This document shows positions 1 through 64,000 of a stretch of DNA of 64,000 bases, piece by piece. The translations under genes and the position numbers were made by a program. The notes under the pieces were generated by a model, which searched no databases, was not told where the DNA came from, and was given only the letters and a program-made list of their open reading frames with translations. Source of the DNA: Geoalkalibacter halelectricus (lineage in GTDB: Bacteria; Desulfobacterota; Desulfuromonadia; Desulfuromonadales; Geoalkalibacteraceae). Location of the stretch: contig NZ_CP092109.1 in assembly GCF_025263685.1 (NCBI RefSeq), positions 2,109,001 to 2,173,000 on the forward strand. The letters run 5' to 3'. Numbering within the stretch: the first letter of the stretch is position 1; each line of letters opens with the position of its first letter.

Positions 1-70
1 TAGCCGGAATCCGGACCAAACAGCCGGATTTGCAGCCGGCTCATGGGTAGTCCGACAGCCTCCTAGTTTG
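1..70. repeat. Dispersed repeat, copy A
   Basis: The stretch contains a GCCGG-rich hairpin followed by the core TAGTCCGACAGCCTCCTA. The same core recurs at about 12,966-12,984 (shorter) and at 25,520-25,550 (longer, including the GCCGG part). Read on the minus strand the core is TAGGAGGCTGTCGGACTA, which resembles the kind of short terminus carried by miniature transposable elements. This identification is an inference; only the repetition is seen directly. The remaining bases to 214 hold no gene that I can support. Confidence 0.6.
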
Positions 71-214
71 CTGGTAAGGGCCGCCCTGTCTGCTGCATGA
101 TCCGCAAAGCCGAGGGCAACCCGGTTCTGCGACCCTTATCTGCGCACCACCTTGTTCCGGCCGGGTTGCCCCCGGTTTGAGCACCCCCCCGAGGCATGGA
201 TCAGGAGAATGCCC

Positions 215-559
215 ATGGAATTGCCTGAGCTTGTGCGCAAATGCGCTGAAAAAGAACTTTTTTCATATTGTGAAGGCAAGGTGCCTCCCTGCTTCCGCAA
301 TGAGGTGCGGGTCAGCTTTTGCATCGATGGGGAAGCGGTGACCCTTTTTGAGGAGCGCATCACCCTGGCCAATCCAGCCGACTGGAGTTCGCGCCCGGTG
401 GCGCAGTTTCGTTTCCAGCCCGAACTCAACCAATGGTCACTGCACTATCCAGTCAGTCGCGACTGCTGGCGGCTCTATCTCAACGCCGGTCCCACCCTCA
501 ACCTGAAGAACCTGCTGCGGGCGGTGGATGAGGATCCCTTTCAATCGTTCTGGCAATAA
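215..559 (+). CDS. DUF3024 family protein
   Basis: A 114-residue soluble protein whose pattern matches DUF3024: a helical N-terminus with a Cys-Pro pair, a central VTLFEER strand, a W-x-LY-like strand, and a C-terminal DEDPFQSFW ending that is typical of the family. The ATG at 215 was chosen because AGGAG ends seven bases upstream; an ATG six bases earlier would sit too close to it. No biochemical role is established for the family. It stands alone upstream of the efflux operon with no obvious functional link to it. Confidence 0.75.
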   Translation: MELPELVRKCAEKELFSYCEGKVPPCFRNEVRVSFCIDGEAVTLFEERITLANPADWSSRPVAQFRFQPELNQWSLHYPVSRDCWRLYLNAGPTLNLKNLLRAVDEDPFQSFWQ

Positions 560-677
560 GTTGTTTTTTCGCTGTTTCGTTTTCAGCCCATGAACCGCCG
601 GGGCGGTTAAGACGCTTTCCGCCTGCATGTTATTTAAGGGGGGGCAGCCCCGGCTTCACGTTATGTCCTGGTGTCCC

Positions 678-3071
678 ATGAAACGCGCCCGCCTTTTCTG
701 GTTTTCCCTGATGTTTCTCGGCGCTCTGCTGTTGCCGGCTCAGCCCGCACCAGCGGCCGCTCTGACCATCGGCGTGGTGGTCGACGGCCCCTGGGAGGGC
801 AACCAGCAGGTTCTGGAGCTGTTCCGGCGGGAGATCGAGGTTCTGGTGGGACGAGAATTTCCCCTGGCCTTTCCCGCGGAAAAGCTGCACATCGGCGATT
901 GGCGCGTTTCTTCCATCCGCCGGGCCATCGACCAGTTGCTTACCGATCCCCAGGTCGACGTGGTTCTGGCCATGGGAGTGATCGCCTCCCATGAGCTCAG
1001 CACCCGCGGCCCTTTGCCCAAGCCGGCCATCGCCCCCTTCATTATCGACCAGAAAATGCAGGGGGTGGCGCGGCGCAACGATGCCAGCGGCGTGCCCAAT
1101 CTCAGCTACATCGCGGTGCCGCCTCCCACCGAGCGCGATTTGCGCGTGTTTCACGATCTGAGTCCCTTCTCCCACCTGGCGGTGCTGCACAACCGTCCCT
1201 TTGTCGAAGCCATCCCCGGCCTGGAGGCCAATTACGCCGATCTGGCCCGCGAACTGGGCGTGCGCCTGACCCTGGTGGCGGTGGACGATGATGCCGCCGA
1301 GGCCCTGCAGCGGCTGCCGGCCGGCGTCGATGCCGTCTACGTCGCTCCCCTGCTGCGCCTGGCGCCGGGCGAATTCAGCCAGTTGGTGCGCGGCCTTAAG
1401 GCGCGCGGGCTGCCGAGCTTTTCCCTGCGTGGACGCCCCGAGGTGGAGCGCGGTCTGCTGGCGGGCATCGCCATGGACGATTTTCCCCAGCGCGCGCGGC
1501 GCACCGCCCTCAATCTGCAGCGCATCCTGCTGGGTGAAAAGCCGGCCGATCTCGCCGTGGGGCTGGTGCCCGGCGAGCGCCTGGTCATCAACATGGACAC
1601 TGCCCGCGATATCGGTTTTTATCCCAGTTGGCGGTTTCTGACCGAGGCCGAGCTGCTCTTCGAGGATGGTCGTCCCAGGGGCATGCTGCAATCCCTCGCC
1701 GGGGTGGCGCGCGAGGCGCTTAAGGCCAATCTGGATCTGGCGGCGGCTTCCCAGACCCTCATCGCCGGCGAGCACCAGGTTGCTCAGGCGCGTGCGGCTC
1801 TGCTGCCGCAGGCCTGGGTGGGCGCCGAGGCCCTGATCATTGATCGCGACCGCGCCGCGAGCAGTTTCGGCAACCAGGCGCAGCGCACCCTGAGCGCGAC
1901 GGCGCGCTTGCGCCAGAGCCTCTATTCCGAGACCGCCTGGGCCGGTTTCGAGAGCGCCGAATACCTCCAGCAGGCGCGTGAGGAGGAGGTCAAGGTGGTG
2001 CGCCTGGACGTGATCGCCGAGGCGGTGCGCGCCTATCTGGGTGTGCTGCGCGCCCAGACGGTGCGCCGTATCGAGGGGCAGAACCTTGAGCTGACCCGCA
2101 CCAATCTCGAACTGGCGCGGGTGCGCAGCTCGGTGGGGATCTCCGGGCCCGAGGAGGTCTATCGCTGGGAAAGCCAGATCGCCACCGATCGGCAGCGGGT
2201 CATCGCCGCCGAGGTCAACGAGGATCTGGCGCGCCTGGCCCTCAACCGCCTGCTGCAACGCCCGGCCGAGACGCCTTTTCAGCTCGAGGAGCTTCGTCTC
2301 GACGCGCCGGAACTGCTGGTTGGGCGTCCCGAGGTCTTTCGATATGTGGACAACCCCTGGGATTTCAAGATTTTTCGTGATTTCATGGTGCGCGAAGGAC
2401 TGGCGCGGGCGCCGGAGCTGGAACGCTTCGACGCGGCCATCGCCGCCGAGCGGCGTCAACAGGCCGCGGCGCGGCGGGCTTTTCACGTTCCGGAGCTGAC
2501 CTTGCAGGCCGATCTCAGCCATCGCCTGGCGGAAGGCGGCGTCGGCCAAAACCCGCCGGGAGGCGACCTGCCCCTGCCCCAGGAGGACGACACCCGCTGG
2601 AGCCTGGCCCTCAATCTGAACTTGCCGCTCACCACCGGCGGCGCACGACGCGCCGAGCTTGGTCGCACCACTTCCGAGGTGGCGCGTCTGCAACTTGAGC
2701 GCGCCGCCTTCGCCCAGCGCCTTGAGGAGCTGATTCGGGCCAGGCTGCTGGCCAGTCGCGGCTCTTTTGCCGGCATCCACTTGTCGCGCGCCGCCGCCGA
2801 TGCCGCCCACAACAACCTGGAGATGGTCAAGGACGCCTATTCTCGCGGAGTGGTTTCCATCGTCGATTTGCTCGACGCGCAAAGCTCGGCGCGGGTGGCC
2901 GATCTGGTCGCGGCCAACGCCGTGTACGATTTTCTTTTTGATTTCAACGAAGTCGAGCGGGCCACCGGGCTGTTCTTTTTTCTTGAGAGCGCCGGCGAGC
3001 AGCAGGACTTGCTGGCGCGCCTGCAGGACTTTTTCGCTGCGGCCGCGCCGCGCACCCAGCCGCTTCGTTAG
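678..3071 (+). CDS. TolC-family outer membrane efflux protein with N-terminal periplasmic-binding-like domain
   Basis: A 797-residue protein, much longer than a usual TolC/OprM protein (about 420-490). It starts with a signal peptide (MKRARLFWF, then a hydrophobic core ending in APAAA). Residues about 30-325 look like an ABC_sub_bind/periplasmic-binding fold (GVVVDGPWEGN start, VDVVLAMGVIASHE, a late GLLAGIAMDDFPQ segment). From about residue 345 to the end are the heptad-rich helices of an outer membrane efflux protein, including a SRGVVSIVDLLDAQ segment typical of OEP repeats. It leads a run with an RND adaptor and pump, so it is probably the outer-membrane channel of that tripartite system. 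Initiation could be at 663; 678 gives the cleaner signal peptide. What the extra domain binds is unknown. Confidence 0.85.
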   Translation: MKRARLFWFSLMFLGALLLPAQPAPAAALTIGVVVDGPWEGNQQVLELFRREIEVLVGREFPLAFPAEKLHIGDWRVSSIRRAIDQLLTDPQVDVVLAMGVIASHELSTRGPLPKPAIAPFIIDQKMQGVARRNDASGVPNLSYIAVPPPTERDLRVFHDLSPFSHLAVLHNRPFVEAIPGLEANYADLARELGVRLTLVAVDDDAAEALQRLPAGVDAVYVAPLLRLAPGEFSQLVRGLKARGLPSFSLRGRPEVERGLLAGIAMDDFPQRARRTALNLQRILLGEKPADLAVGLVPGERLVINMDTARDIGFYPSWRFLTEAELLFEDGRPRGMLQSLAGVAREALKANLDLAAASQTLIAGEHQVAQARAALLPQAWVGAEALIIDRDRAASSFGNQAQRTLSATARLRQSLYSETAWAGFESAEYLQQAREEEVKVVRLDVIAEAVRAYLGVLRAQTVRRIEGQNLELTRTNLELARVRSSVGISGPEEVYRWESQIATDRQRVIAAEVNEDLARLALNRLLQRPAETPFQLEELRLDAPELLVGRPEVFRYVDNPWDFKIFRDFMVREGLARAPELERFDAAIAAERRQQAAARRAFHVPELTLQADLSHRLAEGGVGQNPPGGDLPLPQEDDTRWSLALNLNLPLTTGGARRAELGRTTSEVARLQLERAAFAQRLEELIRARLLASRGSFAGIHLSRAAADAAHNNLEMVKDAYSRGVVSIVDLLDAQSSARVADLVAANAVYDFLFDFNEVERATGLFFFLESAGEQQDLLARLQDFFAAAAPRTQPLR

Positions 3072-3258
3072 TACCTGAATCCGTGAGATCCAACCGGGCA
3101 AGAGCGCAAGTCATTGACCTGCCTAAGCATTCAAAAAATCACCGATGAACCTTTGGGTGCACCTCAGATTTTTTGAAACACTTATTCAGGCCAAGCACTT
3201 ACACTCTTTTCCCGCCCGGACCTCACGGATCCAGCTAGGACCCAAGGATGAATCCGTA

Positions 3259-4365
3259 ATGGTGATGATTTTTCGCGGAGTGAGTTTTCTGTTGCTGCTG
3301 CCCCTGTTGTGGAGCTGCGAGCAGCAACAGGTGGCGCCCGAGGAACCTTTGCGAACGGTGCGTACCCAGACCGTGGTGCGTGACGAGGGGGTTCGGGTGC
3401 GCAGTTTTTCCGGAACCGCGCGCCCGGCCATCGAAACGCGCCTGAGTTTTCGCGTGCCCGGAACCCTTGTCGATATTCCGGTCAAGGTTGGTGATCAGGT
3501 GCGGCGCGGCTCTCTGGTCGCGGCCCTTGATCCCGCCGACTATCAGTTGCAGGTGCGTGAAGCCGAGGCCGCCCTGGCCGAGGCAGCGGCCCGGACGCGC
3601 AATGCCGAGGCCCATTTTGAACGGGTCAGGGCGCTGTATGAAAACAACCACGCCTCCCTTACCGACCTCGATGCGGCGCGCGCCGGCGCCGAGTCGGCGC
3701 GCGCCGCCGAAGCCGCCGCGGCCATGCGGGTGGAGCTGGCGCAGCTGCAACTCGGCTATACCCGGCTGCGCGCGCCCCTGGACGGCGAAATCGCCGCGGT
3801 GCGTGTCGAGGTGAACGAAAATGTCGCCGCCGGCGCGGAGGTAGTGGTGCTTACCGCCAGCCAGTTCCCCGAAGTGGCAGTGGCCTTGCCCGAGGCCCTC
3901 ATCGGTGCCGTGGCGCGTGGCGAAGAGGTGCGCGTAAGCTTTGATGCCATCCCCGGTGAAGGTTTTGCCGGGGTGGTCACGGAGGTGGGGGTGGCCGCCA
4001 GCCACGCCGGCGCGACCTTTCCGGTGACCGTGCGCCTGCTCGCGCCGGACCGACGGGTGCGCCAGGGGATGAGCGCCGAGGTGGTGTTTCGTTTCGCGCC
4101 GCACCAGGAGGTGGCGCGGATGCTGGTGCCGGCGGCCGCGGTGGGCGAGGATCAGCAGGGGCGCTTCGTGTTCGTCGTCGAGCCGGGCCCGGACGACACC
4201 ACCCTGGTGCGGCGCCGGGCCGTCGAGGTCGGCGCGCTGCGGGTGGAGGGGCTGGAAATTCTCAGTGGCTTGACGCCGGGTGAGCAGGTGGTGACGGCGG
4301 GCGTGAGCCGCATCGAGGATGGTCAGCGGGTGCTGCTCGCGGTGGCCGAGGAACGCCGGCCATGA
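3259..4365 (+). CDS. RND efflux periplasmic adaptor (membrane fusion protein), lipoprotein
   Basis: This 368-residue protein is the periplasmic adaptor linking the RND pump to the outer-membrane channel. The N-terminus is a lipoprotein signal (LLWSC, Cys 20). A barrel-sandwich half-motif follows (RVPGTLVDIPVKVGDQVRRG), then an Ala-rich coiled-coil hairpin (AEAALAEAAARTRNAEAHF onwards), the second lipoyl half (YTRLRAPLDGEIAAV), and C-terminal beta-barrel and membrane-proximal segments. The start at 3259 follows an AAGGA motif; the frame is open further upstream but without a signal peptide. It overlaps the pump gene by 4 bp, so the two are translationally coupled. The substrate is not deducible. 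Confidence 0.93.
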   Translation: MVMIFRGVSFLLLLPLLWSCEQQQVAPEEPLRTVRTQTVVRDEGVRVRSFSGTARPAIETRLSFRVPGTLVDIPVKVGDQVRRGSLVAALDPADYQLQVREAEAALAEAAARTRNAEAHFERVRALYENNHASLTDLDAARAGAESARAAEAAAAMRVELAQLQLGYTRLRAPLDGEIAAVRVEVNENVAAGAEVVVLTASQFPEVAVALPEALIGAVARGEEVRVSFDAIPGEGFAGVVTEVGVAASHAGATFPVTVRLLAPDRRVRQGMSAEVVFRFAPHQEVARMLVPAAAVGEDQQGRFVFVVEPGPDDTTLVRRRAVEVGALRVEGLEILSGLTPGEQVVTAGVSRIEDGQRVLLAVAEERRP

Positions 4366-7300
4366 ACCTGACTCGCGCGGCGATCGAAAAAAACCGGGTC
4401 ACCCTAACGCTGCTGGCGGTGTTGCTGGTGGCGGGGGTGTGGTCGTTTTTCTCCTTGCCGCGCGATGAGGATCCAGGGTTCATCATCCGCACGGCGCAGG
4501 TTCTAACCCTGTTTCCCGGGGCCGGGCCGGAACGCGTCGAGCAGTTGGTAACCGACAAGCTGGAAAAGGCGATTCAGGAAATCCCCCAGATCGACTTCAT
4601 CACCAGCGAATCCAAGCCCGGCGTCTCCATGATCCTGGTGAACATCCAGGAACGCTACACGGATATGCGCCCGATCTGGGACGATCTGCGGCGCAAGGTG
4701 GAGCGCACCGCCCGCGAACTGCCGGCGGAAATCATCGGGCCGACGGTCAACGACGAATTCGGCGATGTGTTCGGGGTGGTTTTCACCCTGCGCGGCGAGG
4801 GCTTGAGCTACGCCGAACTCAAGGACATCGCCGAGGACTGCCGCAACGAGCTGCTGCTGTCGCGCGAAGTGGCCAAGGTGGACATTTTCGGCGTGCAGCA
4901 GGAGCGCATCTTCGTCGAGTACAGCAACGCGCGCCTGGCCGAATTCGGCATCTCGCCCTGGCAATTGCGCGAGCTTCTCGAAGCGCGCAACATCATCATC
5001 CCGGGCGGCGAGATCTATACCGACACCGAGCAGATCATCCTTGAGCCCACCGGCAATTTCGATTCCCTGGAGGATCTGGGCCACAGCCTGATCCCCCTGC
5101 CCGGGCGCAGCGAGCTGGTCTACCTCAAGGATCTGGCCGAGATCCGGCGCGGTTACGTCGATCCGCCCCAGGCCAAGGTGCGCTATCGCGGCGAGCCGGC
5201 CCTGGCCCTGGCGGTCAACATGCGTCAGGGGGGCAATATCCTGGCGCTGGGCGAGGAGGTTCAGGCGCACCTGGAGCGCTTCCGCGCCGCCTATCCCCTG
5301 GGGGTCGAGTTCGACCTGGTGGCTTTCCAGCCCCGCCATGTGCAGCAAAAGGTCGATGATTTCGTCACCAATCTGCTGCAGGCGGTGCTGATCGTGCTGC
5401 TGGTGGTGCTGGTGTTTCTCGGCCTGCGCACCGGGCTGGTGGTGGCCAGCCTGATTCCGGCATCGATGATTCTGGCCCTGTTCGTCATGGGGCTGCTCGA
5501 CATCGGCATCGACCAGATGTCCCTGGCGTCTCTGATCATCGCCCTGGGCCTGCTGGTCGATAACGCCATCGTCATGTCCGAATCCATCAAGGTCTCCATG
5601 GAGGAGGGCCTCGCTCCCCTGGATGCGGCGGTGGGTTCGGCCAACGAACTGCGCGTTCCCCTGCTGACCTCGTCCCTGACCACCGCCGCCGCCTTCTTGC
5701 CCATCTTCCTCGCCGAATCCATGACCGGCGAATACACCGCGCCCCTGTTCAAGGTGGTCACCATCACCCTGCTGTGTTCCTGGGTGCTGTCCCTGACCCT
5801 GACGCCCTTGCTGTGCGTGCATTTCCTGCCCCGCGCCCCCAAACGGGCCAGAAACTATGAAAATCCCTTTTATCGGGCCTATCGCGGTTTTCTGCTGGTG
5901 ATTTTGCGCCGGCGCATCCCGGCGTTGCTGGTGGTGACCCTGGTGTTCGGCCTGGCTCTGTTCGGCCTGCGTTTCGTGCCGCAGATTTTCTTCCCCCCCG
6001 ACGACAAGCCGATTTTCTTTGCCGAACTGCGGCTGCCCGTCGGCACGCCCCTGGCGCGCACCGCCCAGGTGGTCTCAAGTCTCGAGGAGCACATGGCGCA
6101 GCATTTCATGGCCGAGGGCGACGGGCGGAGCGAAGGCATCCTGGACTGGGTGGCCTTCCTCGGCGCGGGCGCGCCGCGCTATATCCTCGCCTACAATCCC
6201 GAGCCGCCCAGCCCCGAATACGCCTACCTGCTCGTCAACGCCAGCTCCCGCGAGGATCTGCTGACCCGCATCATTCCGGCTCTAGAGGTGTTCAGTCAGG
6301 AGCATTTCCCCGACCTCGACGCGCAGATCCGTCCCTTGTTTCTCGGGCCGCCGGTGGAAAATCCGGTGGAGGTACGTATATCCGGACGCGACAGCGAGAC
6401 GCTCTTCGCCCTGGGCGCCGAGGTGCGCGAACAGCTGGCGGCGATCCCCGGGGTGCGCACCATCACCGATGACTGGGGCGCGCGCACCAAGAAGCTGGTG
6501 GTGCGCGTCAACCAGCCCCGCGCCCAGCGCGCCGGGCTCTCCAACCGCGACGTGGCGGTGTCGCTGCAATCCATCCTCACCGGTCTGGAAACCACCGACT
6601 TTCGCGAGGACGACCAGATTATCCCGGTGGTGCTGCGCTCCGTGGCCGCCGACCGGCAGGACATCGGCAAGCTGGAGACCTACAACATCTACGTGCAGGC
6701 CACCGGCGAATCCGTGCCCCTCATGCAGGTGGCCGACGTCGAGATGTCCTGGCAGCCGGCCAAGATCCTGCGCCGCGACCGCCTGCGGACGCTCACCGTG
6801 CAGGCCGACGTGCATCCGGGCGCCAATCCCATCGCCATTGCCCGCCAGCTTGACGCCGCGCTCAGCGAGCAGAGCCGCGCCTGGCCCCTGGGGACCAAGT
6901 ACGAGATGGGCGGCGAGCTCGAAACCTCCGGGCTGGCCAACGACGCCATCAATGCCAAGGTGCCGGTGGCCGGGCTGATCATCCTGCTGCTGCTGGTCGC
7001 GCAGTTCAACTCGTTTCGCCGTCCGCTGATCATCCTGCTCACCATCCCCCTGGGGCTGGTCGGAGTGACCCTCGGCCTGCTGGTCACCGGCACGGCCTTC
7101 GGTTTCATGGCGCTGCTCGGGCTGGTATCCCTGGCCGGCATCGTCATTAACAACGCCATCGTGCTGCTGGAACGCATTCGCCTGGAAATCGACCAGAACA
7201 GCCTGGACCCGCGCCGGGCAGTGATCGAGGCCTGCCAGAGGCGTCTGCGCCCCATCCTGCTCACCACCCTCACCACCATGGGCGGCCTGCTGCCCCTGTG

Positions 7301-7442
7301 GCTCGGCGGCGGTCCCATGTGGGCCCCGCTGGCGGTCAGCATCATTTTCGGCCTGGCGTTCGCCACGCTGTTGACCCTGGGCGTGGTTCCGGTGCTCTAC
7401 TCACTGTTCTTCCGGGTTAATTTTCGCGATTTTCGCTACTGA
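4362..7442 (+). CDS. RND efflux transporter permease (AcrB/MdtB-like)
   Basis: A 1026-residue inner-membrane proton-driven pump with the duplicated RND topology: TM1 at residues 10-30, a first periplasmic loop, TM2-6 at about 335-490, TM7 at about 525, a second periplasmic loop and a C-terminal TM bundle. The TM4 proton-relay motif reads GLLVDNAIV, with one Asp rather than the Asp-Asp of AcrB; the same pattern is common in environmental RND pumps. The C-terminal repeat has GIVINNAIVLLERI. It is the last gene of the efflux operon and overlaps the adaptor by ATGA. Drug or metabolite specificity cannot be read from sequence. Confidence 0.95.
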   Translation: MNLTRAAIEKNRVTLTLLAVLLVAGVWSFFSLPRDEDPGFIIRTAQVLTLFPGAGPERVEQLVTDKLEKAIQEIPQIDFITSESKPGVSMILVNIQERYTDMRPIWDDLRRKVERTARELPAEIIGPTVNDEFGDVFGVVFTLRGEGLSYAELKDIAEDCRNELLLSREVAKVDIFGVQQERIFVEYSNARLAEFGISPWQLRELLEARNIIIPGGEIYTDTEQIILEPTGNFDSLEDLGHSLIPLPGRSELVYLKDLAEIRRGYVDPPQAKVRYRGEPALALAVNMRQGGNILALGEEVQAHLERFRAAYPLGVEFDLVAFQPRHVQQKVDDFVTNLLQAVLIVLLVVLVFLGLRTGLVVASLIPASMILALFVMGLLDIGIDQMSLASLIIALGLLVDNAIVMSESIKVSMEEGLAPLDAAVGSANELRVPLLTSSLTTAAAFLPIFLAESMTGEYTAPLFKVVTITLLCSWVLSLTLTPLLCVHFLPRAPKRARNYENPFYRAYRGFLLVILRRRIPALLVVTLVFGLALFGLRFVPQIFFPPDDKPIFFAELRLPVGTPLARTAQVVSSLEEHMAQHFMAEGDGRSEGILDWVAFLGAGAPRYILAYNPEPPSPEYAYLLVNASSREDLLTRIIPALEVFSQEHFPDLDAQIRPLFLGPPVENPVEVRISGRDSETLFALGAEVREQLAAIPGVRTITDDWGARTKKLVVRVNQPRAQRAGLSNRDVAVSLQSILTGLETTDFREDDQIIPVVLRSVAADRQDIGKLETYNIYVQATGESVPLMQVADVEMSWQPAKILRRDRLRTLTVQADVHPGANPIAIARQLDAALSEQSRAWPLGTKYEMGGELETSGLANDAINAKVPVAGLIILLLLVAQFNSFRRPLIILLTIPLGLVGVTLGLLVTGTAFGFMALLGLVSLAGIVINNAIVLLERIRLEIDQNSLDPRRAVIEACQRRLRPILLTTLTTMGGLLPLWLGGGPMWAPLAVSIIFGLAFATLLTLGVVPVLYSLFFRVNFRDFRY

Positions 7443-7464
7443 TCCTATGGGCCGCGTGGACTGA

Positions 7465-7492
7465 TTGTCGAGCGGCGTTCCCCTGATATACT
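7465..7492 (+). promoter_or_regulatory. Sigma-70-type promoter directly in front of the 7500 gene
   Basis: TTGTCG and TATACT are separated by 16 bp. The -10 box ends seven bases before the ATG at 7500, which puts the expected start point on or next to the start codon. No Shine-Dalgarno sequence lies between them. Confidence 0.5.
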
Positions 7493-7499
7493 GACTTCC

Positions 7500-8654
7500 A
7501 TGTGGGGCATAAAGCATTTATTCCTGATCTCTTTGCTGCTGGTGCTGGTCATGAGTCTCATGGCAGGTTGCTCGCCGCGGCGCGGTTATGAGGCCGTGCT
7601 GCTGCTGGCGGACGTCGCGGCCGGCGAGGAGCCGAGCCGCCTCAAGGCCACCCGGCCGCAGCCCAAGCGCGTTCCCGTGCGGATTCCGGCCGCACCGGCC
7701 TTCCCTCTGTCCGCGGGCTTTTTCGGCGCCGACCTCTACCTGCCTGGCGAGCCGGTCAGGGCCGGGGTGTTGTTGGTGCCCGGCGTCGCCGAGGAGGGCA
7801 AGGACGATCCGCGCCTGGTGGCCTTTGCCTACAGCCTGGCGCGTTCGCGCTTCGCGGTGTTGGTGCCGGAACTGGAGAGCATGCATCGCCTTGAGGTGCG
7901 GGGCGAGAATGTCGATGAAGTCGCCGCCGCCTTCGCCTGGTTTCGCAACCGCACCGATCTGGTACCCAGCGGCCGTTTGGGCATGATGGCCTTCAGCTAC
8001 GCCGTGGGGCCGACGGTGCTGGCGGCCAAGGACGCCGCGGTGGCCGAGGATGTGCGTTTTGTCGCCGGCGTCGGTGGTTATTACGACATCCACGCGGTGA
8101 TGACCTTTTTCACCACCGGCTGGTTTCAGGATGGAGAGCGCTGGCGGCGCGGCGATCCCAATCGCTACGGCAAATGGATCTTCGTCGAAGGCAACCTTGA
8201 TCGTCTCGAGCACGAAAGCGACCGCGAGCTGTTTCAGGAAATGGCGGATCGGCGCAAGGATGATCTGGATGCGCCCATCGCGGATCTGGCCGAGGGGCTG
8301 AGCGAGGAGGGCCTGGCGCTGTATCGTTTCATCACCAACGAGGACCGCGAGCGGGCGCCGGAGCTGATCGCGGCCCTGCCGGAATTTTTACGCCGCGACA
8401 TCGATGCCCTCAACCTGGCCGACAAGGATCTGGGCTCGCTGCGCGCCCGGCTGATTCTCATCCACGGTCTCGACGATCCCATCATCCCCTACACCGAAAG
8501 CCGCGCGCTCAAAAAGGCGTTGCCCGCCGGGCAGGTCGATCTGTTTCTGGTGCGCGGACTCATGCATGTGGACGTGACCCCCGGTCTGGTCGGCTCCTGG
8601 CGCATGTGGCGCTCGGTGACGGCCCTGCTGCGCGAGCGCGACGGGGTGCGCTGA
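7500..8654 (+). CDS. Lipoprotein alpha/beta hydrolase
   Basis: A 384-residue protein with a lipoprotein signal (lipobox LMAGC, Cys 24). It has an alpha/beta-hydrolase layout: a strand with GVLLVPGVAEEG near the oxyanion region, a nucleophile-elbow-like MMAFSYAVG (Ser flanked by Phe and Tyr rather than the classical GxSxG), a late acid site in LILIHGLDDPIIP, and a candidate catalytic His in RGLMHVD. It is therefore probably a membrane-anchored esterase or peptidase-like hydrolase on the periplasmic side. The promoter lies immediately upstream and the gene lacks a ribosome-binding site. The substrate is unknown. Confidence 0.75.
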   Translation: MWGIKHLFLISLLLVLVMSLMAGCSPRRGYEAVLLLADVAAGEEPSRLKATRPQPKRVPVRIPAAPAFPLSAGFFGADLYLPGEPVRAGVLLVPGVAEEGKDDPRLVAFAYSLARSRFAVLVPELESMHRLEVRGENVDEVAAAFAWFRNRTDLVPSGRLGMMAFSYAVGPTVLAAKDAAVAEDVRFVAGVGGYYDIHAVMTFFTTGWFQDGERWRRGDPNRYGKWIFVEGNLDRLEHESDRELFQEMADRRKDDLDAPIADLAEGLSEEGLALYRFITNEDRERAPELIAALPEFLRRDIDALNLADKDLGSLRARLILIHGLDDPIIPYTESRALKKALPAGQVDLFLVRGLMHVDVTPGLVGSWRMWRSVTALLRERDGVR

Positions 8655-8669
8655 GGGTTTGTTTCTCGT

Positions 8670-8699
8670 TTGACAGGCGAGGCCCCCTTGGGCTACCTT
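8670..8699 (+). promoter_or_regulatory. Sigma-70-type promoter upstream of the 8748 gene
   Basis: A perfect TTGACA is followed after 18 bp by TACCTT. The predicted transcript would start near 8706, leaving a leader of about 40 bases. Confidence 0.4.
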
Positions 8700-8747
8700 G
8701 TGCGCCGCCCGTGCCCCCAACACTAGCAGCCGGATCTTGCGACGACC

Positions 8748-9170
8748 ATGACCCTTGCCCTTGACGCCCCGCACCTGCTCGGCCTGGCCGGCGCCTTGCT
8801 CGCCCTGGGCTTGGCGGCCTATCTGCTGGTGCGCTTTCTCAGGTATCAGAGGGCGCGCCGCTACCGCCGCCACTTTCAGGTTCTCTGGGATCGCAAACTG
8901 CGGCCCCGTTGTCCGCGCTGCCGCGGCCTGCTCGGCGAGTGGGGTATGCACCAGAGCCTCAAATTTGAAAAGCACGCCGGTCGCATGACGCAGGTGCCCG
9001 TCTCCTTCGGCGCTTTTCGCTGCGAGCCCTGCGGGACGCTGGTGCGCCTGGTCGATGAGGACGGTTTCGAGATGGACTACCAGCAGGCCCTGACCCGCCT
9101 GGGCGCTGAAACGACCCCCGCGGGCAGCACCCTTTCCCGCCCCAATGAACTGACCCCCGGAAATCCCTGA
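8748..9170 (+). CDS. Small membrane protein with zinc-ribbon
   Basis: A 140-residue protein with one N-terminal transmembrane helix (residues 8-30, Leu/Ala-rich), a basic linker (RYQRARRYRRH), and two CxxC pairs (CPRC and CEPC) about 40 residues apart that should form a cytoplasmic zinc ribbon. The C-terminus is Thr/Pro-rich and probably disordered. I do not recognise the family. It converges on miaA with only 38 bp between the stop codons. Confidence 0.7.
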   Translation: MTLALDAPHLLGLAGALLALGLAAYLLVRFLRYQRARRYRRHFQVLWDRKLRPRCPRCRGLLGEWGMHQSLKFEKHAGRMTQVPVSFGAFRCEPCGTLVRLVDEDGFEMDYQQALTRLGAETTPAGSTLSRPNELTPGNP

Positions 9171-9208
9171 AACGATATATCCGTTACCCTGAGGACTCGC
9201 CATGATGG

Positions 9209-10144
9209 CTAGCCCAAACCGCCCGGGGTGGCCTCATGCACGATGGCCAGCGCCTGCGCGAGGGCATCGGTGCGGCCGTCTAGCCAGTGGATGCCAAGGC
9301 CCTGGCGCTCCATGCGGCGAAAGAAAGTCTCCTGGCGCTTGGCAAACTGGCCGATGGCAATGGTTAATTGCCGCACCATGGCATCATAGGTCAGGGCGCC
9401 CTGGAGATGCTGGGCGATGAAGCGATATTCAAGGCCGTAGAATTCCAGCCGCGCCCAGGGCACGCCCGCGGCGTGCAGGTGCGCCACCTCCTCCACCAAC
9501 CCCTGATCGAGCCGTGCGTGCAGACGCTGCGCGATGCGGCGGCGCAGTTCCGCGCGCTCCCAGCGCACTCCCAGCACCAGGGGGGTGAGCCGGGGCAGAG
9601 GCGGCTGCTCAAGCGCGGCGGCTTGTTCGCCTGAAGCGATCTCGATGGCGCGAATCAGGCGTTCGCGGTCTTGCAGGTCGGTGGTGTTGTGCAGATCGGG
9701 TTTGAGGCGCCGCAGGCGCTCGCGCAGGGCGGCGTCGTCAAGGATTGCCAACCGGGTGCGTAGGGCGGGGTCGGGCGGGACTTCGACGAGGCGGTAGCCG
9801 CGCAGCACGGCATCGAGATACAGGCCGGTGCCGCCCACCAGCAGCGGCAGGCGGCCGCGTTGCCCAATGGCGGCAAAGGCGTCGTAAAAGGCGCGCTGAA
9901 ACGCAAAAACGCTGAACTCCTCGCCGGCAGCGGCGATGTCGATGAGGTGGTGGGGGATGTCGCCGTATTCGGCCAGATCCTTGCCGGTCCCCAGATCCAT
10001 GCCGCGAAACACCTGGCGCGAATCGGCGGAGATGATTTCGCCGTTGAGGCGGCGCGCCAGCTCCACCCCGAGGCGGGTTTTGCCCGAGGCGGTGGGGCCC
10101 AGAACCACCAGCAGGTTAAAAGAAAGGTCTTTGCGCGCAACCAT
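9209..10144 (-). CDS. miaA: tRNA dimethylallyltransferase
   Basis: This 311-residue enzyme transfers the dimethylallyl group to N6 of A37 in tRNAs that read UNN codons. The family signature is present: P-loop GPTASGKT at residues 17-24, the ISADSRQVF substrate loop, GTGKD, and VGGTGLYLDAVLRG. Length is normal for MiaA. The ATG at 10144 has an AAGGAC motif just upstream. It is transcribed divergently from the nucleotidyltransferase gene at 10,244. Confidence 0.96.
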   Translation of the reverse strand: MVARKDLSFNLLVVLGPTASGKTRLGVELARRLNGEIISADSRQVFRGMDLGTGKDLAEYGDIPHHLIDIAAAGEEFSVFAFQRAFYDAFAAIGQRGRLPLLVGGTGLYLDAVLRGYRLVEVPPDPALRTRLAILDDAALRERLRRLKPDLHNTTDLQDRERLIRAIEIASGEQAAALEQPPLPRLTPLVLGVRWERAELRRRIAQRLHARLDQGLVEEVAHLHAAGVPWARLEFYGLEYRFIAQHLQGALTYDAMVRQLTIAIGQFAKRQETFFRRMERQGLGIHWLDGRTDALAQALAIVHEATPGGLG

Positions 10145-10243
10145 GTCCTTGCCTTCCGTGCTGGGAGTGATTTAATTCTTTGCTGAGTGCGTTCTTTCTG
10201 CTACATTTGGCGCCGCGATGTCAACTGTCCATGACCTGCTGAA

Positions 10244-11536
10244 ATGACCATGGCCCCTTCTGATCCCAGCCCGCATTCCGAATGTTCCCCGGTGGTCGTG
10301 CCGCGCTCCGAGCACGGTATCTCCCGCAAACAGATCGACGAGGAAACGCTCAAAGTCATGTACCGGCTGCACCGCCACGGCTTCAAGGCCTACCTGGTGG
10401 GCGGCGGAGTGCGCGATCTGCTGCTGGGGCGCCGGCCCAAGGATTTCGACGTGGGTACCGACGCCACCCCCGATCAGGTGAAGAAGTTGTTTCGCAACTG
10501 TTTTCTGGTCGGGCGGCGTTTTCGCCTGGCGCATGTGCGCTTCGGCCGCGATAAGGTGGTGGAAGTGGCGACCTTCCGGCGCAAGCCAGCCGTCGGGGAA
10601 ATGCCCGCCGATCCCGAGGACCACTTTCGTTTTCAGGAAAACGTCTTCGGCTCGCCCTGCGAGGACGCTTTTCGGCGTGACTTCACCATCAACGCTCTGT
10701 TCTACGACATCGAAAACTTCAGCCTGATCGACTACGTGGGGGGATTGGAGGATCTGGCGGCGCGGCGCCTGCGGGTCATCGGCGAGCCCCTGGAGCGTTT
10801 CACCGAGGATCCGGTGCGCATGCTGCGTGCCCTGGAGTTTTGCGCCCGCCTGGACTTTCAGCTCGACGAGCAGGCGCGCGAGGGCATCTACCGTGCCGCG
10901 CCCCTGATCGCCGAGGCCGCGCCGGCGCGCATCCGCGAGGAACTCATGGAGCTCTTCCGCCACGGCGTGGCCGGTGCGGTGCTGCGCTCTGCCGCGGGCA
11001 TGGGCCTTCTGGAGCCCCTGCTGGCGGGTTTCGCGGGCGACGATCCGACCTTTGCCCTGCTTGAGCGCATCGACGCGGGCACTCGCGCGGGCGCTACGCC
11101 GGCGGAGCCCTTCGCCCTGGCCGCTCTCTATCTCAGCCGCTTCCTGCGGGTCTGCCCACCGAACCGCGAGGCGCCGGTCACCGAGGTGGTGCGCCTGGCC
11201 GGGCTGGTGCTTGCGCCCCACTGCGGATACTTCAGCATCGCCCGCGCCATCAGCCATCAGGCGCGCGAACTGCTGGTCGGCGTCTACCGCCTGACCCGCG
11301 GCCGTGGCCGGCGCGGGGAGCGGCGCCTGCTCACCAATCCCATGACGCCTTATGCGCTGGAACTGCTGAGCTTCTGGAGCGAGGCGACGGGGGAGTTTCG
11401 TCCGCTGGTCGGACAGTGGCGTGCAGCTCTGGGCGCCAAAGAACAGCCCGGCACCGCACCGCTCAAGGCCGCCCCGGCCAAACGCCGTCGCCGCCCGCGG
11501 CGGCGCAAACCCAGGTCCGGGCAAGCTCCGACCTGA
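10244..11536 (+). CDS. pcnB: Poly(A) polymerase / tRNA nucleotidyltransferase family protein
   Basis: A 430-residue class II nucleotidyltransferase. The head domain has LVGGGVRDLLLGRRPKDFDV with the catalytic Asp-x-Asp, then LVGRRFRLAHVRFG and EVATFR, which fit the PcnB-type poly(A) polymerase better than CCA-adding enzymes, and RRDFTINALFYD followed by the RNA-binding neck (DPVRMLRALEF). The C-terminal 25 residues are strongly basic (KRRRRPRRRKPR), as in many PcnB proteins. It would polyadenylate RNA 3' ends for decay; CCA addition cannot be excluded without a family tree. Confidence 0.85.
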   Translation: MTMAPSDPSPHSECSPVVVPRSEHGISRKQIDEETLKVMYRLHRHGFKAYLVGGGVRDLLLGRRPKDFDVGTDATPDQVKKLFRNCFLVGRRFRLAHVRFGRDKVVEVATFRRKPAVGEMPADPEDHFRFQENVFGSPCEDAFRRDFTINALFYDIENFSLIDYVGGLEDLAARRLRVIGEPLERFTEDPVRMLRALEFCARLDFQLDEQAREGIYRAAPLIAEAAPARIREELMELFRHGVAGAVLRSAAGMGLLEPLLAGFAGDDPTFALLERIDAGTRAGATPAEPFALAALYLSRFLRVCPPNREAPVTEVVRLAGLVLAPHCGYFSIARAISHQARELLVGVYRLTRGRGRRGERRLLTNPMTPYALELLSFWSEATGEFRPLVGQWRAALGAKEQPGTAPLKAAPAKRRRRPRRRKPRSGQAPT

Positions 11537-11547
11537 AAAAGCCAAAT

Positions 11548-11640
11548 CGGGTTCACCGCAGAGGGCGCGAAGGGCGCGGAGAGCCATTTAGATTTTCTTA
11601 TGCGACTTCTCTGCGTTCTCGGCGCTGAGATCTATTGCCT
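11548..11640. repeat. Dispersed hairpin repeat, single copy
   Basis: The stretch begins TTCACCGCAGAGGGCGCG and ends with a partly complementary arm (CTCTGCGTTCTCGGCGCTGA), so it forms an imperfect long hairpin. It is of the same type as the tandem pair at 39,437-39,692. It fills the gap between two convergent genes. Confidence 0.6.
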
Positions 11641-11650
11641 TGTCGGTTCC

Positions 11651-12406
11651 TCACGAAAGCTGCGCCACAAAATCCGCAATTTCCCCAAAATACTCCCGCT
11701 GGTTGACGAACATGAGGTTGTTGTGATCGCCGCGCGCGAAGATGCGCAGGCGTTTGGGGCCGCCGGCCCAGGCGTGCAGGCGCTCGCCGTGGCTGACGTC
11801 GACCAGGCTGTCGCCGCGTGCGTGCATCACCAGGGTGTGACCCGGGTAGGAGGCCATTTTGCTTCTCTGGTCGAGGCGTTCGGCGACCGCCGCCGCCAGT
11901 TGTTGCGGGCTGACGCCCAGCTCGCCGGGGCTCAGGCGCAGCAGCAGGCGTTCGAGGACGTCGGCGACCGCGCTCTCCAGAATCAGTCCGGCAATATCGG
12001 GAAACAGGGAGACGCCGTGGACGGCGAACAGCGAACCCACCGAGCGACCGAACAGGATCAGGCGCTCGGGCGGGGTGTCGGCGGCGCGGATCAGTGCCGC
12101 GACGTCATCGAGCATGGCGCCGAGCAGCGGGCGCGAGGTTGAGCCGCCGTAGCCGCGAAACTCCGCCACCAGGCAATTGAGCCCCAGGTCGGCCATGACC
12201 TCGGGAAATCCCTCGCTCCAGTCGGCGGCGACTTCGCCGTTGCCGTGAAAATGCACCAGGGTGAAGCCCTGGGGGTGGGGACGATGATAATGGCAGGCCA
12301 GGCGCGCGTCGCCCGCCTCGACCCAAAAGGGCGCGGCGACGGAATCGGGGCGCGGAAAGAAGTACCGCGCGGCAATTAGAGGGTGGTTGAGCAGATCCGC
12401 AGTCAT
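11651..12406 (-). CDS. Alpha/beta hydrolase
   Basis: A 251-residue cytosolic hydrolase of the YqkD/FrsA-like or BAAT-like type. It has an oxyanion-side LVHFHGNGEVA, a nucleophile elbow LFGRSVGSLF (GxSxG with Ser at about residue 142), an acid-site region HARGDSLVDVSHG and a catalytic His in FARGDHNNLMF. There is no signal peptide. The gene is transcribed divergently from folA, with 53 bp between the start codons. The natural ester or peptide substrate is unknown. Confidence 0.85.
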   Translation of the reverse strand: MTADLLNHPLIAARYFFPRPDSVAAPFWVEAGDARLACHYHRPHPQGFTLVHFHGNGEVAADWSEGFPEVMADLGLNCLVAEFRGYGGSTSRPLLGAMLDDVAALIRAADTPPERLILFGRSVGSLFAVHGVSLFPDIAGLILESAVADVLERLLLRLSPGELGVSPQQLAAAVAERLDQRSKMASYPGHTLVMHARGDSLVDVSHGERLHAWAGGPKRLRIFARGDHNNLMFVNQREYFGEIADFVAQLS

Positions 12407-12424
12407 GAGCTTGCTCCCAAGATT

Positions 12425-12453
12425 TTGCCTTCCGGGGTAATCCGGGCTATAAC
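12425..12453 (+). promoter_or_regulatory. folA promoter
   Basis: TTGCCT and TATAAC are separated by exactly 17 bp. The -10 box ends six bases before the folA ATG (12,460), so the transcript should begin at or within a base or two of the start codon. Confidence 0.55.
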
Positions 12454-12459
12454 AGAGCT

Positions 12460-12969
12460 ATGGAAATCACGCCGGCCCGTTCCGGGGAAAAAATCATCAT
12501 CGCCGCGCTGGGCGAGAACGGCGTCATCGGGCGCGACGGCGGCCTGCCCTGGGATGTGCCGGAGGATCGCCGCCTGTTTCGCGCACTGACCCTGGGTCAT
12601 GCCCTGATCATGGGGCGGCGAACCTTCGCCTCCCTTGGCCGGCCCCTCGACGGGCGACTGAATCTGGTCATCAGCCGTACCCTGGCGCCGCGCCCGGATC
12701 TGGTGGTCTGCCCGGATTTTCCCGCCGCTCTGGCGCGGGCCGAAGCCTCGGGTCGGGCGATTTTCTTCATCGGCGGCGCCGCCGTCTATCGCCAGGCCTT
12801 GCCCCTGGCCGAGCGCATGATCCTCTCGCGCATCCCGGGATCTTTTGCCGGGGACACCTTTTTTCCTTCCTTTTGCCCCGCTGCCTGGCGCCTGGTCGAC
12901 GAGCAGCAGCGGGGCGCCTTTATTCTTCAAGTTTATCGGGCGGTTGCAACTCAACAGCACCATGGATAG
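12460..12969 (+). CDS. folA: Dihydrofolate reductase
   Basis: This 169-residue protein reduces dihydrofolate to tetrahydrofolate with NADPH. Family residues are clear: IIAALGENGVIGRDGGLPWDVPEDRRLF (substrate and cofactor loop), IMGRRTFASLG with the following LDGRLNLVISR, and the GGAAVYRQALPLA loop near residue 110. Length is normal. No Shine-Dalgarno sequence precedes the ATG, and the promoter abuts the start. Its stop codon lies inside dispersed-repeat copy B. Confidence 0.95.
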   Translation: MEITPARSGEKIIIAALGENGVIGRDGGLPWDVPEDRRLFRALTLGHALIMGRRTFASLGRPLDGRLNLVISRTLAPRPDLVVCPDFPAALARAEASGRAIFFIGGAAVYRQALPLAERMILSRIPGSFAGDTFFPSFCPAAWRLVDEQQRGAFILQVYRAVATQQHHG

Positions 12970-12985
12970 CCCGACAGCCTCCTAG
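12961..12985. repeat. Dispersed repeat, copy B (short)
   Basis: CATGGATAGCCCGACAGCC followed by TCCTAG matches the core of copies A and C with one substitution. It spans the convergent junction of folA and the Cys-rich gene and supplies the stop codons of both (TAG at 12,967 on plus, TAG at 12,984 on minus). Confidence 0.6.
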
Positions 12986-13182
12986 AGCGGCATGGGATTG
13001 CACAGGTCGCGGCGCTGGTCGGCGTAGGCGCCGCAGTTGCGGCACAAAAAGGCCGGATTCCGGGAGCGCTCGGAAACTTCGCGGCTGCGGCCCTGCTCCA
13101 TGAGGATGCACAGGTGCTCCGAGTGCTGCTGCGCGGAGGTGCATTCGTTGTAGGTGGGTTCCTGGTCGGTATTCGGTGTCAT
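12982..13182 (-). CDS. Small cysteine-rich protein
   Basis: A 66-residue protein starting at an ATG with a GGAGG ribosome-binding site a few bases upstream; the frame is open further up but without that signal. It has a Cys at about residue 10, a second in HLCILMEQG and a CxxC plus a later Cys at the C-terminus (LCRNCGAYADQRRDLC), suggesting a bound zinc or other metal. I do not recognise a named family. The stop codon falls in repeat copy B. Confidence 0.65.
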   Translation of the reverse strand: MTPNTDQEPTYNECTSAQQHSEHLCILMEQGRSREVSERSRNPAFLCRNCGAYADQRRDLCNPMPL

Positions 13183-13275
13183 GGACGCCTCCTCCGAAAC
13201 GGGTTCGGAGAAACTATAGCACCGGCCGACGCGGGGGTCCAATCTACCCCGGGCGTTCTGCCGGGGGTGGGCTTT

Positions 13276-14133
13276 TCAGGTGGGCAGCAGGGGGCGGCGA
13301 TAGGCGTCGTTGAGCAGTTGGGCGCAGCCGGCGTAGAAGGCCAGCAGGGCGGTTAGTACCCCTTGCCAGCCGGCTAGTTGATCCAGGGCGGGCGAGGCAA
13401 TGGTTTCGCTGAGGGCCAGCAGAAACAGAAACAGGCTTAGATTGGCAAAGATCAGCGGTAGCAGGCGACCCAGGCGCAGGGCGGCAAAGAACAGCACGAC
13501 GCCGAACAGAACCCAGAACGCCAGGTAGGAAGTCAGTGCCAGGGAGGAGGGCAAATCTCCAATCCCGGCGCGAGGCAGGGCCAGCATGCCCACCAGGGTC
13601 AGCCAGAACAGACCCCAGGCGCAAAAGGCGGTGGCGACAAGGCTCTGGTTGCGGCGCCAGGCGAAAATGCCGGAGAGAACCTGCGCCAGGCCGCCGTAAA
13701 ACAACCCCAGGGCGAGGGTCAGGGCATCGAGGGGCAGCAGGGCGGCTTGCTGCGCGGCGAGTAAAAAAATGTTCATGCCCGCGCCGAGCAGGCCCAGGGT
13801 CGCGGGCGCGGCGTTTGCGGCCTGCGCCGTGCCGCGGGACAAGGCGGCCGCGCCGGAGGTCCGGTTCAGGGCGAGAGTGGCGCTCTGGGGATGGGCTGCC
13901 GGGGCGGTGTCCATTTGCCGAGCGGCCTGGGGAGGACAGTCCCCACGCGGGCGCTGCCCACCGCGCCCCGAGGAAAAGCCGGCCCGCAGCTGCTGAAAGC
14001 GGGGGCACTGGGTATGCTGAGCGCGGCAAAAGCGAATGATCTGATGCACATCCGAGGGCGAAATGTATCCGCACCCGACATCGCACAGGTCTTCATCCAC
14101 GCCGAAATAGGGACAGATGATGTCATCCGTCAT
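13276..14133 (-). CDS. GPR1/FUN34/YaaH (SatP) acetate-permease-like protein with N-terminal Cys cluster
   Basis: A 285-residue protein in two parts. Residues about 1-50 carry six Cys (CPYFG, LCDVGCGY, FCRAQ, QCPRF), an arrangement suited to metal binding. From about residue 105 there are six transmembrane helices with features of the acetate/succinate permease family (TLGLLGAGMNIF, GLFYGGLAQVLSGIFAWRR, FCAWGLFW). Known SatP proteins are about 190 residues and lack the Cys cluster. The region between is low-complexity Ala/Pro/Arg. A sigma-54-type promoter and an inverted repeat lie upstream, next to a sigma-54 regulator gene. Acetate transport is inferred from family membership. Confidence 0.75.
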   Translation of the reverse strand: MTDDIICPYFGVDEDLCDVGCGYISPSDVHQIIRFCRAQHTQCPRFQQLRAGFSSGRGGQRPRGDCPPQAARQMDTAPAAHPQSATLALNRTSGAAALSRGTAQAANAAPATLGLLGAGMNIFLLAAQQAALLPLDALTLALGLFYGGLAQVLSGIFAWRRNQSLVATAFCAWGLFWLTLVGMLALPRAGIGDLPSSLALTSYLAFWVLFGVVLFFAALRLGRLLPLIFANLSLFLFLLALSETIASPALDQLAGWQGVLTALLAFYAGCAQLLNDAYRRPLLPT

Positions 14134-14154
14134 GACCGCACCGCTTTCTCTCGT

Positions 14155-14170
14155 CGCTCCGTTTGCGCCA
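14155..14170 (-). promoter_or_regulatory. Sigma-54 (-24/-12) promoter candidate for the acetate-permease-like gene
   Basis: On the minus strand TGGCGCAAACGGAGC has the invariant GG and GC with ten bases between them. The -24 half fits TGGCRC well; the -12 half (GAGC instead of TTGC) is weak. The predicted start lies about 11 bases from the ATG at 14,133. Confidence 0.45.
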
Positions 14171-14206
14171 GGGTTCGGGGGCCTCTTGAAGGGTTAAGGC
14201 AGCAAG

Positions 14207-14250
14207 AGATATTCCATTTTCCAAAAATGGCTATGGAAAACGGAATATCT
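14207..14250. promoter_or_regulatory. Inverted repeat, probable activator binding site
   Basis: Arms AGATATTCCATTTTCCA (14,207-14,223) and TGGAAAACGGAATATCT (14,234-14,250) pair at 16 of 17 positions around a 10-bp spacer. The centre lies about 85 bp upstream of the predicted sigma-54 start, a usual place for an NtrC-type enhancer site. A second, mutually exclusive hairpin CCATTTT-cca-AAAATGG sits inside the left arm and spacer. Confidence 0.55.
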
Positions 14251-14521
14251 TATTTACTTCGAGTGGTTAGGGGAGAGGCGAGGGCGCGGTGAGAGAGGCT
14301 GTTTCGCACCCGTGCGAATCAGCCGCCCCGTTGATTGGATCTGGCAGGGAGGCGATTGTTCCTAAAAAAAACCTGTTATTTAAGAGGCTTGCCCTTGGGC
14401 GCCGGGAGGAGCCTGGGGTTTTGCAGATTTGCAAACCCGCTTTTTGCGCCCGTGCAGTTGCGCCGCGGTCGCCTGCGGCGCCTGGCGCCCCCAAGGGGGG
14501 CCGCAAGCCCTGGAAGCGGGG

Positions 14522-15898
14522 TCAGAGATAGTCGTCCTTGCGCAGGTCGTATTTCTTGAGCTTGCGGTAGATGGTGGCCATGTTCATGCCGGCGCGCCGC
14601 GCCGCGATCTCGACATTGCCCTGGGTCTTGCGCAGCAACTCCTTGAGGTAGCTGATTTCAAACTCGGCCATGGCGCTGGAATAATCGCTGTCGTCGGCGC
14701 GCTCCGCGGGCGCTGCCTCATCGACCTCGATGAACTGGGCGAGCACCGGCAGAGTGATGTAGTCGCCGTCCTCCATGGCGACGGCCGCTTCGATCACGTT
14801 GCGCAACTGGCGGATGTTGCCCGGCCAGGAAAATTCCGTCACCGCCTCCAGGGCCTCGGCGGAGAGCCCCTTGATCTGGGTGGCGAATTTCTCGTTCTGC
14901 TGATGGATGAAATGATCGACCAGCAGGGCGATATCGGCCTTGCGGTCGCGCAGGGGCGGCAGGTGGATGTTGACGACGTTGAGGCGGTAATAGAGGTCCT
15001 CGCGAAACTGGCCCTGCTTGACGCCTTCGCGCAGATCGGCATTGGTCGCAGAGAGGATGCGCACATCGACCTTGGTCGGTACGGTGTCGCCGATGCGGCG
15101 GAATTCCTGCTCCTGGAGAAACCGCAGCAGGGTTTTCTGCACGTTCATGGGCAGATTGCCCACCTCGTCGAGAAACAGGGTGCCGCCGTCGGCGGCCTTG
15201 AGCAGGCCCTCGCGGTCCTCGGCGGCGCCGGTGAAGGCGCCCTTTTTGTAGCCGAACAGCTCGCTTTCCAGAACCGATTCGGGCAGCGCGCCGCAGTTGA
15301 TGGCGACAAAACGCTTGTCCCGGCGCGGCGAGTTGTAGTGCACCGCCTGGGCGATGAGTTCCTTGCCGGTGCCCGATTCGCCGGTGATGAGGATCGAGGT
15401 GTCGCGGATGGCGAGTTTCTCGACTTTGTCGAGCACCGCACCCAGCTTCTGCGAGGTGCCGATGATGTTGTCGAAGCGAAAGCGCCCGGCGATCTCCTCG
15501 CGCAGGTTTTGATTTTCGGCGCTCAGTTCGAGCTGGCGCAGGGCGTTTTTCACCCGAAACAGCAGCTCGTCGGGCTCGAAGGGTTTGGTCACCATGTCGT
15601 AGGCGCCGCGGCGCATGGCCTGAATGGACATCTCCACGGTGGCATGGGCGGTGATGATGATGACCGGGATGCCGGGATCCTTGTCCTTGACCTGCTGGAG
15701 CACCTCGATGCCGGTCATCTCCGGCATGCGGATGTCGGTGATCACCAGATCGTAGCGTCCGGCGGCGAAATCGCGCATGGCCAAGGTGGGGCGGTTGTAG
15801 GCCTGCACGGCATAGCCTTCGTCGCCCAGCACCGCTTCGAGCATGCGGCACAGGCCTTCCTCGTCGTCAATGAGCAGAATCTTGGGTTTTCGCGTCAC
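14522..15898 (-). CDS. Sigma-54-dependent response regulator (NtrC family)
   Basis: A 458-residue activator with the classical three domains: receiver (residues 5-120; acidic pocket DDE at 11-13, phospho-acceptor Asp 55 in VITDIRMP, Lys in TKPFEP), AAA+ ATPase (Walker A GESGTGKE, GAFTGA loop for sigma-54 contact, LFLDEVGNLP), and a C-terminal Fis-type helix-turn-helix (GNVEIAARRAGMNMATIYRKL). It overlaps the upstream kinase gene by 4 bp, so the two form a cognate pair. The nearest plausible target is the permease-like gene that follows, which has a sigma-54-type promoter. Confidence 0.95.
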   Translation of the reverse strand: MTRKPKILLIDDEEGLCRMLEAVLGDEGYAVQAYNRPTLAMRDFAAGRYDLVITDIRMPEMTGIEVLQQVKDKDPGIPVIIITAHATVEMSIQAMRRGAYDMVTKPFEPDELLFRVKNALRQLELSAENQNLREEIAGRFRFDNIIGTSQKLGAVLDKVEKLAIRDTSILITGESGTGKELIAQAVHYNSPRRDKRFVAINCGALPESVLESELFGYKKGAFTGAAEDREGLLKAADGGTLFLDEVGNLPMNVQKTLLRFLQEQEFRRIGDTVPTKVDVRILSATNADLREGVKQGQFREDLYYRLNVVNIHLPPLRDRKADIALLVDHFIHQQNEKFATQIKGLSAEALEAVTEFSWPGNIRQLRNVIEAAVAMEDGDYITLPVLAQFIEVDEAAPAERADDSDYSSAMAEFEISYLKELLRKTQGNVEIAARRAGMNMATIYRKLKKYDLRKDDYL

Positions 15899-17871
15899 AG
15901 GTCATAGCCTTCCTGAGCCAGGGCGGGCAGACGTACCAGTACTCGGGTGCCGCGCCCCGGCTCGCTGTCGATGTGGATTTCGCCCTGATGCAGCTCGATG
16001 ATCTGGCGGGTGATGGCCAGGCCCAGGCCGGTGCCGCGCGGACGTGTGGTGAAGAAGGGTTCGAAGATCTTTTCCAGATACTCGGGCGGAATGCCGCTGC
16101 CGGTATCGGCGAAGCTCAATTCCACGAAGCCGTCGGCGGACAGGCAGGTGCCCACCACCAGGTCGCCGCCCTCGGGCATGGCGGCGCCGGCGTTGAGGAT
16201 CAGGTTGATGGCCACCTGCCTGATCTGGTCGCCGTCGACCATCACCCGCGGCAGGTCGGGGGCAAAGGCCTTGCGCACCCGTACCTGATGCATGTCGGTG
16301 TGGTTGGCGGCGAAGTCGACGATTTGTTCGAGCAACTGGTTGAGGTCGGTCTCCTCCAGGGCCGGCTTGGGGGTGCGCGCATAATTGAGCAGATCCTGCA
16401 CGATCTTCTTGCAGCGCTTGCTTTCGCGCTTGATCTCATGGACGTATTTGAACTTCGGATCATCGGGGTCGAGCTTGCCCTCGAGGTAGGCGGCATAGCC
16501 CAGGATCACCCCCAGGGGGTTGTTGATTTCGTGGGCCACGCCCGAGGAAAGCACGCCGAGGGAGGCCATTTTGCCCTGTTGCGAGAGGCTCGCCTCCATT
16601 TCCTGGTTGCGCTTCATGATCTCGGTCATGCGGTTGAAGGCGGCGGCCAGTTCGCCCAGTTCGTCCTGGCTTTCCACCTGCATTTTGGCGTCGAGGCGCC
16701 CGCGCCGCACCTGGCGGATCACCTCGATCATGTGATGAATCGGATTGGTGAGCACCTGAGCGGCCACGAATACCAGGAGGACGGCGGTGGCGCCGACGAA
16801 AAACGTCAGAATGAAAAGGCTGCCGAGAATGCGCGTCTTGATGAGTTTGGCTTCCTCGAAGAACTCATCCTCGTAGGAGCCTACCGCCACGATCCAGTCC
16901 CAGGGCTTGAAATAGAGATAGCGCACGATCTTCATGCGCGGCAGCGAGTCGTTCGCGCCGCGCCAGGGATAGCGAATCCAGCCGTTTTTGTTCTCGGTCA
17001 TCTCGCGCACGAAAAAGTTGCCGGTGAAATCGGTGCGCTCGGCGATGTTGAGGCCCTCGTCCTCGGGATGTATGTGCAGGGTTCCCCTGGTGTCCATGCA
17101 GTAAATGTAGCCGGTGCGCCCCACCCGCTTGCTCTGGATTTTTTGCTTGAGATCGGCGAAGGAGCGCCGTTCGAAGGCCAGATCCTCGTAGGTTTCCTCC
17201 AGATAGCCGGTGGCGGCGATGATCCAATCCCACTCGGGAAAATAGCGATAGGCGGCCAATTTCTGGCGCGGTGTCTGATCGCCGAGCAGTTCGTTGCGCC
17301 AGGGGTAGACGATGAACAGCACCTGGCCCGGCGGCGCGCGCAGGGCGGCGCGGGACATGGCGCGGATGAAGTAGCGGCCGGCCTGATCCTGTTCGTCGTA
17401 GATGTTGTCGCCCTCGCGCGCCGGGTGGGCGGTGAGCTGTCCCTGGCTGGTCATGGCGAAGATGTAGCCGCTCTGGCCGATGCTGACCTGTTTGAGGGCG
17501 CGGGCCGCCTCGCTGCGCGCCCGGTTCAGGCTGACTTCGCCGCTCAGATATTGGGCGTGGTGGGATTCGGCCAGGCTGTAGGCCAGATCCGCCAGGGTGC
17601 GCAATTCGTTGCGCACCGCCTGGCGTTTGTCTTCCTTGTAGACCTGAAACTGCTTGTGGTGGGCGTCGAGCAGATCGAGGGTGAAGCGCGCCATGTGGTC
17701 AAGGTCGTCCTTACTGGCCTTGGTGATGCCGCGATAGGCCTGCTGGTAGCTGATGTAGCCGATCACCCCGCCGACCACGAAGATCGGCAGCACCACCAGG
17801 GGCAGAACCACCACCAGCATCTTCCAGCGCAGTTTGAGATTGACGACGAAGTTGAATATTAGGCCGCGCAT
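15895..17871 (-). CDS. Cache-domain sensor histidine kinase
   Basis: A 658-residue membrane kinase. TM1 is at residues 17-40; the long extracytoplasmic region to about residue 320 has two related Cache-like halves ([19 protein letters not shown] and [20 protein letters not shown]), i.e. a double Cache ligand sensor. TM2 at about 330-355 is followed by HAMP, a HisKA helix ([16 protein letters not shown], phospho-acceptor His) and HATPase_c (N box [12 protein letters not shown]1 DTGSGIP, G2 GTGLGLAI). The start at 17,871 was chosen because the upstream extension is non-membrane, low-complexity sequence. Double Cache domains often bind small organic acids or amino acids; the neighbouring malonyl-CoA decarboxylase and acetate-permease-like genes make a carboxylate ligand plausible. 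Confidence 0.92.
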
Positions 17872-17911
17872 GGTCCCTGTATCCGGACGAGGGGTTGAAA
17901 AGAGGCGCTGT

Positions 17912-19375
17912 TCAACTCCGCCCCTTGAGCAGGCGCCGCAGCGGGCCGCCCTTGTCGCCCTCGAGAAGATCGAGCTGATGTTTGAGCCTTTTCGCGGTGA
18001 CGATGTGTTTTTCACCGACGAAAGCCTCATGGTTTTTCTCGATATCCTCGAGCCGATAGAGGTAATTGACCATGAGCCCGCAGGATTGTCTCATGCCCTT
18101 GGGCGAGCGGTCGCCCAGCCAGTCGAGCTTCTCGATGCGCGCGCCGTTGCCGAGGTGAAAACGCTCGACGGGATCGAGGGGCAAGCCGTCCGTGCGCCGC
18201 TCGTGAAAGTAGCGCAGGCACAGCAGCTCAAGGGGCTCGCGCAAGAGTTCCGCGAGCTGCGCGTCCTCCCACCAGTTGGGGCTGTCCATGACCGCGGCCA
18301 GGTTCGAGGGGGTGCCGAGCCGTTCGGCGGCTGCATCCAGGGCCTGCTGCAAACGTCGCAACCCAGGGTCGAGGTCGGCGGCTTCCAGGGCCTGGGCCAG
18401 CCAGCGGCGCAGACCGGGAATGGGCGAAAGGGTGGCGAAGGATTTTAGTTGCGGCAGGTCGTGCCGCAGGTCGTCGACCACCTGCTTGATGAGAAAATCG
18501 CCGAAGCTGATGCCGCGCAAGCCCTTCTGCGCGTTGGAGATGGAATAAAAAATGGCGGTGTCCGCCTCCTGCAGATCGGTCACCGGGGCCTGGGGGTCGA
18601 GCAGTTCCTGGATGCTGTCCGCCAGCCCCTCGACCAGGGCCACTTCGATGAAGATCAGCGGCTCGTCGGGCATGGCCGGGTGAAAAAATGCGTAGCAGCG
18701 GCGATCGGACTCCAGGCGATTGCGCAGATCCTCCCAGGAACGGATTTCATGCACCGCCTCGTAGGCGATGAGTTTTTCCAGCAGCGCGGCGGGTGAATCC
18801 CAGGTGATGCGGCGCAGTTCGAGAAAGCCGCTATCGAACCAGGTGGCGAGCAGCTGACGCAGTTCCCGGTCCAGGCTGCGCAGCCAGATATCTCCATCCG
18901 TCCAGCGCAGCAGGTCGGCGCGCAGGTCGATGAGGAACTTGACGCCCTGGGGCAGGGCGTTGAAGTGCTTGAGCAGGCGCAAGCGCGGGGACAGCAGTCG
19001 CGCGCGCAGCTCTTCCTCGGCGGTCAGGTAGGCGTCATCGTCCTCGGCCCGCGCCAGGGCGGTGGCTGCCTCGTTGAGCTGGGCGCGGTCGGCGGGAAAC
19101 TCACGGGCCAGAGTCGAGAGGAAGCGCTGCTTGCCGTGGGCGTCGAGACCAAGATAGAGGCGCCCGAGCCGCGCCGCCCGGGCGCGCGCCGAAACCTCGC
19201 CGCCGCGCCCCTCCAGGCATTGCCTGATCAGCTCGCTCAGGCGCCGGGCATCGTCCTCGGAGAGCTGCGGCGCGAAAACGATCTGCTGCTCGTCCTCGGC
19301 GAAGGGGGCGGCGATGCCGCGCCACAAGCGGTTGAGATTGTCCAGGGCATGGCGAAAAACCTGGGGAGCTGCCAC
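17912..19375 (-). CDS. Malonyl-CoA decarboxylase
   Basis: A 487-residue enzyme, matching the family length, that converts malonyl-CoA to acetyl-CoA and CO2. Recognisable blocks are WDSPAALLEKLIAYEAVHEI, LESDRRCYAFFHPAMPDEPL, FIEVALVEG and SISNAQKGLRGISFGDFLIKQ, with the conserved catalytic-region His and Ser in the C-terminal third (LSPIPGLRRWL onward). The GTG at 19,375 was preferred over longer frames because AAGGAGGA lies eight bases upstream. Only 40 bp separate it from the kinase gene downstream, so co-transcription is likely. Confidence 0.88.
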   Translation of the reverse strand: MAAPQVFRHALDNLNRLWRGIAAPFAEDEQQIVFAPQLSEDDARRLSELIRQCLEGRGGEVSARARAARLGRLYLGLDAHGKQRFLSTLAREFPADRAQLNEAATALARAEDDDAYLTAEEELRARLLSPRLRLLKHFNALPQGVKFLIDLRADLLRWTDGDIWLRSLDRELRQLLATWFDSGFLELRRITWDSPAALLEKLIAYEAVHEIRSWEDLRNRLESDRRCYAFFHPAMPDEPLIFIEVALVEGLADSIQELLDPQAPVTDLQEADTAIFYSISNAQKGLRGISFGDFLIKQVVDDLRHDLPQLKSFATLSPIPGLRRWLAQALEAADLDPGLRRLQQALDAAAERLGTPSNLAAVMDSPNWWEDAQLAELLREPLELLCLRYFHERRTDGLPLDPVERFHLGNGARIEKLDWLGDRSPKGMRQSCGLMVNYLYRLEDIEKNHEAFVGEKHIVTAKRLKHQLDLLEGDKGGPLRRLLKGRS

Positions 19376-19726
19376 GGGATAATCCTCCTTGCGCGGGAGA
19401 AGAGAAAAAGAGTGGAGTTCGGCATGTATATTGCTCAAGCAAATGGCCGGAAGCATCGAGCCAAACAAAAAGTCATCATACCGACAGCCTTTCATGAAGA
19501 CAAGTCCGATGTATACGCGCAAGGGCGTCGAAAAAAAGACGACAAATCCTGCCCATTTCGGTTATCATTCGTCTTGGTGTTCAAGGAAAAAGAGGCTCAA
19601 CCCGGAATAATCCGGGCTAATTGAAACGGGACAAATACTGGGTGGTGATTTTCGCCGATTTGATCTATAATTCTTGTTTGTGTGCATCTCGGCAGCGTCG
19701 GGTGTGATTTTTACGAGGTTGTATTC
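19376..19726. other. 351-bp divergent intergenic region
   Basis: No gene is supported. It holds the upstream regions of the divergent decarboxylase gene and the gene at 19,727. Visible elements are a CCCGGA-ataa-TCCGGG palindrome at 19,601-19,616 and a TATAAT box at 19,666-19,671 with a weak TGGTGA -35 match 17 bp upstream, the probable promoter of the rightward gene. Confidence 0.55.
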
Positions 19727-20119
19727 TTGAACAAGCGTGCGCCCTGGGCGCTGACTCTCTATTTCGCTTTTTTTCTGGTTCTGCTGGTCTGGGGACGCAT
19801 TCCCGAGGAGCAGCCGGTCTGCGCCAATCAGGGGCTGCGGCTGCTGAGCCCCGCCACCCAGCAGTTCATCAGCGAGTATCAGGCCGCGCCTTTCTGCCCT
19901 AGCTGCGGCGGGAAGGCGCAACGGGCGGCTGCTCCCGCGCCGCTGTTCCTGCAAATGGCCGGTACCTCCGTGGACGGCAAGAACGGCGCCGACTTTCAGG
20001 CGCTGCCCTTGCCGCGCCCTGCTTTAAACGAAACCGGCGCCTCCGACGCGAGGTTCCTCGCCGCGCTGCTGCCCGATCAGCGCCTCGCCTCCCTGCGCAC
20101 CGTGGTGCTATTGAATTGA
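19727..20119 (+). CDS. Hypothetical membrane-anchored protein
   Basis: A protein of about 130 residues beginning at a TTG preceded by GAGG. Residues 5-23 form one transmembrane or uncleaved signal segment (ALTLYFAFFLVLLVWG). The rest is probably periplasmic and contains one CPSC pair (PFCPSCGG) and an upstream Cys. The family is not recognised. It sits upstream of resB in the same direction, and the CxxC could hint at a link with thiol or haem handling, but that is conjecture. Confidence 0.5.
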   Translation: MNKRAPWALTLYFAFFLVLLVWGRIPEEQPVCANQGLRLLSPATQQFISEYQAAPFCPSCGGKAQRAAAPAPLFLQMAGTSVDGKNGADFQALPLPRPALNETGASDARFLAALLPDQRLASLRTVVLLN

Positions 20120-20260
20120 GCCTGCCTGATTGAATCCCCAATTGCTTCTGTTTAGGGCCGGAGCGTGGCGCGTCGCAAACCGAGAAAAGCTCGGCGGCAT
20201 CGGCGTCGCGCGACCGAGACCGTTCGTCGCTGTGCATTAAAATCTTTGGAGAAGAGAATC

Positions 20261-21634
20261 TTGAACACGAAAAAGCGCTCCTTTTTAGAGGCCCTCTGGG
20301 ACTTCTGCTGTTCGCTCAAGCTGACGATCATCACTTTGATCCTGCTGTCGGCGACCTCGGTCATCGGCACGGTGATCCAGCAGAATCGCTCTCCCGAGGA
20401 ATATCTGCGGGTCTACGGTGAAACCACCTACCGCATTTTCGAGACCCTCGGGTTTTTCAACATGTATCACTCCTGGTGGTTCCTGGGGCTGCTGGCCCTG
20501 TTTTCCCTGAATCTGACCGCCTGCTCCATCAAGCGCCTGCCGCGGGTGTGGAAAACCGTGTTCAACCCGGTGCTGGTCGCCGACGACGATCTTTACCGCA
20601 CCCTCTCCAACATGGAAGAGGTGGTCAGCAAGCAGAGCCCCGATACCCTCAAGACCAAGATCGGCGAATTTCTCAAGGCCAATTTCGCCCCGGCGCGGGT
20701 CACCGAGGGCGAGGACGGCAAGGTGCATTTCTATGCCGAAAAAATGGCCTGGGCGCGGTTCGGGGTCTATGTCACCCACGCCTCGATCCTCATCATCCTG
20801 ATCGGCGCCATTATCGGCAGTGTGTTCGGCTTCAAGGGCTACGTCAACATCGTTGAGGGGACCGAGACCAACCGCGCGTGGTTGCGCGGCGGCGCCCAGC
20901 CTACCCCCATCGATCTGGGCTTTACCGTGCGCGTCGACAAGTTCTCAGTGGATTTCTACGAGGGCACCCGTCGGCCCAAACTCTATGAAAGTATCGTCAC
21001 CATCATCGACGACGGCGTCGAGGTGAAAAGGGATCGCTCCGTCATCGTCAACGATCCCCTGACCTACAAGGGCATCGTTTTTTATCAGTCGAGCTATGGT
21101 CCCGCGGGCGATCCGAGCTTTGTCCTCAAGGTCACCGAGCGTGCCACCGGCGAGAGCCAGACCTATAATCTGCGCCAGGGCCAGCCGGCGCGACTGCCCG
21201 GCGGCGAGCCCTTCCGGGTGGCGAATTTTTCCGAGAACTTTCAGAACTTCGGGCCGGCCGCGCGCATCGAGATCATGCCCCAGGGCCAGCAGGTGCGCGC
21301 CTTCACCGTGTTGCAGGCGTTTCCGCAGTTCGACGCCCAGCGCGGCGACGACTACATCTTCTCCCTGGTCGATTACAACCAGCGCCAGTATACCGGCTTC
21401 CAGGTGGCCAAGGATCCCGGGGTGTGGGTGGTCTGGATCGGCTGCATTCTGCTCATGGTGGGTTCGGTGGTCGCCTTCTTCCTCGCCCATCGCCGCATCT
21501 GGGTGACCCTGGTGCCCCTGGACGGCGGCAAGACGGGAGTGAAGTTCGGCGGCGCGAGCAATCGCAACCAGCCGGGCTTTGAGCTCGCCTTCGACGAAAT
21601 GAAGAAAAAATTCAAGCAAGAACTCGGTTCCTGA
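20261..21634 (+). CDS. resB: Cytochrome c biogenesis protein ResB
   Basis: This 457-residue membrane protein is the ResB/Ccs1 half of the system II haem-transport and ligation complex. It has an N-terminal pair of helices with LWDFCCSLKLTIITL and a second at about residues 75-95, a third near residue 175, a large periplasmic domain, and a C-terminal helix (VVWIGCILLMVGSVVAFFL) followed by a cytoplasmic RRIWV segment. The TTG at 20,261 was chosen because GGAGAAG lies six bases upstream; the longer frame adds an Arg-rich stretch that does not resemble ResB. The partner ccsB follows 32 bp downstream. Confidence 0.93.
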   Translation: MNTKKRSFLEALWDFCCSLKLTIITLILLSATSVIGTVIQQNRSPEEYLRVYGETTYRIFETLGFFNMYHSWWFLGLLALFSLNLTACSIKRLPRVWKTVFNPVLVADDDLYRTLSNMEEVVSKQSPDTLKTKIGEFLKANFAPARVTEGEDGKVHFYAEKMAWARFGVYVTHASILIILIGAIIGSVFGFKGYVNIVEGTETNRAWLRGGAQPTPIDLGFTVRVDKFSVDFYEGTRRPKLYESIVTIIDDGVEVKRDRSVIVNDPLTYKGIVFYQSSYGPAGDPSFVLKVTERATGESQTYNLRQGQPARLPGGEPFRVANFSENFQNFGPAARIEIMPQGQQVRAFTVLQAFPQFDAQRGDDYIFSLVDYNQRQYTGFQVAKDPGVWVVWIGCILLMVGSVVAFFLAHRRIWVTLVPLDGGKTGVKFGGASNRNQPGFELAFDEMKKKFKQELGS

Positions 21635-21666
21635 CGGTCCCTTAACCGCTACGGAGGAAAAAGATC

Positions 21667-22545
21667 ATGTTGGTCGACCACCTGTTCAGCAATCAGCTAT
21701 TCAACTATACGGCACTCGCCTATTTCGTGGCGATGATTCTGTTCATCGCCTTTATCCCGACGAAAAACAAGACCGTGGCCCTCGTCGCCACGACCATCTC
21801 ATGGATCGGTTGGGTACTCAACACCCTGGCCATCGGCTGGCGGTGGCGCGAATCCGCCCTGGCGGGCATGGGCCATGCGCCCATGACCAATCTCTATGAG
21901 TCCTTTGTGTTTTTCGCCTGGTCGATTCTCATCATTTATCTGCTCATGGACATCAAGTACAAGGCCCGCGCCGTGGGCGCCTTCGTCCTGCCGGTGGCGG
22001 TGTTCTTCATGGCCTGGGGCCAGATGATGCCCGACCACAGCCGGGCCATTCAGCCCCTGGTGCCGGCCCTGCAGAGCAACTGGCTGACCTATCACGTCAT
22101 TACCTGTTTCATCGGCTACGCCGGTTTCGCCGTGGCCGCCGGCGCCTCCATCATGTACCTGATCAAAATCGGGCGCGAGGAAAAGAGCGGGGCGACCAAT
22201 ACCCCGGCCGGCGGCATGCTGGCCATGTTTCCCAGCACCAAGGTACTCGACGACATCAACTACAAGGCCATTATGATCGGCTGGCCCATGCTCACCCTGG
22301 GCATCGTCACCGGCGCCGCCTGGGCCAACTATGCCTGGGGTACCTACTGGAGCTGGGATCCCAAGGAAACCTGGAGCCTGATCATATGGTTCATCTACGC
22401 GGCCTTCCTCCATGCGCGCTTCACCCGCGGCTGGGTGGGACGCAAGGCGGCCTGGTTGTCCATCATCGGTTTCGCCGCCACCCTGTTCTGCTACCTGGGC
22501 GTCAATCTGGTGCTCTCGGGTCTGCACTCCTACGGGGGGGCGTAA
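21667..22545 (+). CDS. ccsB: Cytochrome c biogenesis protein CcsB (CcsA/ResC type)
   Basis: This 292-residue integral membrane protein carries haem across the membrane and, with ResB, attaches it to apocytochromes c. It has about eight helices, the GHAPMTNLYESF loop, the tryptophan-rich WWD-like signature (WGTYWSWDPKETWSL) and conserved His residues flanking it (LTYHVITCF; AAFLHARF) that ligate haem. A good ribosome-binding site (GGAGG) precedes the ATG. A strong terminator follows directly. A paralogue lies in the haem operon at 30,723. Confidence 0.95.
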   Translation: MLVDHLFSNQLFNYTALAYFVAMILFIAFIPTKNKTVALVATTISWIGWVLNTLAIGWRWRESALAGMGHAPMTNLYESFVFFAWSILIIYLLMDIKYKARAVGAFVLPVAVFFMAWGQMMPDHSRAIQPLVPALQSNWLTYHVITCFIGYAGFAVAAGASIMYLIKIGREEKSGATNTPAGGMLAMFPSTKVLDDINYKAIMIGWPMLTLGIVTGAAWANYAWGTYWSWDPKETWSLIIWFIYAAFLHARFTRGWVGRKAAWLSIIGFAATLFCYLGVNLVLSGLHSYGGA

Positions 22546-22553
22546 AAAGTTAA

Positions 22554-22606
22554 GCCCAAGTAAAAAGGCCGGTTCGGAAAATCCGAACCGGCCTTTTTAC
22601 TTGGGC
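22554..22606. terminator. Bidirectional intrinsic terminator after ccsB
   Basis: A perfect 25-bp inverted repeat around a 3-base loop, with A-tract and T-tract inside the arms (AAAAAGGCCGGTTCGGA and its complement). It can terminate resB-ccsB from the left and the aldehyde dehydrogenase gene from the right. Confidence 0.92.
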
Positions 22607-22646
22607 GTCCTTGGTTATTGGTCCTTTGTCATTGGTTGGGCAAAGA

Positions 22647-24245
22647 TCAGGTGTCACTCAAGAACCGCGAGCGGCCGTCGTTGCTCAGGGCGTCGAGGAG
22701 GTGTCGGTCGTCGCGGCCGTCGCGCTGGGCGACCAGGGTGGGGTGGGAGAAGGCGTCGAGGGCTTCGCTGACGGCGAGGGTGCCGACGGCGGAATCCTTG
22801 CGTCCGGTGAAGGGGAAGCTGTCGGGGCCGCGCTGGCACTTGCAGTTGAGATTGACGCGTGCCACGCGGTTGGTCAGGGCGTCGATCAGGGGAGCGAGTT
22901 CCGCCGGGTCGCTGCTGAACAGGCTGATCTGTTGCGCGTAGTCCGAATTCCGCAGGAAATCCTCGACCTGGGCGAGGTCCGTGAACGGCGCCACCGGCAC
23001 CAGGGGGCCGAACTGCTCCTCGTGGAACAGGCGCATGGCGGGCGTCACGGGATAGAGCAGCGCCGGGGCGAAGAACCCGGCGGTGGTGAGGCCGCCCTCG
23101 GGGTTGAGAACGCGCGCGCCCCGGGCGGTGGCGTCGGTGAGCAGCTCGTGCAGGTAGGCGGGGCGCTCGGGCTCGGCCAGGGGGGTGATCCACACGCCTT
23201 TCTCCCAGGGCATGCCCTGGCGGATGCGCGCCAGGGCCGCGCCGAAGTGCTTCAGGAACTCTTCGACGCGGCTTTGATGGACAAAAAGGATCTTGAGCGC
23301 CGTGCAGCGCTGGCCGTTGAAGGCCAAGCTGCCGAGAAGACATTCGCGCACCGCGCGGCTCAGGTCGGCGCCCGGCAGGATCACGGCCGCGTTCTTGGCA
23401 CCCATGCCGAGGACCGGGGTGAGGCGTAGCGGCCGAGGGTGGGCGCGCAGCAGCCGCTCGGCGGTTTTGTCCGAGCCGATGAAAGCAAGCACGTCGATTT
23501 TGCCCGTGGCCATGAGGGGTGCAAGGATCTCGTCGCCCTCGCCGTAGATGACATTGACCACCCCGGGCGGGAAAATCTCGCGAAACAGCCCGAGCAGGGG
23601 CCGAAACACCAGCACGCCGATTTTCGGCGGCTTGAGCACCACCGTGTTGCCCATGGCCAGGGCCGGCAGCAGGGTGGCGAAGGTTTCGTTGAGGGGGTAG
23701 TTGAACGGCCCCAGGCACAGGGTCACACCCAGGGGTGCACGGCCGAGGCGCGCGGCGATGCCCTCGCGGGCCTCGACCCGGGCGCTGTCGCGGGCGCGCC
23801 GGTGCAGATCGGCGAAGGTTTCGTCGAAATAGCTCAGGGTGCGGTCGAATTCCGCCTCGGCCTCGGCCAGGCTCTTGCCGACCTCCCACATGAGCAGGGA
23901 CACAAGGCTTTGGCGGTGCGCGCTCAGCCCGGCGCGCAGATCCCGCAGGGCTTGCATGCGCCGGGCCGGGCCCAGGGTCGGCCAGGGACCATGCCCCTGG
24001 TCGAAGGCCGCGCAGGCGGCGTCCAGGGCGCCCAGGGCGGTTTTTTGGTCCAGGCGCGGCACCCGCCCGAGCAAGCGTGGCCGCAACTGCGCGCCCTGGC
24101 GTATCGGCAGGGGCGAATAGATGTCCTGCAGGGGGCCATCCCAGATGCGGAACAGCCCGCCGACGAGAAATTCGCGCTGGTCCTCGGCCGCAGGGGGGCG
24201 GCAAAAACCCGGAATCCGCGCCTCTTCGGGAAAGATATCAACCAT
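22647..24245 (-). CDS. Aldehyde dehydrogenase, GapN-like (NADP-dependent glyceraldehyde-3-phosphate dehydrogenase type)
   Basis: A 532-residue soluble ALDH-superfamily protein. The catalytic Cys is at residue 314 (NGQRCTALK) and the oxyanion Asn at 182 (GPFNYPLN). The catalytic Cys context and GMPWE segment are typical of GapN-like enzymes, which oxidise glyceraldehyde 3-phosphate without phosphorylation. The general-base Glu normally 34 residues before the Cys is Gly 280 here (LGMGAKN instead of ELGGK). Starting at 24,245 the frame overlaps the glycosyltransferase gene by 8 bp, so the two are coupled. The substrate is inferred from family resemblance only. Confidence 0.78.
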   Translation of the reverse strand: MVDIFPEEARIPGFCRPPAAEDQREFLVGGLFRIWDGPLQDIYSPLPIRQGAQLRPRLLGRVPRLDQKTALGALDAACAAFDQGHGPWPTLGPARRMQALRDLRAGLSAHRQSLVSLLMWEVGKSLAEAEAEFDRTLSYFDETFADLHRRARDSARVEAREGIAARLGRAPLGVTLCLGPFNYPLNETFATLLPALAMGNTVVLKPPKIGVLVFRPLLGLFREIFPPGVVNVIYGEGDEILAPLMATGKIDVLAFIGSDKTAERLLRAHPRPLRLTPVLGMGAKNAAVILPGADLSRAVRECLLGSLAFNGQRCTALKILFVHQSRVEEFLKHFGAALARIRQGMPWEKGVWITPLAEPERPAYLHELLTDATARGARVLNPEGGLTTAGFFAPALLYPVTPAMRLFHEEQFGPLVPVAPFTDLAQVEDFLRNSDYAQQISLFSSDPAELAPLIDALTNRVARVNLNCKCQRGPDSFPFTGRKDSAVGTLAVSEALDAFSHPTLVAQRDGRDDRHLLDALSNDGRSRFLSDT

Positions 24246-25377
24246 GGGAATGCCGATCCAGGGAGCGAGAGGCGGGCGGCCCGCCGAGGTATCCGGGGTC
24301 GCGGGCCAGGGCGGCCAGGCGATCGGCGGCGACCCGATCGCCGTCGCAGGCCGGCGTGGCGTCCGGCAGGGGCTGTTGCAGCAGGGCGTCGAGGTCCGCG
24401 CCCCAATCGCCCCGCAGCAGTTGCTCGTTGCTGATGAAGCGCGCCCGGGCGTAGCGCCGCAGCCCGGCGACGAGCAGGTCCTGTTCGCGGAATTCGCCGC
24501 GCGAGGTGTAGAGAACTGCCGTGCCGTTGGCGATGGCCTCTGAAACAATACCGTAACCGGGCTTGGTCACCACCACATCGGCGGCCGCAACCAGGTCGGG
24601 ATAGGCCAGGCCCTGCGGCGGCGGGACGATGAAATTGGCCGCCGGGGCGCCCGGCCGCGCCTCGCTGACGAAGACCCAGTCGCGCAGGGAGGCCAGAGCG
24701 GAGAAGTCACAATCCTGCAAGCCGAAGCCGCCGAAGGAGATCAGAGCCAGGCGCCGCCCGTCGACAAGGCCGAGACGCTTGCGCACCGCGGCGCGCGACA
24801 GCTGTGCGCGGCGGGCCACCAGGGGCAGGTTCTCGCAGGAAATCCCGGCGGGGAAGGGACCGTGAAAGGGCAGGCGCAGATAGGCCGAGGCGCTTCGATA
24901 ATCCTCGCGTACCGAACTCAGCACGTCATCGAAGTCTCCATGGCGCGCGGCGAGGTCCTCATAGATCCATTCCCAGGTGAAATTGGCGATGCCCACCCCG
25001 GGGATGCCGGCGGCGCGCGCGGCAGCCAGGGCTAGGGGAGGAATGTCGCAGGCGACCAGGGTTACGCCCGAGGCGCGCAGAGAGGCGCTTTCGGCGGCCA
25101 CCAACAACGCGCGTTCTGGCAAAAAGGTACGATAAGCGCCCAGGGTTCGCGCTTCTTCCATGCGCAGGCTGTCGCGCTGCAACACTCCAATGTCGAGCTG
25201 CGCACGGCGCAGCGGCACCGACGGGTCGAGAAAACCACGAAAAAACCACTCGTGGGCCGCGGAGACCACTTCCACCGCCACATCGGGGTGGCGGTGGCGC
25301 AGGGTGTTGATGATCTGGCAGGAGCGGCTGGCATGACCCAGGCCGTGCCCGCTGATGTAGTAGCGTATTTTTGGCAT
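24238..25377 (-). CDS. Glycosyltransferase-like protein (related to the L-arabinokinase N-terminal domain)
   Basis: A 379-residue protein with a GT-B-like layout: N-terminal RYYISGHGLGHASRSCQI, which is strongly reminiscent of the N-terminal domain of plant L-arabinokinases and the related stand-alone bacterial family, and a C-terminal nucleotide-sugar binding half (ALISFGGFG, VVVTKPGYGIVSEAIANGTAVLYTSR). There are no membrane segments. The start at 25,377 places the GHG motif at the expected position; no clear ribosome-binding site is visible. It precedes and overlaps the aldehyde dehydrogenase gene. Donor and acceptor are unknown. Confidence 0.75.
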   Translation of the reverse strand: MPKIRYYISGHGLGHASRSCQIINTLRHRHPDVAVEVVSAAHEWFFRGFLDPSVPLRRAQLDIGVLQRDSLRMEEARTLGAYRTFLPERALLVAAESASLRASGVTLVACDIPPLALAAARAAGIPGVGIANFTWEWIYEDLAARHGDFDDVLSSVREDYRSASAYLRLPFHGPFPAGISCENLPLVARRAQLSRAAVRKRLGLVDGRRLALISFGGFGLQDCDFSALASLRDWVFVSEARPGAPAANFIVPPPQGLAYPDLVAAADVVVTKPGYGIVSEAIANGTAVLYTSRGEFREQDLLVAGLRRYARARFISNEQLLRGDWGADLDALLQQPLPDATPACDGDRVAADRLAALARDPGYLGGPPASRSLDRHSHG

Positions 25378-25445
25378 GACCAGAAAATTTAGCATAGAGA
25401 GCGGCATGGAAACAAGGCCGATTGCGCCTTGGTGTCGATCCGCCC

Positions 25446-25475
25446 TTGCCGGAAGCCGCCCCCCTTGGTTATACT
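25446..25475 (+). promoter_or_regulatory. dapF promoter candidate
   Basis: TTGCCG and TATACT are separated by 18 bp. A transcript starting near 25,482 would carry dispersed-repeat copy C in a leader of about 120 bases before the dapF ATG. Confidence 0.45.
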
Positions 25476-25489
25476 AGAAGGCTATGGGA

Positions 25490-25550
25490 TTATCCGGGCC
25501 AAGCGGCCGGATTTGCCGCCGGCTCATGGATAGTCCGACAGCCTCCTAAT
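25490..25550. repeat. Dispersed repeat, copy C
   Basis: This is the longest match to copy A: GGCCGGATTTGCCGCCGGC, then CTCATGGATAGTCCGACAGC and CTCCTAA. A run of eight T residues follows. It lies between the candidate promoter and dapF, so it would be part of the dapF leader RNA; whether it acts as a terminator, processing site or mobile remnant is open. Confidence 0.65.
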
Positions 25551-25605
25551 TTTTTTTGCCCGAGGGTCGGGCATTATCTCGCACGCGGAAAGGACTTCTG
25601 ATCTT

Positions 25606-26451
25606 ATGGCTTTGAAATTCGCCAAAATGCATGGCGCCGGCAATGATTATGTTTATGTCAACGGCTTTGAAACCCAGGTGGCCGATCCGGCGGCCCTCGC
25701 CATTGAGCTGAGTAATCGCAATTTCGCCATCGGGGCCGATGGCCTGATCCTGATTCTGCCCTCCGATCAGGCCGACGTGCGCATGCGCATGTTCAATGCC
25801 GACGGCAGCGAGTCGGAGATGTGCGGCAACGGCATTCGCTGCGTGGCCAAATACGCCTACGACCATGGCCTGGTGAAAAAAACCGAGATCAGTGCCGAGA
25901 CCGGCGCCGGTATTCTGACCCTGCAGTTGTTTCCCAACGACCAGGGCAAGGTCAGCCGGGTGCGGGTCAACATGGGCCATCCGCGCCTCAAGCGCGGTGA
26001 AATTCCCATGACCGGCCCGGCCGACGAGGAGGTGGTGGGTGCCGAGCTCAAGGTGCTTGACCGCACTTTCCACATCACCTGTGTGTCCATGGGCAACCCC
26101 CACTGCGTGATTTTTGTCGACAACGTCGCGGAGTTTCCGGTGGCCAAGTACGGCCCCGTGATTGAAAATCATCCCCTGTTTCCGCGCCGCACCAACGTCG
26201 AGTTCGTCGAAGTGGTCTCGCGCGGTGAAGTCAAGCAGCGCACCTGGGAGCGCGGCTCGGGCGAAACCCTGGCCTGCGGCACCGGCGCCTCGGCGGTCAC
26301 CGTGGCCGGCGTACTCACCGGCCATACCGAGCGGCGCATAGTCAATCACTTGCTGGGTGGAGATCTGGAAATGGAATGGAGCCAGGACGGTCAGGTGTTC
26401 ATGACCGGCCCCGCCGTCCAGGTCTTCGAAGGCGTCTACGACCCCATGTAG
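25606..26451 (+). CDS. dapF: Diaminopimelate epimerase
   Basis: This 281-residue enzyme interconverts LL- and meso-diaminopimelate for lysine and peptidoglycan synthesis. Both catalytic Cys are present in their motifs: [10 protein letters not shown] (about residue 73) and LACGTGASA (about residue 224). The N-terminal [12 protein letters not shown] is diagnostic. Length is normal. AAAGGA lies about 15 bases upstream of the ATG. The gene is followed by a small hairpin and a nucleotidase gene in the same direction. Confidence 0.97.
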
Positions 26452-26470
26452 GGGCGCACCGCGTGCGCCC
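26452..26470. repeat. GC-rich hairpin after dapF
   Basis: GGGCGCAC-cgc-GTGCGCCC is a perfect 8-bp stem directly after the dapF stop. It lacks a strong T-tract, so it is more likely a dispersed palindromic unit or an mRNA-stabilising hairpin than an efficient terminator. Confidence 0.5.
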
Positions 26471-26513
26471 TTGCCTGAGCCGGAACCCCGGGGATATAGG
26501 TGAGAATCACACC

Positions 26514-27143
26514 ATGAACGTCAGCATCTTCGACCTCGACAATACCCTGTACGCACCGGAGCGCGAGCTGTTCTCCCTCATCGACGTGCGCATCAACCGC
26601 TACATGTGCGAGGTCGTTGGCATCCCCGCCGCGCAGGTGGACGGCCTGCGGCGCGACTACTGGCAGAAGTACGGAGTGACTCTCGGCGGACTCATGCGCC
26701 ACTACCAGGTCGATCCCGAGGATTATCTGGAGTATGTGCACGATGTCGATGTCCAGGCCCGGCTGTGTCCCGATCCGGCGCTGCGGGCCGCCCTGAGCGC
26801 CCTCGACGGGCTCAAGGTGGTGTTCACCAACGGTTCGCGCGGCCATGCCGAGCGAGTTCTGGAGGCCCTGGGCCTGGGGGATCAGTTCAGCGCCATATTC
26901 GACATCCGCGTGGCCGACTATCGGCCCAAGCCCTACGCCGATCCCTACCACGCGGTGTTGCGTCACCTAGGCGCCCAAGGCTCCCAGTGCGTGATGGTCG
27001 AGGATTCCCTGCCTAATCTGAAAACCGCCAAGGAACTGGGCATGTCCACGGTGCTGGTCGGCTCCGGAGAGGCCGCGCCCTATGTCGATGCGCGCGCTTC
27101 CTGCGCTGAGCAGGCGGCCAACTGGCTGAGGTCGCGGCCATGA
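26514..27143 (+). CDS. HAD-superfamily pyrimidine 5'-nucleotidase-like hydrolase
   Basis: A 209-residue haloacid-dehalogenase hydrolase. Motif I is FDLDNTLY (nucleophile Asp 7, Asp 9), motif [12 protein letters not shown], motif III a Lys in [11 protein letters not shown], and motif [12 protein letters not shown]. The DNTLYAPE start and cap region match the SDT1/YjjG-like pyrimidine nucleotidase branch. The exact phosphate ester is not certain. It lies 7 bp upstream of dtd, suggesting an operon. Confidence 0.85.
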
Positions 27144-27150
27144 GGGCGCC

Positions 27151-27600
27151 ATGAGAGCGGTTTTGCAGCGGGTCAGCGAGGCACGGGTCGAGGTCGCCGG
27201 CGAGGTGGTGGGTGCCATCGGCCCGGGGCTGCTGGTGCTGCTCGGCGTGGGGAGCGAGGACGGTGCCGCCGACGCTGCCTATCTGGCGGAAAAAACCGCG
27301 GTCCTGCGCATTTTCGAGGATGGGGCGGGAAAAATGAACCTCTCCGTGGCCGACGTCGGCGGCGCGGTGCTGGTGGTTTCCCAGTTCACCCTCTACGGCG
27401 ATTGCCGCAAGGGGCGCCGCCCGAGCTTTACGCCCGCCGCGCCGCCCAGGATGGCCGAGGAGTTGTATCGAGAATACATCACGCGTCTCCGTGCCTTGGG
27501 CCTGGAGGTCGCCACCGGGGTGTTTCAGGCCGAGATGCGGGTGCACCTGGTCAACGACGGGCCGGTGACCCTGCTGCTCGATAGTCACAAGGGATTCTGA
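27151..27600 (+). CDS. dtd: D-aminoacyl-tRNA deacylase
   Basis: A 149-residue protein that removes D-amino acids mischarged on tRNA. Diagnostic elements are the [15 protein letters not shown] start, the [17 protein letters not shown] motif and the C-terminal Gly-Pro segment [11 protein letters not shown]. Length is as expected. It sits between the HAD nucleotidase and the YjgA-like gene; its stop overlaps the next start (TGATG). Confidence 0.96.
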
Positions 27601-28103
27601 TGGAACGCTTCGAGGACCAGGCACCCAGTCGCAGCGCCGCCAAGCGCCAGGCCCAGCACATCGAGGATCTGGCCCGGCGCATGCTCGATGTCGCGGACAG
27701 TGAGGCGCGGCGTCTCGGATGGGAAGCGCCGTTGCTCGAGGCCTTGCGCCTGGCCCGTGAAACCCGTCCGCATGGGGCGCGCAAACGCCAGACCAAGCAC
27801 CTTGCCGCCCTGTTGCGCCGCGACGAGGAGGCCGTAGCCGTCGCCGAGGAATATCTGGACCAGCGCGACGGCCGGCAGCGCGAGCAGGTCAAGGATTTTC
27901 ATCAACTCGAGCAGCTGCGCGATGCCTTGTGCGCCGCTGATGCCCAGGCGGGAGTTCTGGATGAAATCCTGCGCCTTTTTCCCGCCTGCGATGGACAGAA
28001 GCTGGCCGCCTTGGCCGCCGAATTTCGCGCCACGGGCGAGCGGCGCTGCTATCGCGAGATCTTTCGCCTGCTGCGCGACGGCGCGGAGAAGGGACGCCCC
28101 TGA
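27600..28103 (+). CDS. DUF615 (YjgA/DarP) ribosome-associated protein
   Basis: A 167-residue, strongly charged, all-helical protein. The opening SRSAAKRQAQHIEDLARRML and the internal RRDEEAVAVAEEYLDQ segment resemble YjgA/DarP, which associates with the large ribosomal subunit precursor in E. coli. Translation is coupled to dtd by the TGATG overlap. The role in this organism is inferred from the family. Confidence 0.88.
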   Translation: MERFEDQAPSRSAAKRQAQHIEDLARRMLDVADSEARRLGWEAPLLEALRLARETRPHGARKRQTKHLAALLRRDEEAVAVAEEYLDQRDGRQREQVKDFHQLEQLRDALCAADAQAGVLDEILRLFPACDGQKLAALAAEFRATGERRCYREIFRLLRDGAEKGRP

Positions 28104-28201
28104 GTTTTGTGCGGTGCCGCCTCGGTGCGCGGCCAGGGACGGCCGCGGATGGTAAAATTATCGGTAGGCAGGAACAATCTCCCCGATCAAGGAGGCCGAT
28201 C

Positions 28202-28732
28202 ATGGTGCGTTGGGCGGTGTTGACGGTCCTGTTTTGGGTTCTGGTTCCGGCGGTGGTTCCGGCGGCGGAGGTTCACCGCTGTCGCGATGAACAGGGACGG
28301 CTGTTCGTGACCGACGATCCCGGCAAATTTCCGCCGGGCTGTGTGCCGGTGACGGAGCCCGGCGACGGCGGCGCCCTCAGTGTGCTGCCCATGGCTGAAC
28401 CCGAGCCTGCGGCGCGGAACAACGCCGAGGCGGCCGCGGAGCGCGAACGCGCCGAGCGCGCCGAGCGGCAAGCGCGGATCGCATCCTGGAAAAGCGAGGC
28501 GCGCGACCTGGCCGCCCTCTATCAGGAGGCCGAAACGCGGCGCAATCAGGCCTACCGGCGCTGGAGCTACAGCAGTCGCGAGGTGGTGCAGGAATCCCTG
28601 GCGCAGATGGAAGAGGCGCGAACGGGCAAGGAGAGCCTGTTGCGTGAGATGGATCGGGTGTTCATTCCCGGGCCTGATCGCGAGGAGATCCACCGGATTC
28701 TTGAAGCCATCCCTCCCGCGTCAGGCTCCTGA
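28202..28732 (+). CDS. DUF4124-type exported protein with coiled coil
   Basis: A 176-residue exported protein. A signal peptide (residues 1-22, ending VVPAAE) is followed by a DUF4124-like module (VHRCRDEQGRLFVTDDPGKFP), then an Ala/Glu/Arg-rich helical region likely to form a coiled coil (about residues 75-150). AAGGAGG lies six bases before the ATG at 28,202, which decides the start. The function is unknown. Confidence 0.75.
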   Translation: MVRWAVLTVLFWVLVPAVVPAAEVHRCRDEQGRLFVTDDPGKFPPGCVPVTEPGDGGALSVLPMAEPEPAARNNAEAAAERERAERAERQARIASWKSEARDLAALYQEAETRRNQAYRRWSYSSREVVQESLAQMEEARTGKESLLREMDRVFIPGPDREEIHRILEAIPPASGS

Positions 28733-28735
28733 ACG

Positions 28736-28762
28736 AAAAAAGGCCCCGTCAAGGGGCCTTCG
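28736..28762 (-). terminator. Intrinsic terminator of trx
   Basis: Stem AAGGCCCC / GGGGCCTT with a short loop and, on the minus strand, a run of six T residues after the stem. It terminates the thioredoxin transcript and sits 4 bp after the DUF4124 gene, where it may also act in the opposite direction. Confidence 0.85.
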
Positions 28763-28784
28763 GTGTGCAGGAAGGGAGGGTTTG

Positions 28785-29114
28785 CTAAAGAGCTTTCTTG
28801 ATCAGGCCTTCGAGCTGGTTTTTCGGCACCGCCCCGACCACCTGGTCCAGCACCTGGCCGTCCTTGAACAAAATCAGGGTGGGAATGCCGCGCACCCCGT
28901 ACTGGCCGGGGGTGGCCGGATTCTCGTCGACGTTGAGCTTGGCGACCTTGACCTTGCCGTCGTATTCCTCGGCCAGGCTGTCAACCACCGGGCTGATCGC
29001 CTTGCAGGGGGCGCACCAGGACGCCCAGAAGTCGACCAGGACGGGGGTGGAGGACTTGAGGACTTCGCCTTCGAAGGAATCGTCTGTCACCTGGAGAACC
29101 TTGTCACTTGCCAT
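28785..29114 (-). CDS. trxA: Thioredoxin
   Basis: A 109-residue disulfide reductase with the active site WCAPCK, the cis-Pro loop GIPTLILFKDG and normal length. The ATG at 29,114 was chosen because AAAGGAG lies about nine bases upstream; a longer frame exists but has no such signal. It is monocistronic and ends at a strong terminator. Confidence 0.96.
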   Translation of the reverse strand: MASDKVLQVTDDSFEGEVLKSSTPVLVDFWASWCAPCKAISPVVDSLAEEYDGKVKVAKLNVDENPATPGQYGVRGIPTLILFKDGQVLDQVVGAVPKNQLEGLIKKAL

Positions 29115-29249
29115 ATGGATTCTGCTCCTTTGCGGGATGGGTTGATGGACGGTGAAGGGGCGTATCGAGATATTCGCCAACTTGCCTACAAGGATAGTGC
29201 AGGCCGAAAAAAAATCAAGAGTTTAAGCTTTTGTAACTGTTCCGTATGA

Positions 29250-29348
29250 GGTCGCAACCCCCATGGCAAGGGGCGCTTTTTACCGTCCAGGGCCGCTTGA
29301 CCGGCGCCATCCCTGGCGCCAGACACCCTCGCCATGGGGGCTGCGACC
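29250..29348. repeat. Nested inverted repeat element (about 99 bp)
   Basis: Outer arms of 23 bp (29,250-29,272 and 29,326-29,348) pair at 21 positions; each contains CCCCCATGGC or its complement. Inside is a perfect 7-bp hairpin GGCGCCA-tccc-TGGCGCC near 29,303-29,320. The size and nesting resemble a REP/BIME-like or miniature mobile element. Nothing coding is visible in it. Confidence 0.7.
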
Positions 29349-29395
29349 CCACACGGGGGACGAGGTTTTTAGTCGTGCTGTGCGCTTGTCCGCCC

Positions 29396-29424
29396 TTGAC
29401 AGGGCCGCCGGCCCTTTCTATCAT
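29396..29424 (+). promoter_or_regulatory. Promoter of the SIS-siroheme-hem operon
   Basis: TTGACA and TATCAT are separated by exactly 17 bp. The spacer contains the palindrome GGGCC-gcc-GGCCC, which could be a repressor operator overlapping the promoter. Transcription would start near 29,431. Confidence 0.65.
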
Positions 29425-29465
29425 CCCTAATTTTCCGCGCCGCCAAAGACCCTTATGAGGTGCAC

Positions 29466-30044
29466 ATGAGCCAGGAGCGCATCACCCAATCCTTGCAGCA
29501 GCACACCGCCCTGCTGGAGACTTTTGTGCGCGATCAGGGCGCCGAACTGGAACGCTTGGCCCAGGTGCTCGTGGCGTCCTTTCACGCAGGCGGGCGGCTG
29601 TTCGTGCTCGGCAGCGGGCAGTTCGCCGCCGTGGCGAATCTGGTCGCGAGTCTGTTTAATTTCCGCCTGTCCCTGGAGCGGCCCCAATTGCCGGCGATCT
29701 CCCTGAGTCACGATCCGCTCCTGGCCCTGGCCCTGGCGCGCGAGGAGCAGGCCGGGCAGTATTTTTCCCGCCAACTGCGTACCCTCGGCCGCCGGGGCGA
29801 TGTGGTGCTGGCCCTGTGCGGGGTGCCGCGCGACGAGGCCGTGGAGGAAGCCCTGGCTATGGCGCGGCAAAACGGCAACCCGGTGGCGGTGTTCTTCCAC
29901 GGCCGCGAGGAGGAGTACTTCGGCGAACGGCCCGATCATTTCTTCCTGCTTGAGACCGAGTCCCTGGCGAGTGCCCTGGAGGCGGCGCTGTTCTGCGGGC
30001 GCCTGGCGTGCGAACTGGTGGAGGCGGAACTCTTTGGACTCTGA
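29466..30044 (+). CDS. SIS-domain protein (GmhA/DiaA-like)
   Basis: A 192-residue protein with a single SIS (sugar isomerase) fold: an N-terminal helix bundle (residues 1-40), then RLFVLGSGQFAAVANLVAS (phosphosugar-binding loop), GDVVLALCGVPRDEAVEEAL and a C-terminal helix. Closest types are phosphoheptose isomerase GmhA and DiaA. The usual GmhA active-site residues are not obvious, so catalysis is doubtful. GAGG lies upstream of the ATG at 29,466. It is first in the haem operon and precedes the siroheme gene by 4 bp, an unusual place for a sugar isomerase. Confidence 0.75.
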   Translation: MSQERITQSLQQHTALLETFVRDQGAELERLAQVLVASFHAGGRLFVLGSGQFAAVANLVASLFNFRLSLERPQLPAISLSHDPLLALALAREEQAGQYFSRQLRTLGRRGDVVLALCGVPRDEAVEEALAMARQNGNPVAVFFHGREEEYFGERPDHFFLLETESLASALEAALFCGRLACELVEAELFGL

Positions 30045-30048
30045 GGCA

Positions 30049-30726
30049 ATGGCGACACCCGGGCAGGATTATCCCATCGTCTTGTCCCTGGCCGGGCGTT
30101 TGTGCGTGGTGGTCGGGGCCGGGGCGGTGGGGCGGCGCAAGATCCGCGGGTTGCTGACCGCCGGAGCCCGGGTGCGAGTGGTTGATCCTGCCCCGGCGGC
30201 CCTTGAGGGGCTAGCGAATGTGGAGGTCGTGGCCCGTAGCTACGTCGCGGCGGATGTTGCCGGCGCCCTGCTGGTTTTCGCGGCCACCGACGATGGTGCC
30301 CTCAATCGGCGCATCCTCGCCGATGCCCGTGCCGGCGGCGCCCTGGCCCAGGCCGTCGATGATCCGGCGGCCGGTGATTTCCAGCTGCCCGCCCTGCTGC
30401 GGCGCGGCGCTCTGACCCTGGCGGTGTCCACCGGCGGGGGCAGTCCGGCCCTGGCCGCGGCGGTGCGCGACCTGCTCGCCGAGGAATTCGGTCCGGAGTG
30501 GGCGGTGCTGGTCGAAGTGGCGGCCGCCCTGCGTCAAAAGCGGTTGACAGGGCCGGAAACAACCCCCTACAATCACAGTGTTTTGCCTGCATTGCTGGCC
30601 GGCAATCTGGTCGGCCTGGTGGCGGCCGGGGATGGCGAGGCCGTTGAACGCTTGTTGCAACGGGTTGTGGGGGAAGGCGTCACCCTGGAGTGTCTGGGGA
30701 TCTCTCTGCCGAAAGGGCTTAAATGA
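30049..30726 (+). CDS. Precorrin-2 dehydrogenase / sirohydrochlorin ferrochelatase-type protein
   Basis: A 225-residue protein equivalent to the N-terminal half of CysG (also Met8p/SirC). The Rossmann NAD-binding motif is VVVGAGAVGRRKIRGLL; later blocks are LLVFAATDDGALNRRI (catalytic Asp region) and LAVSTGGGSPALAAAVRDLL. It oxidises precorrin-2 to sirohydrochlorin and may insert iron to give siroheme. The methyltransferase that makes precorrin-2 is encoded four genes downstream (fused cobA-hemD), so the pathway is complete within the operon. It overlaps the next gene by 4 bp. Confidence 0.93.
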   Translation: MATPGQDYPIVLSLAGRLCVVVGAGAVGRRKIRGLLTAGARVRVVDPAPAALEGLANVEVVARSYVAADVAGALLVFAATDDGALNRRILADARAGGALAQAVDDPAAGDFQLPALLRRGALTLAVSTGGGSPALAAAVRDLLAEEFGPEWAVLVEVAAALRQKRLTGPETTPYNHSVLPALLAGNLVGLVAAGDGEAVERLLQRVVGEGVTLECLGISLPKGLK

Positions 30727-31544
30727 GCGTCAACATCCTCTTGTTCAAACTGGCCCTGACCGTCTATCTGGGCGCCACCATTCTCTACCTCTGCGACATC
30801 ATCTTCCGTCGTTTCGATGTCGGGAAATTCGCCCGCTGGGTTCTGATCGGCGGCTTCGTGGTCCACACCGGAGTCCTCGCGGTGCGTTTCATCGAGGCCG
30901 GGCACACGCCGGTGACCAACCTGCATGAATCCCTGTCCTTTTCGGCCTGGACCCTGGTCGGAACCTTTCTGCTGTTCGATACCCGTTACCGTCTGCCGGT
31001 GCTTGGCGCCTTCATCACGCCCCTGGCGGTAATTCTGATGTTCTTCGGCGGCGCCACCTTCACCCGGGTCGCGGAGATCGACCCGGTTCTGCAGAGCTGG
31101 TGGTTTCCGGTGCATGTGGTGCTCGCCTTTCTGGGCAACGCCATGTTCACCATGGCCTTCGCCGTGAGCGTGATGTACCTGTTGCAGGAACGCATGCTCA
31201 AGAACAAGAAGCTCTCTGGCCTGTTCTACCGCCTGCCGTCCTTGAGCACCCTGGATGGAATCAACTACAAGTGTCTGACCTTCGGGTTTCCCTTGATGAC
31301 CATGGGCATCATCTCCGGGGCGGTGTGGGCCAACTCGGCCTGGGGCGGCTACTGGCGCTGGGACCCCAAGGAAACCTGGAGCCTGATCGTGTGGTTCATC
31401 TACGCCGCCCTGCTGCACGGCCGCCTCACGGCGGGCTGGCGCGGGCGGCGCGCCGCGATTTTTTCAATTATCGGATTCCTCTGCCTGCTGTTCAGTTATC
31501 TGGGCGTCAGCTACCTGCTGCCGACCGAGCATCGTTTTAAGTAG
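30723..31544 (+). CDS. CcsA/HemX-type cytochrome c assembly membrane protein
   Basis: A 273-residue protein with about eight helices, the GHTPVTNLHESL loop and the haem-handling WGGYWRWDPKETWSL motif, so it is a paralogue of ccsB at 21,667. In many bacteria a CcsA-like gene named hemX precedes hemA and affects glutamyl-tRNA reductase levels; here it lies 40 bp upstream of hemA. Whether it works in cytochrome maturation or haem control is not decided by sequence. Confidence 0.9.
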   Translation: MSVNILLFKLALTVYLGATILYLCDIIFRRFDVGKFARWVLIGGFVVHTGVLAVRFIEAGHTPVTNLHESLSFSAWTLVGTFLLFDTRYRLPVLGAFITPLAVILMFFGGATFTRVAEIDPVLQSWWFPVHVVLAFLGNAMFTMAFAVSVMYLLQERMLKNKKLSGLFYRLPSLSTLDGINYKCLTFGFPLMTMGIISGAVWANSAWGGYWRWDPKETWSLIVWFIYAALLHGRLTAGWRGRRAAIFSIIGFLCLLFSYLGVSYLLPTEHRFK

Positions 31545-31584
31545 CCGCGGGTCCTGAAAATTCCGCCGTTTTCGAGTCGATTGC

Positions 31585-32928
31585 ATGAATATCATCGTTG
31601 TGGGGCTCAGCCACAAGACCGCCCCCGTTGAAATCCGTGAAAAGGTCGCATTCGCGCCCACCGCCATGGAAAAGCCGCTGCGCCAGATGCTGGCTTTGCC
31701 CACGGTGACCGAGGGGGTGATCGTCTCGACCTGCAACCGGGTCGAACTCTACGCAACCAGCCGTGACACGGATGCGGCCGCGGCGCAACTCAAGCGTTTT
31801 CTGGCCGATTATCATGCCCTGAGCCTTGAGGAGCTCTCCGCCCATCTCTACGAGTTGAGCGGTGCCGATGCCATCCGCCATGTGTTTCGCGTCGCTTCGA
31901 GCCTCGATTCCATGGTCATCGGCGAGCCGCAGATTCTCGGCCAGATCAAGACCGCCTACGGCTATGCCTGCGACTACAAGACCTCGGGCGTGATTCTCAA
32001 TCGCTTCCTGCACAAGGCCTTCTCCGTGGCCAAGCGGGTGCGCACCGAAACCCAGATCGCCAGCAACGCCGTGTCGGTGTCCTTCGCCGCGGTGGAACTG
32101 GCGCGCAAGATCTTCGACAGCCTCAACGACAAGACCGTGCTGCTCATCGGCGCGGGCGAGATGTGCGAGCTGGCCGCGCGTCACTTCGTCACCAACGGCG
32201 TGGCCCAGGTGCTGGTCACCAACCGCACCTACGAGCGCGCGGTAAAGCTGGCCAAGGAGTTCAACGGCAAACCGATCCTGTTCGAGAATTTCGCCGACAA
32301 CCTGCACCGCGTCGACATCGTGCTGACCTCCACCGGCGCGCCCAATTACATCCTGCACCAGCGCCAGGTGGAGGAGGTCATCAAGCAGCGTCGCCACAAG
32401 CCCATGTTCTTCATCGACATCGCCGTGCCCCGTGACATCGATCCCAAGGTCAACGACGTGGACAACTGCTACCTCTACGATGTCGACGACCTGCAGGGGG
32501 TGGTGCAGTCCAATCTCAAGGAGCGGCAGAGGGAAGCGAAGAAGGCCGAGGCCATCGTCGAGGAAGAAATCGGGCAGTTTCACCAGTGGATGGCGGGGCT
32601 CGACGTGGTACCGACCATCGTCGCCCTGCGCCGGCGCTTCGACGAGATCCGCCAGGCCGAATTGGCCAAGACCTTCGCCAATCTCAAGGATCTCGACGGC
32701 AAGGAGCGCAAGGCCATCGAAGCCATGGCCCAGGCCATTATCAACAAGGCGCTGCATCAGCCCATTACGGTGCTGAAGAACGGCCAGAATAATCCCGCCG
32801 GCGACAACTACGTGGAGGCGCTGCGCGCCCTGTTCGACCTGCCCGCCGCCGGCGAGGCCGAGGAGGCGCCGCCGGAATTCAAAAATATCGAGCAGGTGTC
32901 GGGGCGCGGCCCCGTCGGTAAGGGTTGA
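31585..32928 (+). CDS. hemA: Glutamyl-tRNA reductase
   Basis: This 447-residue NADPH enzyme makes glutamate 1-semialdehyde, the first committed step of C5-pathway tetrapyrrole synthesis. It shows [16 protein letters not shown], the catalytic Cys in [11 protein letters not shown] (about residue 50), [13 protein letters not shown], the NADPH fold [15 protein letters not shown] and the C-terminal dimerisation helix. Length is normal. The usual haem-dependent turnover signal is not obvious at the N-terminus. Confidence 0.97.
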
Positions 32929-33047
32929 CTTGCCTGGGGCGCGGCCACCGCGGACCCCGGGAATTAATGATTGCGAACTGACATGGACCCAGGGCGGATG
33001 GGGACGGCGCGCCGCGCCCCAGCCCTCAACAGGAGAGACAGCTGAAG

Positions 33048-34010
33048 ATGAGCAAAAAGCAACTGCGGATCGGAACCCGCGCCAGCCAACTGGCGCTGTG
33101 GCAGGCCAACTGGGTGAAGAACTGCCTGGAGCAGAGATACCCCGACCTGGAGGTAACGCTCACCAAGATCAAGACCCAGGGCGACCGCATCCTTGATGTT
33201 CCCCTGGCCATGGTCGGCGGCAAGGGGCTGTTCGTCAAGGAAATCGAGGAAGCCATGCTGCGCGGCGAGGTGGACATCGCCGTGCATTCCATGAAGGACG
33301 TGCCTACCGTCTTTCCCGAGGGTCTGGCCCTGCGCTGCATCACCGAGCGCGAGGACCCGCGCGATATTCTGGTGTTGCGTCCGGGCGTGGCGAGCTGGCA
33401 GGAGCTGCCCCAGGGCGCGCGCATCGGCACCTCGTCCCTGCGCCGCAAATCACAACTGCTGCACGCGCGTCCCGACCTGCACATGATCGATATCCGCGGC
33501 AACGTCGAAACCCGGCTGCGCAAGCTCACCGACGAGGATCTCGACGCCGTAGTGCTGGCCGCCGCCGGCATGAAGCGGCTGGGTTTTGCCGGCATGATCA
33601 GCGAGTATCTCGAGCCCGCGACCATGCTGCCGGCCATCGGCCAGGGGGCCCTGGGGCTGGAGAGCCGCATCGACGACGCCGAAACCAACGCCCTCATCGA
33701 CTTCTTCAACCACTCCGAAACCGCTTACGCGGTGACCGCCGAGCGGGCCTTGCTGCGGCACCTCGAAGGGGGCTGTCAGGTGCCCATCGCCGCCTACGGC
33801 ACGGTGAGCGGCGATCAGGTGCTCCTGACCGGCCTGGTGGCGAGCGTCGACGGCGCGCAATTTCTCAAAAAAACCCTCACGGGGCCGGTGGCCGAGGCCC
33901 AGGCCCTGGGCGTGTCCCTGGCCGAGGATCTGCTGGTCATGGGCGCCGACAAAATTCTCAACGAAGTCTATAAGCACGAAACCTTCAACCGCGACCGCGA
34001 AGACGTCTGA
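33048..34010 (+). CDS. hemC: Porphobilinogen deaminase (hydroxymethylbilane synthase)
   Basis: This 320-residue enzyme polymerises four porphobilinogens. Motifs are RIGTRASQLALWQ, AVHSMKDVPT (catalytic Asp loop is IKTQGDRILD upstream), and GGCQVPIAAYG with the Cys that holds the dipyrromethane cofactor. AGGAG precedes the ATG. The 119-bp gap from hemA contains no gene. Confidence 0.97.
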   Translation: MSKKQLRIGTRASQLALWQANWVKNCLEQRYPDLEVTLTKIKTQGDRILDVPLAMVGGKGLFVKEIEEAMLRGEVDIAVHSMKDVPTVFPEGLALRCITEREDPRDILVLRPGVASWQELPQGARIGTSSLRRKSQLLHARPDLHMIDIRGNVETRLRKLTDEDLDAVVLAAAGMKRLGFAGMISEYLEPATMLPAIGQGALGLESRIDDAETNALIDFFNHSETAYAVTAERALLRHLEGGCQVPIAAYGTVSGDQVLLTGLVASVDGAQFLKKTLTGPVAEAQALGVSLAEDLLVMGADKILNEVYKHETFNRDREDV

Positions 34011-34062
34011 TTGGTTCAGGAGTGGGCGAAGTGGTTGAATTTCCCCTGCGTGGTTTACAGGC

Positions 34063-35616
34063 ATGACCAGAATCGGCAGGGTCTATCTGGTGGGCGCCGG
34101 TCCCGGCGACCCCGGCCTGATCACGGTCAAGGGCCGCGACTGCCTGCGCCGCGCCGACGTGGTGGTCTACGATTATCTGGCCAACCCCGCCCTGCTGGCC
34201 GAGGCGCCGCCCGCCGCCGAGCGCATCTACGTCGGCAAGAGCCGCGGCCGTCATCAGCTGCCCCAGGAGGAAATCAACGCGCTGCTCGCCGAACGGGCGC
34301 GGCGCGGCAAGATCGTGGTGCGCCTCAAGGGCGGCGACCCCTATGTGTTCGGCCGCGGTGGGGAAGAAGCTCTGCACCTGCGTGAGCAGGGCATCGCCTT
34401 CGAGGTGGTGCCGGGCGTGAGCGCCGGATTTGCCGCGGCCGCCTATGCCGGCATCCCCCTTACCCATCGCGACTACACCACCAGCCTGGGGTTGGTGACG
34501 GGCCACGAAAACCCCGAAAAAAAAATGTCGCGCCTCGACTGGGAAAAGCTCGCCGGCGGCGTCGGCACCCTGGTCTTTTACATGGGGATGGCCAATCTGG
34601 AGCTCATCACGCGCGAGCTGGTGCGCCACGGCCGCTCCCCGCGGACGCCGGTGGCCATCGTGCGCTGGGCGACCACCCCGCGCCAGCAGACCCTGACCGG
34701 AACCCTGGCGGACATCGTCGCCAAGGTGCGCGCCGCCGATTTCAAGCCGCCCGCGGTGATCATCGTCGGCGCGGTGGTGGAGCTGCGGCAACATCTCGCC
34801 TGGTTCGAGGAGCGTCCTCTGTTCGGGCGGCGCCTGCTGATCACCCGCGCCGCCGAGCAGGCCGCCGTCTTTCAGCAGATGCTCGAAGCGCGCGGCGCCG
34901 AGGTGCTCAGCGTGCCGACCATCACCACCAGGGCACCCCAGGACTGGGGCCCGGTGGACGCGGGCATCGCCGCTCTGCCAAACACCGATTTTCTCGTTCT
35001 CACCTCCACCAACGCCGTCGACTTTTTCTTCGCGCGCCTGCGGGATCTGGGGCTTGACGCGCGCGCCCTGGGCGGCGTGCGGCTGGTCGCCGTCGGCCCG
35101 AAGACCGCCGCCGCCCTGAGCGAGCGCGGCCTGCGCGCCGATCTGGTGCCCGAGAGCTTCCAGGCCGAGGGCGTGGTGGAGCTGCTGCGCGCCGTCGGAG
35201 TGGCCGGCAAGCGCGTATTCTACCCCCACGCCGAATTGGCCCGCGATCTCATCGCCCGCGAGCTGCGCGCCCTGGGCGCCGAAGTGGACGCGCCGGTGCT
35301 CTACCGCACCCTGATGCCGGAGCAGGGCGGGGCGGAACTGCGCGCCCTGCTGGAAAAGCGTGCCCTGGACGCGGTGATTTTCACCGCCTCATCCACCCTG
35401 GAAAATTTTGTTAGAATGGTGGGCGAGGATGCCGCGCACCTGCTGGAGGGCGTCGCGCTCGCCTCCATCGGCCCGCCGACCACCCGCACCGCGCAAAAAT
35501 TCGGGCTGACCGTTCATGTCGAGCCGGCGCACTCCACCCTTGACGACCTGATTGAAGCCCTGGTCGATTATTTTACCCGGACTCGCCATGAACCAGGCAT
35601 GGCGCACCAGGGTTAA
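34063..35616 (+). CDS. Fused uroporphyrinogen-III C-methyltransferase / uroporphyrinogen-III synthase
   Basis: A 517-residue bifunctional protein. Residues 1 to about 245 are the SAM-dependent methyltransferase CobA/SUMT (VYLVGAGPGDPGLITVKG, VVRLKGGDPYVFGRGGEE, VPGVSAGFAAAAYAGIPLTHR). Residues about 255-505 are uroporphyrinogen-III synthase HemD (RRLLITRAAEQAAVF, FLVLTSTNAVDFFF, TASSTLENF). Together they close hydroxymethylbilane to uroporphyrinogen III and methylate part of it to precorrin-2 for siroheme or cobalamin. The fusion is known in Clostridia and Geobacter-like bacteria. Confidence 0.95.
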   Translation: MTRIGRVYLVGAGPGDPGLITVKGRDCLRRADVVVYDYLANPALLAEAPPAAERIYVGKSRGRHQLPQEEINALLAERARRGKIVVRLKGGDPYVFGRGGEEALHLREQGIAFEVVPGVSAGFAAAAYAGIPLTHRDYTTSLGLVTGHENPEKKMSRLDWEKLAGGVGTLVFYMGMANLELITRELVRHGRSPRTPVAIVRWATTPRQQTLTGTLADIVAKVRAADFKPPAVIIVGAVVELRQHLAWFEERPLFGRRLLITRAAEQAAVFQQMLEARGAEVLSVPTITTRAPQDWGPVDAGIAALPNTDFLVLTSTNAVDFFFARLRDLGLDARALGGVRLVAVGPKTAAALSERGLRADLVPESFQAEGVVELLRAVGVAGKRVFYPHAELARDLIARELRALGAEVDAPVLYRTLMPEQGGAELRALLEKRALDAVIFTASSTLENFVRMVGEDAAHLLEGVALASIGPPTTRTAQKFGLTVHVEPAHSTLDDLIEALVDYFTRTRHEPGMAHQG

Positions 35617-35664
35617 GAGCCACTGACCAGCGAATACGGACCCTCGCCCCCCAAGGAGGCTGTT

Positions 35665-36642
35665 ATGTTCTTTCCCGAATATCGTGCCCGACGCCTGCGC
35701 CGCGGCGAGAACCTGCGCCGCATGGTGCGTGAAACCCACCTGCGCGTCGACGATCTGATCTATCCCATGTTCAGCGCCTTCGGCACGGATATCCGCAAGG
35801 AAATCGCCTCCATGCCCGGCATTTTCCAGCAGTCCGTCGAGCACATCGTCGCCGAAGCCCGGGAGGTGCACGCCCTGGGCATCCCCGCCGTGATTCTGTT
35901 CGGCATTCCCGAGGCCAAGGACGCCGTGGGGCAGGACGCCTACAGCGATACGGGCATCATCCAGGAAACCATTCGCGCCATCAAGCAGGCGGTGCCCGAA
36001 CTCACCGTGATCACCGACGTGTGCCTGTGCGAATATACCGACCACGGTCACTGCGGGGTGATCAAGGACGGCGACGTGGACAACGACGCCACCTTGCAGC
36101 TGCTCGCCGCCGAAGCCCTTTCCCATGCCCGAGCCGGGGCCGATATGGTGGCGCCCTCGGACATGATGGACGGACGCGTGGCGGCGATCCGCGAGATCCT
36201 CGACGCCAACGGCTTCAGCCACATCCCCATCATGAGCTACGCGGTGAAATACGCCAGCGCCTACTACGGTCCCTTTCGCGACGCGGCCGATTCGACCCCG
36301 CAGTTCGGCGACCGGCGCTCCTACCAGATGGACCCGGCCAACCGCCGCGAGGCCCTGCGCGAGGCGACCCTCGACGTGCAGGAGTGCGCGGATTTTCTCA
36401 TGGTCAAGCCGGCCCTGGCCTATCTCGACATCCTGCGCGACCTGCACGAGCGCTTCGATCTGCCCCTGGTGGCCTACAACGTCTCCGGCGAGTATTCCAT
36501 GGTCAAGGCCGCGGCGCGCCTGGGCTGGGTCGATCATGACCGGGTGATGATGGAGACCCTGGTGGGCATGAAGCGCGCCGGCGCCGATCTCATCATCACC
36601 TATCACGCCAAGGAAGCCGCGCTTCTGCTCAAGGCGCGCTAA
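35665..36642 (+). CDS. hemB: Delta-aminolevulinic acid dehydratase (porphobilinogen synthase)
   Basis: This 325-residue enzyme condenses two 5-aminolevulinates. The Cys-rich metal site [14 protein letters not shown] indicates a zinc-type enzyme. The two Schiff-base lysines are in [15 protein letters not shown] and [17 protein letters not shown] sits five bases before the ATG. It is the last clearly haem-related gene of the operon; the DUF2270 gene starts 8 bp later. Confidence 0.97.
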
Positions 36643-36649
36643 GGGCGGC

Positions 36650-37357
36650 ATGGCACTGGATTCCAAGGACGGCGAAAAGCTCAGCCGCGGCGAAACCATC
36701 ACCGCCCTGGTGCATTACTACCGCGCCGAGGTGACGCGCAGCCTCGCCTGGCGCACCCGCCTCGACCGCACCACCAACTGGGCGGTGGGCACCACCGCGG
36801 CGTTTCTGGGCTTCGGCTTTTCCCACCCGGAGATCACCCACGCCTTCTTTCTCTTCGGCATCGCCATCGCCTATATCCTGCTGTTCGTCGAGGCGCGCCG
36901 CTATCGCTTCTACGACGCCTATGAATACCGGGTGCGGCTGCTCAACCAGAACTTCATCTACGGCGTGCTCAACAGTCGCCTGCGCCTGGAAGAGGGCTCC
37001 TTCTGGCTGGCCGAGCTGGCCTCGGACCTGCGCTATCCGCAGTACAAGATGCCGCGCGTCTACGCCCTGGGGCGGCGCATCTACTCCAACTACATCTACC
37101 TGTTTCTGGTGCTCATCGCCGGCTGGCTGTTCAAGATCAAGCTGCATCCGGTGAGCGCCGAGAGCTGGGAGCACTATCTGCGCCAGGCGGCCCTGGGCAT
37201 GATTCCGGGCTGGTGCGTGCTGCTGTTCATCCTGGTGTTTTTCCTGCACCTGCTGGTGTTTCTCGCCATCGGCCGGCGCAAGCGCGGCGGCCGTGATGTG
37301 TTCTTCGGCTCCCAACAGGCGGAAAAGAAAAAAAGAAATGATCTCGAAGAAACCTGA
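36650..37357 (+). CDS. DUF2270 family membrane protein
   Basis: A 235-residue protein with four predicted transmembrane helices in two pairs (about residues 45-85 and 140-205), an amphipathic RYRFYDAYEYRVRLLNQNF segment between them, and a basic C-terminal tail. The opening ALVHYYRAEVTRSLAWRTRLDRTTNWAV is characteristic of DUF2270. The function is unknown. It is the downstream neighbour of hemB, probably co-transcribed. Confidence 0.82.
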   Translation: MALDSKDGEKLSRGETITALVHYYRAEVTRSLAWRTRLDRTTNWAVGTTAAFLGFGFSHPEITHAFFLFGIAIAYILLFVEARRYRFYDAYEYRVRLLNQNFIYGVLNSRLRLEEGSFWLAELASDLRYPQYKMPRVYALGRRIYSNYIYLFLVLIAGWLFKIKLHPVSAESWEHYLRQAALGMIPGWCVLLFILVFFLHLLVFLAIGRRKRGGRDVFFGSQQAEKKKRNDLEET

Positions 37358-37382
37358 ATCCCTTCCCGAGCGGTCGTCCCTG

Positions 37383-38672
37383 ATGCCTGAATTCCACCAA
37401 GACACCCTGGCCAACGGCCTGCGGGTGATCACCGTGCCCATGCCCCATCTGCATGCCGCCGAGATGATGTTCTTTTTTCACGTCGGCAGCCGCCATGAAG
37501 CGCCCGAGGTGGCCGGGGTGTCTCACTTTCTCGAGCACATGGTGTTTCGAGGCAACCGCGACTATCCCACCGGTCCGGATCTGGAGCGCGCCTTCGAGGC
37601 CATCGGCGGTTACGTCAACGCCGCCACCGACATTGAGACCACCTGCTATCACTCGCGCCTGCATCCCGCGCATCTTGACAAGGCGACGGAACTTTTCGCC
37701 TCCATGCTGCTTTATCCCCTGCTGCGTGATCTGGACACCGAGCGGCGGGTGATTCTCGAAGAGGCCCTGGAGGATCTCAACGAGCACGGCGAGGAGATCA
37801 ACCCCGACACCCTGTGCGCGCGGCTGCTGTGGCCCGATCATCCCCTCGGGCGCCCGCCCATCGGCAGCCGCGAGAGCATCGAGGCCATGCGGCGCGAGGA
37901 TCTGGAGGCGCACCGGGCGCGCTATTACACGCCGCGCAATCTGGTAGCGGTGGTGGCCGGGCGAGTCGAACACGCGGATTTCGTCGCCGCCGTGGAGCGG
38001 CATTTCGGTCGTTGGCAGGGCGACTGCGCGCCGCCGCCGCTGCCCTTCGAGGCCGCCGGTGTGCGCCCCGGGCCACACAGCCGCTGGGTGCGCGACAGCG
38101 GTTCGCAGGTGTCTCTGCAACTGGCGTTTCGCGCACCGGGGCGTGGCGACGCGGGCAGCCTGGCGCTGCGCGTCTTGCGGCGGGTGTTGTCGGGAGGGGG
38201 CAGCGCGCGATTGATGCTGCGCTTGCGCGAGGAGTTGGGATTGACCTACGGGGTCGAGGCGCAGCTGATGCAGACGGCGGAAACCGGCGCTCTGGCCATC
38301 GATTTGTCCCTGGCGCCGGAGAGCCTGGAGCGCGCCGTCGCCGAGGTGTTGCGCCTGCTTGATGATTTGTGCGCCGTGCCGGTGCCCGAGGAGGAACTGG
38401 CGGGGGTGGTGCGCGCGTTTCTCTATGAACTCGAATTCAGTTGTGATTTCACCGAGGAACTGGCGGCGCGCTATGGCTGGGGCGCAACCGTCGGCAACCT
38501 GCGCACCCTGGAGCGCGAACGGCGCGAGGTCGCCGCGCTGACGCCGGAAGTGCTCCTGCAAACGGCGCGCGCCATCTTTCGCCCCGAGGCCCTGTGCCTG
38601 GCCGTGGTCGGACCCTGGAGCGAGGACCTCAAACGCCGGGTGACGCGCCTGCTCAAGGGTTTTCGTTCCTAG
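37383..38672 (+). CDS. M16-family zinc metallopeptidase
   Basis: A 429-residue inverzincin-type peptidase. The zinc motif HFLEH is at about residue 47, with the downstream Glu in the LEEALEDLNEH helix, and the C-terminal half repeats the fold without the zinc site. NGLRVITVPMPHLHA is the typical opening. The start was set at 37,383; an in-frame ATG at 37,338, inside the DUF2270 gene, is an alternative. There is no signal peptide, so it is cytosolic. The gene converges on and overlaps the LapA gene by 20 bp. Confidence 0.9.
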   Translation: MPEFHQDTLANGLRVITVPMPHLHAAEMMFFFHVGSRHEAPEVAGVSHFLEHMVFRGNRDYPTGPDLERAFEAIGGYVNAATDIETTCYHSRLHPAHLDKATELFASMLLYPLLRDLDTERRVILEEALEDLNEHGEEINPDTLCARLLWPDHPLGRPPIGSRESIEAMRREDLEAHRARYYTPRNLVAVVAGRVEHADFVAAVERHFGRWQGDCAPPPLPFEAAGVRPGPHSRWVRDSGSQVSLQLAFRAPGRGDAGSLALRVLRRVLSGGGSARLMLRLREELGLTYGVEAQLMQTAETGALAIDLSLAPESLERAVAEVLRLLDDLCAVPVPEEELAGVVRAFLYELEFSCDFTEELAARYGWGATVGNLRTLERERREVAALTPEVLLQTARAIFRPEALCLAVVGPWSEDLKRRVTRLLKGFRS

Positions 38673-38979
38673 GCGGCGCCTCGGCCTCCGGAGCCTGCGG
38701 CTGCGCCGTCGCGGGCGGGGTAGGGGAAGCGGGCTTGGTGCCCTTGGCCTTTTTCTCCTTGGTCTTCTTCTCTTTGGGCGGGGATTTTCTGCGGGTCAGC
38801 ACCACCACCAGGGCGCCGAGAACAAAGCCCAGTCCCAGAGCGATGAACAGCAGCCCCGCCAGGGAAAATTCGAAGTTCACAACCAGCAGATCCATTTCCA
38901 CCGGCTCGATGTTCTGCACGACCACGATCAGCAGCAAGAACGCCAGGATCGCGGCGGCGATGATTTTACCCCGATTCAT
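38653..38979 (-). CDS. LapA (DUF1049) family membrane protein
   Basis: A 108-residue protein with two transmembrane helices (residues 5-23 and 38-60) separated by QNIEPVEMDLLVVNF, the typical LapA/YciS spacing, and a long Lys/Pro/Ala-rich cytoplasmic tail. In E. coli LapA acts with LapB in lipopolysaccharide assembly control; that role is inferred here. The gene overlaps the HIT gene by 4 bp. Confidence 0.85.
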   Translation of the reverse strand: MNRGKIIAAAILAFLLLIVVVQNIEPVEMDLLVVNFEFSLAGLLFIALGLGFVLGALVVVLTRRKSPPKEKKTKEKKAKGTKPASPTPPATAQPQAPEAEAPPRNENP

Positions 38980-39425
38980 GTCCGATCCTCCCCTTCCTCA
39001 TCTTCGTTGACCAGCTCCGCCCCCTCGCCCAGCACCAGCCCCACCTTCAGCAGCATGGCCGCCAGCTCCTTCGGCGTGTAGGGCCGCGCCGGGGCCTTGC
39101 CCCACACCGGCGCCGGCCAGGCCGGATCGTCGTGGTAGCGCACGATGTGATGCACATGCAGTTGCGGCACCAGGTTGCCCAGGGCCGCGACGTTGATCTT
39201 GTCGGCCGCGAACACCTCGCTGAGGCGCCGGGCGAGAAAGGTCGATTCCTGTAAAAAGGCCGCCTGGTCGGCCTCGTCGAGTTCAAAGATCTCACGGATG
39301 TCCTCACGCCGCGGCACCAGAATGAACCAGGGGTAGGCCGCATCGTTCATGAGCAGCAGCCGGCACAGGGGAAAATCGCCGAGCATGATGGTGTCGGCTT
39401 CGAGCTGGGGATGGAGTGTGAACAT
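38976..39425 (-). CDS. HIT-family nucleotide-binding protein
   Basis: A 149-residue histidine-triad protein. The triad region reads QLHVHHIVRYHDD, with the first His pair conserved and the third position slightly displaced, a pattern seen in the branch annotated as HIT-domain hydrolases (diadenosine-polyphosphate type). AAAGGA lies upstream of the ATG. The substrate is uncertain. Confidence 0.85.
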   Translation of the reverse strand: MFTLHPQLEADTIMLGDFPLCRLLLMNDAAYPWFILVPRREDIREIFELDEADQAAFLQESTFLARRLSEVFAADKINVAALGNLVPQLHVHHIVRYHDDPAWPAPVWGKAPARPYTPKELAAMLLKVGLVLGEGAELVNEDEEGEDRT

Positions 39426-39436
39426 GGAAAAATCCT

Positions 39437-39692
39437 TTGGAGAAAAATGCGTTCTTACCGCTGAGAACGCCGAGATCGCGGAGATAAGAAGAATTTTAAA
39501 GGTTTAGAACTGCTTTGTTCTGCCTGTCTCTGTGCCCTCGGCGCTCTCCGCGGTGAAAAAAGTATTGGAGAAAAGAGCGTTCTTACCGCTGAGAACGCCG
39601 AGATCGCGGAGATAAGAAGAATTTTAAAGGTTTAGAACTGCTTTGTTCTGCCTGTCTCTGCGCTCTCTGCGCTCTCTGCGGTGAAAAAGGTT
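39437..39692. repeat. Two tandem copies of a 128-bp hairpin repeat
   Basis: Units begin at 39,437 and 39,565 (TTGGAGAAAA) and are nearly identical for about 100 bp. Each unit is an imperfect inverted repeat: TTACCGCTGAGAACGCCGAG near its start pairs with CTCGGCGCTCTCCGCGGTG near its end. A diverged single copy lies at 11,548-11,640. The array fills the 274-bp space between the HIT gene and the sigma-54 regulator gene. No protein is encoded. Confidence 0.85.
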
Positions 39693-39699
39693 ACAAGTT

Positions 39700-42519
39700 T
39701 CACGAAACCCGAATCGTCTTGTAGAGAAAATTCTTGAAGCGAAAGAAAGTCTTTTTTTCCTCCGCGTCGCTGCTCTTGGGGTCGCAGGCGCGCAATGCCA
39801 CCGCCAGCTTGGGCATGGTGGCGGCGCCTTCGCCGCGTGCCCGCTCGATGACCGCGAGCACCGCTTCGCGCGTCAGGCGGCTGCGCGAATAGGGTTGGTA
39901 GACGGCTTCCCAGAAATCCTTGCGTCCGGCGCGGATGTCGGCGAACACCTCATCGGCCAGGGCGTCGGCGAGTTTCTCGGCGCGATGCCCGGCCGAGGAG
40001 CGTTGCGTGGGCGGCAGCACGGCGCGAATGTCCTCGGCGGTGAGGGTGGCGCCGCGGCGAAAAATCAGGGCGCGCAGCAGGATGCTGCGTAGCTCGCGAA
40101 TGTTGCCGCTGTAGTGGTGGTTGGTGAGGGCCTCGCGCGCGCCGCGGCTCAGGGTGGGTAGATCGGCGTCGGTCTCCTCGGGCTTTTTGTAGATCCGGAA
40201 CAGCTGGCCGAGAAAGTGCACGGCCAGATCGGCGATGTCCTCGCGGCGGTCGTTGAGGGAGGGCACCTCGATGGTCAGCTCGGTGAGGCGATGATAGAGA
40301 TCCTCGCGAAACAGACCCTCGTCGATCAGCCGGCGCAGATTCTTGTTGGTGGCCGCCACCAGCAGCACGCGCGCGTAGCGGGTGAGGTTCTCGCCCAGGC
40401 GCACGATGCCGCCGTTGTCGAGAAAGCGCAGCAGCTGCACCTGGGTCTTGGGGTCGGCATCGCCGATTTCGTCGAGAAACACCACCCCGCCGTGGGCCTC
40501 CTCGAGAATGCCCTGGCGGTCGGCGTTGGCGCCGGTGAAGGCGCCGCGCTTGTGGCCGAAGAGTTCCGAATAGGTCAGCTCACCGCTGTAGGCGGCGATG
40601 TTGGTCTTTTTCAGGGGCAGCTCCAGGCCCGGGCGGATCTTTTCCTTGTAGATCTCGTTGAGGCGCGAGTAGATGTTGTTGAAGACAAACTCCTTGCCGC
40701 TGCCGGTCTCCCCGGTGATGAAGATGGAGGGCAGGCCCAGGGTGGCCTCCTGAATGCTGCTCTGATTCCAGAAGGCGATGCGGTTGGCCAGGGGCGGGGT
40801 GATCTTCTGGATGAACTCGACCACCTCCATGGCCTTGGGCGAATTGCCGATGATGTTGCCCAGCTTGTAGGAGGAGACCTTGGGGTCCTTGTAGCCGACG
40901 TCGGAGCGCAGGCGGTTGACCTCGGTGGTCAGTTTCTCGATGCGGCGCTGATCGGCCACATGACGCGAAATCATGCGCTCGATGATCATCAGGATGCGCT
41001 GATGCTCGTCGGTAAAATGATGCGGCTTGAGGCTGTCGAGGCAGATGACGGCGATAACCTCGCCCTCGCAGACCACCGGCACGGCCAGCTCGCTGCGGAT
41101 CGTTTCGGTGATCTCGCGGTAAAAGCCCCCGGAGGCTTTCTCCTCCACCGTGTCCTCCACCAGGTGCGCACGGCCGGTGGCGGCGACGTAGCCGGTGAGA
41201 CTGCGCTCCTCGGGCGGCAGATCGTAGGCGCCGATGCGGATGGGCGGAATGTTCTTCTTGAGCCATTCCTTGCTCTTGGCGCCGATCAGGCGCCCCTCGC
41301 CGTCCTCCACCACCAGCCACTTGCGATCGTCGATCTGCTCGACCAGGGCGATGCTGCCGGTGTCGGCGCCGATGATCTCCGTGGCCTTGGAGAGCACCCG
41401 GTTGAGAAAAGGCTGCAAGCCGCTGAAGCGCGCCTGGAGCAGGTCGTTGATCTCGGCCAGCACCTGAATCTCCATGTGCTGGCCGCCGATTTCCTCGATG
41501 GCGCGTTGGGCCATCTCCGCATGGGCTTCGAGCAGCCCCCGCTCGAAGTCGCTGAACTGGTATTCCTCGCGGGTATAGTAATTGACCAGACAGATCACCC
41601 GGCGGGTGCGCGGTTCGAAGCGCGGCACCAGATACAGGGACTTCAGCCCCAGCTCCTCGGTGATGTAGCGCTTTTGCAGGGTCTCGGATTCCAGGTCGCT
41701 GAAATAGGTCGGGGAAAGCAGCAGGTCGTCGGTGATCACCCCGGTCGCGTCGATGTAGCGCGCCAGCAGCGAGCGGCCCGGCCCCAGGCTCACCAGCTTG
41801 TCGTCCTCGTAAAGGCGCTTGGCCTCCTTTTCCTTGGAATAGGAAGCCAGGATCTGCAGGCCCGGTTCATCGCGGCCGCTCGCGGGCGCCGGCACCAGCA
41901 CCGAGGCCAGGGCCAGCTTGTCGATGAGCCGCACCGCCGACTTCATCATATACAGGGCGGCCTCGCGTTTTTTGGCCTGGTCCACCAGGCGCGCCAGCAC
42001 GATCTGTTGGTGATATTTGCGCGCCTGGTCGATCAGAGCGATGACTTCGGCGAGAAAGGATTTGGTCTGCTGGCGCTGGGCCGCGTCGGGAACCTGCCCC
42101 AGGCGGCCGCTGTCGATGCACAGCACGCCCAGGGAGCGGCCGTTGTGCAACAGCGGCGTGAGATAGCTCGAGACGATGTTGAATTTTTCCGCCAGTTCGC
42201 GGGCATAGGTGCTGGAGTAAGCGGCGACATCCTCAAGGACCAGTTCCTCCTGGGTCATGTACACCCGCGACACGGCAAAGGCGGCACTGGTGATCGGGAA
42301 GGTCTTGCGCCGGATCAGATCGGCGAAGGGCCCCGAGGCGGCGGCGCAGGTGAGCGAGCCGCTGGTCAGATCCTCCAGGTAGATGCGACAGCGCGACTGC
42401 TGGGTGAGCACGCTCATCGCCTCCACCAGCACGTGCAGGATATCCTCGAGATTCTCCTTGCCGTAGCTGCGGATTTTGGCCGACAGGGCGGCGATGCGCG
42501 AGGGGTGCAGGGCGCTCAT
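39700..42519 (-). CDS. GAF-domain sigma-54-interacting regulator lacking a Fis helix-turn-helix
   Basis: A 939-residue protein. The N-terminal 540 residues hold several GAF-like sensor domains (one with LTCAAASGPFADLIRRKTFP, a later one with GADTGSIALVEQ and SLTGYVAATGRAHLVEDT). A sigma-54 AAA+ domain follows (Walker A GETGSGKEF, HKRGAFTGAN, GGVVFLDEIGD, R-finger region YSGNIRELRSILLRAL). The C-terminal 100 residues are charged and end in FRFKNFLYKTIRVS, with no recognisable Fis-type DNA-binding helix pair. It may act through a partner or bind DNA with another fold. It is divergent from the GGDEF/EAL gene. Confidence 0.88.
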   Translation of the reverse strand: MSALHPSRIAALSAKIRSYGKENLEDILHVLVEAMSVLTQQSRCRIYLEDLTSGSLTCAAASGPFADLIRRKTFPITSAAFAVSRVYMTQEELVLEDVAAYSSTYARELAEKFNIVSSYLTPLLHNGRSLGVLCIDSGRLGQVPDAAQRQQTKSFLAEVIALIDQARKYHQQIVLARLVDQAKKREAALYMMKSAVRLIDKLALASVLVPAPASGRDEPGLQILASYSKEKEAKRLYEDDKLVSLGPGRSLLARYIDATGVITDDLLLSPTYFSDLESETLQKRYITEELGLKSLYLVPRFEPRTRRVICLVNYYTREEYQFSDFERGLLEAHAEMAQRAIEEIGGQHMEIQVLAEINDLLQARFSGLQPFLNRVLSKATEIIGADTGSIALVEQIDDRKWLVVEDGEGRLIGAKSKEWLKKNIPPIRIGAYDLPPEERSLTGYVAATGRAHLVEDTVEEKASGGFYREITETIRSELAVPVVCEGEVIAVICLDSLKPHHFTDEHQRILMIIERMISRHVADQRRIEKLTTEVNRLRSDVGYKDPKVSSYKLGNIIGNSPKAMEVVEFIQKITPPLANRIAFWNQSSIQEATLGLPSIFITGETGSGKEFVFNNIYSRLNEIYKEKIRPGLELPLKKTNIAAYSGELTYSELFGHKRGAFTGANADRQGILEEAHGGVVFLDEIGDADPKTQVQLLRFLDNGGIVRLGENLTRYARVLLVAATNKNLRRLIDEGLFREDLYHRLTELTIEVPSLNDRREDIADLAVHFLGQLFRIYKKPEETDADLPTLSRGAREALTNHHYSGNIRELRSILLRALIFRRGATLTAEDIRAVLPPTQRSSAGHRAEKLADALADEVFADIRAGRKDFWEAVYQPYSRSRLTREAVLAVIERARGEGAATMPKLAVALRACDPKSSDAEEKKTFFRFKNFLYKTIRVS

Positions 42520-42719
42520 GGGGAAACTCTCCGGAAAAAGGGTGTCAAGATTCTAGGCCTTGCGCCCTTATTTGTAAAGCGCCTGTGCCGCGCCATCGGC
42601 GTCCCCGCCGGGGTGCCTGCGGGGATGAAAATGTGGTTGTGAAAAAAATTTATCCTTGCTTCCTTGGTGTTGTGAAATTAAAGTGTATTAGTGATTGGGG
42701 TTGAGAGGGAGGGTTTCGC

Positions 42720-44846
42720 GTGCACGTGGAGTTGAATACCGCGTCGGAAAATTTTCATGACGTCATCCTGCTGGTGGAGGATGCCCACGGCTTTGCCCGC
42801 ATTGTCGAGCGGGTTCTGCGGCGCACCGGCTACGGCGTCGAGTTGGTGGCCACCGGCCAGGAGGCCCTTGCCTGGCTGCAAAATCATACCCCCCTGCTGC
42901 TGTTGCTCGATTTCAACCTGCCCGACATGACCGGCCGCGACATCGTGGCGCATCTGCACGAGAGCGCGCGCCGGGTGCCGTTCATCATCATCACCGGCAA
43001 CGGCGACGAGCGCGTCGCCGTGGAGATGATGAAGCTCGGCGCTCTGGACTACCTCATCAAAGATGAGAGCTTTCTCGCCCTGCTGCCCACCGTCGTCGCC
43101 CAGGCCTGCGAGCGGGTCGAGACCGAGCGGCGCCTGGCGGTCGCCGAAAAAAAGCTCGGCGAGAACGAGGAATACCTGCGGCGGCTCTCGCGGGCCATCG
43201 AGCAGAGCCCCAGCGTGCTGGTGATCACCGACGCCCATGGCTTGATCGAGTACGTCAATCCGGCCTTTACCCGCGTGACCGGCTTTGCGGCCGAGGAGGT
43301 GCTGGGCAAATCCCCGGCGCTGCTCAGCTCCAACAGCCAGCAGGAGAGTTTTTACCGGGAGATGTGGGAAACCATCCGCGCGGGCCAGGAATGGCGCGGT
43401 GAGTTCTTCAACTGCCGCAAGAACGGCGAATGCTACTGGGAGCGCGCCACCATCTCGCCGGTCAAGGACGCCCAGGGCCGCGTCACCCACTTTCTCAAGG
43501 TCGCCGAGGACGTCACCGCGCGCAAGAGCGCCGACGAGAAAATCCATAGCCTCACCTACTACGACTCCCTCACCGGGTTGCCCAACCAGATTTTATTTCG
43601 CGACCGTCTCGGCCAGGCCCTGGCCCGCGCCCAGCGCAGCGGCGAGAAAGTAGCGGTGGCGGTGGTCGATCTCGATCAGTTTCAGCGCATCAACAACGCC
43701 TTCGCCCACGGCTTCGGCGACAAGGTGCTCAAGGAAACCGCGCGGCGCCTGAGCACCACGGTGCGCTCAGAGGACAGCGTGGCGCGCTTTTGGGGCGACA
43801 GCTTTCTGGTGAGCCTGCCGCAGTTGCAGGGCGAGCAGGATGCCGCGCGCGTGGCCCTCAAGATTCTCGAAGCCCTCACCCCGGCCTTTCGCATCGATCA
43901 GCGCGAGATCTATCTCACCGCCAGCCTCGGTCTGGCGCTCTTTCCCCATGACGGCACCAGTGTCGAGATCCTGCTGAAAAACGCCGAAACCGCCCTGGGG
44001 CGCAGCAAGGAGATGGGACCCAACAGCTTTCAGCTCTACAGCCCGAGCATGAACCAGCGCGCCACGGAGAACCTGATGCTGCAGGGCGATCTGCGCCGCG
44101 CCCTCAAGCGCGAGGAGTTCGTGCTCTATTACCAGCCCCAGTTCGATACCCGCAACCGGCGCCTGGTCGGCGCCGAGGCCCTGGTGCGCTGGCAGCACCC
44201 GGTGCTCGGCCTGCTCGGGCCCGACCGCTTCATCGGCCTGGCCGAGGAAAGCAACCTGATCTGCCCCCTGGGAGCCTGGGTCATCCGCGAGGGCTGTCGC
44301 CAGTTGCGCGCCTGGCTCGACGCCGGGGTGGAGGATTTCAACCTCTCCATCAACCTCTCGCCGCGGCAGTTCCACGGCACCGACTGTCTGGCGGACATAG
44401 AGGCCGCGGCCTGGGACCAGGGCATTCTTCCCGAACGGCTGACCTTCGAGATCACCGAAAGCCTGATCATGAAGAACACCGGCGAGGTCGAGCGGATCCT
44501 GGCGCGCATGAAAGAGCGCGGCTATCAACTCGCCCTCGACGATTTCGGCACCGGCTACTCCTCCCTGAGCTATTTGCAGAAATTTCCCTTCGATCTCATC
44601 AAGATCGACAAGAGCTTCGTCATGGACTGCGAGAAAAACCCCCAGAACGCCGCCATCTGTCGCACCATCATCGCCATGGCGCACAGCCTCGACCTGCGGG
44701 TGCTGGCCGAGGGCGTGGAAAAAGAAGCGCACCATCAATTCCTGCAGCACAACAGCTGCGACCAGATGCAGGGCTATCTGTTCAGCCCGCCCGTGCCGCC
44801 GGAAACCTTCCAGGGCCAGTGGCTCGCGAACCCGGCACCCGCCTGA
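42720..44846 (+). CDS. Receiver-PAS-GGDEF-EAL protein, probable c-di-GMP phosphodiesterase
   Basis: A 708-residue cytosolic protein starting at a GTG with AGGGAGGG six bases upstream. Domains: receiver (residues 15-130, phospho-acceptor in LLLLDFNLPDMTG), PAS (about 155-275, AIEQSPSVLVITDAHGLIEYVN), GGDEF (about 280-435) and EAL (about 450-700). The GGDEF signature is degenerate, RFWGDSF in place of RxGGDEF, so cyclase activity is unlikely. The EAL site is intact (GAEALVRWQHP, DDFGTGYSSLSYL, KIDKSFV), pointing to c-di-GMP hydrolysis with the GGDEF half as a regulatory GTP site. The receiver implies control by a kinase, possibly the hybrid kinase downstream. Confidence 0.92.
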   Translation: MHVELNTASENFHDVILLVEDAHGFARIVERVLRRTGYGVELVATGQEALAWLQNHTPLLLLLDFNLPDMTGRDIVAHLHESARRVPFIIITGNGDERVAVEMMKLGALDYLIKDESFLALLPTVVAQACERVETERRLAVAEKKLGENEEYLRRLSRAIEQSPSVLVITDAHGLIEYVNPAFTRVTGFAAEEVLGKSPALLSSNSQQESFYREMWETIRAGQEWRGEFFNCRKNGECYWERATISPVKDAQGRVTHFLKVAEDVTARKSADEKIHSLTYYDSLTGLPNQILFRDRLGQALARAQRSGEKVAVAVVDLDQFQRINNAFAHGFGDKVLKETARRLSTTVRSEDSVARFWGDSFLVSLPQLQGEQDAARVALKILEALTPAFRIDQREIYLTASLGLALFPHDGTSVEILLKNAETALGRSKEMGPNSFQLYSPSMNQRATENLMLQGDLRRALKREEFVLYYQPQFDTRNRRLVGAEALVRWQHPVLGLLGPDRFIGLAEESNLICPLGAWVIREGCRQLRAWLDAGVEDFNLSINLSPRQFHGTDCLADIEAAAWDQGILPERLTFEITESLIMKNTGEVERILARMKERGYQLALDDFGTGYSSLSYLQKFPFDLIKIDKSFVMDCEKNPQNAAICRTIIAMAHSLDLRVLAEGVEKEAHHQFLQHNSCDQMQGYLFSPPVPPETFQGQWLANPAPA

Positions 44847-44980
44847 GCCCCGGCGCGCCGACCCGGCCGAAAAAAACACCCCACCCTGCCTTCCCCGAAG
44901 AATGACTTTTCGCGTAAGATGTTTTTTCGGGGCCGTCGGCTCCGGGCCGTCGCGCCTCACCTTTTTGTCTCGGACGCTAA

Positions 44981-46912
44981 ATGGATTCCTCGCCCAAGAC
45001 CATTCGCCATCCTTTGCGCATCACCCTGGGCTATGTTCTGGCGGCGCTGCTCTGGATCTTTTTCTCCGACCGCGTCGTCTATCTGTTTATCGACGACCCG
45101 GCCTGGCTGAACCTGGTGCAAAGCACTAAGGGGATGCTGTTCGTCGCCGTGACCGGCGCCCTGTTGTATCTGCTGCTGCACCGCCGCCAGGCGCAGGCCC
45201 TCGCCTTGGGCGAAGCGCGCATCAAGGATGCCCTGGCGGATCTCTCCCGGCGGCTGCTCGATCCGCGGGCGAGCCTGCGGGAGGTGGCCGACGCCGTCAA
45301 GGCCCAGGCCACGGCCCTCACCGGCAGCCACCACGGCTTTGTCGCCATCATCGATCCCGCCACCCGCGACCATGTCCATTTCAGTCTCTCGGCCATGATG
45401 GATCCCGATTGCCGCATGCCCGCCGAGGGCGGCCTGACCACCTTTCCCTGCACCTCCCAGGGGAAGTATCCGGGTCTGTGCGGCGAGGCTCTCAATCGGC
45501 GGCGGGGCTTTTTCACCAACCGGCCCGCCGACGAACCCGCCTTCGGGCGGCTGCCGCCCGGCCATCTGCCGGTGGCGCGCTTCATGGCCGTGCCGGTGTA
45601 TCTCGGCGAGGAGGTGGTGGGCCAGATCGCCGTGGCCAACGGTGCCGTCCCCTATGATGAGCAGGATCTCAAAACCCTGAGTCGCCTCGCCGATCTTTTC
45701 GCCCTGGGCATTCAGAAGATGTTCTATGAACGCGACCTGCAGGAGGCGCGCCGCCGCGCCGAGGCGGCCAGTCGCGCCAAGAGCGAATTTCTCGCCAACA
45801 TGAGCCATGAAATCCGCACCCCCATGACCGCGGTGCTCGGCATGCTGGAGCTATTGCAGGAGTCGCCCCTGGAGGCGCGACAAAAGGAATGCGCCGACAT
45901 CGCCCAGTCCGCGGGGGAGAATCTGCTGCGGTTGCTCAACGACATCCTCGATGTCTCGCGCATGGACGCCGGCAGCCTCAGTTTGTGCAACGAACCCATG
46001 GATTTGGCGGAATTGCTTGAGAGTTCCGTGGCGCTGTTTGGACAGGCGGCGCGGGAAAAGCACCTGGAACTGCACACCCATCTCGATGAGCGTTTGCCGA
46101 CCCTGGTCATGGGCGACGCCGTGCGCCTGCGCCAGGTCTTGTTCAATCTCCTCGGCAACGCGGTCAAATTCACGCCCCAGGGGCGAGTCGAAGTCAGGCT
46201 GGACAAGGATGACGCCGGAGACGGCGAGGATCGGGTGGGTGTGCGCCTGACGGTGGCCGATACGGGGGTGGGCATCGCGCCGGACATGCAGCGACGCATC
46301 TTCGACCCCTTCACCCAGGAGGACGGTACCTATCAGCGGCGTTATCAGGGCAGCGGCCTGGGCTTGACCATCGTGCAACGCTTGACGGCTCTGATGGGCG
46401 GCGAGACGACCCTGGAGAGCGAGCCGGGCGCTGGAACTCGGGTCAGCGTGCGGCTGGTCATGCCGGTGGCGGCCGCGGCGTTGCACGCTCCGCCTGAAAT
46501 CGTCGCCCCGGAGTCGGCCCGCGGACCGGCCCTGCGCATCCTTCTGGCCGAGGACAACCCCGTCAACCGCACCCTGATGGTGCGGGTGCTGGGCAAAAGA
46601 GGCCACCAGGTCACCTGCGCCGCCAACGGCGAGGAGGCTTTGAGCGCCTTGGCGCGGCAGGATTTCGATCTCATCGTCATGGATGTGCAGATGCCGGTCA
46701 TGGACGGCCTGGCCGCCACCCGCGCCATTCGCGCCGATCGCTCCGGAGCCTTTGATCCGGGAATTCCCATTCTCGCCCTGACCGCCCACGCCATGAGCGG
46801 CGACCGCGAAACCATCCTTGCCGCCGGGCTCGACGCTTATGTGGCCAAGCCGGTTGATTTCGATGAATTCTTCCGCACCCTCCACGCCCTGGTCCCCGCT
46901 CAGGGCTCCTGA
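44981..46912 (+). CDS. Hybrid sensor histidine kinase with GAF domain
   Basis: A 643-residue membrane kinase with two N-terminal helices (residues 12-35 and 47-70), a GAF-type sensor (about 90-245; the segment with MPAEGGLTTFPCTSQGKYP resembles GAF_2 domains that sense small ligands), HisKA with ANMSHEIRTPMTAVLGM (phospho-acceptor His), HATPase_c (LFNLLGNAVKFTP, DTGVGIAPDM, GSGLGLTIV) and a C-terminal receiver (LLAEDNPVNR, phospho-acceptor in VMDVQMPVMDG, Lys in AKPVDF). It lies 134 bp after the GGDEF/EAL gene. Its 3' end overlaps the convergent transporter gene by 13 bp. Confidence 0.93.
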   Translation: MDSSPKTIRHPLRITLGYVLAALLWIFFSDRVVYLFIDDPAWLNLVQSTKGMLFVAVTGALLYLLLHRRQAQALALGEARIKDALADLSRRLLDPRASLREVADAVKAQATALTGSHHGFVAIIDPATRDHVHFSLSAMMDPDCRMPAEGGLTTFPCTSQGKYPGLCGEALNRRRGFFTNRPADEPAFGRLPPGHLPVARFMAVPVYLGEEVVGQIAVANGAVPYDEQDLKTLSRLADLFALGIQKMFYERDLQEARRRAEAASRAKSEFLANMSHEIRTPMTAVLGMLELLQESPLEARQKECADIAQSAGENLLRLLNDILDVSRMDAGSLSLCNEPMDLAELLESSVALFGQAAREKHLELHTHLDERLPTLVMGDAVRLRQVLFNLLGNAVKFTPQGRVEVRLDKDDAGDGEDRVGVRLTVADTGVGIAPDMQRRIFDPFTQEDGTYQRRYQGSGLGLTIVQRLTALMGGETTLESEPGAGTRVSVRLVMPVAAAALHAPPEIVAPESARGPALRILLAEDNPVNRTLMVRVLGKRGHQVTCAANGEEALSALARQDFDLIVMDVQMPVMDGLAATRAIRADRSGAFDPGIPILALTAHAMSGDRETILAAGLDAYVAKPVDFDEFFRTLHALVPAQGS

Positions 46913-48564
46913 ACCGGCGTCTTTTCTTCCCCGTCCGCCTCCGCGGCGGGTTTTTCCTCCTCCATGTACGCATGCAGGCTGCGCAGGTAGCGCGCGGCCT
47001 TGTCGGCCTGTTCGGCCAGGCGGCGGATGTTGCTCAGGTTGTCGAGTTCCTCGACCAGGCGGCGCACCGGCACCCGACCTTCGGCCCCGGCGCGCAGCAG
47101 TCGGCTTTTGAGGGACTGGTAGGCCTCCTGCAGCTCCTTCATGGCCTCGGCATCGGGTGTTTCGGCCGCCGGGCGATCCAAATCCGTGAGCAGGCGCACC
47201 ACCCGGCTCTTGAAGGCGCCGATGTCCGCCGCCAATTCGCCGTGGCCGAGATCGCCGAGGCGGTGCTGCGCCTGGCCGATGAGCACCGCCAACTCGCTCA
47301 TTTCACTGTGATAGCGCGAGACGCGCAGCCCGTTGGGCAGCACTTCAGCAAGTGCCGGGGGCAGGTTGCTCTGCTGCATGCGGTTGCTGAACTCGCCGAT
47401 GGCTTCGATCAAGCGGTCCGCCGTTGCGCGCTCCTCCTCGAGGTGGTGCGCCGCGACCTTTTCACTGCTGATGGCCTCGCGGGCCATGCCGCGCACCATC
47501 GTCCCGAGGCGCGCCAGCTCCCGGGTCAGGGCCTGCAAGGCCAAAATCGGGGTGGCGACCAGGGTGCGGTCGAGGTACTGGGGTTGTGCCTCGTCCTTTT
47601 CCCCGCGTACGAAGCGGGTGTTGAGAAAGCGCACCAGCAGCCCGGTCAGGGGCCAGAGCAGCAAAACGCCAAGGACATTGAAGATGGTGTGAAACATGGC
47701 CAATTGGGTGGCCGGACCGACGCCGACGTCGAGCAGGTTCTGTCCGCCGGCGAGCAGGGCGAGGATCACCGGCAGCAGCACCAGCGCCACTACCCCGGTG
47801 ATCAGGTTGAAGGCGATGTGGGCGGCCGCCACCCGTTTGGCGTTGGCGGTGGCGCCGAGCACCACCAGCAGTGCCGTCAAAGTGGTGCCGACGTTGGCGC
47901 CGATGACCATGGCCGCCGCATTGGGAACCTCGACCACGCCGCCGGCCGCCGAGGTCAGGATGATGGCCAGGGCGGCGCTGGAGGATTGCAGCAGCACCGT
48001 GAGCAGAAAACCCGCGCCGACGAAGGCGGCCAGGGCCAGCGGGCCGCTGCCGGCGATGGCGGTGAATTCAAGGCTCTGGCCCAGGGCGCCGAAGGCGTTC
48101 TTGAGCACATCGAGGCCGCTGAAGAACAGCCCGAATCCCGCCAGGGCCTCGCCCAAACGTCCCGCGCGCCGCTCGCCGCGAAACATCCGCAGGAACATGC
48201 CGACGCCGATGGCCGGCAGGGCCAGGGCCTGGATGTTGAAGTCGATGCCCACCGCCGCCACCAGCCAGCCGGTCATGGTGGTGCCGATGTTGGTGCCGTA
48301 GACCAGGGTCAGGGCCTGACGCAGGCTCATCAGCCCGGCGTTGACGAAGCCGATGGTGGCCACGGTGACCATGGCCGAGGCCTGCACCATGGCGGTGATG
48401 AGGGCGCCCGAGAGAATGCCGCGCAGGGGGGTGCGCGTCGAGCGCGCGAGAATGTCGCGCAGGGCGTGGCCGGCGGCGTATTTGAAACCGTCGGTCATCA
48501 AGCGCATGCCGAGGATGAACAGGCCGATGCCGCCGAGCAGACTGCCGAGCATGGACAGGGTCAC
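46900..48564 (-). CDS. Na/Pi cotransporter family protein with PhoU-like tail
   Basis: A 554-residue protein starting at GTG with GGGAG upstream. The N-terminal 310 residues form the two inverted NptA/PF02690 repeats, with SGALITAMVQASAMVTV and TVLLQSSSAALAIILTSAAGG (QSSS sodium/phosphate motif intact only in the second repeat). The C-terminal 200 residues are helical and PhoU-like (ISSEKVAAHHLEEERATADRLIEAIGEFSNRM). Likely sodium-coupled phosphate transport across the inner membrane, inferred from the family. Confidence 0.9.
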   Translation of the reverse strand: MTLSMLGSLLGGIGLFILGMRLMTDGFKYAAGHALRDILARSTRTPLRGILSGALITAMVQASAMVTVATIGFVNAGLMSLRQALTLVYGTNIGTTMTGWLVAAVGIDFNIQALALPAIGVGMFLRMFRGERRAGRLGEALAGFGLFFSGLDVLKNAFGALGQSLEFTAIAGSGPLALAAFVGAGFLLTVLLQSSSAALAIILTSAAGGVVEVPNAAAMVIGANVGTTLTALLVVLGATANAKRVAAAHIAFNLITGVVALVLLPVILALLAGGQNLLDVGVGPATQLAMFHTIFNVLGVLLLWPLTGLLVRFLNTRFVRGEKDEAQPQYLDRTLVATPILALQALTRELARLGTMVRGMAREAISSEKVAAHHLEEERATADRLIEAIGEFSNRMQQSNLPPALAEVLPNGLRVSRYHSEMSELAVLIGQAQHRLGDLGHGELAADIGAFKSRVVRLLTDLDRPAAETPDAEAMKELQEAYQSLKSRLLRAGAEGRVPVRRLVEELDNLSNIRRLAEQADKAARYLRSLHAYMEEEKPAAEADGEEKTPVQEP

Positions 48565-48619
48565 GAATTCACTCCCGGGACAGGATCAGATGAAGGAGCC
48601 AGGTGGGTCACGCGACGCC

Positions 48620-49180
48620 TTACCACCAAGGGTACCGCCAGCCGAACGGATAGGGGTGGTAGGGGTAATTAAACGGGTGATAGGGATAATAGGGATGGCC
48701 GTAGGGGCGATGCAACCAGGGGTCGGGCCAGGCCTCCTGGCGCGGCCACAGGTAGATGGCGCGCAGTCGCAGCAGCGGGTAACGGTAGGTCTTCTCGCCC
48801 AGGGGCAAGGCCGCTTCGCCCGCCACCACGCCGGTCAGGGTCACCTGGCGGCCCTTTTCGTAGAGCGCCGGGTCAAGGACGCGCTCGGTCTGGGCCAAAA
48901 AGCGTCCGGCCTGTTCATCGGCGCGCAGGGGACGCCCCCAACGATCCAGGGTGTAGCTCAAGATCTCCAGGCGCGAACCCTCGCGCGTCACCGCGTGATC
49001 GACAATCAGCCCGCCGACCAGCAGGGTGCTGCCTTCATGCTCCGCCACCGCTTCTCGGACAGTGCGCAGATCCAGGTAGGGATCCACCTCCCGGCGCGCC
49101 TCGGGGGGCAACACATGGGTGCAGCCGACCGCCGCCGACAACACCAGCAGCAGAATCACGCGCCAAAGAATTTTGCTCAT
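48620..49180 (-). CDS. Slp-family outer membrane lipoprotein
   Basis: A 186-residue lipoprotein with lipobox SAAVGC, an Slp-like core (DPYLDLRTVREAVAEHEGSTLLVGGLIVD, LEILSYTLDRWGRPL, YEKGRQVTLTGVVAG) and a Tyr/Pro/His-rich C-terminal tail of about 40 residues (PYGHPYYPYHPF). The ATG at 49,180 is preceded by GAGGAA; the next ATG upstream has no such site. Slp proteins are induced on starvation in E. coli; the role here is unknown. Confidence 0.85.
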   Translation of the reverse strand: MSKILWRVILLLVLSAAVGCTHVLPPEARREVDPYLDLRTVREAVAEHEGSTLLVGGLIVDHAVTREGSRLEILSYTLDRWGRPLRADEQAGRFLAQTERVLDPALYEKGRQVTLTGVVAGEAALPLGEKTYRYPLLRLRAIYLWPRQEAWPDPWLHRPYGHPYYPYHPFNYPYHPYPFGWRYPWW

Positions 49181-49269
49181 GGGTTTGTTCCTCATACTTT
49201 CATTTTACTGCTGCCTGTCGCACCTGCAAGTGCCCGGACGCGGTCAGCGCCGTTGGTCTAAGATTTTTC

Positions 49270-49297
49270 TAAACTCTTTGGCATAGCGCGCCGATAA
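49270..49297 (+). promoter_or_regulatory. Sigma-28 (FliA) flagellar promoter
   Basis: TAAA at 49,270 and a perfect GCCGATAA at 49,290-49,297 are 16 bp apart; the enteric consensus is TAAA-N15-GCCGATAA. It lies about 85 bp upstream of fliD and should drive the fliD-fliS-fliT-like-pilZ operon late in flagellar assembly. Confidence 0.85.
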
Positions 49298-49383
49298 GCA
49301 CTTCGAAAGGGCGTGCCCGGCGGTGCGCCGAGCGCCTACGAGCAGCGGGAGGGACGCCCCCCGCGAACCCAAGGGAGCACAGC

Positions 49384-50730
49384 ATGTCCATACAGATCGG
49401 CGGTCTGGCCACCGGGCTCGACACCAATTCCCTCATCTCCCAGCTCCTGAAAGCCGAACGCAAGCCCATCGAGCGGCTCGAGCGCGACCGCAGCTTCCTG
49501 CGCACGCGGCTTAGCGCGTTCACCGACCTGGACAAAAAGCTGCGCGACCTCATGGCCAAGGCCGAGGGGCTGGATTCGGCGCGCAAGCTGGTCGCCAACC
49601 AAGCCACCCCGGCGTCCGAGGAGTATTTCAAGGTCAGCGCCTCGGCCACCGCCATGCCGGGCAGCTACAACATCAACGTGGTGAGCCTGGCCAAGCGCGC
49701 AAAGGAAGTCACCCAGGGCTACGCCGACATCAGCGCCAAGGAATTCGGCACCGGCAGCCTCAGCGTGCAGGTCGGCAGCGGCGAGGCGGTGCAGATTCAG
49801 ATCGATGAGAACAACAATTCCCTCGGCGGCATCCGCGACGCCATCAATGCCGCGGGGGCCGGCGTCAAGGCCGCCATCATCAACGACGGCGATCCCGACA
49901 ATCCCTATCGCCTGGTGATCACCGCCGACGATGCCGGCACTCCCGTTGAACTGAGCGCCGGCCTGAGCGGCGGCAGCTACGCCGATCCGCTCTTCACCCA
50001 GACCCAGGAAGGCACCCGCGCGCACATCCAGGTCGACGGCATCGACATCTACCGCACCAGCAACACCATCACCGAGGCCATCCCCGGGGTGACCATCGAC
50101 CTGCTCAAGGAACACGGCGACGCGACGGCGAGCACCGGCCTGCAAGTCGATCTGGATGTGGACGCCGTGGAGAAAAAGATCCGCGAATTCGTCACCGCCT
50201 ACAACGACATCATCTCCTTTGTCGCCAAGCAAAACGACGCCAGTTGGGGGCGTGATGCCGGCATGCAGGCGCCGCGGCGCAACCTGCAGATGATGGTAAG
50301 CAGCGCCATCGGCGGCGACAACAGCCTGCAGGCCCTCACCCAGTTGGGCATGGAAACCCAGCGCGACGGCAGCCTGCGCGTCGACGCCACCAAGCTCAAG
50401 GACGCCATTCGCAACGATCTCGACGGAGTGATCGGACTGTTCGCCGGCAGCGGCGAGGTCGAAGGCGTGGCCGTCAAGTTCAAGGATTACCTCAAGGGCG
50501 TGACGGATCGCTCCAACGGCATCCTCGCCGGACGCAAGCAGATGACCGACAGCAGCCTGCGGCGCATCGACCAGCAGATCGAACGCCAGGAACTGCGCCT
50601 GGAGCAACGCGAGCGCACCCTGCGCGCCCAGTTTACCGCCATGGAAGAGCTGGTCAGCGCCATGAGCGCCACCAGCAGCTATCTTATGCAGCAGATGTCC
50701 ATGATTTCCAGCCTCGGGAGTAAAAAATAA
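49384..50730 (+). CDS. fliD: Flagellar filament cap protein FliD
   Basis: This 448-residue protein is secreted to the filament tip where it caps flagellin assembly. The N-terminal ISIQIGGLATGLDTNSLI-type D0 helix and the C-terminal coiled coil (QQIERQELRLEQRERTLRAQF) are diagnostic, with a FliD N and C domain pair between. AAGGGAG precedes the ATG and a sigma-28 promoter is upstream. Its last base overlaps the fliS start. Confidence 0.95.
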   Translation: MSIQIGGLATGLDTNSLISQLLKAERKPIERLERDRSFLRTRLSAFTDLDKKLRDLMAKAEGLDSARKLVANQATPASEEYFKVSASATAMPGSYNINVVSLAKRAKEVTQGYADISAKEFGTGSLSVQVGSGEAVQIQIDENNNSLGGIRDAINAAGAGVKAAIINDGDPDNPYRLVITADDAGTPVELSAGLSGGSYADPLFTQTQEGTRAHIQVDGIDIYRTSNTITEAIPGVTIDLLKEHGDATASTGLQVDLDVDAVEKKIREFVTAYNDIISFVAKQNDASWGRDAGMQAPRRNLQMMVSSAIGGDNSLQALTQLGMETQRDGSLRVDATKLKDAIRNDLDGVIGLFAGSGEVEGVAVKFKDYLKGVTDRSNGILAGRKQMTDSSLRRIDQQIERQELRLEQRERTLRAQFTAMEELVSAMSATSSYLMQQMSMISSLGSKK

Positions 50731-51155
50731 TGAACGCCTACTTCAACCAGTATCGCAACACCCAGGTGCAGACCGCTTCGCCCGAGCAGATTCTGGTGAT
50801 GCTCTACGACGGCGCCATCCGCTTTCTCAATCAGGCCTGCGTCGCCATGGAGAGCGACGAGCGCGACGTCAAGATCAAGAATCTCGACAAGGCCCTGGCC
50901 ATCATCGCCGAACTCAGCGCCACCCTCGATCATGAGATCGGCGGTGAAATCGCCGCCAACCTGGCCGCCCTCTACGACTTCATGATGCGCGAGATCCCCC
51001 GCGCCAACGTCAAAAACGATCCCAAGGTCTTGCAGCCGGTGATCAACATCCTCGCCGAGTTGCGCGAGGCCTGGGTGCAGGCCGCCGAAATCGTGCGCAA
51101 GGAACGCGCCGGCCAGGCCCCCGAGCAGCCGCAACTGGCCGCCACTGCATACTAA
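50730..51155 (+). CDS. fliS: Flagellin export chaperone FliS
   Basis: This 141-residue helical protein binds the flagellin C-terminus before export. NAYFNQYRNTQVQTASPEQILVMLYDGAI is the family signature. A short Ala/Gln-rich tail extends past the usual end. It is directly coupled to fliD (TAATGA). Confidence 0.96.
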   Translation: MNAYFNQYRNTQVQTASPEQILVMLYDGAIRFLNQACVAMESDERDVKIKNLDKALAIIAELSATLDHEIGGEIAANLAALYDFMMREIPRANVKNDPKVLQPVINILAELREAWVQAAEIVRKERAGQAPEQPQLAATAY

Positions 51156-51227
51156 CCACTACTCGCACCCTGGCCCCGGCGGCTGAAGCCGCTGGACGAA
51201 TTTTCACCGACCTGCCGAGAGAATGCC

Positions 51228-51641
51228 GTGACTCTTGCCGATTTGCCTCAGGCCGTGGAGGCTTCCACGCGCCACTATGCCGATATGCTCGCCGCCCTGG
51301 CGCGCTTCGATGCCGAAGCGGCCGCCGTTACGCCCGAAACCCTGAGCGCCTTTGCCGAGGAGCTGCACGAGCGCCGTCGTCGGGTCGAAGTGTTCGATCG
51401 CGCCATCGCCGTCCTGCTGCCGGATTGCGACGTCGATTCGCGACTGGCCGCGGCCCTCGAACGGCGTTTGGAGCTGATGGAAAAAGTTCGGGACAACAAC
51501 CAGTTGCTCTCTGACAAGATTCGTGGCATGATGTCCGTCGTTTCCAGTGAACTAGCCCAGGCCCGCGGCGGCCGGGCGGCCATGTCGGGTTACCGCGGCG
51601 GGTCGGCCGATCGGGGGTCCATCGTCAGCGGCAATTTCTGA
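51228..51641 (+). CDS. FliT/FlgN-like flagellar chaperone
   Basis: A 137-residue helical protein beginning at a GTG. It has a central RRRRVEVFDRAIAVL helix and a C-terminal VRDNNQLLSDKIRGMMS helix similar to the FliT/FlgN export chaperones, followed by a Gly/Ser-rich flexible tail. Position after fliS is where fliT is commonly found. The assignment rests on position, size and helical pattern rather than strong residue identity. Confidence 0.7.
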   Translation: MTLADLPQAVEASTRHYADMLAALARFDAEAAAVTPETLSAFAEELHERRRRVEVFDRAIAVLLPDCDVDSRLAAALERRLELMEKVRDNNQLLSDKIRGMMSVVSSELAQARGGRAAMSGYRGGSADRGSIVSGNF

Positions 51642-51662
51642 TCGGTTATCCCTCGCGCTCCC

Positions 51663-52349
51663 ATGGAAAAGATCTCTCCCCAGGCCGCCCTCCAACACTT
51701 GGGGGGAAGAAAATCCGTCAAGGTCTACCTGCCCACCCGCGGCACCGGCACCCTGCCCTTCGAGGGCATCGCCCAGCCGGTCACCACCAGCGTCATCAAG
51801 GTCAGCTTTCCCCCCGACACCCTGCCGCGCAACATCGATACCGCCGGCGAATTCAAACTGGCCATCGCCGAAGCCGGGCCGAGCATCTCCGTGCACGGCT
51901 ATGTGCGCCAGGTGGTCAATGATCGTCAGGTTCTCCTCGAAGCCGTCGAGGCCTACCAGCACCCGCAAAAGCGTGAGCACTTCCGCATCGACGTCGACGT
52001 GCCGGTCCGTTACTGGCGCTACAGCGACGAGCCCGACTACCGGCCCGAAATTCTGCAATCCCCCACCGAGCGCATCAACCTGAGCGGCGGCGGCATGATG
52101 TTCGTCGCCGAATTCAAGGTGGCGGAAGGGCAAAAGCTGTGTTTCGAACTCAGCATTCCCGGCCCGCCGCGCGAAATCGTGCGCTGCGAGGGCCGCGTGG
52201 TGCGCGTCACCGAGCGCGGCGAATCCGCTTGGGGAGTGGCGGTCCATTTCATCGACCTCGATGACGAGGACCAGGAGACGCTGATTTCCTACTGCTTCTC
52301 CGAGCAGCGCCGGCAACTGCGCACCAAGGTCGAAGTGGCGGGACGGTAA
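51663..52349 (+). CDS. PilZ-domain c-di-GMP-binding protein
   Basis: A 228-residue protein with an N-terminal YcgR-N-like beta domain (residues 10-100) and a C-terminal PilZ domain holding the c-di-GMP motif: KREHFRIDVDVPV (RxxxR) and NLSGGGMMF (D/N-x-SxxG). It follows the flagellar chaperone genes, so it may slow the motor in response to c-di-GMP, as YcgR does; that is inferred. Confidence 0.88.
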   Translation: MEKISPQAALQHLGGRKSVKVYLPTRGTGTLPFEGIAQPVTTSVIKVSFPPDTLPRNIDTAGEFKLAIAEAGPSISVHGYVRQVVNDRQVLLEAVEAYQHPQKREHFRIDVDVPVRYWRYSDEPDYRPEILQSPTERINLSGGGMMFVAEFKVAEGQKLCFELSIPGPPREIVRCEGRVVRVTERGESAWGVAVHFIDLDDEDQETLISYCFSEQRRQLRTKVEVAGR

Positions 52350-52360
52350 GGGAAAATTTG

Positions 52361-52389
52361 TTGACAAGGGGGGGGCGGTTCGGTAGTTT
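52361..52389 (+). promoter_or_regulatory. Sigma-70-type promoter of the polysaccharide export operon
   Basis: A perfect TTGACA and TAGTTT are separated by 17 bp, the spacer including a run of nine or ten G. The Wzi gene starts about 80 bp downstream. Confidence 0.6.
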
Positions 52390-52474
52390 GATCCTTTCTG
52401 AAGTTTAATGTGATGTTTTTTGTAATGTCCTGCCAAGGCCTCCACGCGCCAACTCCCACAAAGGTTGATCGTTC

Positions 52475-53998
52475 GTGAAAAAATGCGTTTTTTTGCTGGT
52501 CGCGGCGCTGCTCGCCTGGGCAACGCCCTGCTTCGCCGTTTCGGTATCCGCGTCCTTGCCCCTCGACAGCTGGGTTTATCCGGCCCTCGACAAGCTTGAA
52601 GGCCTGGGCCTGATCGATTCCTCCCTCAAGGGCAGCCGTCCCTACACCCGACTGGAGGCGGCGCGACTCACCGCGGCCGCCCGGCGCAGCCACTCCCCGG
52701 GCAGCCTGCCCGTTGCCGCCGAGTTGTTGCGGGATCTTGAGCGGGAATTGGGCGGCGAGTTGGCGGAACTGCACGGCAGCCCCGTTGCGAACCACTTTCA
52801 ACCCCTCCGGTCGGCCAGTCTGAGCCATGCCTGGCGCGAGGGAGGCGACTCCACCACCGCCAATCGCACCAACGCCACCCAGTTTGCTCTTGATCCCAAC
52901 CGCCAGGGCCTTAATTTCAGCGAGGGTCACAACGGACAATTGATCCTGGAGAGCGAGGCGCGCTTGTGGCAGCGCCTGCACTTCTCCGCGCGGCCCCTGT
53001 TCGCCGTGCAGGAGCAGGGCACCGACGGCAGCTGGCGGTTGCTCGACGGGCGTGCCGCCCTGGGCCTTGGCCCCCTGGAGGTCTCTTTCGGCCGCCAGTC
53101 TCTGTGGTGGGGGCAGGGGCGCCATGGTTCCCTGGTGCTGAGCAACAACGCCAAGCCCCTGGACATGCTGCGCATTACCAATCCCTCGCCCGTGCTGCTG
53201 CCCTGGGTGTTCAAGTATCTGGGGCCCATGCGCTTTGATGTGTTCTGGAGCGAGCTGGAAAGCGATCGCGTGGTATCCAACCCCTATTTCGCCGGTCTGC
53301 GTCTCAACCTCAAGCCGCTGCCCTGGCTGGAGATCGGCGGCTCGCGCGCGGTGATCTTCGGCGGCGAGGGGCGCCCCGGCATCGACTTGTCCGAGTTCAT
53401 CACCATTCTCGCCGGCAAGAACCTCGAAGGCGGCGAAGACACCAGCAATCAGTTGGCCGCCCTCGATGCACGCCTGAGCCTGCCCTTTTTGTGGAACGCG
53501 GAACTCTACGGCGAGCTTGGCGGCGAGGACGAGGCTGGCGGCTTCATCGCCAAGAAAGCCTTCATCCTCGGCGCCTATCTGCCGCGTATCGAGCCCAGCG
53601 GCCGTTTGGCCCTGCGGGTCGAACACGCCAACCTCGCGTACGAAGGTCATGGTCCGGTGTGGTACCGCCATTCCCAATACCGCTCCGGCTACACCTACCA
53701 GCGCAAGATCCTTGGTCACCACATGGGTGGCGACTCCCGCTCCTGGTATGCCGAACTCTCCGCATTTCTGCCCGGCGGGTTCAGTGCCTCCCTCGATCTT
53801 GACCACCAGCGGCGCGGCTACAGCGATCCGGTGCGCGAAACCCATCTGCAGCCCGGCCTCGGGCTGGCCTGGCAGGCTACGGAGCGGTTGCGCCTGAGCG
53901 GGCGTTACGCCTTTGACCGCGTGCGCAACCTGGAGCAAATTTCCGGACGCAACGAAACCCACCACTTCTCCCTTCTGGCTCTGGACTACCGTTTATGA
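52475..53998 (+). CDS. Capsule assembly Wzi family outer membrane protein
   Basis: A 507-residue beta-barrel protein starting at GTG after AAAGG. Residues 1-20 are a signal peptide (FLLVAALLAWATPCFA). A helical N-terminal region (LDSWVYPALDKLEGLGLI, often seen in this family) precedes alternating-strand barrel segments such as RQSLWWGQGRHGSLVLSNN and the C-terminal FSLLALDYRL strand ending in Leu. Wzi attaches or organises capsule at the cell surface. It overlaps the export gene by 4 bp. Confidence 0.85.
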   Translation: MKKCVFLLVAALLAWATPCFAVSVSASLPLDSWVYPALDKLEGLGLIDSSLKGSRPYTRLEAARLTAAARRSHSPGSLPVAAELLRDLERELGGELAELHGSPVANHFQPLRSASLSHAWREGGDSTTANRTNATQFALDPNRQGLNFSEGHNGQLILESEARLWQRLHFSARPLFAVQEQGTDGSWRLLDGRAALGLGPLEVSFGRQSLWWGQGRHGSLVLSNNAKPLDMLRITNPSPVLLPWVFKYLGPMRFDVFWSELESDRVVSNPYFAGLRLNLKPLPWLEIGGSRAVIFGGEGRPGIDLSEFITILAGKNLEGGEDTSNQLAALDARLSLPFLWNAELYGELGGEDEAGGFIAKKAFILGAYLPRIEPSGRLALRVEHANLAYEGHGPVWYRHSQYRSGYTYQRKILGHHMGGDSRSWYAELSAFLPGGFSASLDLDHQRRGYSDPVRETHLQPGLGLAWQATERLRLSGRYAFDRVRNLEQISGRNETHHFSLLALDYRL

Positions 53999-56814
53999 GA
54001 ACTCTAGCTGCTTTCCCACGCTTCTCGGCACTGACCTGGACTGTATTTCTTCTCGGATTCCTGTTGCTGGCGCCGGCCCCCGGCCACGCCGAAGTCGCCC
54101 GCGCCCAGGACCAGCGAACCCAGGACCAAAGAATCCAGGAGCAACGGACTCTTGGCCCCCGGGACATCCTCACCTTGCCCCAACAAAGGGATCCCGCCAG
54201 GGACGCCCTGGGCGTCGACGGTGAGCGCAAGCCCCTGCCCCGCAGTGAGGAGGAGCGCCTCCTGGAGCAGAAAAAGCGCCTCGCGGTTGAGAAGGAGGCT
54301 GAGCCCTCGCCGGTGGAGAGGCAGTTTCGTCAAACCCCGGTTCCCCTCGGCGGCGCCGTCGAGCGGGGCGAGAGCCTGCGGCCCGCGCCCCTCGATCCGG
54401 AAGCCTTGAGCAAGGAAGAGTACCAGGCGCTGCTTTTTCTGGAGTTGGCCACGGCCCCCGACACCCTGCCCCTGCGCGAAAAAGTCCGCCTGTTTCGCGA
54501 GCTTGACGAGCAGCGCCGGCGCGTCTACCTGCAAACTCTGGCGCCCGAGGAGCGGCGCCGCTTTCTGGACGCCACGGGCGAGAGGGAATCGCCCTGGTAT
54601 GTGCAGGACCTGCGCGCGCCCAGTGTGGACCGCGATCTGCGCCAATTCGGCTTTCGCTTCTTCGAAACCGCGGATCCCGCTTTTCTCCCGGATCATCTGG
54701 CGCCCGTCGGGCCCGACTATCCGCTGGGACCCGGCGATATCCTCATCATCCACCTGTGGGGCTCCATCGACGGGCGCTATGAGCTGACCATCGACCGCAG
54801 CGGCGTCATCACCATCCCGCGGGTCGGCACCGTTTCTCTCTGGGGCCAGACCCTGGAGCAAGGTCGCGACAGCATTCGCCAGGCAATCTCCAAGTACTTC
54901 AGCAATTTCGAGATGAACGTCACCCTCGGTGCGCTGCGTTCCATCCAGGTCTTTCTGGTGGGCGAGGTGGAAAATCCCGGCACCTACACGGTCAGTTCCA
55001 TGGCCACCATTCTCAACGCCCTGACCCTGGCCGGCGGCCCGACGCGCAACGGTAGCCTGCGCAACGTGCAGTTGGTGCGGGCTGGAGCGACCGTGGCCGA
55101 GGTCGATTTCTACGCCTTTTTTACCGCCGGCGATCGCAGCCGTGATCTGCGCCTCCAGGCCGGCGACACCATTCACGTGCCCATGGCCGGCGCCCAGGTC
55201 GGCATCGCCGGCGACGTGCGTCGCCCCGCCATCTACGAGCTCAAGGGCGGCGAAACCCTGGGGGACCTGCTGCGCCTGGCCGGCGGTTTCCAGTCCACCG
55301 CCTATCTGCGCAAAGTCCAAGTCGAAAGGGTTCTCGCCCATCAGGCGCGCAAGGTCATCGACCTCGACCTCGGCACCGACCCCGAACAGGCCAGGGCCGG
55401 CATGGAGTTCGCGCTCAGCGACCGCGACATGGTCCAGGTTTATTCCATCGCCCCGGTGAAAAACCGCTACGTCATGCTCAAAGGCTATGTGGCGCGCCCC
55501 GGTCCCTATGAACTCTTCGAGGGGATGCGCCTGAGCGATCTGCTGCTGCGCTTCGACAATCTGCTGCCCTACTATTATCCGGGCTTTGCCGAGGTGCTGC
55601 GGCTGCAGCCGCCTCTCTTTCAGCCGCGCAAGCTCACGGTCGATCTGGCCGCCGCCCTGGCCGGCGACCTTGAAGAAGATCTGCTTCTCCAGGAACACGA
55701 CGAGATCACCCTCTTTTCCCGCGAGGACATGGAGGAGCGTGCCCAGGTGCGCATCTCCGGAGCCGTGCAGAGCCCCGGCCTGTTCCGCTACTTCGACGAG
55801 ATGCGGGTGCGCGATCTGGTCGTCGCCGCGGGCAACGTGCGGCGCGGCACCTATCGGGACGAGGCCGAGATCACCCGATTCGAGCGCGATGCCCGCGGCA
55901 GCCGCACCCGCCAGATCCTGATCAATCTGGAAAAAGCTCTGGCCGGTGATCCCGCCCACAACATCGTGCTGCACCCCGACGATCAGCTCTTCGTGCGCAC
56001 CCTGCCCGACTTCAGCGAGATGGCCACCGTGCGCCTCGAAGGCGAGGTGCGCTTTCCCGGCGAATACACCGTGGGCAAGGGCGAGACCCTTGCTTCGCTG
56101 CTGGCGCGCGCCGGCGGCTTTACCGAGCGCGCCTATCTGCGCGGCGCCATGTTCACCCGCGAGTCGGTGCGACAGCTGCAGCAGGAGCGCCTTGAGCAGT
56201 TGATCCGCGAGCAGGAGCAGGCCGCCTTGCGTGTTTCCTCCGAAATCGCCGGCGGCGCCATGAGCCGCGACGACATCCAATCGGCGCAGGCGCTGCTCGA
56301 TGCGCGCCAGGAGCTGCTGCGCAAGCTGCGCGAGACCCCTGTCACCGGCCGCATGGTGGTGCGGCTTGCGCCCCTGGATGATTTTCGTGGCAGCTCCTAC
56401 GACATCGAACTGTTCGACGGCGATACCCTGAGCGTGCCGACCAACCCGCGCACCGTCATGGTGTTGGGCCAGGTCTACAATCCCATCACCATCACCTTCA
56501 GCCCGGGTAAAACCGTCTCCCACTACCTCAACCAGGTGGGCGGCACCCGCGAGGACGCCAATACCAGGGAGATGTTCATCGTGCGCGCCGACGGCACGGT
56601 CCTCAGCCAAAATCAGGCGGGCGCCGGGGTCAGTTGGGATCGCGAGAATTTCCGCTGGGTGTTCGGCGGCTTCAACAACACCGTCATGTATCCCGGCGAC
56701 ACCCTGCTGGTGCCCGAGAAGTTCCGTCGCATTCACCTGATGCGCGAGATCAAGGATCTTACGCAGATCTTCTACCAGATCGCCCTGGGTGCTGCGGCGG
56801 TGGCGTCGTTTTAG
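53995..56814 (+). CDS. SLBB-domain polysaccharide export protein (Wza-like)
   Basis: A 939-residue exported protein, far longer than Wza (about 380). After a signal peptide (residues 1-31) comes a Gln/Arg/Glu-rich region to about residue 230, then a poly-export domain (DYPLGPGDILIIHLWG, VTIPRVGTVSLWG) and a series of SLBB-like repeats: GEVENPGTYTVSSMATILNALTLAGG, GDVRRPAIYELKGGETLGDLLRLAGG, GYVARPGPYELFEGMRLSDLL, GAVQSPGLFRYFDEMRVRDLVVAAGN, GEVRFPGEYTVGKGETLASLLARAGG, and a final GQVYNPITITFSPGKTVSHYLNQVGG. It would form the periplasmic and outer-membrane export channel. A coiled coil near residue 730 (QQERLEQLIREQEQ) lies between the last repeats. Confidence 0.92.
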   Translation: MRTLAAFPRFSALTWTVFLLGFLLLAPAPGHAEVARAQDQRTQDQRIQEQRTLGPRDILTLPQQRDPARDALGVDGERKPLPRSEEERLLEQKKRLAVEKEAEPSPVERQFRQTPVPLGGAVERGESLRPAPLDPEALSKEEYQALLFLELATAPDTLPLREKVRLFRELDEQRRRVYLQTLAPEERRRFLDATGERESPWYVQDLRAPSVDRDLRQFGFRFFETADPAFLPDHLAPVGPDYPLGPGDILIIHLWGSIDGRYELTIDRSGVITIPRVGTVSLWGQTLEQGRDSIRQAISKYFSNFEMNVTLGALRSIQVFLVGEVENPGTYTVSSMATILNALTLAGGPTRNGSLRNVQLVRAGATVAEVDFYAFFTAGDRSRDLRLQAGDTIHVPMAGAQVGIAGDVRRPAIYELKGGETLGDLLRLAGGFQSTAYLRKVQVERVLAHQARKVIDLDLGTDPEQARAGMEFALSDRDMVQVYSIAPVKNRYVMLKGYVARPGPYELFEGMRLSDLLLRFDNLLPYYYPGFAEVLRLQPPLFQPRKLTVDLAAALAGDLEEDLLLQEHDEITLFSREDMEERAQVRISGAVQSPGLFRYFDEMRVRDLVVAAGNVRRGTYRDEAEITRFERDARGSRTRQILINLEKALAGDPAHNIVLHPDDQLFVRTLPDFSEMATVRLEGEVRFPGEYTVGKGETLASLLARAGGFTERAYLRGAMFTRESVRQLQQERLEQLIREQEQAALRVSSEIAGGAMSRDDIQSAQALLDARQELLRKLRETPVTGRMVVRLAPLDDFRGSSYDIELFDGDTLSVPTNPRTVMVLGQVYNPITITFSPGKTVSHYLNQVGGTREDANTREMFIVRADGTVLSQNQAGAGVSWDRENFRWVFGGFNNTVMYPGDTLLVPEKFRRIHLMREIKDLTQIFYQIALGAAAVASF

Positions 56815-56874
56815 TGGCCGGGACGAGGGACGCGGAATGCGGGATGCGAAAAGCTTTATTCATGGAGAGGACTT

Positions 56875-57225
56875 TTGCGATTCGAGGATTTGGAGGTTTG
56901 GAAGCGCTCCGCGCGCTTGAGTGCTGATATTTATAAAGAGTTGGGGGAGTTAAAAGATTACGGTTTTAAAGACCAGATCACCCGATCCGGCTTGTCGGTT
57001 CCCTCAAATATTGCGGAAGGTTTGGAGCGGGTATCCCGCGCTGAGTGTGTCAAATTCCTTCTGTATTCAAAAGGTTCATGCGGCGAGTTGCGAACCCAGA
57101 TTTATATCGGCATGGATATCGCCTATATCGATAAAGAGCTCGGCAAGAAATGGATTCGTGAAACTGAGGCCATATCGTCAATGCTCGGTGGCTTGATTCG
57201 GGCGAAAAAGAACAGAAACCCGTGA
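56875..57225 (+). CDS. Four-helix-bundle protein (S23 / 23S rRNA intervening-sequence protein type)
   Basis: A 116-residue protein beginning at TTG with GGAGAGG just upstream. It matches the S23 family: FEDLEVWKRSARLSADIYK, KDQITRSGLSVPSNIAEGLER, a central helix and a C-terminal SSMLGGLIRAKK. Such genes are found inside 23S rRNA intervening sequences and also as stand-alone copies near exopolysaccharide genes. Here it sits between the SLBB protein and Wzz genes. Its GC content is lower than that of its neighbours. The function is unknown. Confidence 0.85.
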   Translation: MRFEDLEVWKRSARLSADIYKELGELKDYGFKDQITRSGLSVPSNIAEGLERVSRAECVKFLLYSKGSCGELRTQIYIGMDIAYIDKELGKKWIRETEAISSMLGGLIRAKKNRNP

Positions 57226-57312
57226 CGCGGAACGAGGACAGGGTGCGCAGGGCTCAAGGTTTTTGCTCTTCGCATCCCGCGTCCCGCAAACCGCGTCCCT
57301 CACGAGAACATC

Positions 57313-58530
57313 ATGAGCGAAGAACAGAAATACAAAGATAGCGAACCGGTGCGCACCGAGGCGGACGACGAAATCAACCTCCTCGACCTGCTCCTCGTCC
57401 TGGTCAAAAACAAGTGGCTGATCATCGGCACCTGTGTCGCCACCTTTGTGCTGGCCTGCATCTACACCCTGACCCTGCCCAACATTTTCACCGCCAGCGC
57501 CCGACTGCTCCCTCCCCAGCAGGAAAAAGGCGGGTTGAGCGGCATGCTCTCGGGGATGGGCGGGCTCGCCGCTCTGGCCGGCGTCTCGCCGGGGGGCAGT
57601 TCCGCCGATTTTTATGTGGGGCTGGTCAAGAGCCGCACCATCTCCGATGCCATCATCGAGCGCTTTGATCTGATGAACCGCTTTGAATGGGATTCGCGCA
57701 ACGGCGCCTATCAGGCCCTGGGCAACAAGGTCAATGCCTCTGCCGACAGGGTGACCGGCTTTATCACCATCAGCGTCGACGATCAGGATCCCGAGTTTGC
57801 CGCGGCCTTGGCCAACGCCTACGTCGAGGAGCTGCAAAAGCTCAACGTGCGCATCAATCTCAGCACCGCCGGTCGCGAGCGGGTTTTTCTCGAAGAGCGC
57901 CTCGCCCTGGTCGCCCGCGATCTCGAGCAGGCCGAGGAGAATCTCAAGCGCTTTCAGCAGGAGCACAAGACCATTCGCCTCGACGACCAGGCCAGGGGGC
58001 TGATCGAGGCAGCAGCGCGTCTCAAGGGCGAATTGGCCAGCAAGGAGGTCGAACTCGGGGTGCTGTTGTCCTATCAAACCGAGCAGAACCCCGAAGTGCG
58101 CGCCCTGCGCGAGAGCATCGCGCAGATCCGTGAGCAGATCCGCCGCCTCGAGCAGTTGCCCGGCGGGCAGCACGTGCAGGAGGATATTTTCTTAGTCATC
58201 TCCGAAGTGCCCGAACTCGGCCTGCAGTTCGCCCGCCTCATGCGCGAATACAAGGTCCAGGAGACCCTGTTCGAGCTCATCAGCAAACAGTACGAGGTGG
58301 CCAAGATCAGCGAAGCCAAGAACACCTCCACCCTTCAGGTGCTCGATGAGGCCTTCGTCCCCGATCGCAAGAGCAAGCCCAAGCGCGCCCTGATGGTATT
58401 GGTCGCCACCTTCGCCGCCGGGTTCCTCGCGGTGCTGGCCGCCTTTATCCGCGAATTCGGCCGCAACCTCCAGGGCGAAGATCGCCAGCGCTGGGAGCAG
58501 ATCAAGGCCAGTCTGCGTTTGCGGGGTTAG
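57313..58530 (+). CDS. Wzz-family polysaccharide chain-length / co-polymerase protein
   Basis: A 405-residue inner-membrane protein. TM1 at residues 35-57 follows NLLDLLLVLVKNKWLI, the periplasmic domain contains a long coiled coil (about 190-300; RVFLEERLALVARDLEQAEENLKRF), and TM2 at about 355-380 is preceded by the Pro-rich ADEAFVPDRKSKPKRAL. There is no C-terminal tyrosine-kinase domain. It controls the length of a polymer made elsewhere; no glycosyltransferase or Wzx/Wzy gene is in this window. Confidence 0.9.
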   Translation: MSEEQKYKDSEPVRTEADDEINLLDLLLVLVKNKWLIIGTCVATFVLACIYTLTLPNIFTASARLLPPQQEKGGLSGMLSGMGGLAALAGVSPGGSSADFYVGLVKSRTISDAIIERFDLMNRFEWDSRNGAYQALGNKVNASADRVTGFITISVDDQDPEFAAALANAYVEELQKLNVRINLSTAGRERVFLEERLALVARDLEQAEENLKRFQQEHKTIRLDDQARGLIEAAARLKGELASKEVELGVLLSYQTEQNPEVRALRESIAQIREQIRRLEQLPGGQHVQEDIFLVISEVPELGLQFARLMREYKVQETLFELISKQYEVAKISEAKNTSTLQVLDEAFVPDRKSKPKRALMVLVATFAAGFLAVLAAFIREFGRNLQGEDRQRWEQIKASLRLRG

Positions 58531-58913
58531 CTCCGAGTCAGCCGGGATCGGCACGGGTATAATTGGGGAAAGATTGTTTTTCTGGATTATCATCCTGTCG
58601 ATCCTGTGTATCCCTGTTTTCATAAGAGCTTTTTTTCGAACGCAGATCAGGGCGGAAAAGGGCGGATAAAGGCAGAAGATTTGAAGTTTTGTTATCGGTT
58701 TTATCCTGTTCATCCTGTCCATCCCTGTTGATTTTGGTGGTCGAATTGGGCTCTTAAGTGGGGAAATGAGGGTGGTTTCGGGTTGGATGTGTTGCAAAAA
58801 CGGCTTGTTGGCTTGGTCCGACCCCGGCGACCGCCAATTGGTCCGACCCCGGTGACCACCATTTGACTCCCGAACCCAACGTTCCGCGTTCCTGTTACCG
58901 GAAGAGGAAATCA
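58531..58913. other. 383-bp intergenic region of degraded repeats
   Basis: No gene is supported. It contains two versions of a dispersed ATCCTG(T)xATCCTG-type repeat (58,596-58,622 and 58,706-58,737), a GAACGCAGAT repeat fragment at 58,639, and the IS-end-like direct repeats at 58,813-58,861. The HEPN gene starts at 58,914. Confidence 0.65.
58813..58861. repeat. Two 24-bp direct repeats, IS-end-like
   Basis: Two tandem units TTGGTCCGACCCCGG then YGACCRCCA, 25 bp apart (58,813 and 58,838), differ at two positions. Short repeated units of this kind are common at insertion-sequence ends. No transposase gene is present, so this would be a remnant. The family is not identified. Confidence 0.5.
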
Positions 58914-59339
58914 ATGGCTGAAGATTCTCGCTGGGTACAGAGATTCAATCATTTCAAAAAAGCCTACGCTCAATTACAGGAGGCGCTTGAACTTCTCGCA
59001 GCGCGTGAATTGAGCAATATAGAAAAACAAGGGGCTATTCAGGCTTTTGAGTTTACCTACGAGTTGGCCTGGAATGTTCTGCGAGATTATTTGCTCTGGC
59101 AAGGGGCTGAAGTCATTTCAGGTTCACGTGACGCAATTCGTGAGGGCTTCAAGCGTGAATTGATTTCCGACGGACATGGGTGGATGGCCATGCTGCAGGA
59201 TCGAAATCGAACCGTTCATACCTATAATGAGGAGACGGCCAACGAAATCCTACGGAACCTGGAAAACCGTTATAGCCGGTTGTTTGCCGAATTCTACCAG
59301 TCGTTCCAGCAAAAAGCATCGGACCAGGGGCTTGGCTAA
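58914..59339 (+). CDS. HEPN-domain toxin candidate (nucleotidyltransferase substrate-binding, HI0074 family)
   Basis: A 141-residue helical protein with the HEPN RNase-type motif R-x4-H at residues 97-102 (DRNRTVHTY) and the HI0074 pattern (AIQAFEFTYELAWNVLRDYL, GSRDAIREGFKRELI). GAGGAAA precedes the ATG at 58,914. It ends where the MNT gene begins, the typical HEPN/MNT toxin-antitoxin order. In studied pairs the HEPN protein is a ribonuclease or tRNA-directed toxin, silenced by AMP transfer from the MNT partner; activity here is inferred. GC is visibly lower than in the core genome. Confidence 0.9.
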   Translation: MAEDSRWVQRFNHFKKAYAQLQEALELLAARELSNIEKQGAIQAFEFTYELAWNVLRDYLLWQGAEVISGSRDAIREGFKRELISDGHGWMAMLQDRNRTVHTYNEETANEILRNLENRYSRLFAEFYQSFQQKASDQGLG

Positions 59340-59657
59340 ATGAATAAAGCCTTTGGCCTGCCCGCTCAGGACAGACAAAAAATTATTTCAGTTTTTCAGA
59401 AATTTCCAGAGGTCGAACGGGTCGTTATTTATGGCTCACGCGCCAAAGGCAATTATCGCCCGGCCTCTGACATCGACCTGACCATTATGAGCAGGGTGGA
59501 CTGGCAGACGTTTTTAGCGATAGAAAACGCATTGGATGACGTGCTGCTACCTTATAAGATTGATCTTTCGATTTACGACCAGATCGACAATCCTGACTTG
59601 ATTGATCATATTCAGAGGGTTGGTGCTGTTTTTTACGAAAAGGAATCCGGAAAATAA
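59340..59657 (+). CDS. MNT-type minimal nucleotidyltransferase antitoxin candidate
   Basis: A 105-residue protein with the nucleotidyltransferase core VVIYGSRAKGNYRPASDIDL (Gly 32-Ser 33-Arg 34, Asp 44 and Asp 46) and no other domain. Its start follows the HEPN stop with no gap. The pair would be a toxin-antitoxin module in which this protein nucleotidylates and neutralises the HEPN toxin. Confidence 0.9.
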   Translation: MNKAFGLPAQDRQKIISVFQKFPEVERVVIYGSRAKGNYRPASDIDLTIMSRVDWQTFLAIENALDDVLLPYKIDLSIYDQIDNPDLIDHIQRVGAVFYEKESGK

Positions 59658-60182
59658 ATTCGTCCCCCTTTTATTGAAGGGGTTCAAGATCTTTAAGGTC
59701 ATTTTTTTGAACGCAGATAAAGGTGGATTCACGCAGATGAAAACATTAAATTAAAACCACGAAGCTTTATCCGGGTAAACATTGCGAATTTATCGGTTTT
59801 ATGCTTTTGATCCTATCTGCGTTCACAAAAAGTTTTCCTCTGCGTTTTTTTGGTCTTGAGCGAGCACAGCGAACGGGCGTGAGGCAGGTTTTAAGGTTCG
59901 ATTTGCGCGCAAAGCCGCCAAGGCGCAAAGAGAGGCATGGACCGAATGCGGGCAAGGTTGGATGAAGGGCTTGTCAACAATAAAGATTTGCCCCCCCAAA
60001 AAAAACAGATAAGAGCGGATAAAAGCGGATAAAATCTGGAAGAGCTAGGGGAAGAGCAAGTTTTTTGGTTTTAACTACAAGAGCAGGATTTGCCTTTAAG
60101 TGTGCCTGGAAGGGCTGCAACAGTGCACGCCCTTCCAGATGCTTACTGTGACTGATTTGCTGGAAACGATTCCGGCCCCACT
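59658..60182. other. 525-bp intergenic region with repeat debris and a strong hairpin
   Basis: No gene is supported. It contains dispersed GCAGAT and GCGGATAAAA repeat fragments (59,711-59,745 and 60,004-60,040), an AAAGCCGCCAAGGCGCAAAG unit near 59,912 and a 33-bp hairpin at 60,106-60,138. No promoter is clear. Confidence 0.6.
60106..60138. repeat. Strong stem-loop
   Basis: CTGGAAGGGC and GCCCTTCCAG pair perfectly; inside them TGCA-acag-TGCA extends the stem to 14 bp with one bulged C. There is no T-tract, so a simple terminator is unlikely. It lies 76 bp from the palindromic element end at 60,214. Confidence 0.65.
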
Positions 60183-60233
60183 TCACATTACTGGCAGCTT
60201 CACATTACACAACTTATGTAGAGCTCCACATAA
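60181..60233. mobile_element. Possible terminus of a recombinase-mobilised element
   Basis: A near-perfect 20-bp palindrome, TTATGTAGAGCTCCACATAA (60,214-60,233, 18 of 20 positions), is followed by two direct repeats CTTCACATTA spaced 17 bp (60,181 and 60,198). The RadC-like reading frame loses its family similarity at the base where the palindrome begins. This layout recalls the ends of tyrosine-recombinase elements such as RIT elements; that identification is an inference and no recombinase gene is in the window. Confidence 0.4.
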
Positions 60234-60584
60234 ATTGTGAACCAGCACCACCGCCGCCGCCGAGGAAAGCAAGCAGGATTTGAACACCTCCCGGGGGTGA
60301 ACGATGGCAGCCGATAGGCTGCCGACGCTGATCAGGTCAAGGCACAAGAGGCGGTTCTTGCTGTCGAGATGGGCGGACCAGAAGTTTTCGCGGGTTTCGT
60401 GTTGGAGGAAGGAGAAAAGTTTGGCGACCTGGTCCGACGTGGTCAGGCTGCGATGGCCGTGCAGGTACTCGCCCATCTCCTCGCTGAGCTGTAGGGTTTC
60501 GTAGACCGGACGGATCACCTTGAGGCGGATGGTGCTGCCCTTGGTGCGCCTGCCCTGCGGCCGGAAAGGCGTCTCTGGGTTCAT
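60183..60584 (-). pseudogene. RadC-like JAB-domain protein, 3'-truncated
   Basis: A 133-residue frame that follows the RadC/DUF2466 pattern for its first 117 residues (NFWSAHLDSKNRLL, VGSLSAAIVHPREVF with Glu 99, SAAAVVLVHN). The expected continuation HPSGDP with the metal-binding His, Ser and Asp is missing; after His 116-Asn 117 the sequence changes to unrelated residues that run into the palindrome at 60,233 and stop. The protein is therefore almost certainly inactive as a JAB metalloprotein. Transcription order puts it last in a coupled trio with DUF1232 and an unknown gene. Confidence 0.85.
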
Positions 60585-60931
60585 GCGGTGGCCTCCTTGG
60601 CAGTCCGGCTCCGGAAACGCTCCGGCATCAACTGGTCGGCACGCTGGCGCAAAGCGGGCGTCACAAACACATGAATCTCGACCAGCAACAGGGTCATGGC
60701 GGCCAAGTCATCGAGATAGCCGCCGGGCAGATAGTCCGGCACGGCATCAAGGGGCCACAGAAAGTAGAGCAGGCAGATGGTTACGCAGCCGCGCACCCAC
60801 AGCGGGGCCTGGGCGTCAGTGAGCACCAGATACAACAGCAGGGCCTTTCTCACGACTTCGCTGCCAGCAGCCTTGGGAATGCGGCCGATTTTTCGCCAGA
60901 AGTCCTCGACGTTGAGGGAGCCAGTGCTCAC
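60581..60931 (-). CDS. DUF1232 (YkvA-like) membrane protein
   Basis: A 116-residue protein with the DUF1232 core: a helix with LLYLVLTDAQAPLWVRGCVTICLLYFLWPLDAVPDYLPGGYLDDLAAM, where the P-D-x-x-P-D turn between two hydrophobic helices is diagnostic. It overlaps both neighbours by 4 bp. The function of the family is unknown; it is often seen on accessory elements. Confidence 0.85.
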   Translation of the reverse strand: MSTGSLNVEDFWRKIGRIPKAAGSEVVRKALLLYLVLTDAQAPLWVRGCVTICLLYFLWPLDAVPDYLPGGYLDDLAAMTLLLVEIHVFVTPALRQRADQLMPERFRSRTAKEATA

Positions 60932-61302
60932 GGCGCACCTCCCGCTTCATTGAGTTCGGCGACGAGCTTGGCGCGAAAGTCGGCATCCAGCCATTCTTCG
61001 TCGGGAATGATGAGGGTGACGCCGTCCTCGTTGTTGAACAGGCAGCAGCTCAGAAAGCAGCGGGTGGCGCTGTCGTAGATGACACCCTCAAGCAGCGCCT
61101 GCGACCAGGGGCGACCCAGAAGCTCATGGCCGTGGGCGTCGGTGGTACTGGGATCGATGAGGACCACAAAGCTGCCATCTTCGGGATCGTAGTCCTCGCC
61201 GTAGATGTCCAGCAGGGTGCGCACCGCCTGGGTAACGGCGCGGTGCAGGTTGGGGGGAAGGTGGGCGTTTTCGATGTCGGTCAGGGAACGAAACGTTTGC
61301 AT
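60928..61302 (-). CDS. Hypothetical protein of an accessory cassette
   Basis: A 124-residue acidic protein, soluble, with no recognised motif (DIYGEDYDPEDGSFVVLID, LLGRPWSQALLEGVIYD, CLFNNEDGVTLIIPDEEWL). The ATG at 61,302 is decided by AAGGAGG four bases upstream. It leads a coupled run with DUF1232 and the truncated RadC-like gene, a combination typical of integrated elements. No function can be given. Confidence 0.65.
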   Translation of the reverse strand: MQTFRSLTDIENAHLPPNLHRAVTQAVRTLLDIYGEDYDPEDGSFVVLIDPSTTDAHGHELLGRPWSQALLEGVIYDSATRCFLSCCLFNNEDGVTLIIPDEEWLDADFRAKLVAELNEAGGAP

Positions 61303-61380
61303 AATGCCTCCTTGGACGGGGTGATGGATATTGACCAAGGACGTAATATGTGTGCGTTTATTGGATAAATACGGGCAAAG

Positions 61381-61410
61381 AAAAAGCCCCGAGCTTTAGG
61401 CTCGGGGCGG
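61381..61410 (-). terminator. Intrinsic terminator of the two-gene operon 61,504-62,913
   Basis: Minus-strand stem GCCCCGAGC / GCTCGGGGC with a short loop, then TTTTTCTTTG. It lies 94 bp after the last stop of the operon and separates it from the cassette at 60,183-61,302. Confidence 0.88.
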
Positions 61411-61503
61411 ATTCGTGTTGTATTTTGTGCTGATTGTTCAATCTGCTGCAAAGGGTCGAATGGCCCCCTTAATTTTCTCACACTGAAAATTCAGAGCAGA
61501 AAT

Positions 61504-61974
61504 CTATCGAGGCATTTTTGATTTCGTAATTTCATCATGCTTAGCGAGTTGAATCTTCATCAGTGTTGAGGGCAGTCCCAAAGAAAGCATAAACGCCGTG
61601 ATAGCTGTGCCCAGATAAACCCGTTCCATCCAGATTGCCAATTCGGGCAACACTTTCCCGACAAGACTTGCGGCCAGCACTAGTCCCAGAGTAACAAGGT
61701 AAAGAATGAACATCCACTTTTGGCGAACGAGTTGGTTGAAGATTTTTTCTCTGCCTTTTTCGTTGGCCCTCCAACTACGCCCGTAAAATGCGCTTGGGTC
61801 ACCCATCATCGTCATGATTGCGACAAGGAATCCGGCAAGAATCGAAAAAACAGTGACAATAACGTTGATAGCCATGTCATTGCCATGAATCAACGGCTGG
61901 CCCAAAATTGCACCAAGAACTCCAGCAAGAACCGAAAATCCAAAAAAAACAAGGCGCGTCCAGGAGATAGTCAT
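61504..61974 (-). CDS. Four-helix membrane protein of a candidate defence pair
   Basis: A 156-residue membrane protein with four predicted helices (residues 7-25, 34-57, 88-107, 116-136) and a charged cytoplasmic loop (WRANEKGREKIFNQLVRQK) between helices 2 and 3. No known domain is recognised. The architecture resembles KwaA, the membrane component of the Kiwa anti-phage system, but so would other small four-helix proteins; residue-level similarity could not be established. The gene follows the 311-residue gene after 3 bp and is translationally coupled. GC is low compared with the core genome, and a strong terminator follows. Confidence 0.7.
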   Translation of the reverse strand: MTISWTRLVFFGFSVLAGVLGAILGQPLIHGNDMAINVIVTVFSILAGFLVAIMTMMGDPSAFYGRSWRANEKGREKIFNQLVRQKWMFILYLVTLGLVLAASLVGKVLPELAIWMERVYLGTAITAFMLSLGLPSTLMKIQLAKHDEITKSKMPR

Positions 61975-61977
61975 ACG

Positions 61978-62913
61978 CTATAGCTCCAATAGTCCAGCAT
62001 CCTTAAGTTCATAATAATATTGCTCAAGGGCTCGCCACGCATCACTGCAAAATACCGATTTTCCGTGCTTTGCAAGAGAGACTGTCTTTCTCAATGTGAT
62101 GTCACTGCCTTTAATGGTCTCCCCGCCAAGGGTTTCAATAGTAAACCCCTCGTCCCCATCTTCAAGCATCTGGTTCGCAAGAGATTCGATGCTCTGACGA
62201 CCAAGGACGCACCCCTTCCGTCTGCTGTCATATTTTAGGATTATCTGTGCACTGAGGTTTTCAGCTTGTTCGAGTTGCTCGACATCCTGGTCTTCGAAAA
62301 CCAGAGCCTTGATCTCGTCCATCAACTTGCCACCGATTCTTTTCCTGACGGTTGTCCTCTCAATATGATCCAAGGTTGCGTCAAATAATGTCGCATTCAG
62401 ATTGATCGACCGGACGCCTTGGCTCTGGATAAGGCGAACCTTGTCAATATCGGCCCTTTTGCATAGGCTGAACTTGGAAGCGTTGGTATCGATTTTTGCT
62501 GAATCTATGATGTCGTTCATGTACCGCTCGGCCTTTTTTTCGTGGAGATTAGATGAACATAAAAGGACGTGGTTGCCGGAGACCAGTGCCATAATGTCTC
62601 CATCCATGAACTCACACTGATCCGGAGGAGGAATTGTAGTAATCTCAGCTGGATCTGTACCACTTGCAACGGGAACAACTGAGGCGTGCTCGCCCGGCGT
62701 GTATGCTGCTATGTGCAGCAGAACACCTAGTGCATCTTGGATTTGGTGTCTCCTGCATTCAAGTACAGGATGCCCCGGAAGCACCACGCGACGCTGGGCG
62801 ATTTCAGGCAGCTTGGTGTGGGCTTCAGCAAGATAATGCTCGAGGGTATTTGAAACCGGCACAAAATACTCTGCCTTGCGGTAACTTAGGGTTTTTTTCT
62901 TTTCGTCTGACAC
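61978..62913 (-). CDS. Uncharacterised 311-residue soluble protein of a candidate defence pair
   Basis: A 311-residue soluble protein starting at GTG with AAAGGAGGGG four bases upstream. No transmembrane segment or known motif is recognised. Visible blocks are an N-terminal mixed alpha/beta region (RRVVLPGHPVLECRRHQIQDALGVLLHIAAY), DGDIMALVSGNHVLLCSSNLHEKKAERYMNDII, a charged helical middle (VRSINLNATLFDATLDHIERTTVRK), and a C-terminal helical region (WRALEQYYYELKDAGLLEL). The size and coupling to a small membrane protein recall KwaB of the Kiwa system (about 315 residues) or other soluble-plus-membrane defence pairs, but the gene order is reversed relative to the described kwaA-kwaB, and no residue match is claimed. 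GC is low. Confidence 0.65.
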   Translation of the reverse strand: MSDEKKKTLSYRKAEYFVPVSNTLEHYLAEAHTKLPEIAQRRVVLPGHPVLECRRHQIQDALGVLLHIAAYTPGEHASVVPVASGTDPAEITTIPPPDQCEFMDGDIMALVSGNHVLLCSSNLHEKKAERYMNDIIDSAKIDTNASKFSLCKRADIDKVRLIQSQGVRSINLNATLFDATLDHIERTTVRKRIGGKLMDEIKALVFEDQDVEQLEQAENLSAQIILKYDSRRKGCVLGRQSIESLANQMLEDGDEGFTIETLGGETIKGSDITLRKTVSLAKHGKSVFCSDAWRALEQYYYELKDAGLLEL

Positions 62914-63007
62914 GATGCCCCTCCTTTGATGAGTTTACGAAATAACTGCGCCATGAATTACAAAAAACTTTCGTTTCTGCTTCATTTGAATGCGGGCAGT
63001 GCAAAGA

Positions 63008-64000
63008 TCAGGGATCGAACCGCAACCTTGCCACTTCGAACCCTCCGTTCTCGTAGAGTTGCCCATTTTCCTCCCGGAACATGACGAAGGACTTTTTGCC
63101 GGGATTGTAACCAACCATGAAGGCTGTGGCGTATTCCCGATGACGGGCCGATGCTTTGGCGCGGTCGTAATGTTGGATCTGTGGACCCTTGACCTCCACC
63201 AGCGCTAAGCCGTAACCGATTCGCCGGTCCTTCACGGCAACGATAAAGTCCGGGAAAAAGCCGCGCCCGTGGGACCATCCATAAAGCCCGACGGACGTCG
63301 ACTGCTGGCTCGGATTGCGGTGCCACCAGAGAACGTCCTCATCAATGTCCAGCAGTTCGGCAAAGCGGCGCTCGTCCGGGTTCAGGTCAGCGGGAAACAC
63401 CCCGTAGAGGTTACGTTTGGCCGGAGAGAGCCGCAGGTCAGACCGGACTTCCTCGGGCAGGGCCACTTCTTCGACCACAAGCTGAGCGGCCCGGCACTTG
63501 CGCACGGCCTCGACGATCAGCTTCGGGTTGCGCACTAGGATCAGGTCGAGCTGCTGCAACAACTGCTCGTCATCCTCGGGGGGATCGTAGCCGCCGTTCT
63601 CCAGGGCCTTGCGGAAACGGTCACGAAGCAGGCGGGGGAAAGAAAAACGGTCCACGTCGAATTGGAACACCAACTGCTTGGCCTTGGCAGCAATGGCTTC
63701 GGGCGAGAGAGATGCCCATTTCTCTTCATCGACAATGTCGCTGACCGCAAAGATTTCCTGGGTTCGCTGCACCACTTTGGCCCGCACCCGATCCTTGTCT
63801 CCCATCACCGTCATGAAGTCGATTTGTGCCGCAACCTGCTCCTCATAGTCGTCCGGCTGGGGCGGCATCCGCTCGGTCAGCAGGATCGCCGGTCCATCGG
63901 GCCGCCGCCGGTAGGTGTACTCGGTGCGAGCATCGTTGGCCAGAACGGATGTCAACAGGGAGTCCGTGGTCGGCTCGGGGGAAGCAAACGGGTTGTCCAG
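63008..64000 (-). CDS. Helicase-associated PD-(D/E)XK nuclease, C-terminal part (gene runs off the window)
   Basis: An open frame of about 330 residues, continuous to the right edge without a credible start, so the gene begins outside the window. The C-terminal region has the nuclease core GFFPDFIVAVKD then LALVEVKG (Asp, Glu-x-Lys), preceded by LNPDERRFAELLD and WWHRNPSQQ, as in the C-termini of type III-like restriction or DEAD/DEAH-box helicase-nuclease proteins. The helicase motifs would lie in the unseen part. It is on the same strand as the two-gene pair and 94 bp upstream of it, so it may belong to the same defence locus. Confidence 0.75.
   Translation of the reverse strand: MDNPFASPEPTTDSLLTSVLANDARTEYTYRRRPDGPAILLTERMPPQPDDYEEQVAAQIDFMTVMGDKDRVRAKVVQRTQEIFAVSDIVDEEKWASLSPEAIAAKAKQLVFQFDVDRFSFPRLLRDRFRKALENGGYDPPEDDEQLLQQLDLILVRNPKLIVEAVRKCRAAQLVVEEVALPEEVRSDLRLSPAKRNLYGVFPADLNPDERRFAELLDIDEDVLWWHRNPSQQSTSVGLYGWSHGRGFFPDFIVAVKDRRIGYGLALVEVKGPQIQHYDRAKASARHREYATAFMVGYNPGKKSFVMFREENGQLYENGGFEVARLRFDP

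Follow-up and report, generated by a model that had tools for sequence, protein, structure and literature searches.

A chromosomal two-gene module of Geoalkalibacter halelectricus is a likely distant cousin of the RexAB phage-exclusion system

Background

Does a low-GC gene pair beside restriction genes in the chromosome of Geoalkalibacter halelectricus encode an anti-phage system, and of which kind? The pair lies near the end of the window, that is, the 64,000-nucleotide stretch of contig NZ_CP092109.1 analysed here. A preliminary description made from the letters of this stretch had proposed a soluble sensor or effector with a small membrane protein as a candidate anti-phage system, and had named Kiwa and Olokun as possible relatives. 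Our analysis points to another system, RexAB, whose history reportedly starts with Benzer's T4 rII observation and whose trigger is, to our knowledge, still unknown. The pair is likely a distant cousin of this classic phage-exclusion system, and the same two genes are found again, side by side, on prophages, on plasmids and in chromosomes across many bacteria. No paper describing the family was found in literature searches, which left out bioRxiv and most subscription papers.

The gene pair and its chromosomal island

The two genes, here called A and B, and the signals that flank them are as follows.

62,913-61,978, minus strand: gene A, open reading frame with a GTG start, 311 aa
61,974-61,504, minus strand: gene B, open reading frame with an ATG start, 156 aa, four predicted membrane helices
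62,926-62,918, minus strand: Shine-Dalgarno sequence of gene A, AAGGAGGGG, 4 nt 5' of the GTG, read from the sequence
61,408-61,386, minus strand: intrinsic terminator 3' of gene B, a 9-pair GC stem followed by the T-run TTTTTCTTT

Gene A comes first and is separated from gene B by 3 nt, and the GC content of the pair is 47.7% against 63.3% for the window. The coupled pair of 311 and 156 residues, its low GC content, and its own ribosome-binding site and terminator, all claimed in the preliminary description, are thus borne out, by the open reading frames, by AAGGAGGGG before A and by the hairpin and T-run after B. Since a scan over 2 kb returned 4 terminator-like sites against a chance expectation of 2.4, the terminator call leans on the quality of the hairpin and on its place. 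No convincing promoter was found in the gap of 94 nt between the stop of the upstream restriction gene (Res) and the start of A, so A may share a transcript with the Res gene.

The neighbours that bear on the setting of the pair lie outside the module.

63,008-64,000, minus strand: C-terminal part of a type III restriction Res-like protein, running past the window end
58,863-59,657, plus strand: HEPN/MNT-type pair (Pfam PF08780, PF18765)
71,043-71,119, right of the window: tRNA-Arg

Both the adjoining restriction-type helicase-nuclease and the HEPN/MNT toxin-antitoxin neighbour described earlier were recovered, the former by PADLOC (REase_III, E 2e-6 for 63,008-63,955) and the latter by Pfam (NTase_sub_bind, E 3.5e-42; Polbeta, E 2.9e-19). 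The mobile-element debris is partly borne out, by dispersed repeats at about 58.7 and 59.7-60.0 kb of the window. Beyond the window, on the same strand, the Res gene is followed by a type III Mod methyltransferase (PDB matches 6k0w, EcoP15I); the part of Res beyond the window gave no PDB match. A 592-aa protein to the right on the same strand matches 'Active helicase' 5dgk and 'Pathogenicity island protein' 8tch. Another same-strand open reading frame right of the window looks by eye like a GIY-YIG protein, and its PDB search was without a match.

The window copy is therefore chromosomal, adjoins type III restriction genes and lies in a low-GC island that ends at tRNA-Arg; beside it no phage repressor or phage structural gene was recognised. 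In three genomes of the same genus, compared over 9 to 20 kb beside tRNA-Arg, homology to this genome starts only at 70,952-71,024, at the tRNA gene, and in genome G003 a type I restriction methyltransferase occupies the place beside it. Judging from this homology break and the G003 methyltransferase, defence genes appear to be exchanged at the tRNA-Arg site. Left of the island no att copy of the 3' end of tRNA-Arg came to light: 50,000-71,040 contains no exact match of 10 or more bases counted from the last base of the tRNA, and no shared 15-mer. In G003 the left flank of the window and the tRNA-Arg site lie on different contigs.

Distribution and pairing of the two genes

By tblastn, 5 of 72,556 plasmid records contain A, and these five also contain B; in all three plasmid copies that were inspected the genes are adjacent and in the same order. 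Among the genomes of relatives A occurs in 2 of 98, the window's own counted, and in 3 of the 277 genomes of the class, including these same two. The 50,697 annotated phage records contained no match for A, B or two diverged A proteins; one diverged A query found none in plasmids, and a scan of viral contigs with a single A protein found no relative.

Scans with a pattern taken from helix 2 of B, in which the motif FSILAG was required, gave 36 confirmed loci on viral contigs and 42 on genome contigs, of which 72 are non-redundant after merging of copies at >=98% DNA identity. At 36/36 viral and 40/42 genome loci B is immediately preceded by gene A or a part of it, which gives 76 adjacent pairs among 78 loci, all in the soluble-then-membrane order. 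Both loci lacking a called A are at contig ends: L076 has 77 nt of DNA before B, too little to hold A, and L047 shows only faint similarity to the A C-terminus (E 0.019). Four loci (L023, L045, L055 and L067) yielded only a C-terminal piece of A, although the upstream DNA read there measured 117 to 763 nt or more; L055 and L067 are near contig ends, and in L020 and L077 the contig edge truncates A. The pairing of A with B is far beyond chance, and the two-gene pair is a real, conserved module. FSILAG is invariant in helix 2 of all 62 aligned B proteins, an invariance that is partly built in, with diverged members missed, because the scans asked for the helix-2 motif.

The genome copies are found in Pseudomonadota, in relatives of Desulfuromonas and Geobacter, and in one bin placed in Myxococcota. 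A search with the A profile, matching 7 of 298 genomes in all, added diverged members at five Pseudomonas loci (L095-L099, E 6e-17 to 3e-4). In a tree of 66 A proteins the window A groups with two viral-contig copies, L007 and L008 (support 99/89), the next nearest being the Desulfuromonas (99/97) and Geobacter (100/99) copies. Homologues standing mainly as single housekeeping genes, which the preliminary description would have taken as evidence against its proposal, are not what we found: the family is patchy (3 of 277 genomes), paired and often phage-borne.

Protein family searches

Neither protein of the window gave anything above noise in Pfam, NCBIfam or PADLOC. Among phage protein families A matches phrog_26543 best (E 1.1e-28), and also phrog_3482 and phrog_23561, all of unknown function, and B has no PHROG match at E <= 0.01. 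Family-wide scans of the 63 A-like and 62 B-like proteins of our alignments against Pfam and PADLOC returned candidates that we rejected. For A these were two chance Pfam matches, each in 1 of 63 members, and the PADLOC model GajA in 1 of 63 (E 0.0022), dismissed as noise. For B, PADLOC models matched at most 2 of 62 members each (best E 4e-4) and Pfam gave 35 unrelated membrane families (best E 4e-5), both dismissed as the noise of hydrophobic helices; among the best 25 of these 35 families MFS_1 was the most frequent, in 11 of 62 members. Searching PDB sequences with the A alignment produced a heat-shock protein (0.012) and a TRAP protein (0.051), which are not credible, and the B alignment had no match.

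These results bear on the kinship suggested in the preliminary description, which had proposed a PADLOC search of both proteins as a check. Kiwa combines a soluble with a four-helix membrane protein, so a diverged Kiwa-type (KwaA/KwaB) or Olokun system would account for the layout of the pair. No PADLOC model, those for Kwa presumably included, reached E <= 1 for A, only noise was obtained for B, and the 63 A and 62 B sequences gave nothing beyond scattered weak matches. Together with the soluble-then-membrane order at the 76 loci where A was found, and with RexA as the only significant PDB fold match of A (see below), this makes Kiwa or Olokun the least probable of the explanations considered.

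Structure prediction

The AlphaFold2 model of A (mean pLDDT 91.2, pTM 0.83) was compared by Foldseek with 350,542 PDB chains, and the two best matches, both at probability 1.00, are chains of lambda RexA (8twq_B, E 6.1e-5; 8twq_A, E 1.6e-4), the next chain standing at E 1.1e-2 and probability 0.25. VIA-align likewise places 8twq_B first with Z 11.6 (rmsd 3.1 over 146 residues). Lower in the same comparison are IML3 (4it3, Z 7.7), 8ovw_N (Z 7.5), chain N of a yeast CCAN structure that we take to be CHL4, and chains of CENP-N type (Z 5.9-7.0), the CHL4 and CENP-N identities being partly our own reading. Models that have no true match commonly reach a best Z of 7 to 8, so RexA is the one row that stands out. 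The comparison of predicted structures that had been suggested as a check thus led to RexA.

The same comparison includes RdgC (2owl_B, Z 5.1, rmsd 10.4 over 201 residues), and IML3, CHL4 and RdgC are named as fold relatives of RexA in PMC11077077. A might be imagined as an RdgC-like regulator of recombination whose membrane partner is unrelated, with a role in the recombination of host or plasmid DNA and not in defence; RdgC and RexA do have a common fold (PMC11077077). The RdgC row falls far below RexA (Z 5.1 against 11.6) and also below profilins and other unrelated chains, so that it proves nothing by itself, and the constant four-helix partner is a feature of RexAB. We regard the RdgC explanation as highly improbable. 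In BFVD five proteins match A at E <= 1e-3, each of them an uncharacterised phage protein (best E 5.2e-11); RdgC of Serratia phage JS26 is only at E 0.26.

In its crystal structure RexA has a globular domain in two segments (1-139 and 248-279), between which a dimerisation domain (143-234) is placed (PMC11077077). In the A model strands and helices reach to about 151 and are followed by an insert at about 155-284 and a final helix at 288-304, an order of elements that fits this layout; the limits below are read from the element list.

About 1-153 and 285-310 of protein A: predicted split globular domain
About 155-284 of protein A: inserted predicted dimerisation domain

We conclude that the model of A has the two-domain fold of RexA. 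Whole-chain TM-scores against 8twq are low (0.34-0.39), perhaps because the domains are swung apart in the model. A different hinge angle is a possible reason since RexA was crystallised closed and is expected to open for DNA binding (PMC11077077).

For B, the four-helix membrane protein claimed earlier is reproduced in an AlphaFold2 model (pLDDT 82.6) with four long, membrane-length helices and a C-terminal helix. By this model the gene directly following A encodes a small four-helix membrane protein, as expected of a RexB counterpart. Foldseek found no significant PDB match for B (best E 0.98), so its identity rests on layout, helix count and weak similarity.

Comparison with RexAB and other Rex-like systems

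The window pair resembles lambda RexA/RexB in the RexA fold and in the gene order, with the soluble protein encoded ahead of a small four-helix membrane protein, and several relatives of the pair also have a repressor upstream, as in cI-rexA-rexB. It differs in that the window copy is chromosomal, lies by type III restriction genes and is without a recognised repressor.

Sequence comparison gave no link between the two families. Profile alignment by hhalign of A (63 sequences) with lambda-type RexA (4 sequences) reached a probability of 0.1, and that of B with lambda-type RexB a probability of 0.9, at a score attained by 20 of 120 shuffles; adding actinophage and Pseudomonas members did not change this outcome. 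This test cannot discriminate, because three accepted actinophage members, CarolAnn gp44, Toast gp42 and Butters gp30, are equally unlinked to lambda-type RexA (probability 1.2). Lambda RexA is in phrog_12654, whereas the A-like proteins of the pair are in phrog_26543 and phrog_3482. Judged by sequence, A and B would thus stand outside the lambda RexA/RexB family, which in the collections searched amounts to 19 phage records, nearly all of one sequence.

The actinophage Rex-like pairs (CarolAnn gp44/gp43, Toast gp42/gp41 and Butters gp30/gp31) have a soluble and then a membrane gene, like the window pair; Sbash gp30/gp31 is likewise such a pair, known here from papers alone. Their soluble proteins have no sequence link to A, and their hosts are different. 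B aligned with CarolAnn gp43, Toast gp41 and Butters gp31 scores 27.6, which none of 120 local column shuffles reaches (maximum 23.2; reversed 20.1), and FSILAGFLVAIMT of B, with its FSILAG, is aligned to the helix-2 motif MSIVSGVLLAL of CarolAnn gp43. With the Pseudomonas partners of A-like proteins the score of B is reached by 2 of 120 shuffles. The link of B to the actinophage RexB-like proteins is suggestive only. In Sbash and Butters the repressor does not adjoin the pair, since further genes lie in between (PMC11077077), and in Butters the soluble protein is the effector (PMC12894663; PMC7542560).

RexABpp of the Pseudomonas putida prophage P1 (PP_5643/PP_5644) also consists of a RexA-like soluble protein and a four-helix membrane protein near a CI-like repressor, and was recognised by HHpred and structure, with a Dali Z of 8.8 to 8TWQ (PMC12894663). 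Compared by description, its membrane protein, in which a mutation at residue 181 is reported, is longer than the 156 aa of B. PMC12894663 reports that this system defends, that overproduced RexA arrests growth only with RexB present, that membranes leak in a subpopulation while depolarisation was not detected, and that RexA complementation in trans did not restore defence. The same source (2026) counts five Rex-like systems described in all, and the DefenseFinder authors find RexAB mostly on prophages (PMC9090908).

The diverged Pseudomonas loci L095-L099 have, by eye, an A-like gene followed by a small hydrophobic gene in 5/5 cases. Their A-like profile matches A at 99% probability, and L096, L098 and L099 match phrog_3482; compared with the window pair, the partner lacks FSILAG and the A-like proteins are longer.

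Phage, plasmid and chromosomal context of relatives

PHROG scans, run on cluster representatives of neighbour genes, named large and small terminase, portal, minor head, head protease, transposase, DNA-transposition protein, endolysin and repressors around the relatives of the pair. Of nine such phage clusters, identified through PHROG in eight cases and by eye in one (c23), at least one is present in 19/36 viral and 8/42 genome loci (22/72 non-redundant), and a transposition-type cluster (c11, c21, c22 or c23) in 14/78. The nearest relatives of the window copy, L007 and L008, are on viral contigs that carry a transposase and a DNA-transposition gene, respectively, each with an upstream repressor-type gene. 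From this gene set we read the carrier phages as Mu-like.

At L007, L008, L018, L022, L024 and L043 a PHROG-named repressor or regulator precedes the pair on its own strand, at a distance of no more than about 2.1 kb. Regulators of clusters c9 and c24 occupy such a position (<=2.1 kb) at 10 of 83 mapped loci, namely L006, L011, L018, L019, L021, L022, L024, L043, L053 and L058, among which L006 and L043 are copies, as are L018, L019 and L053. At L043 the order is repressor, about 30 nt, A and B; L022 and L011 also have the pair in a repressor-led run, as do L007 and L008 with intervening genes. Temperate-phage carriage with an upstream repressor is thus seen in several relatives, while the window copy is chromosomal.

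The repressor-A-B order of these relatives would also suit a pair that mainly tunes the lysogeny switch of its carrier phage, as lambda RexA biases the CI/Cro switch, with exclusion as a side effect and chromosomal copies as relics. This explanation does not account well for copies without a repressor, which occur in the window by the type III restriction genes and on two plasmids: the Ketogulonicigenium copy adjoins restriction genes and has no listed repressor, and the Sinorhizobium copy has none listed beside the pair. Nor does it suit the loci where the pair lies inside the head-gene block, between minor-head and protease genes (L036-L038, L080, L081 and L083). We consider it unlikely.

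In other phages the pair lies between a regulator and an endolysin block (L018, L019 and L021) or adjoins an endolysin-family gene (L014, L018-L021, L048 and L053, the family being named from the L019 member), an arrangement that could point to a role of the module in lytic growth, in which B would be a holin or some other lysis protein and A a late protein of the phage. The B protein of L082, the sole further member tried against PHROG, weakly matches a holin family (E 1.9e-4); the window B, with no PHROG at E <= 0.01, gave no sign of holin membership. The position of the pair, however, varies among phage groups, no lysis gene was recognised beside the inspected plasmid copies or the window copy, A has the RexA fold, and B travels with A and not with the endolysin, all of which make a lysis function very unlikely.

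Neither a phage nor a defence context is common to a set of 24 among the 42 genome loci. Up to three neighbours on each side, 115 proteins of at least 80 aa, include among the 25 most frequent of the 104 Pfam and 93 PHROG families ResIII and DEAD (2 each) and AbiEii, Resolvase and integrase (1 each), plus ordinary metabolic genes. With almost no common family, there is no strong enrichment of a defence island at these 24 loci.

Proposed function

Taken together, the pair is probably (at roughly three chances in four) a diverged RexAB-type phage-exclusion, or abortive-infection, module that has spread on temperate, often transposable Mu-like phages and now resides in a chromosomal defence island. 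Among the systems considered RexAB fits best as a model, Kiwa and Olokun find no support, and the narrow lambda RexA sequence family is not where the pair should be filed. A role in anti-phage defence is plausible given the RexA-fold match, the repressor and prophage context of relatives, and the restriction-island setting. The original proposal of a soluble sensor with a membrane effector in defence thus stands in outline, backed by the RexA fold, the steady four-helix partner and the prophage, plasmid and restriction-island contexts, with the names Kiwa and Olokun removed from it.

By analogy with the RexAB systems of lambda and P. putida, A would be a RexA-like, two-domain sensor, expected to dimerise, to clamp DNA without sequence specificity, and to respond to a DNA or protein-DNA structure made as another phage replicates or recombines. 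Once triggered, A would act on B, the four-helix inner-membrane protein, which is expected to assemble into a pore and damage the membrane, so that growth would stop before the phage matures. That A binds DNA, dimerises and activates B, and that B forms a pore with growth arrest as the result, is inferred from these two model systems; the predicted fold of A, the predicted four helices of B, the constant A-B order and the repressor and prophage contexts of relatives come from the present analysis. The opposite wiring, with the soluble protein as effector as in Butters, is possible.

A broader reading, to which we give about even odds, is that the pair represents a separate, large and undescribed Rex lineage, in which a clamp of RexA fold, together with a membrane partner whose second helix has an FSILAG core, moves among transposable phages, plasmids and chromosomal defence islands. 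Such modules could provide stand-alone defence outside a prophage, sensing phage DNA metabolism on the DNA and firing a membrane pore.

Conclusions

The 72 non-redundant loci offer a depth of sequences not available for lambda RexAB in the collections searched here, and conserved positions can be read on both A and B. That helix 2 of the membrane partner lines a pore is a testable idea. The presence of Rex-like modules outside prophages, by restriction systems, suggests that they may act as defence genes in their own right.

Placement and variants of the Rex-like pair

The pair formed by gene A (RexA fold by predicted structure) and the membrane-protein gene B is carried by the 244-kb Ketogulonicigenium vulgare plasmid pYP12, where the annotated genes in its vicinity include a restriction subunit S, a DNA methyltransferase, a helicase and a GIY-YIG nuclease. 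On three phage contigs (L009, L010 and L012) the pair precedes the terminase/portal block, and it lies on the strand opposite to that of the surrounding phage genes.

Four loci (L023, L045, L055 and L067) retain B next to a C-terminal piece of A, the N-terminal part being absent; these may be a reduced form of the module, copies that have been broken, or artefacts of breaks in the assembly. Pseudomonas genomes (L095-L099) have diverged RexA-like genes, and in each case the next gene encodes a small hydrophobic protein of another kind; repressor-type genes are nearby in L096 and L099.

The tRNA-Arg site and the island

The following features belong to the window, to the island beyond its end (L115) and to a same-genus genome, G003 (L125).
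Window 58728-58826 and about 59814-59995: dispersed repeats close to the HEPN/MNT pair
L115:4352-6127, minus strand: 592-aa protein, in the same island as the Rex-like pair
L125:17475-19289: type I restriction methyltransferase beside tRNA-Arg

The dispersed repeats have many copies in G003 and in another compared genome, G005. The tRNA-Arg site is possibly a defence hotspot, since it contains the type I restriction methyltransferase in G003, whereas the window's genome has type III restriction genes and the Rex-like pair at the same site. In the PDB comparison, the 592-aa protein matched the solved chains 5dgk (titled 'Active helicase') and 8tch (titled 'Pathogenicity island protein'), and this relation hints that the island is, or once was, a satellite-like mobile element beside tRNA-Arg.
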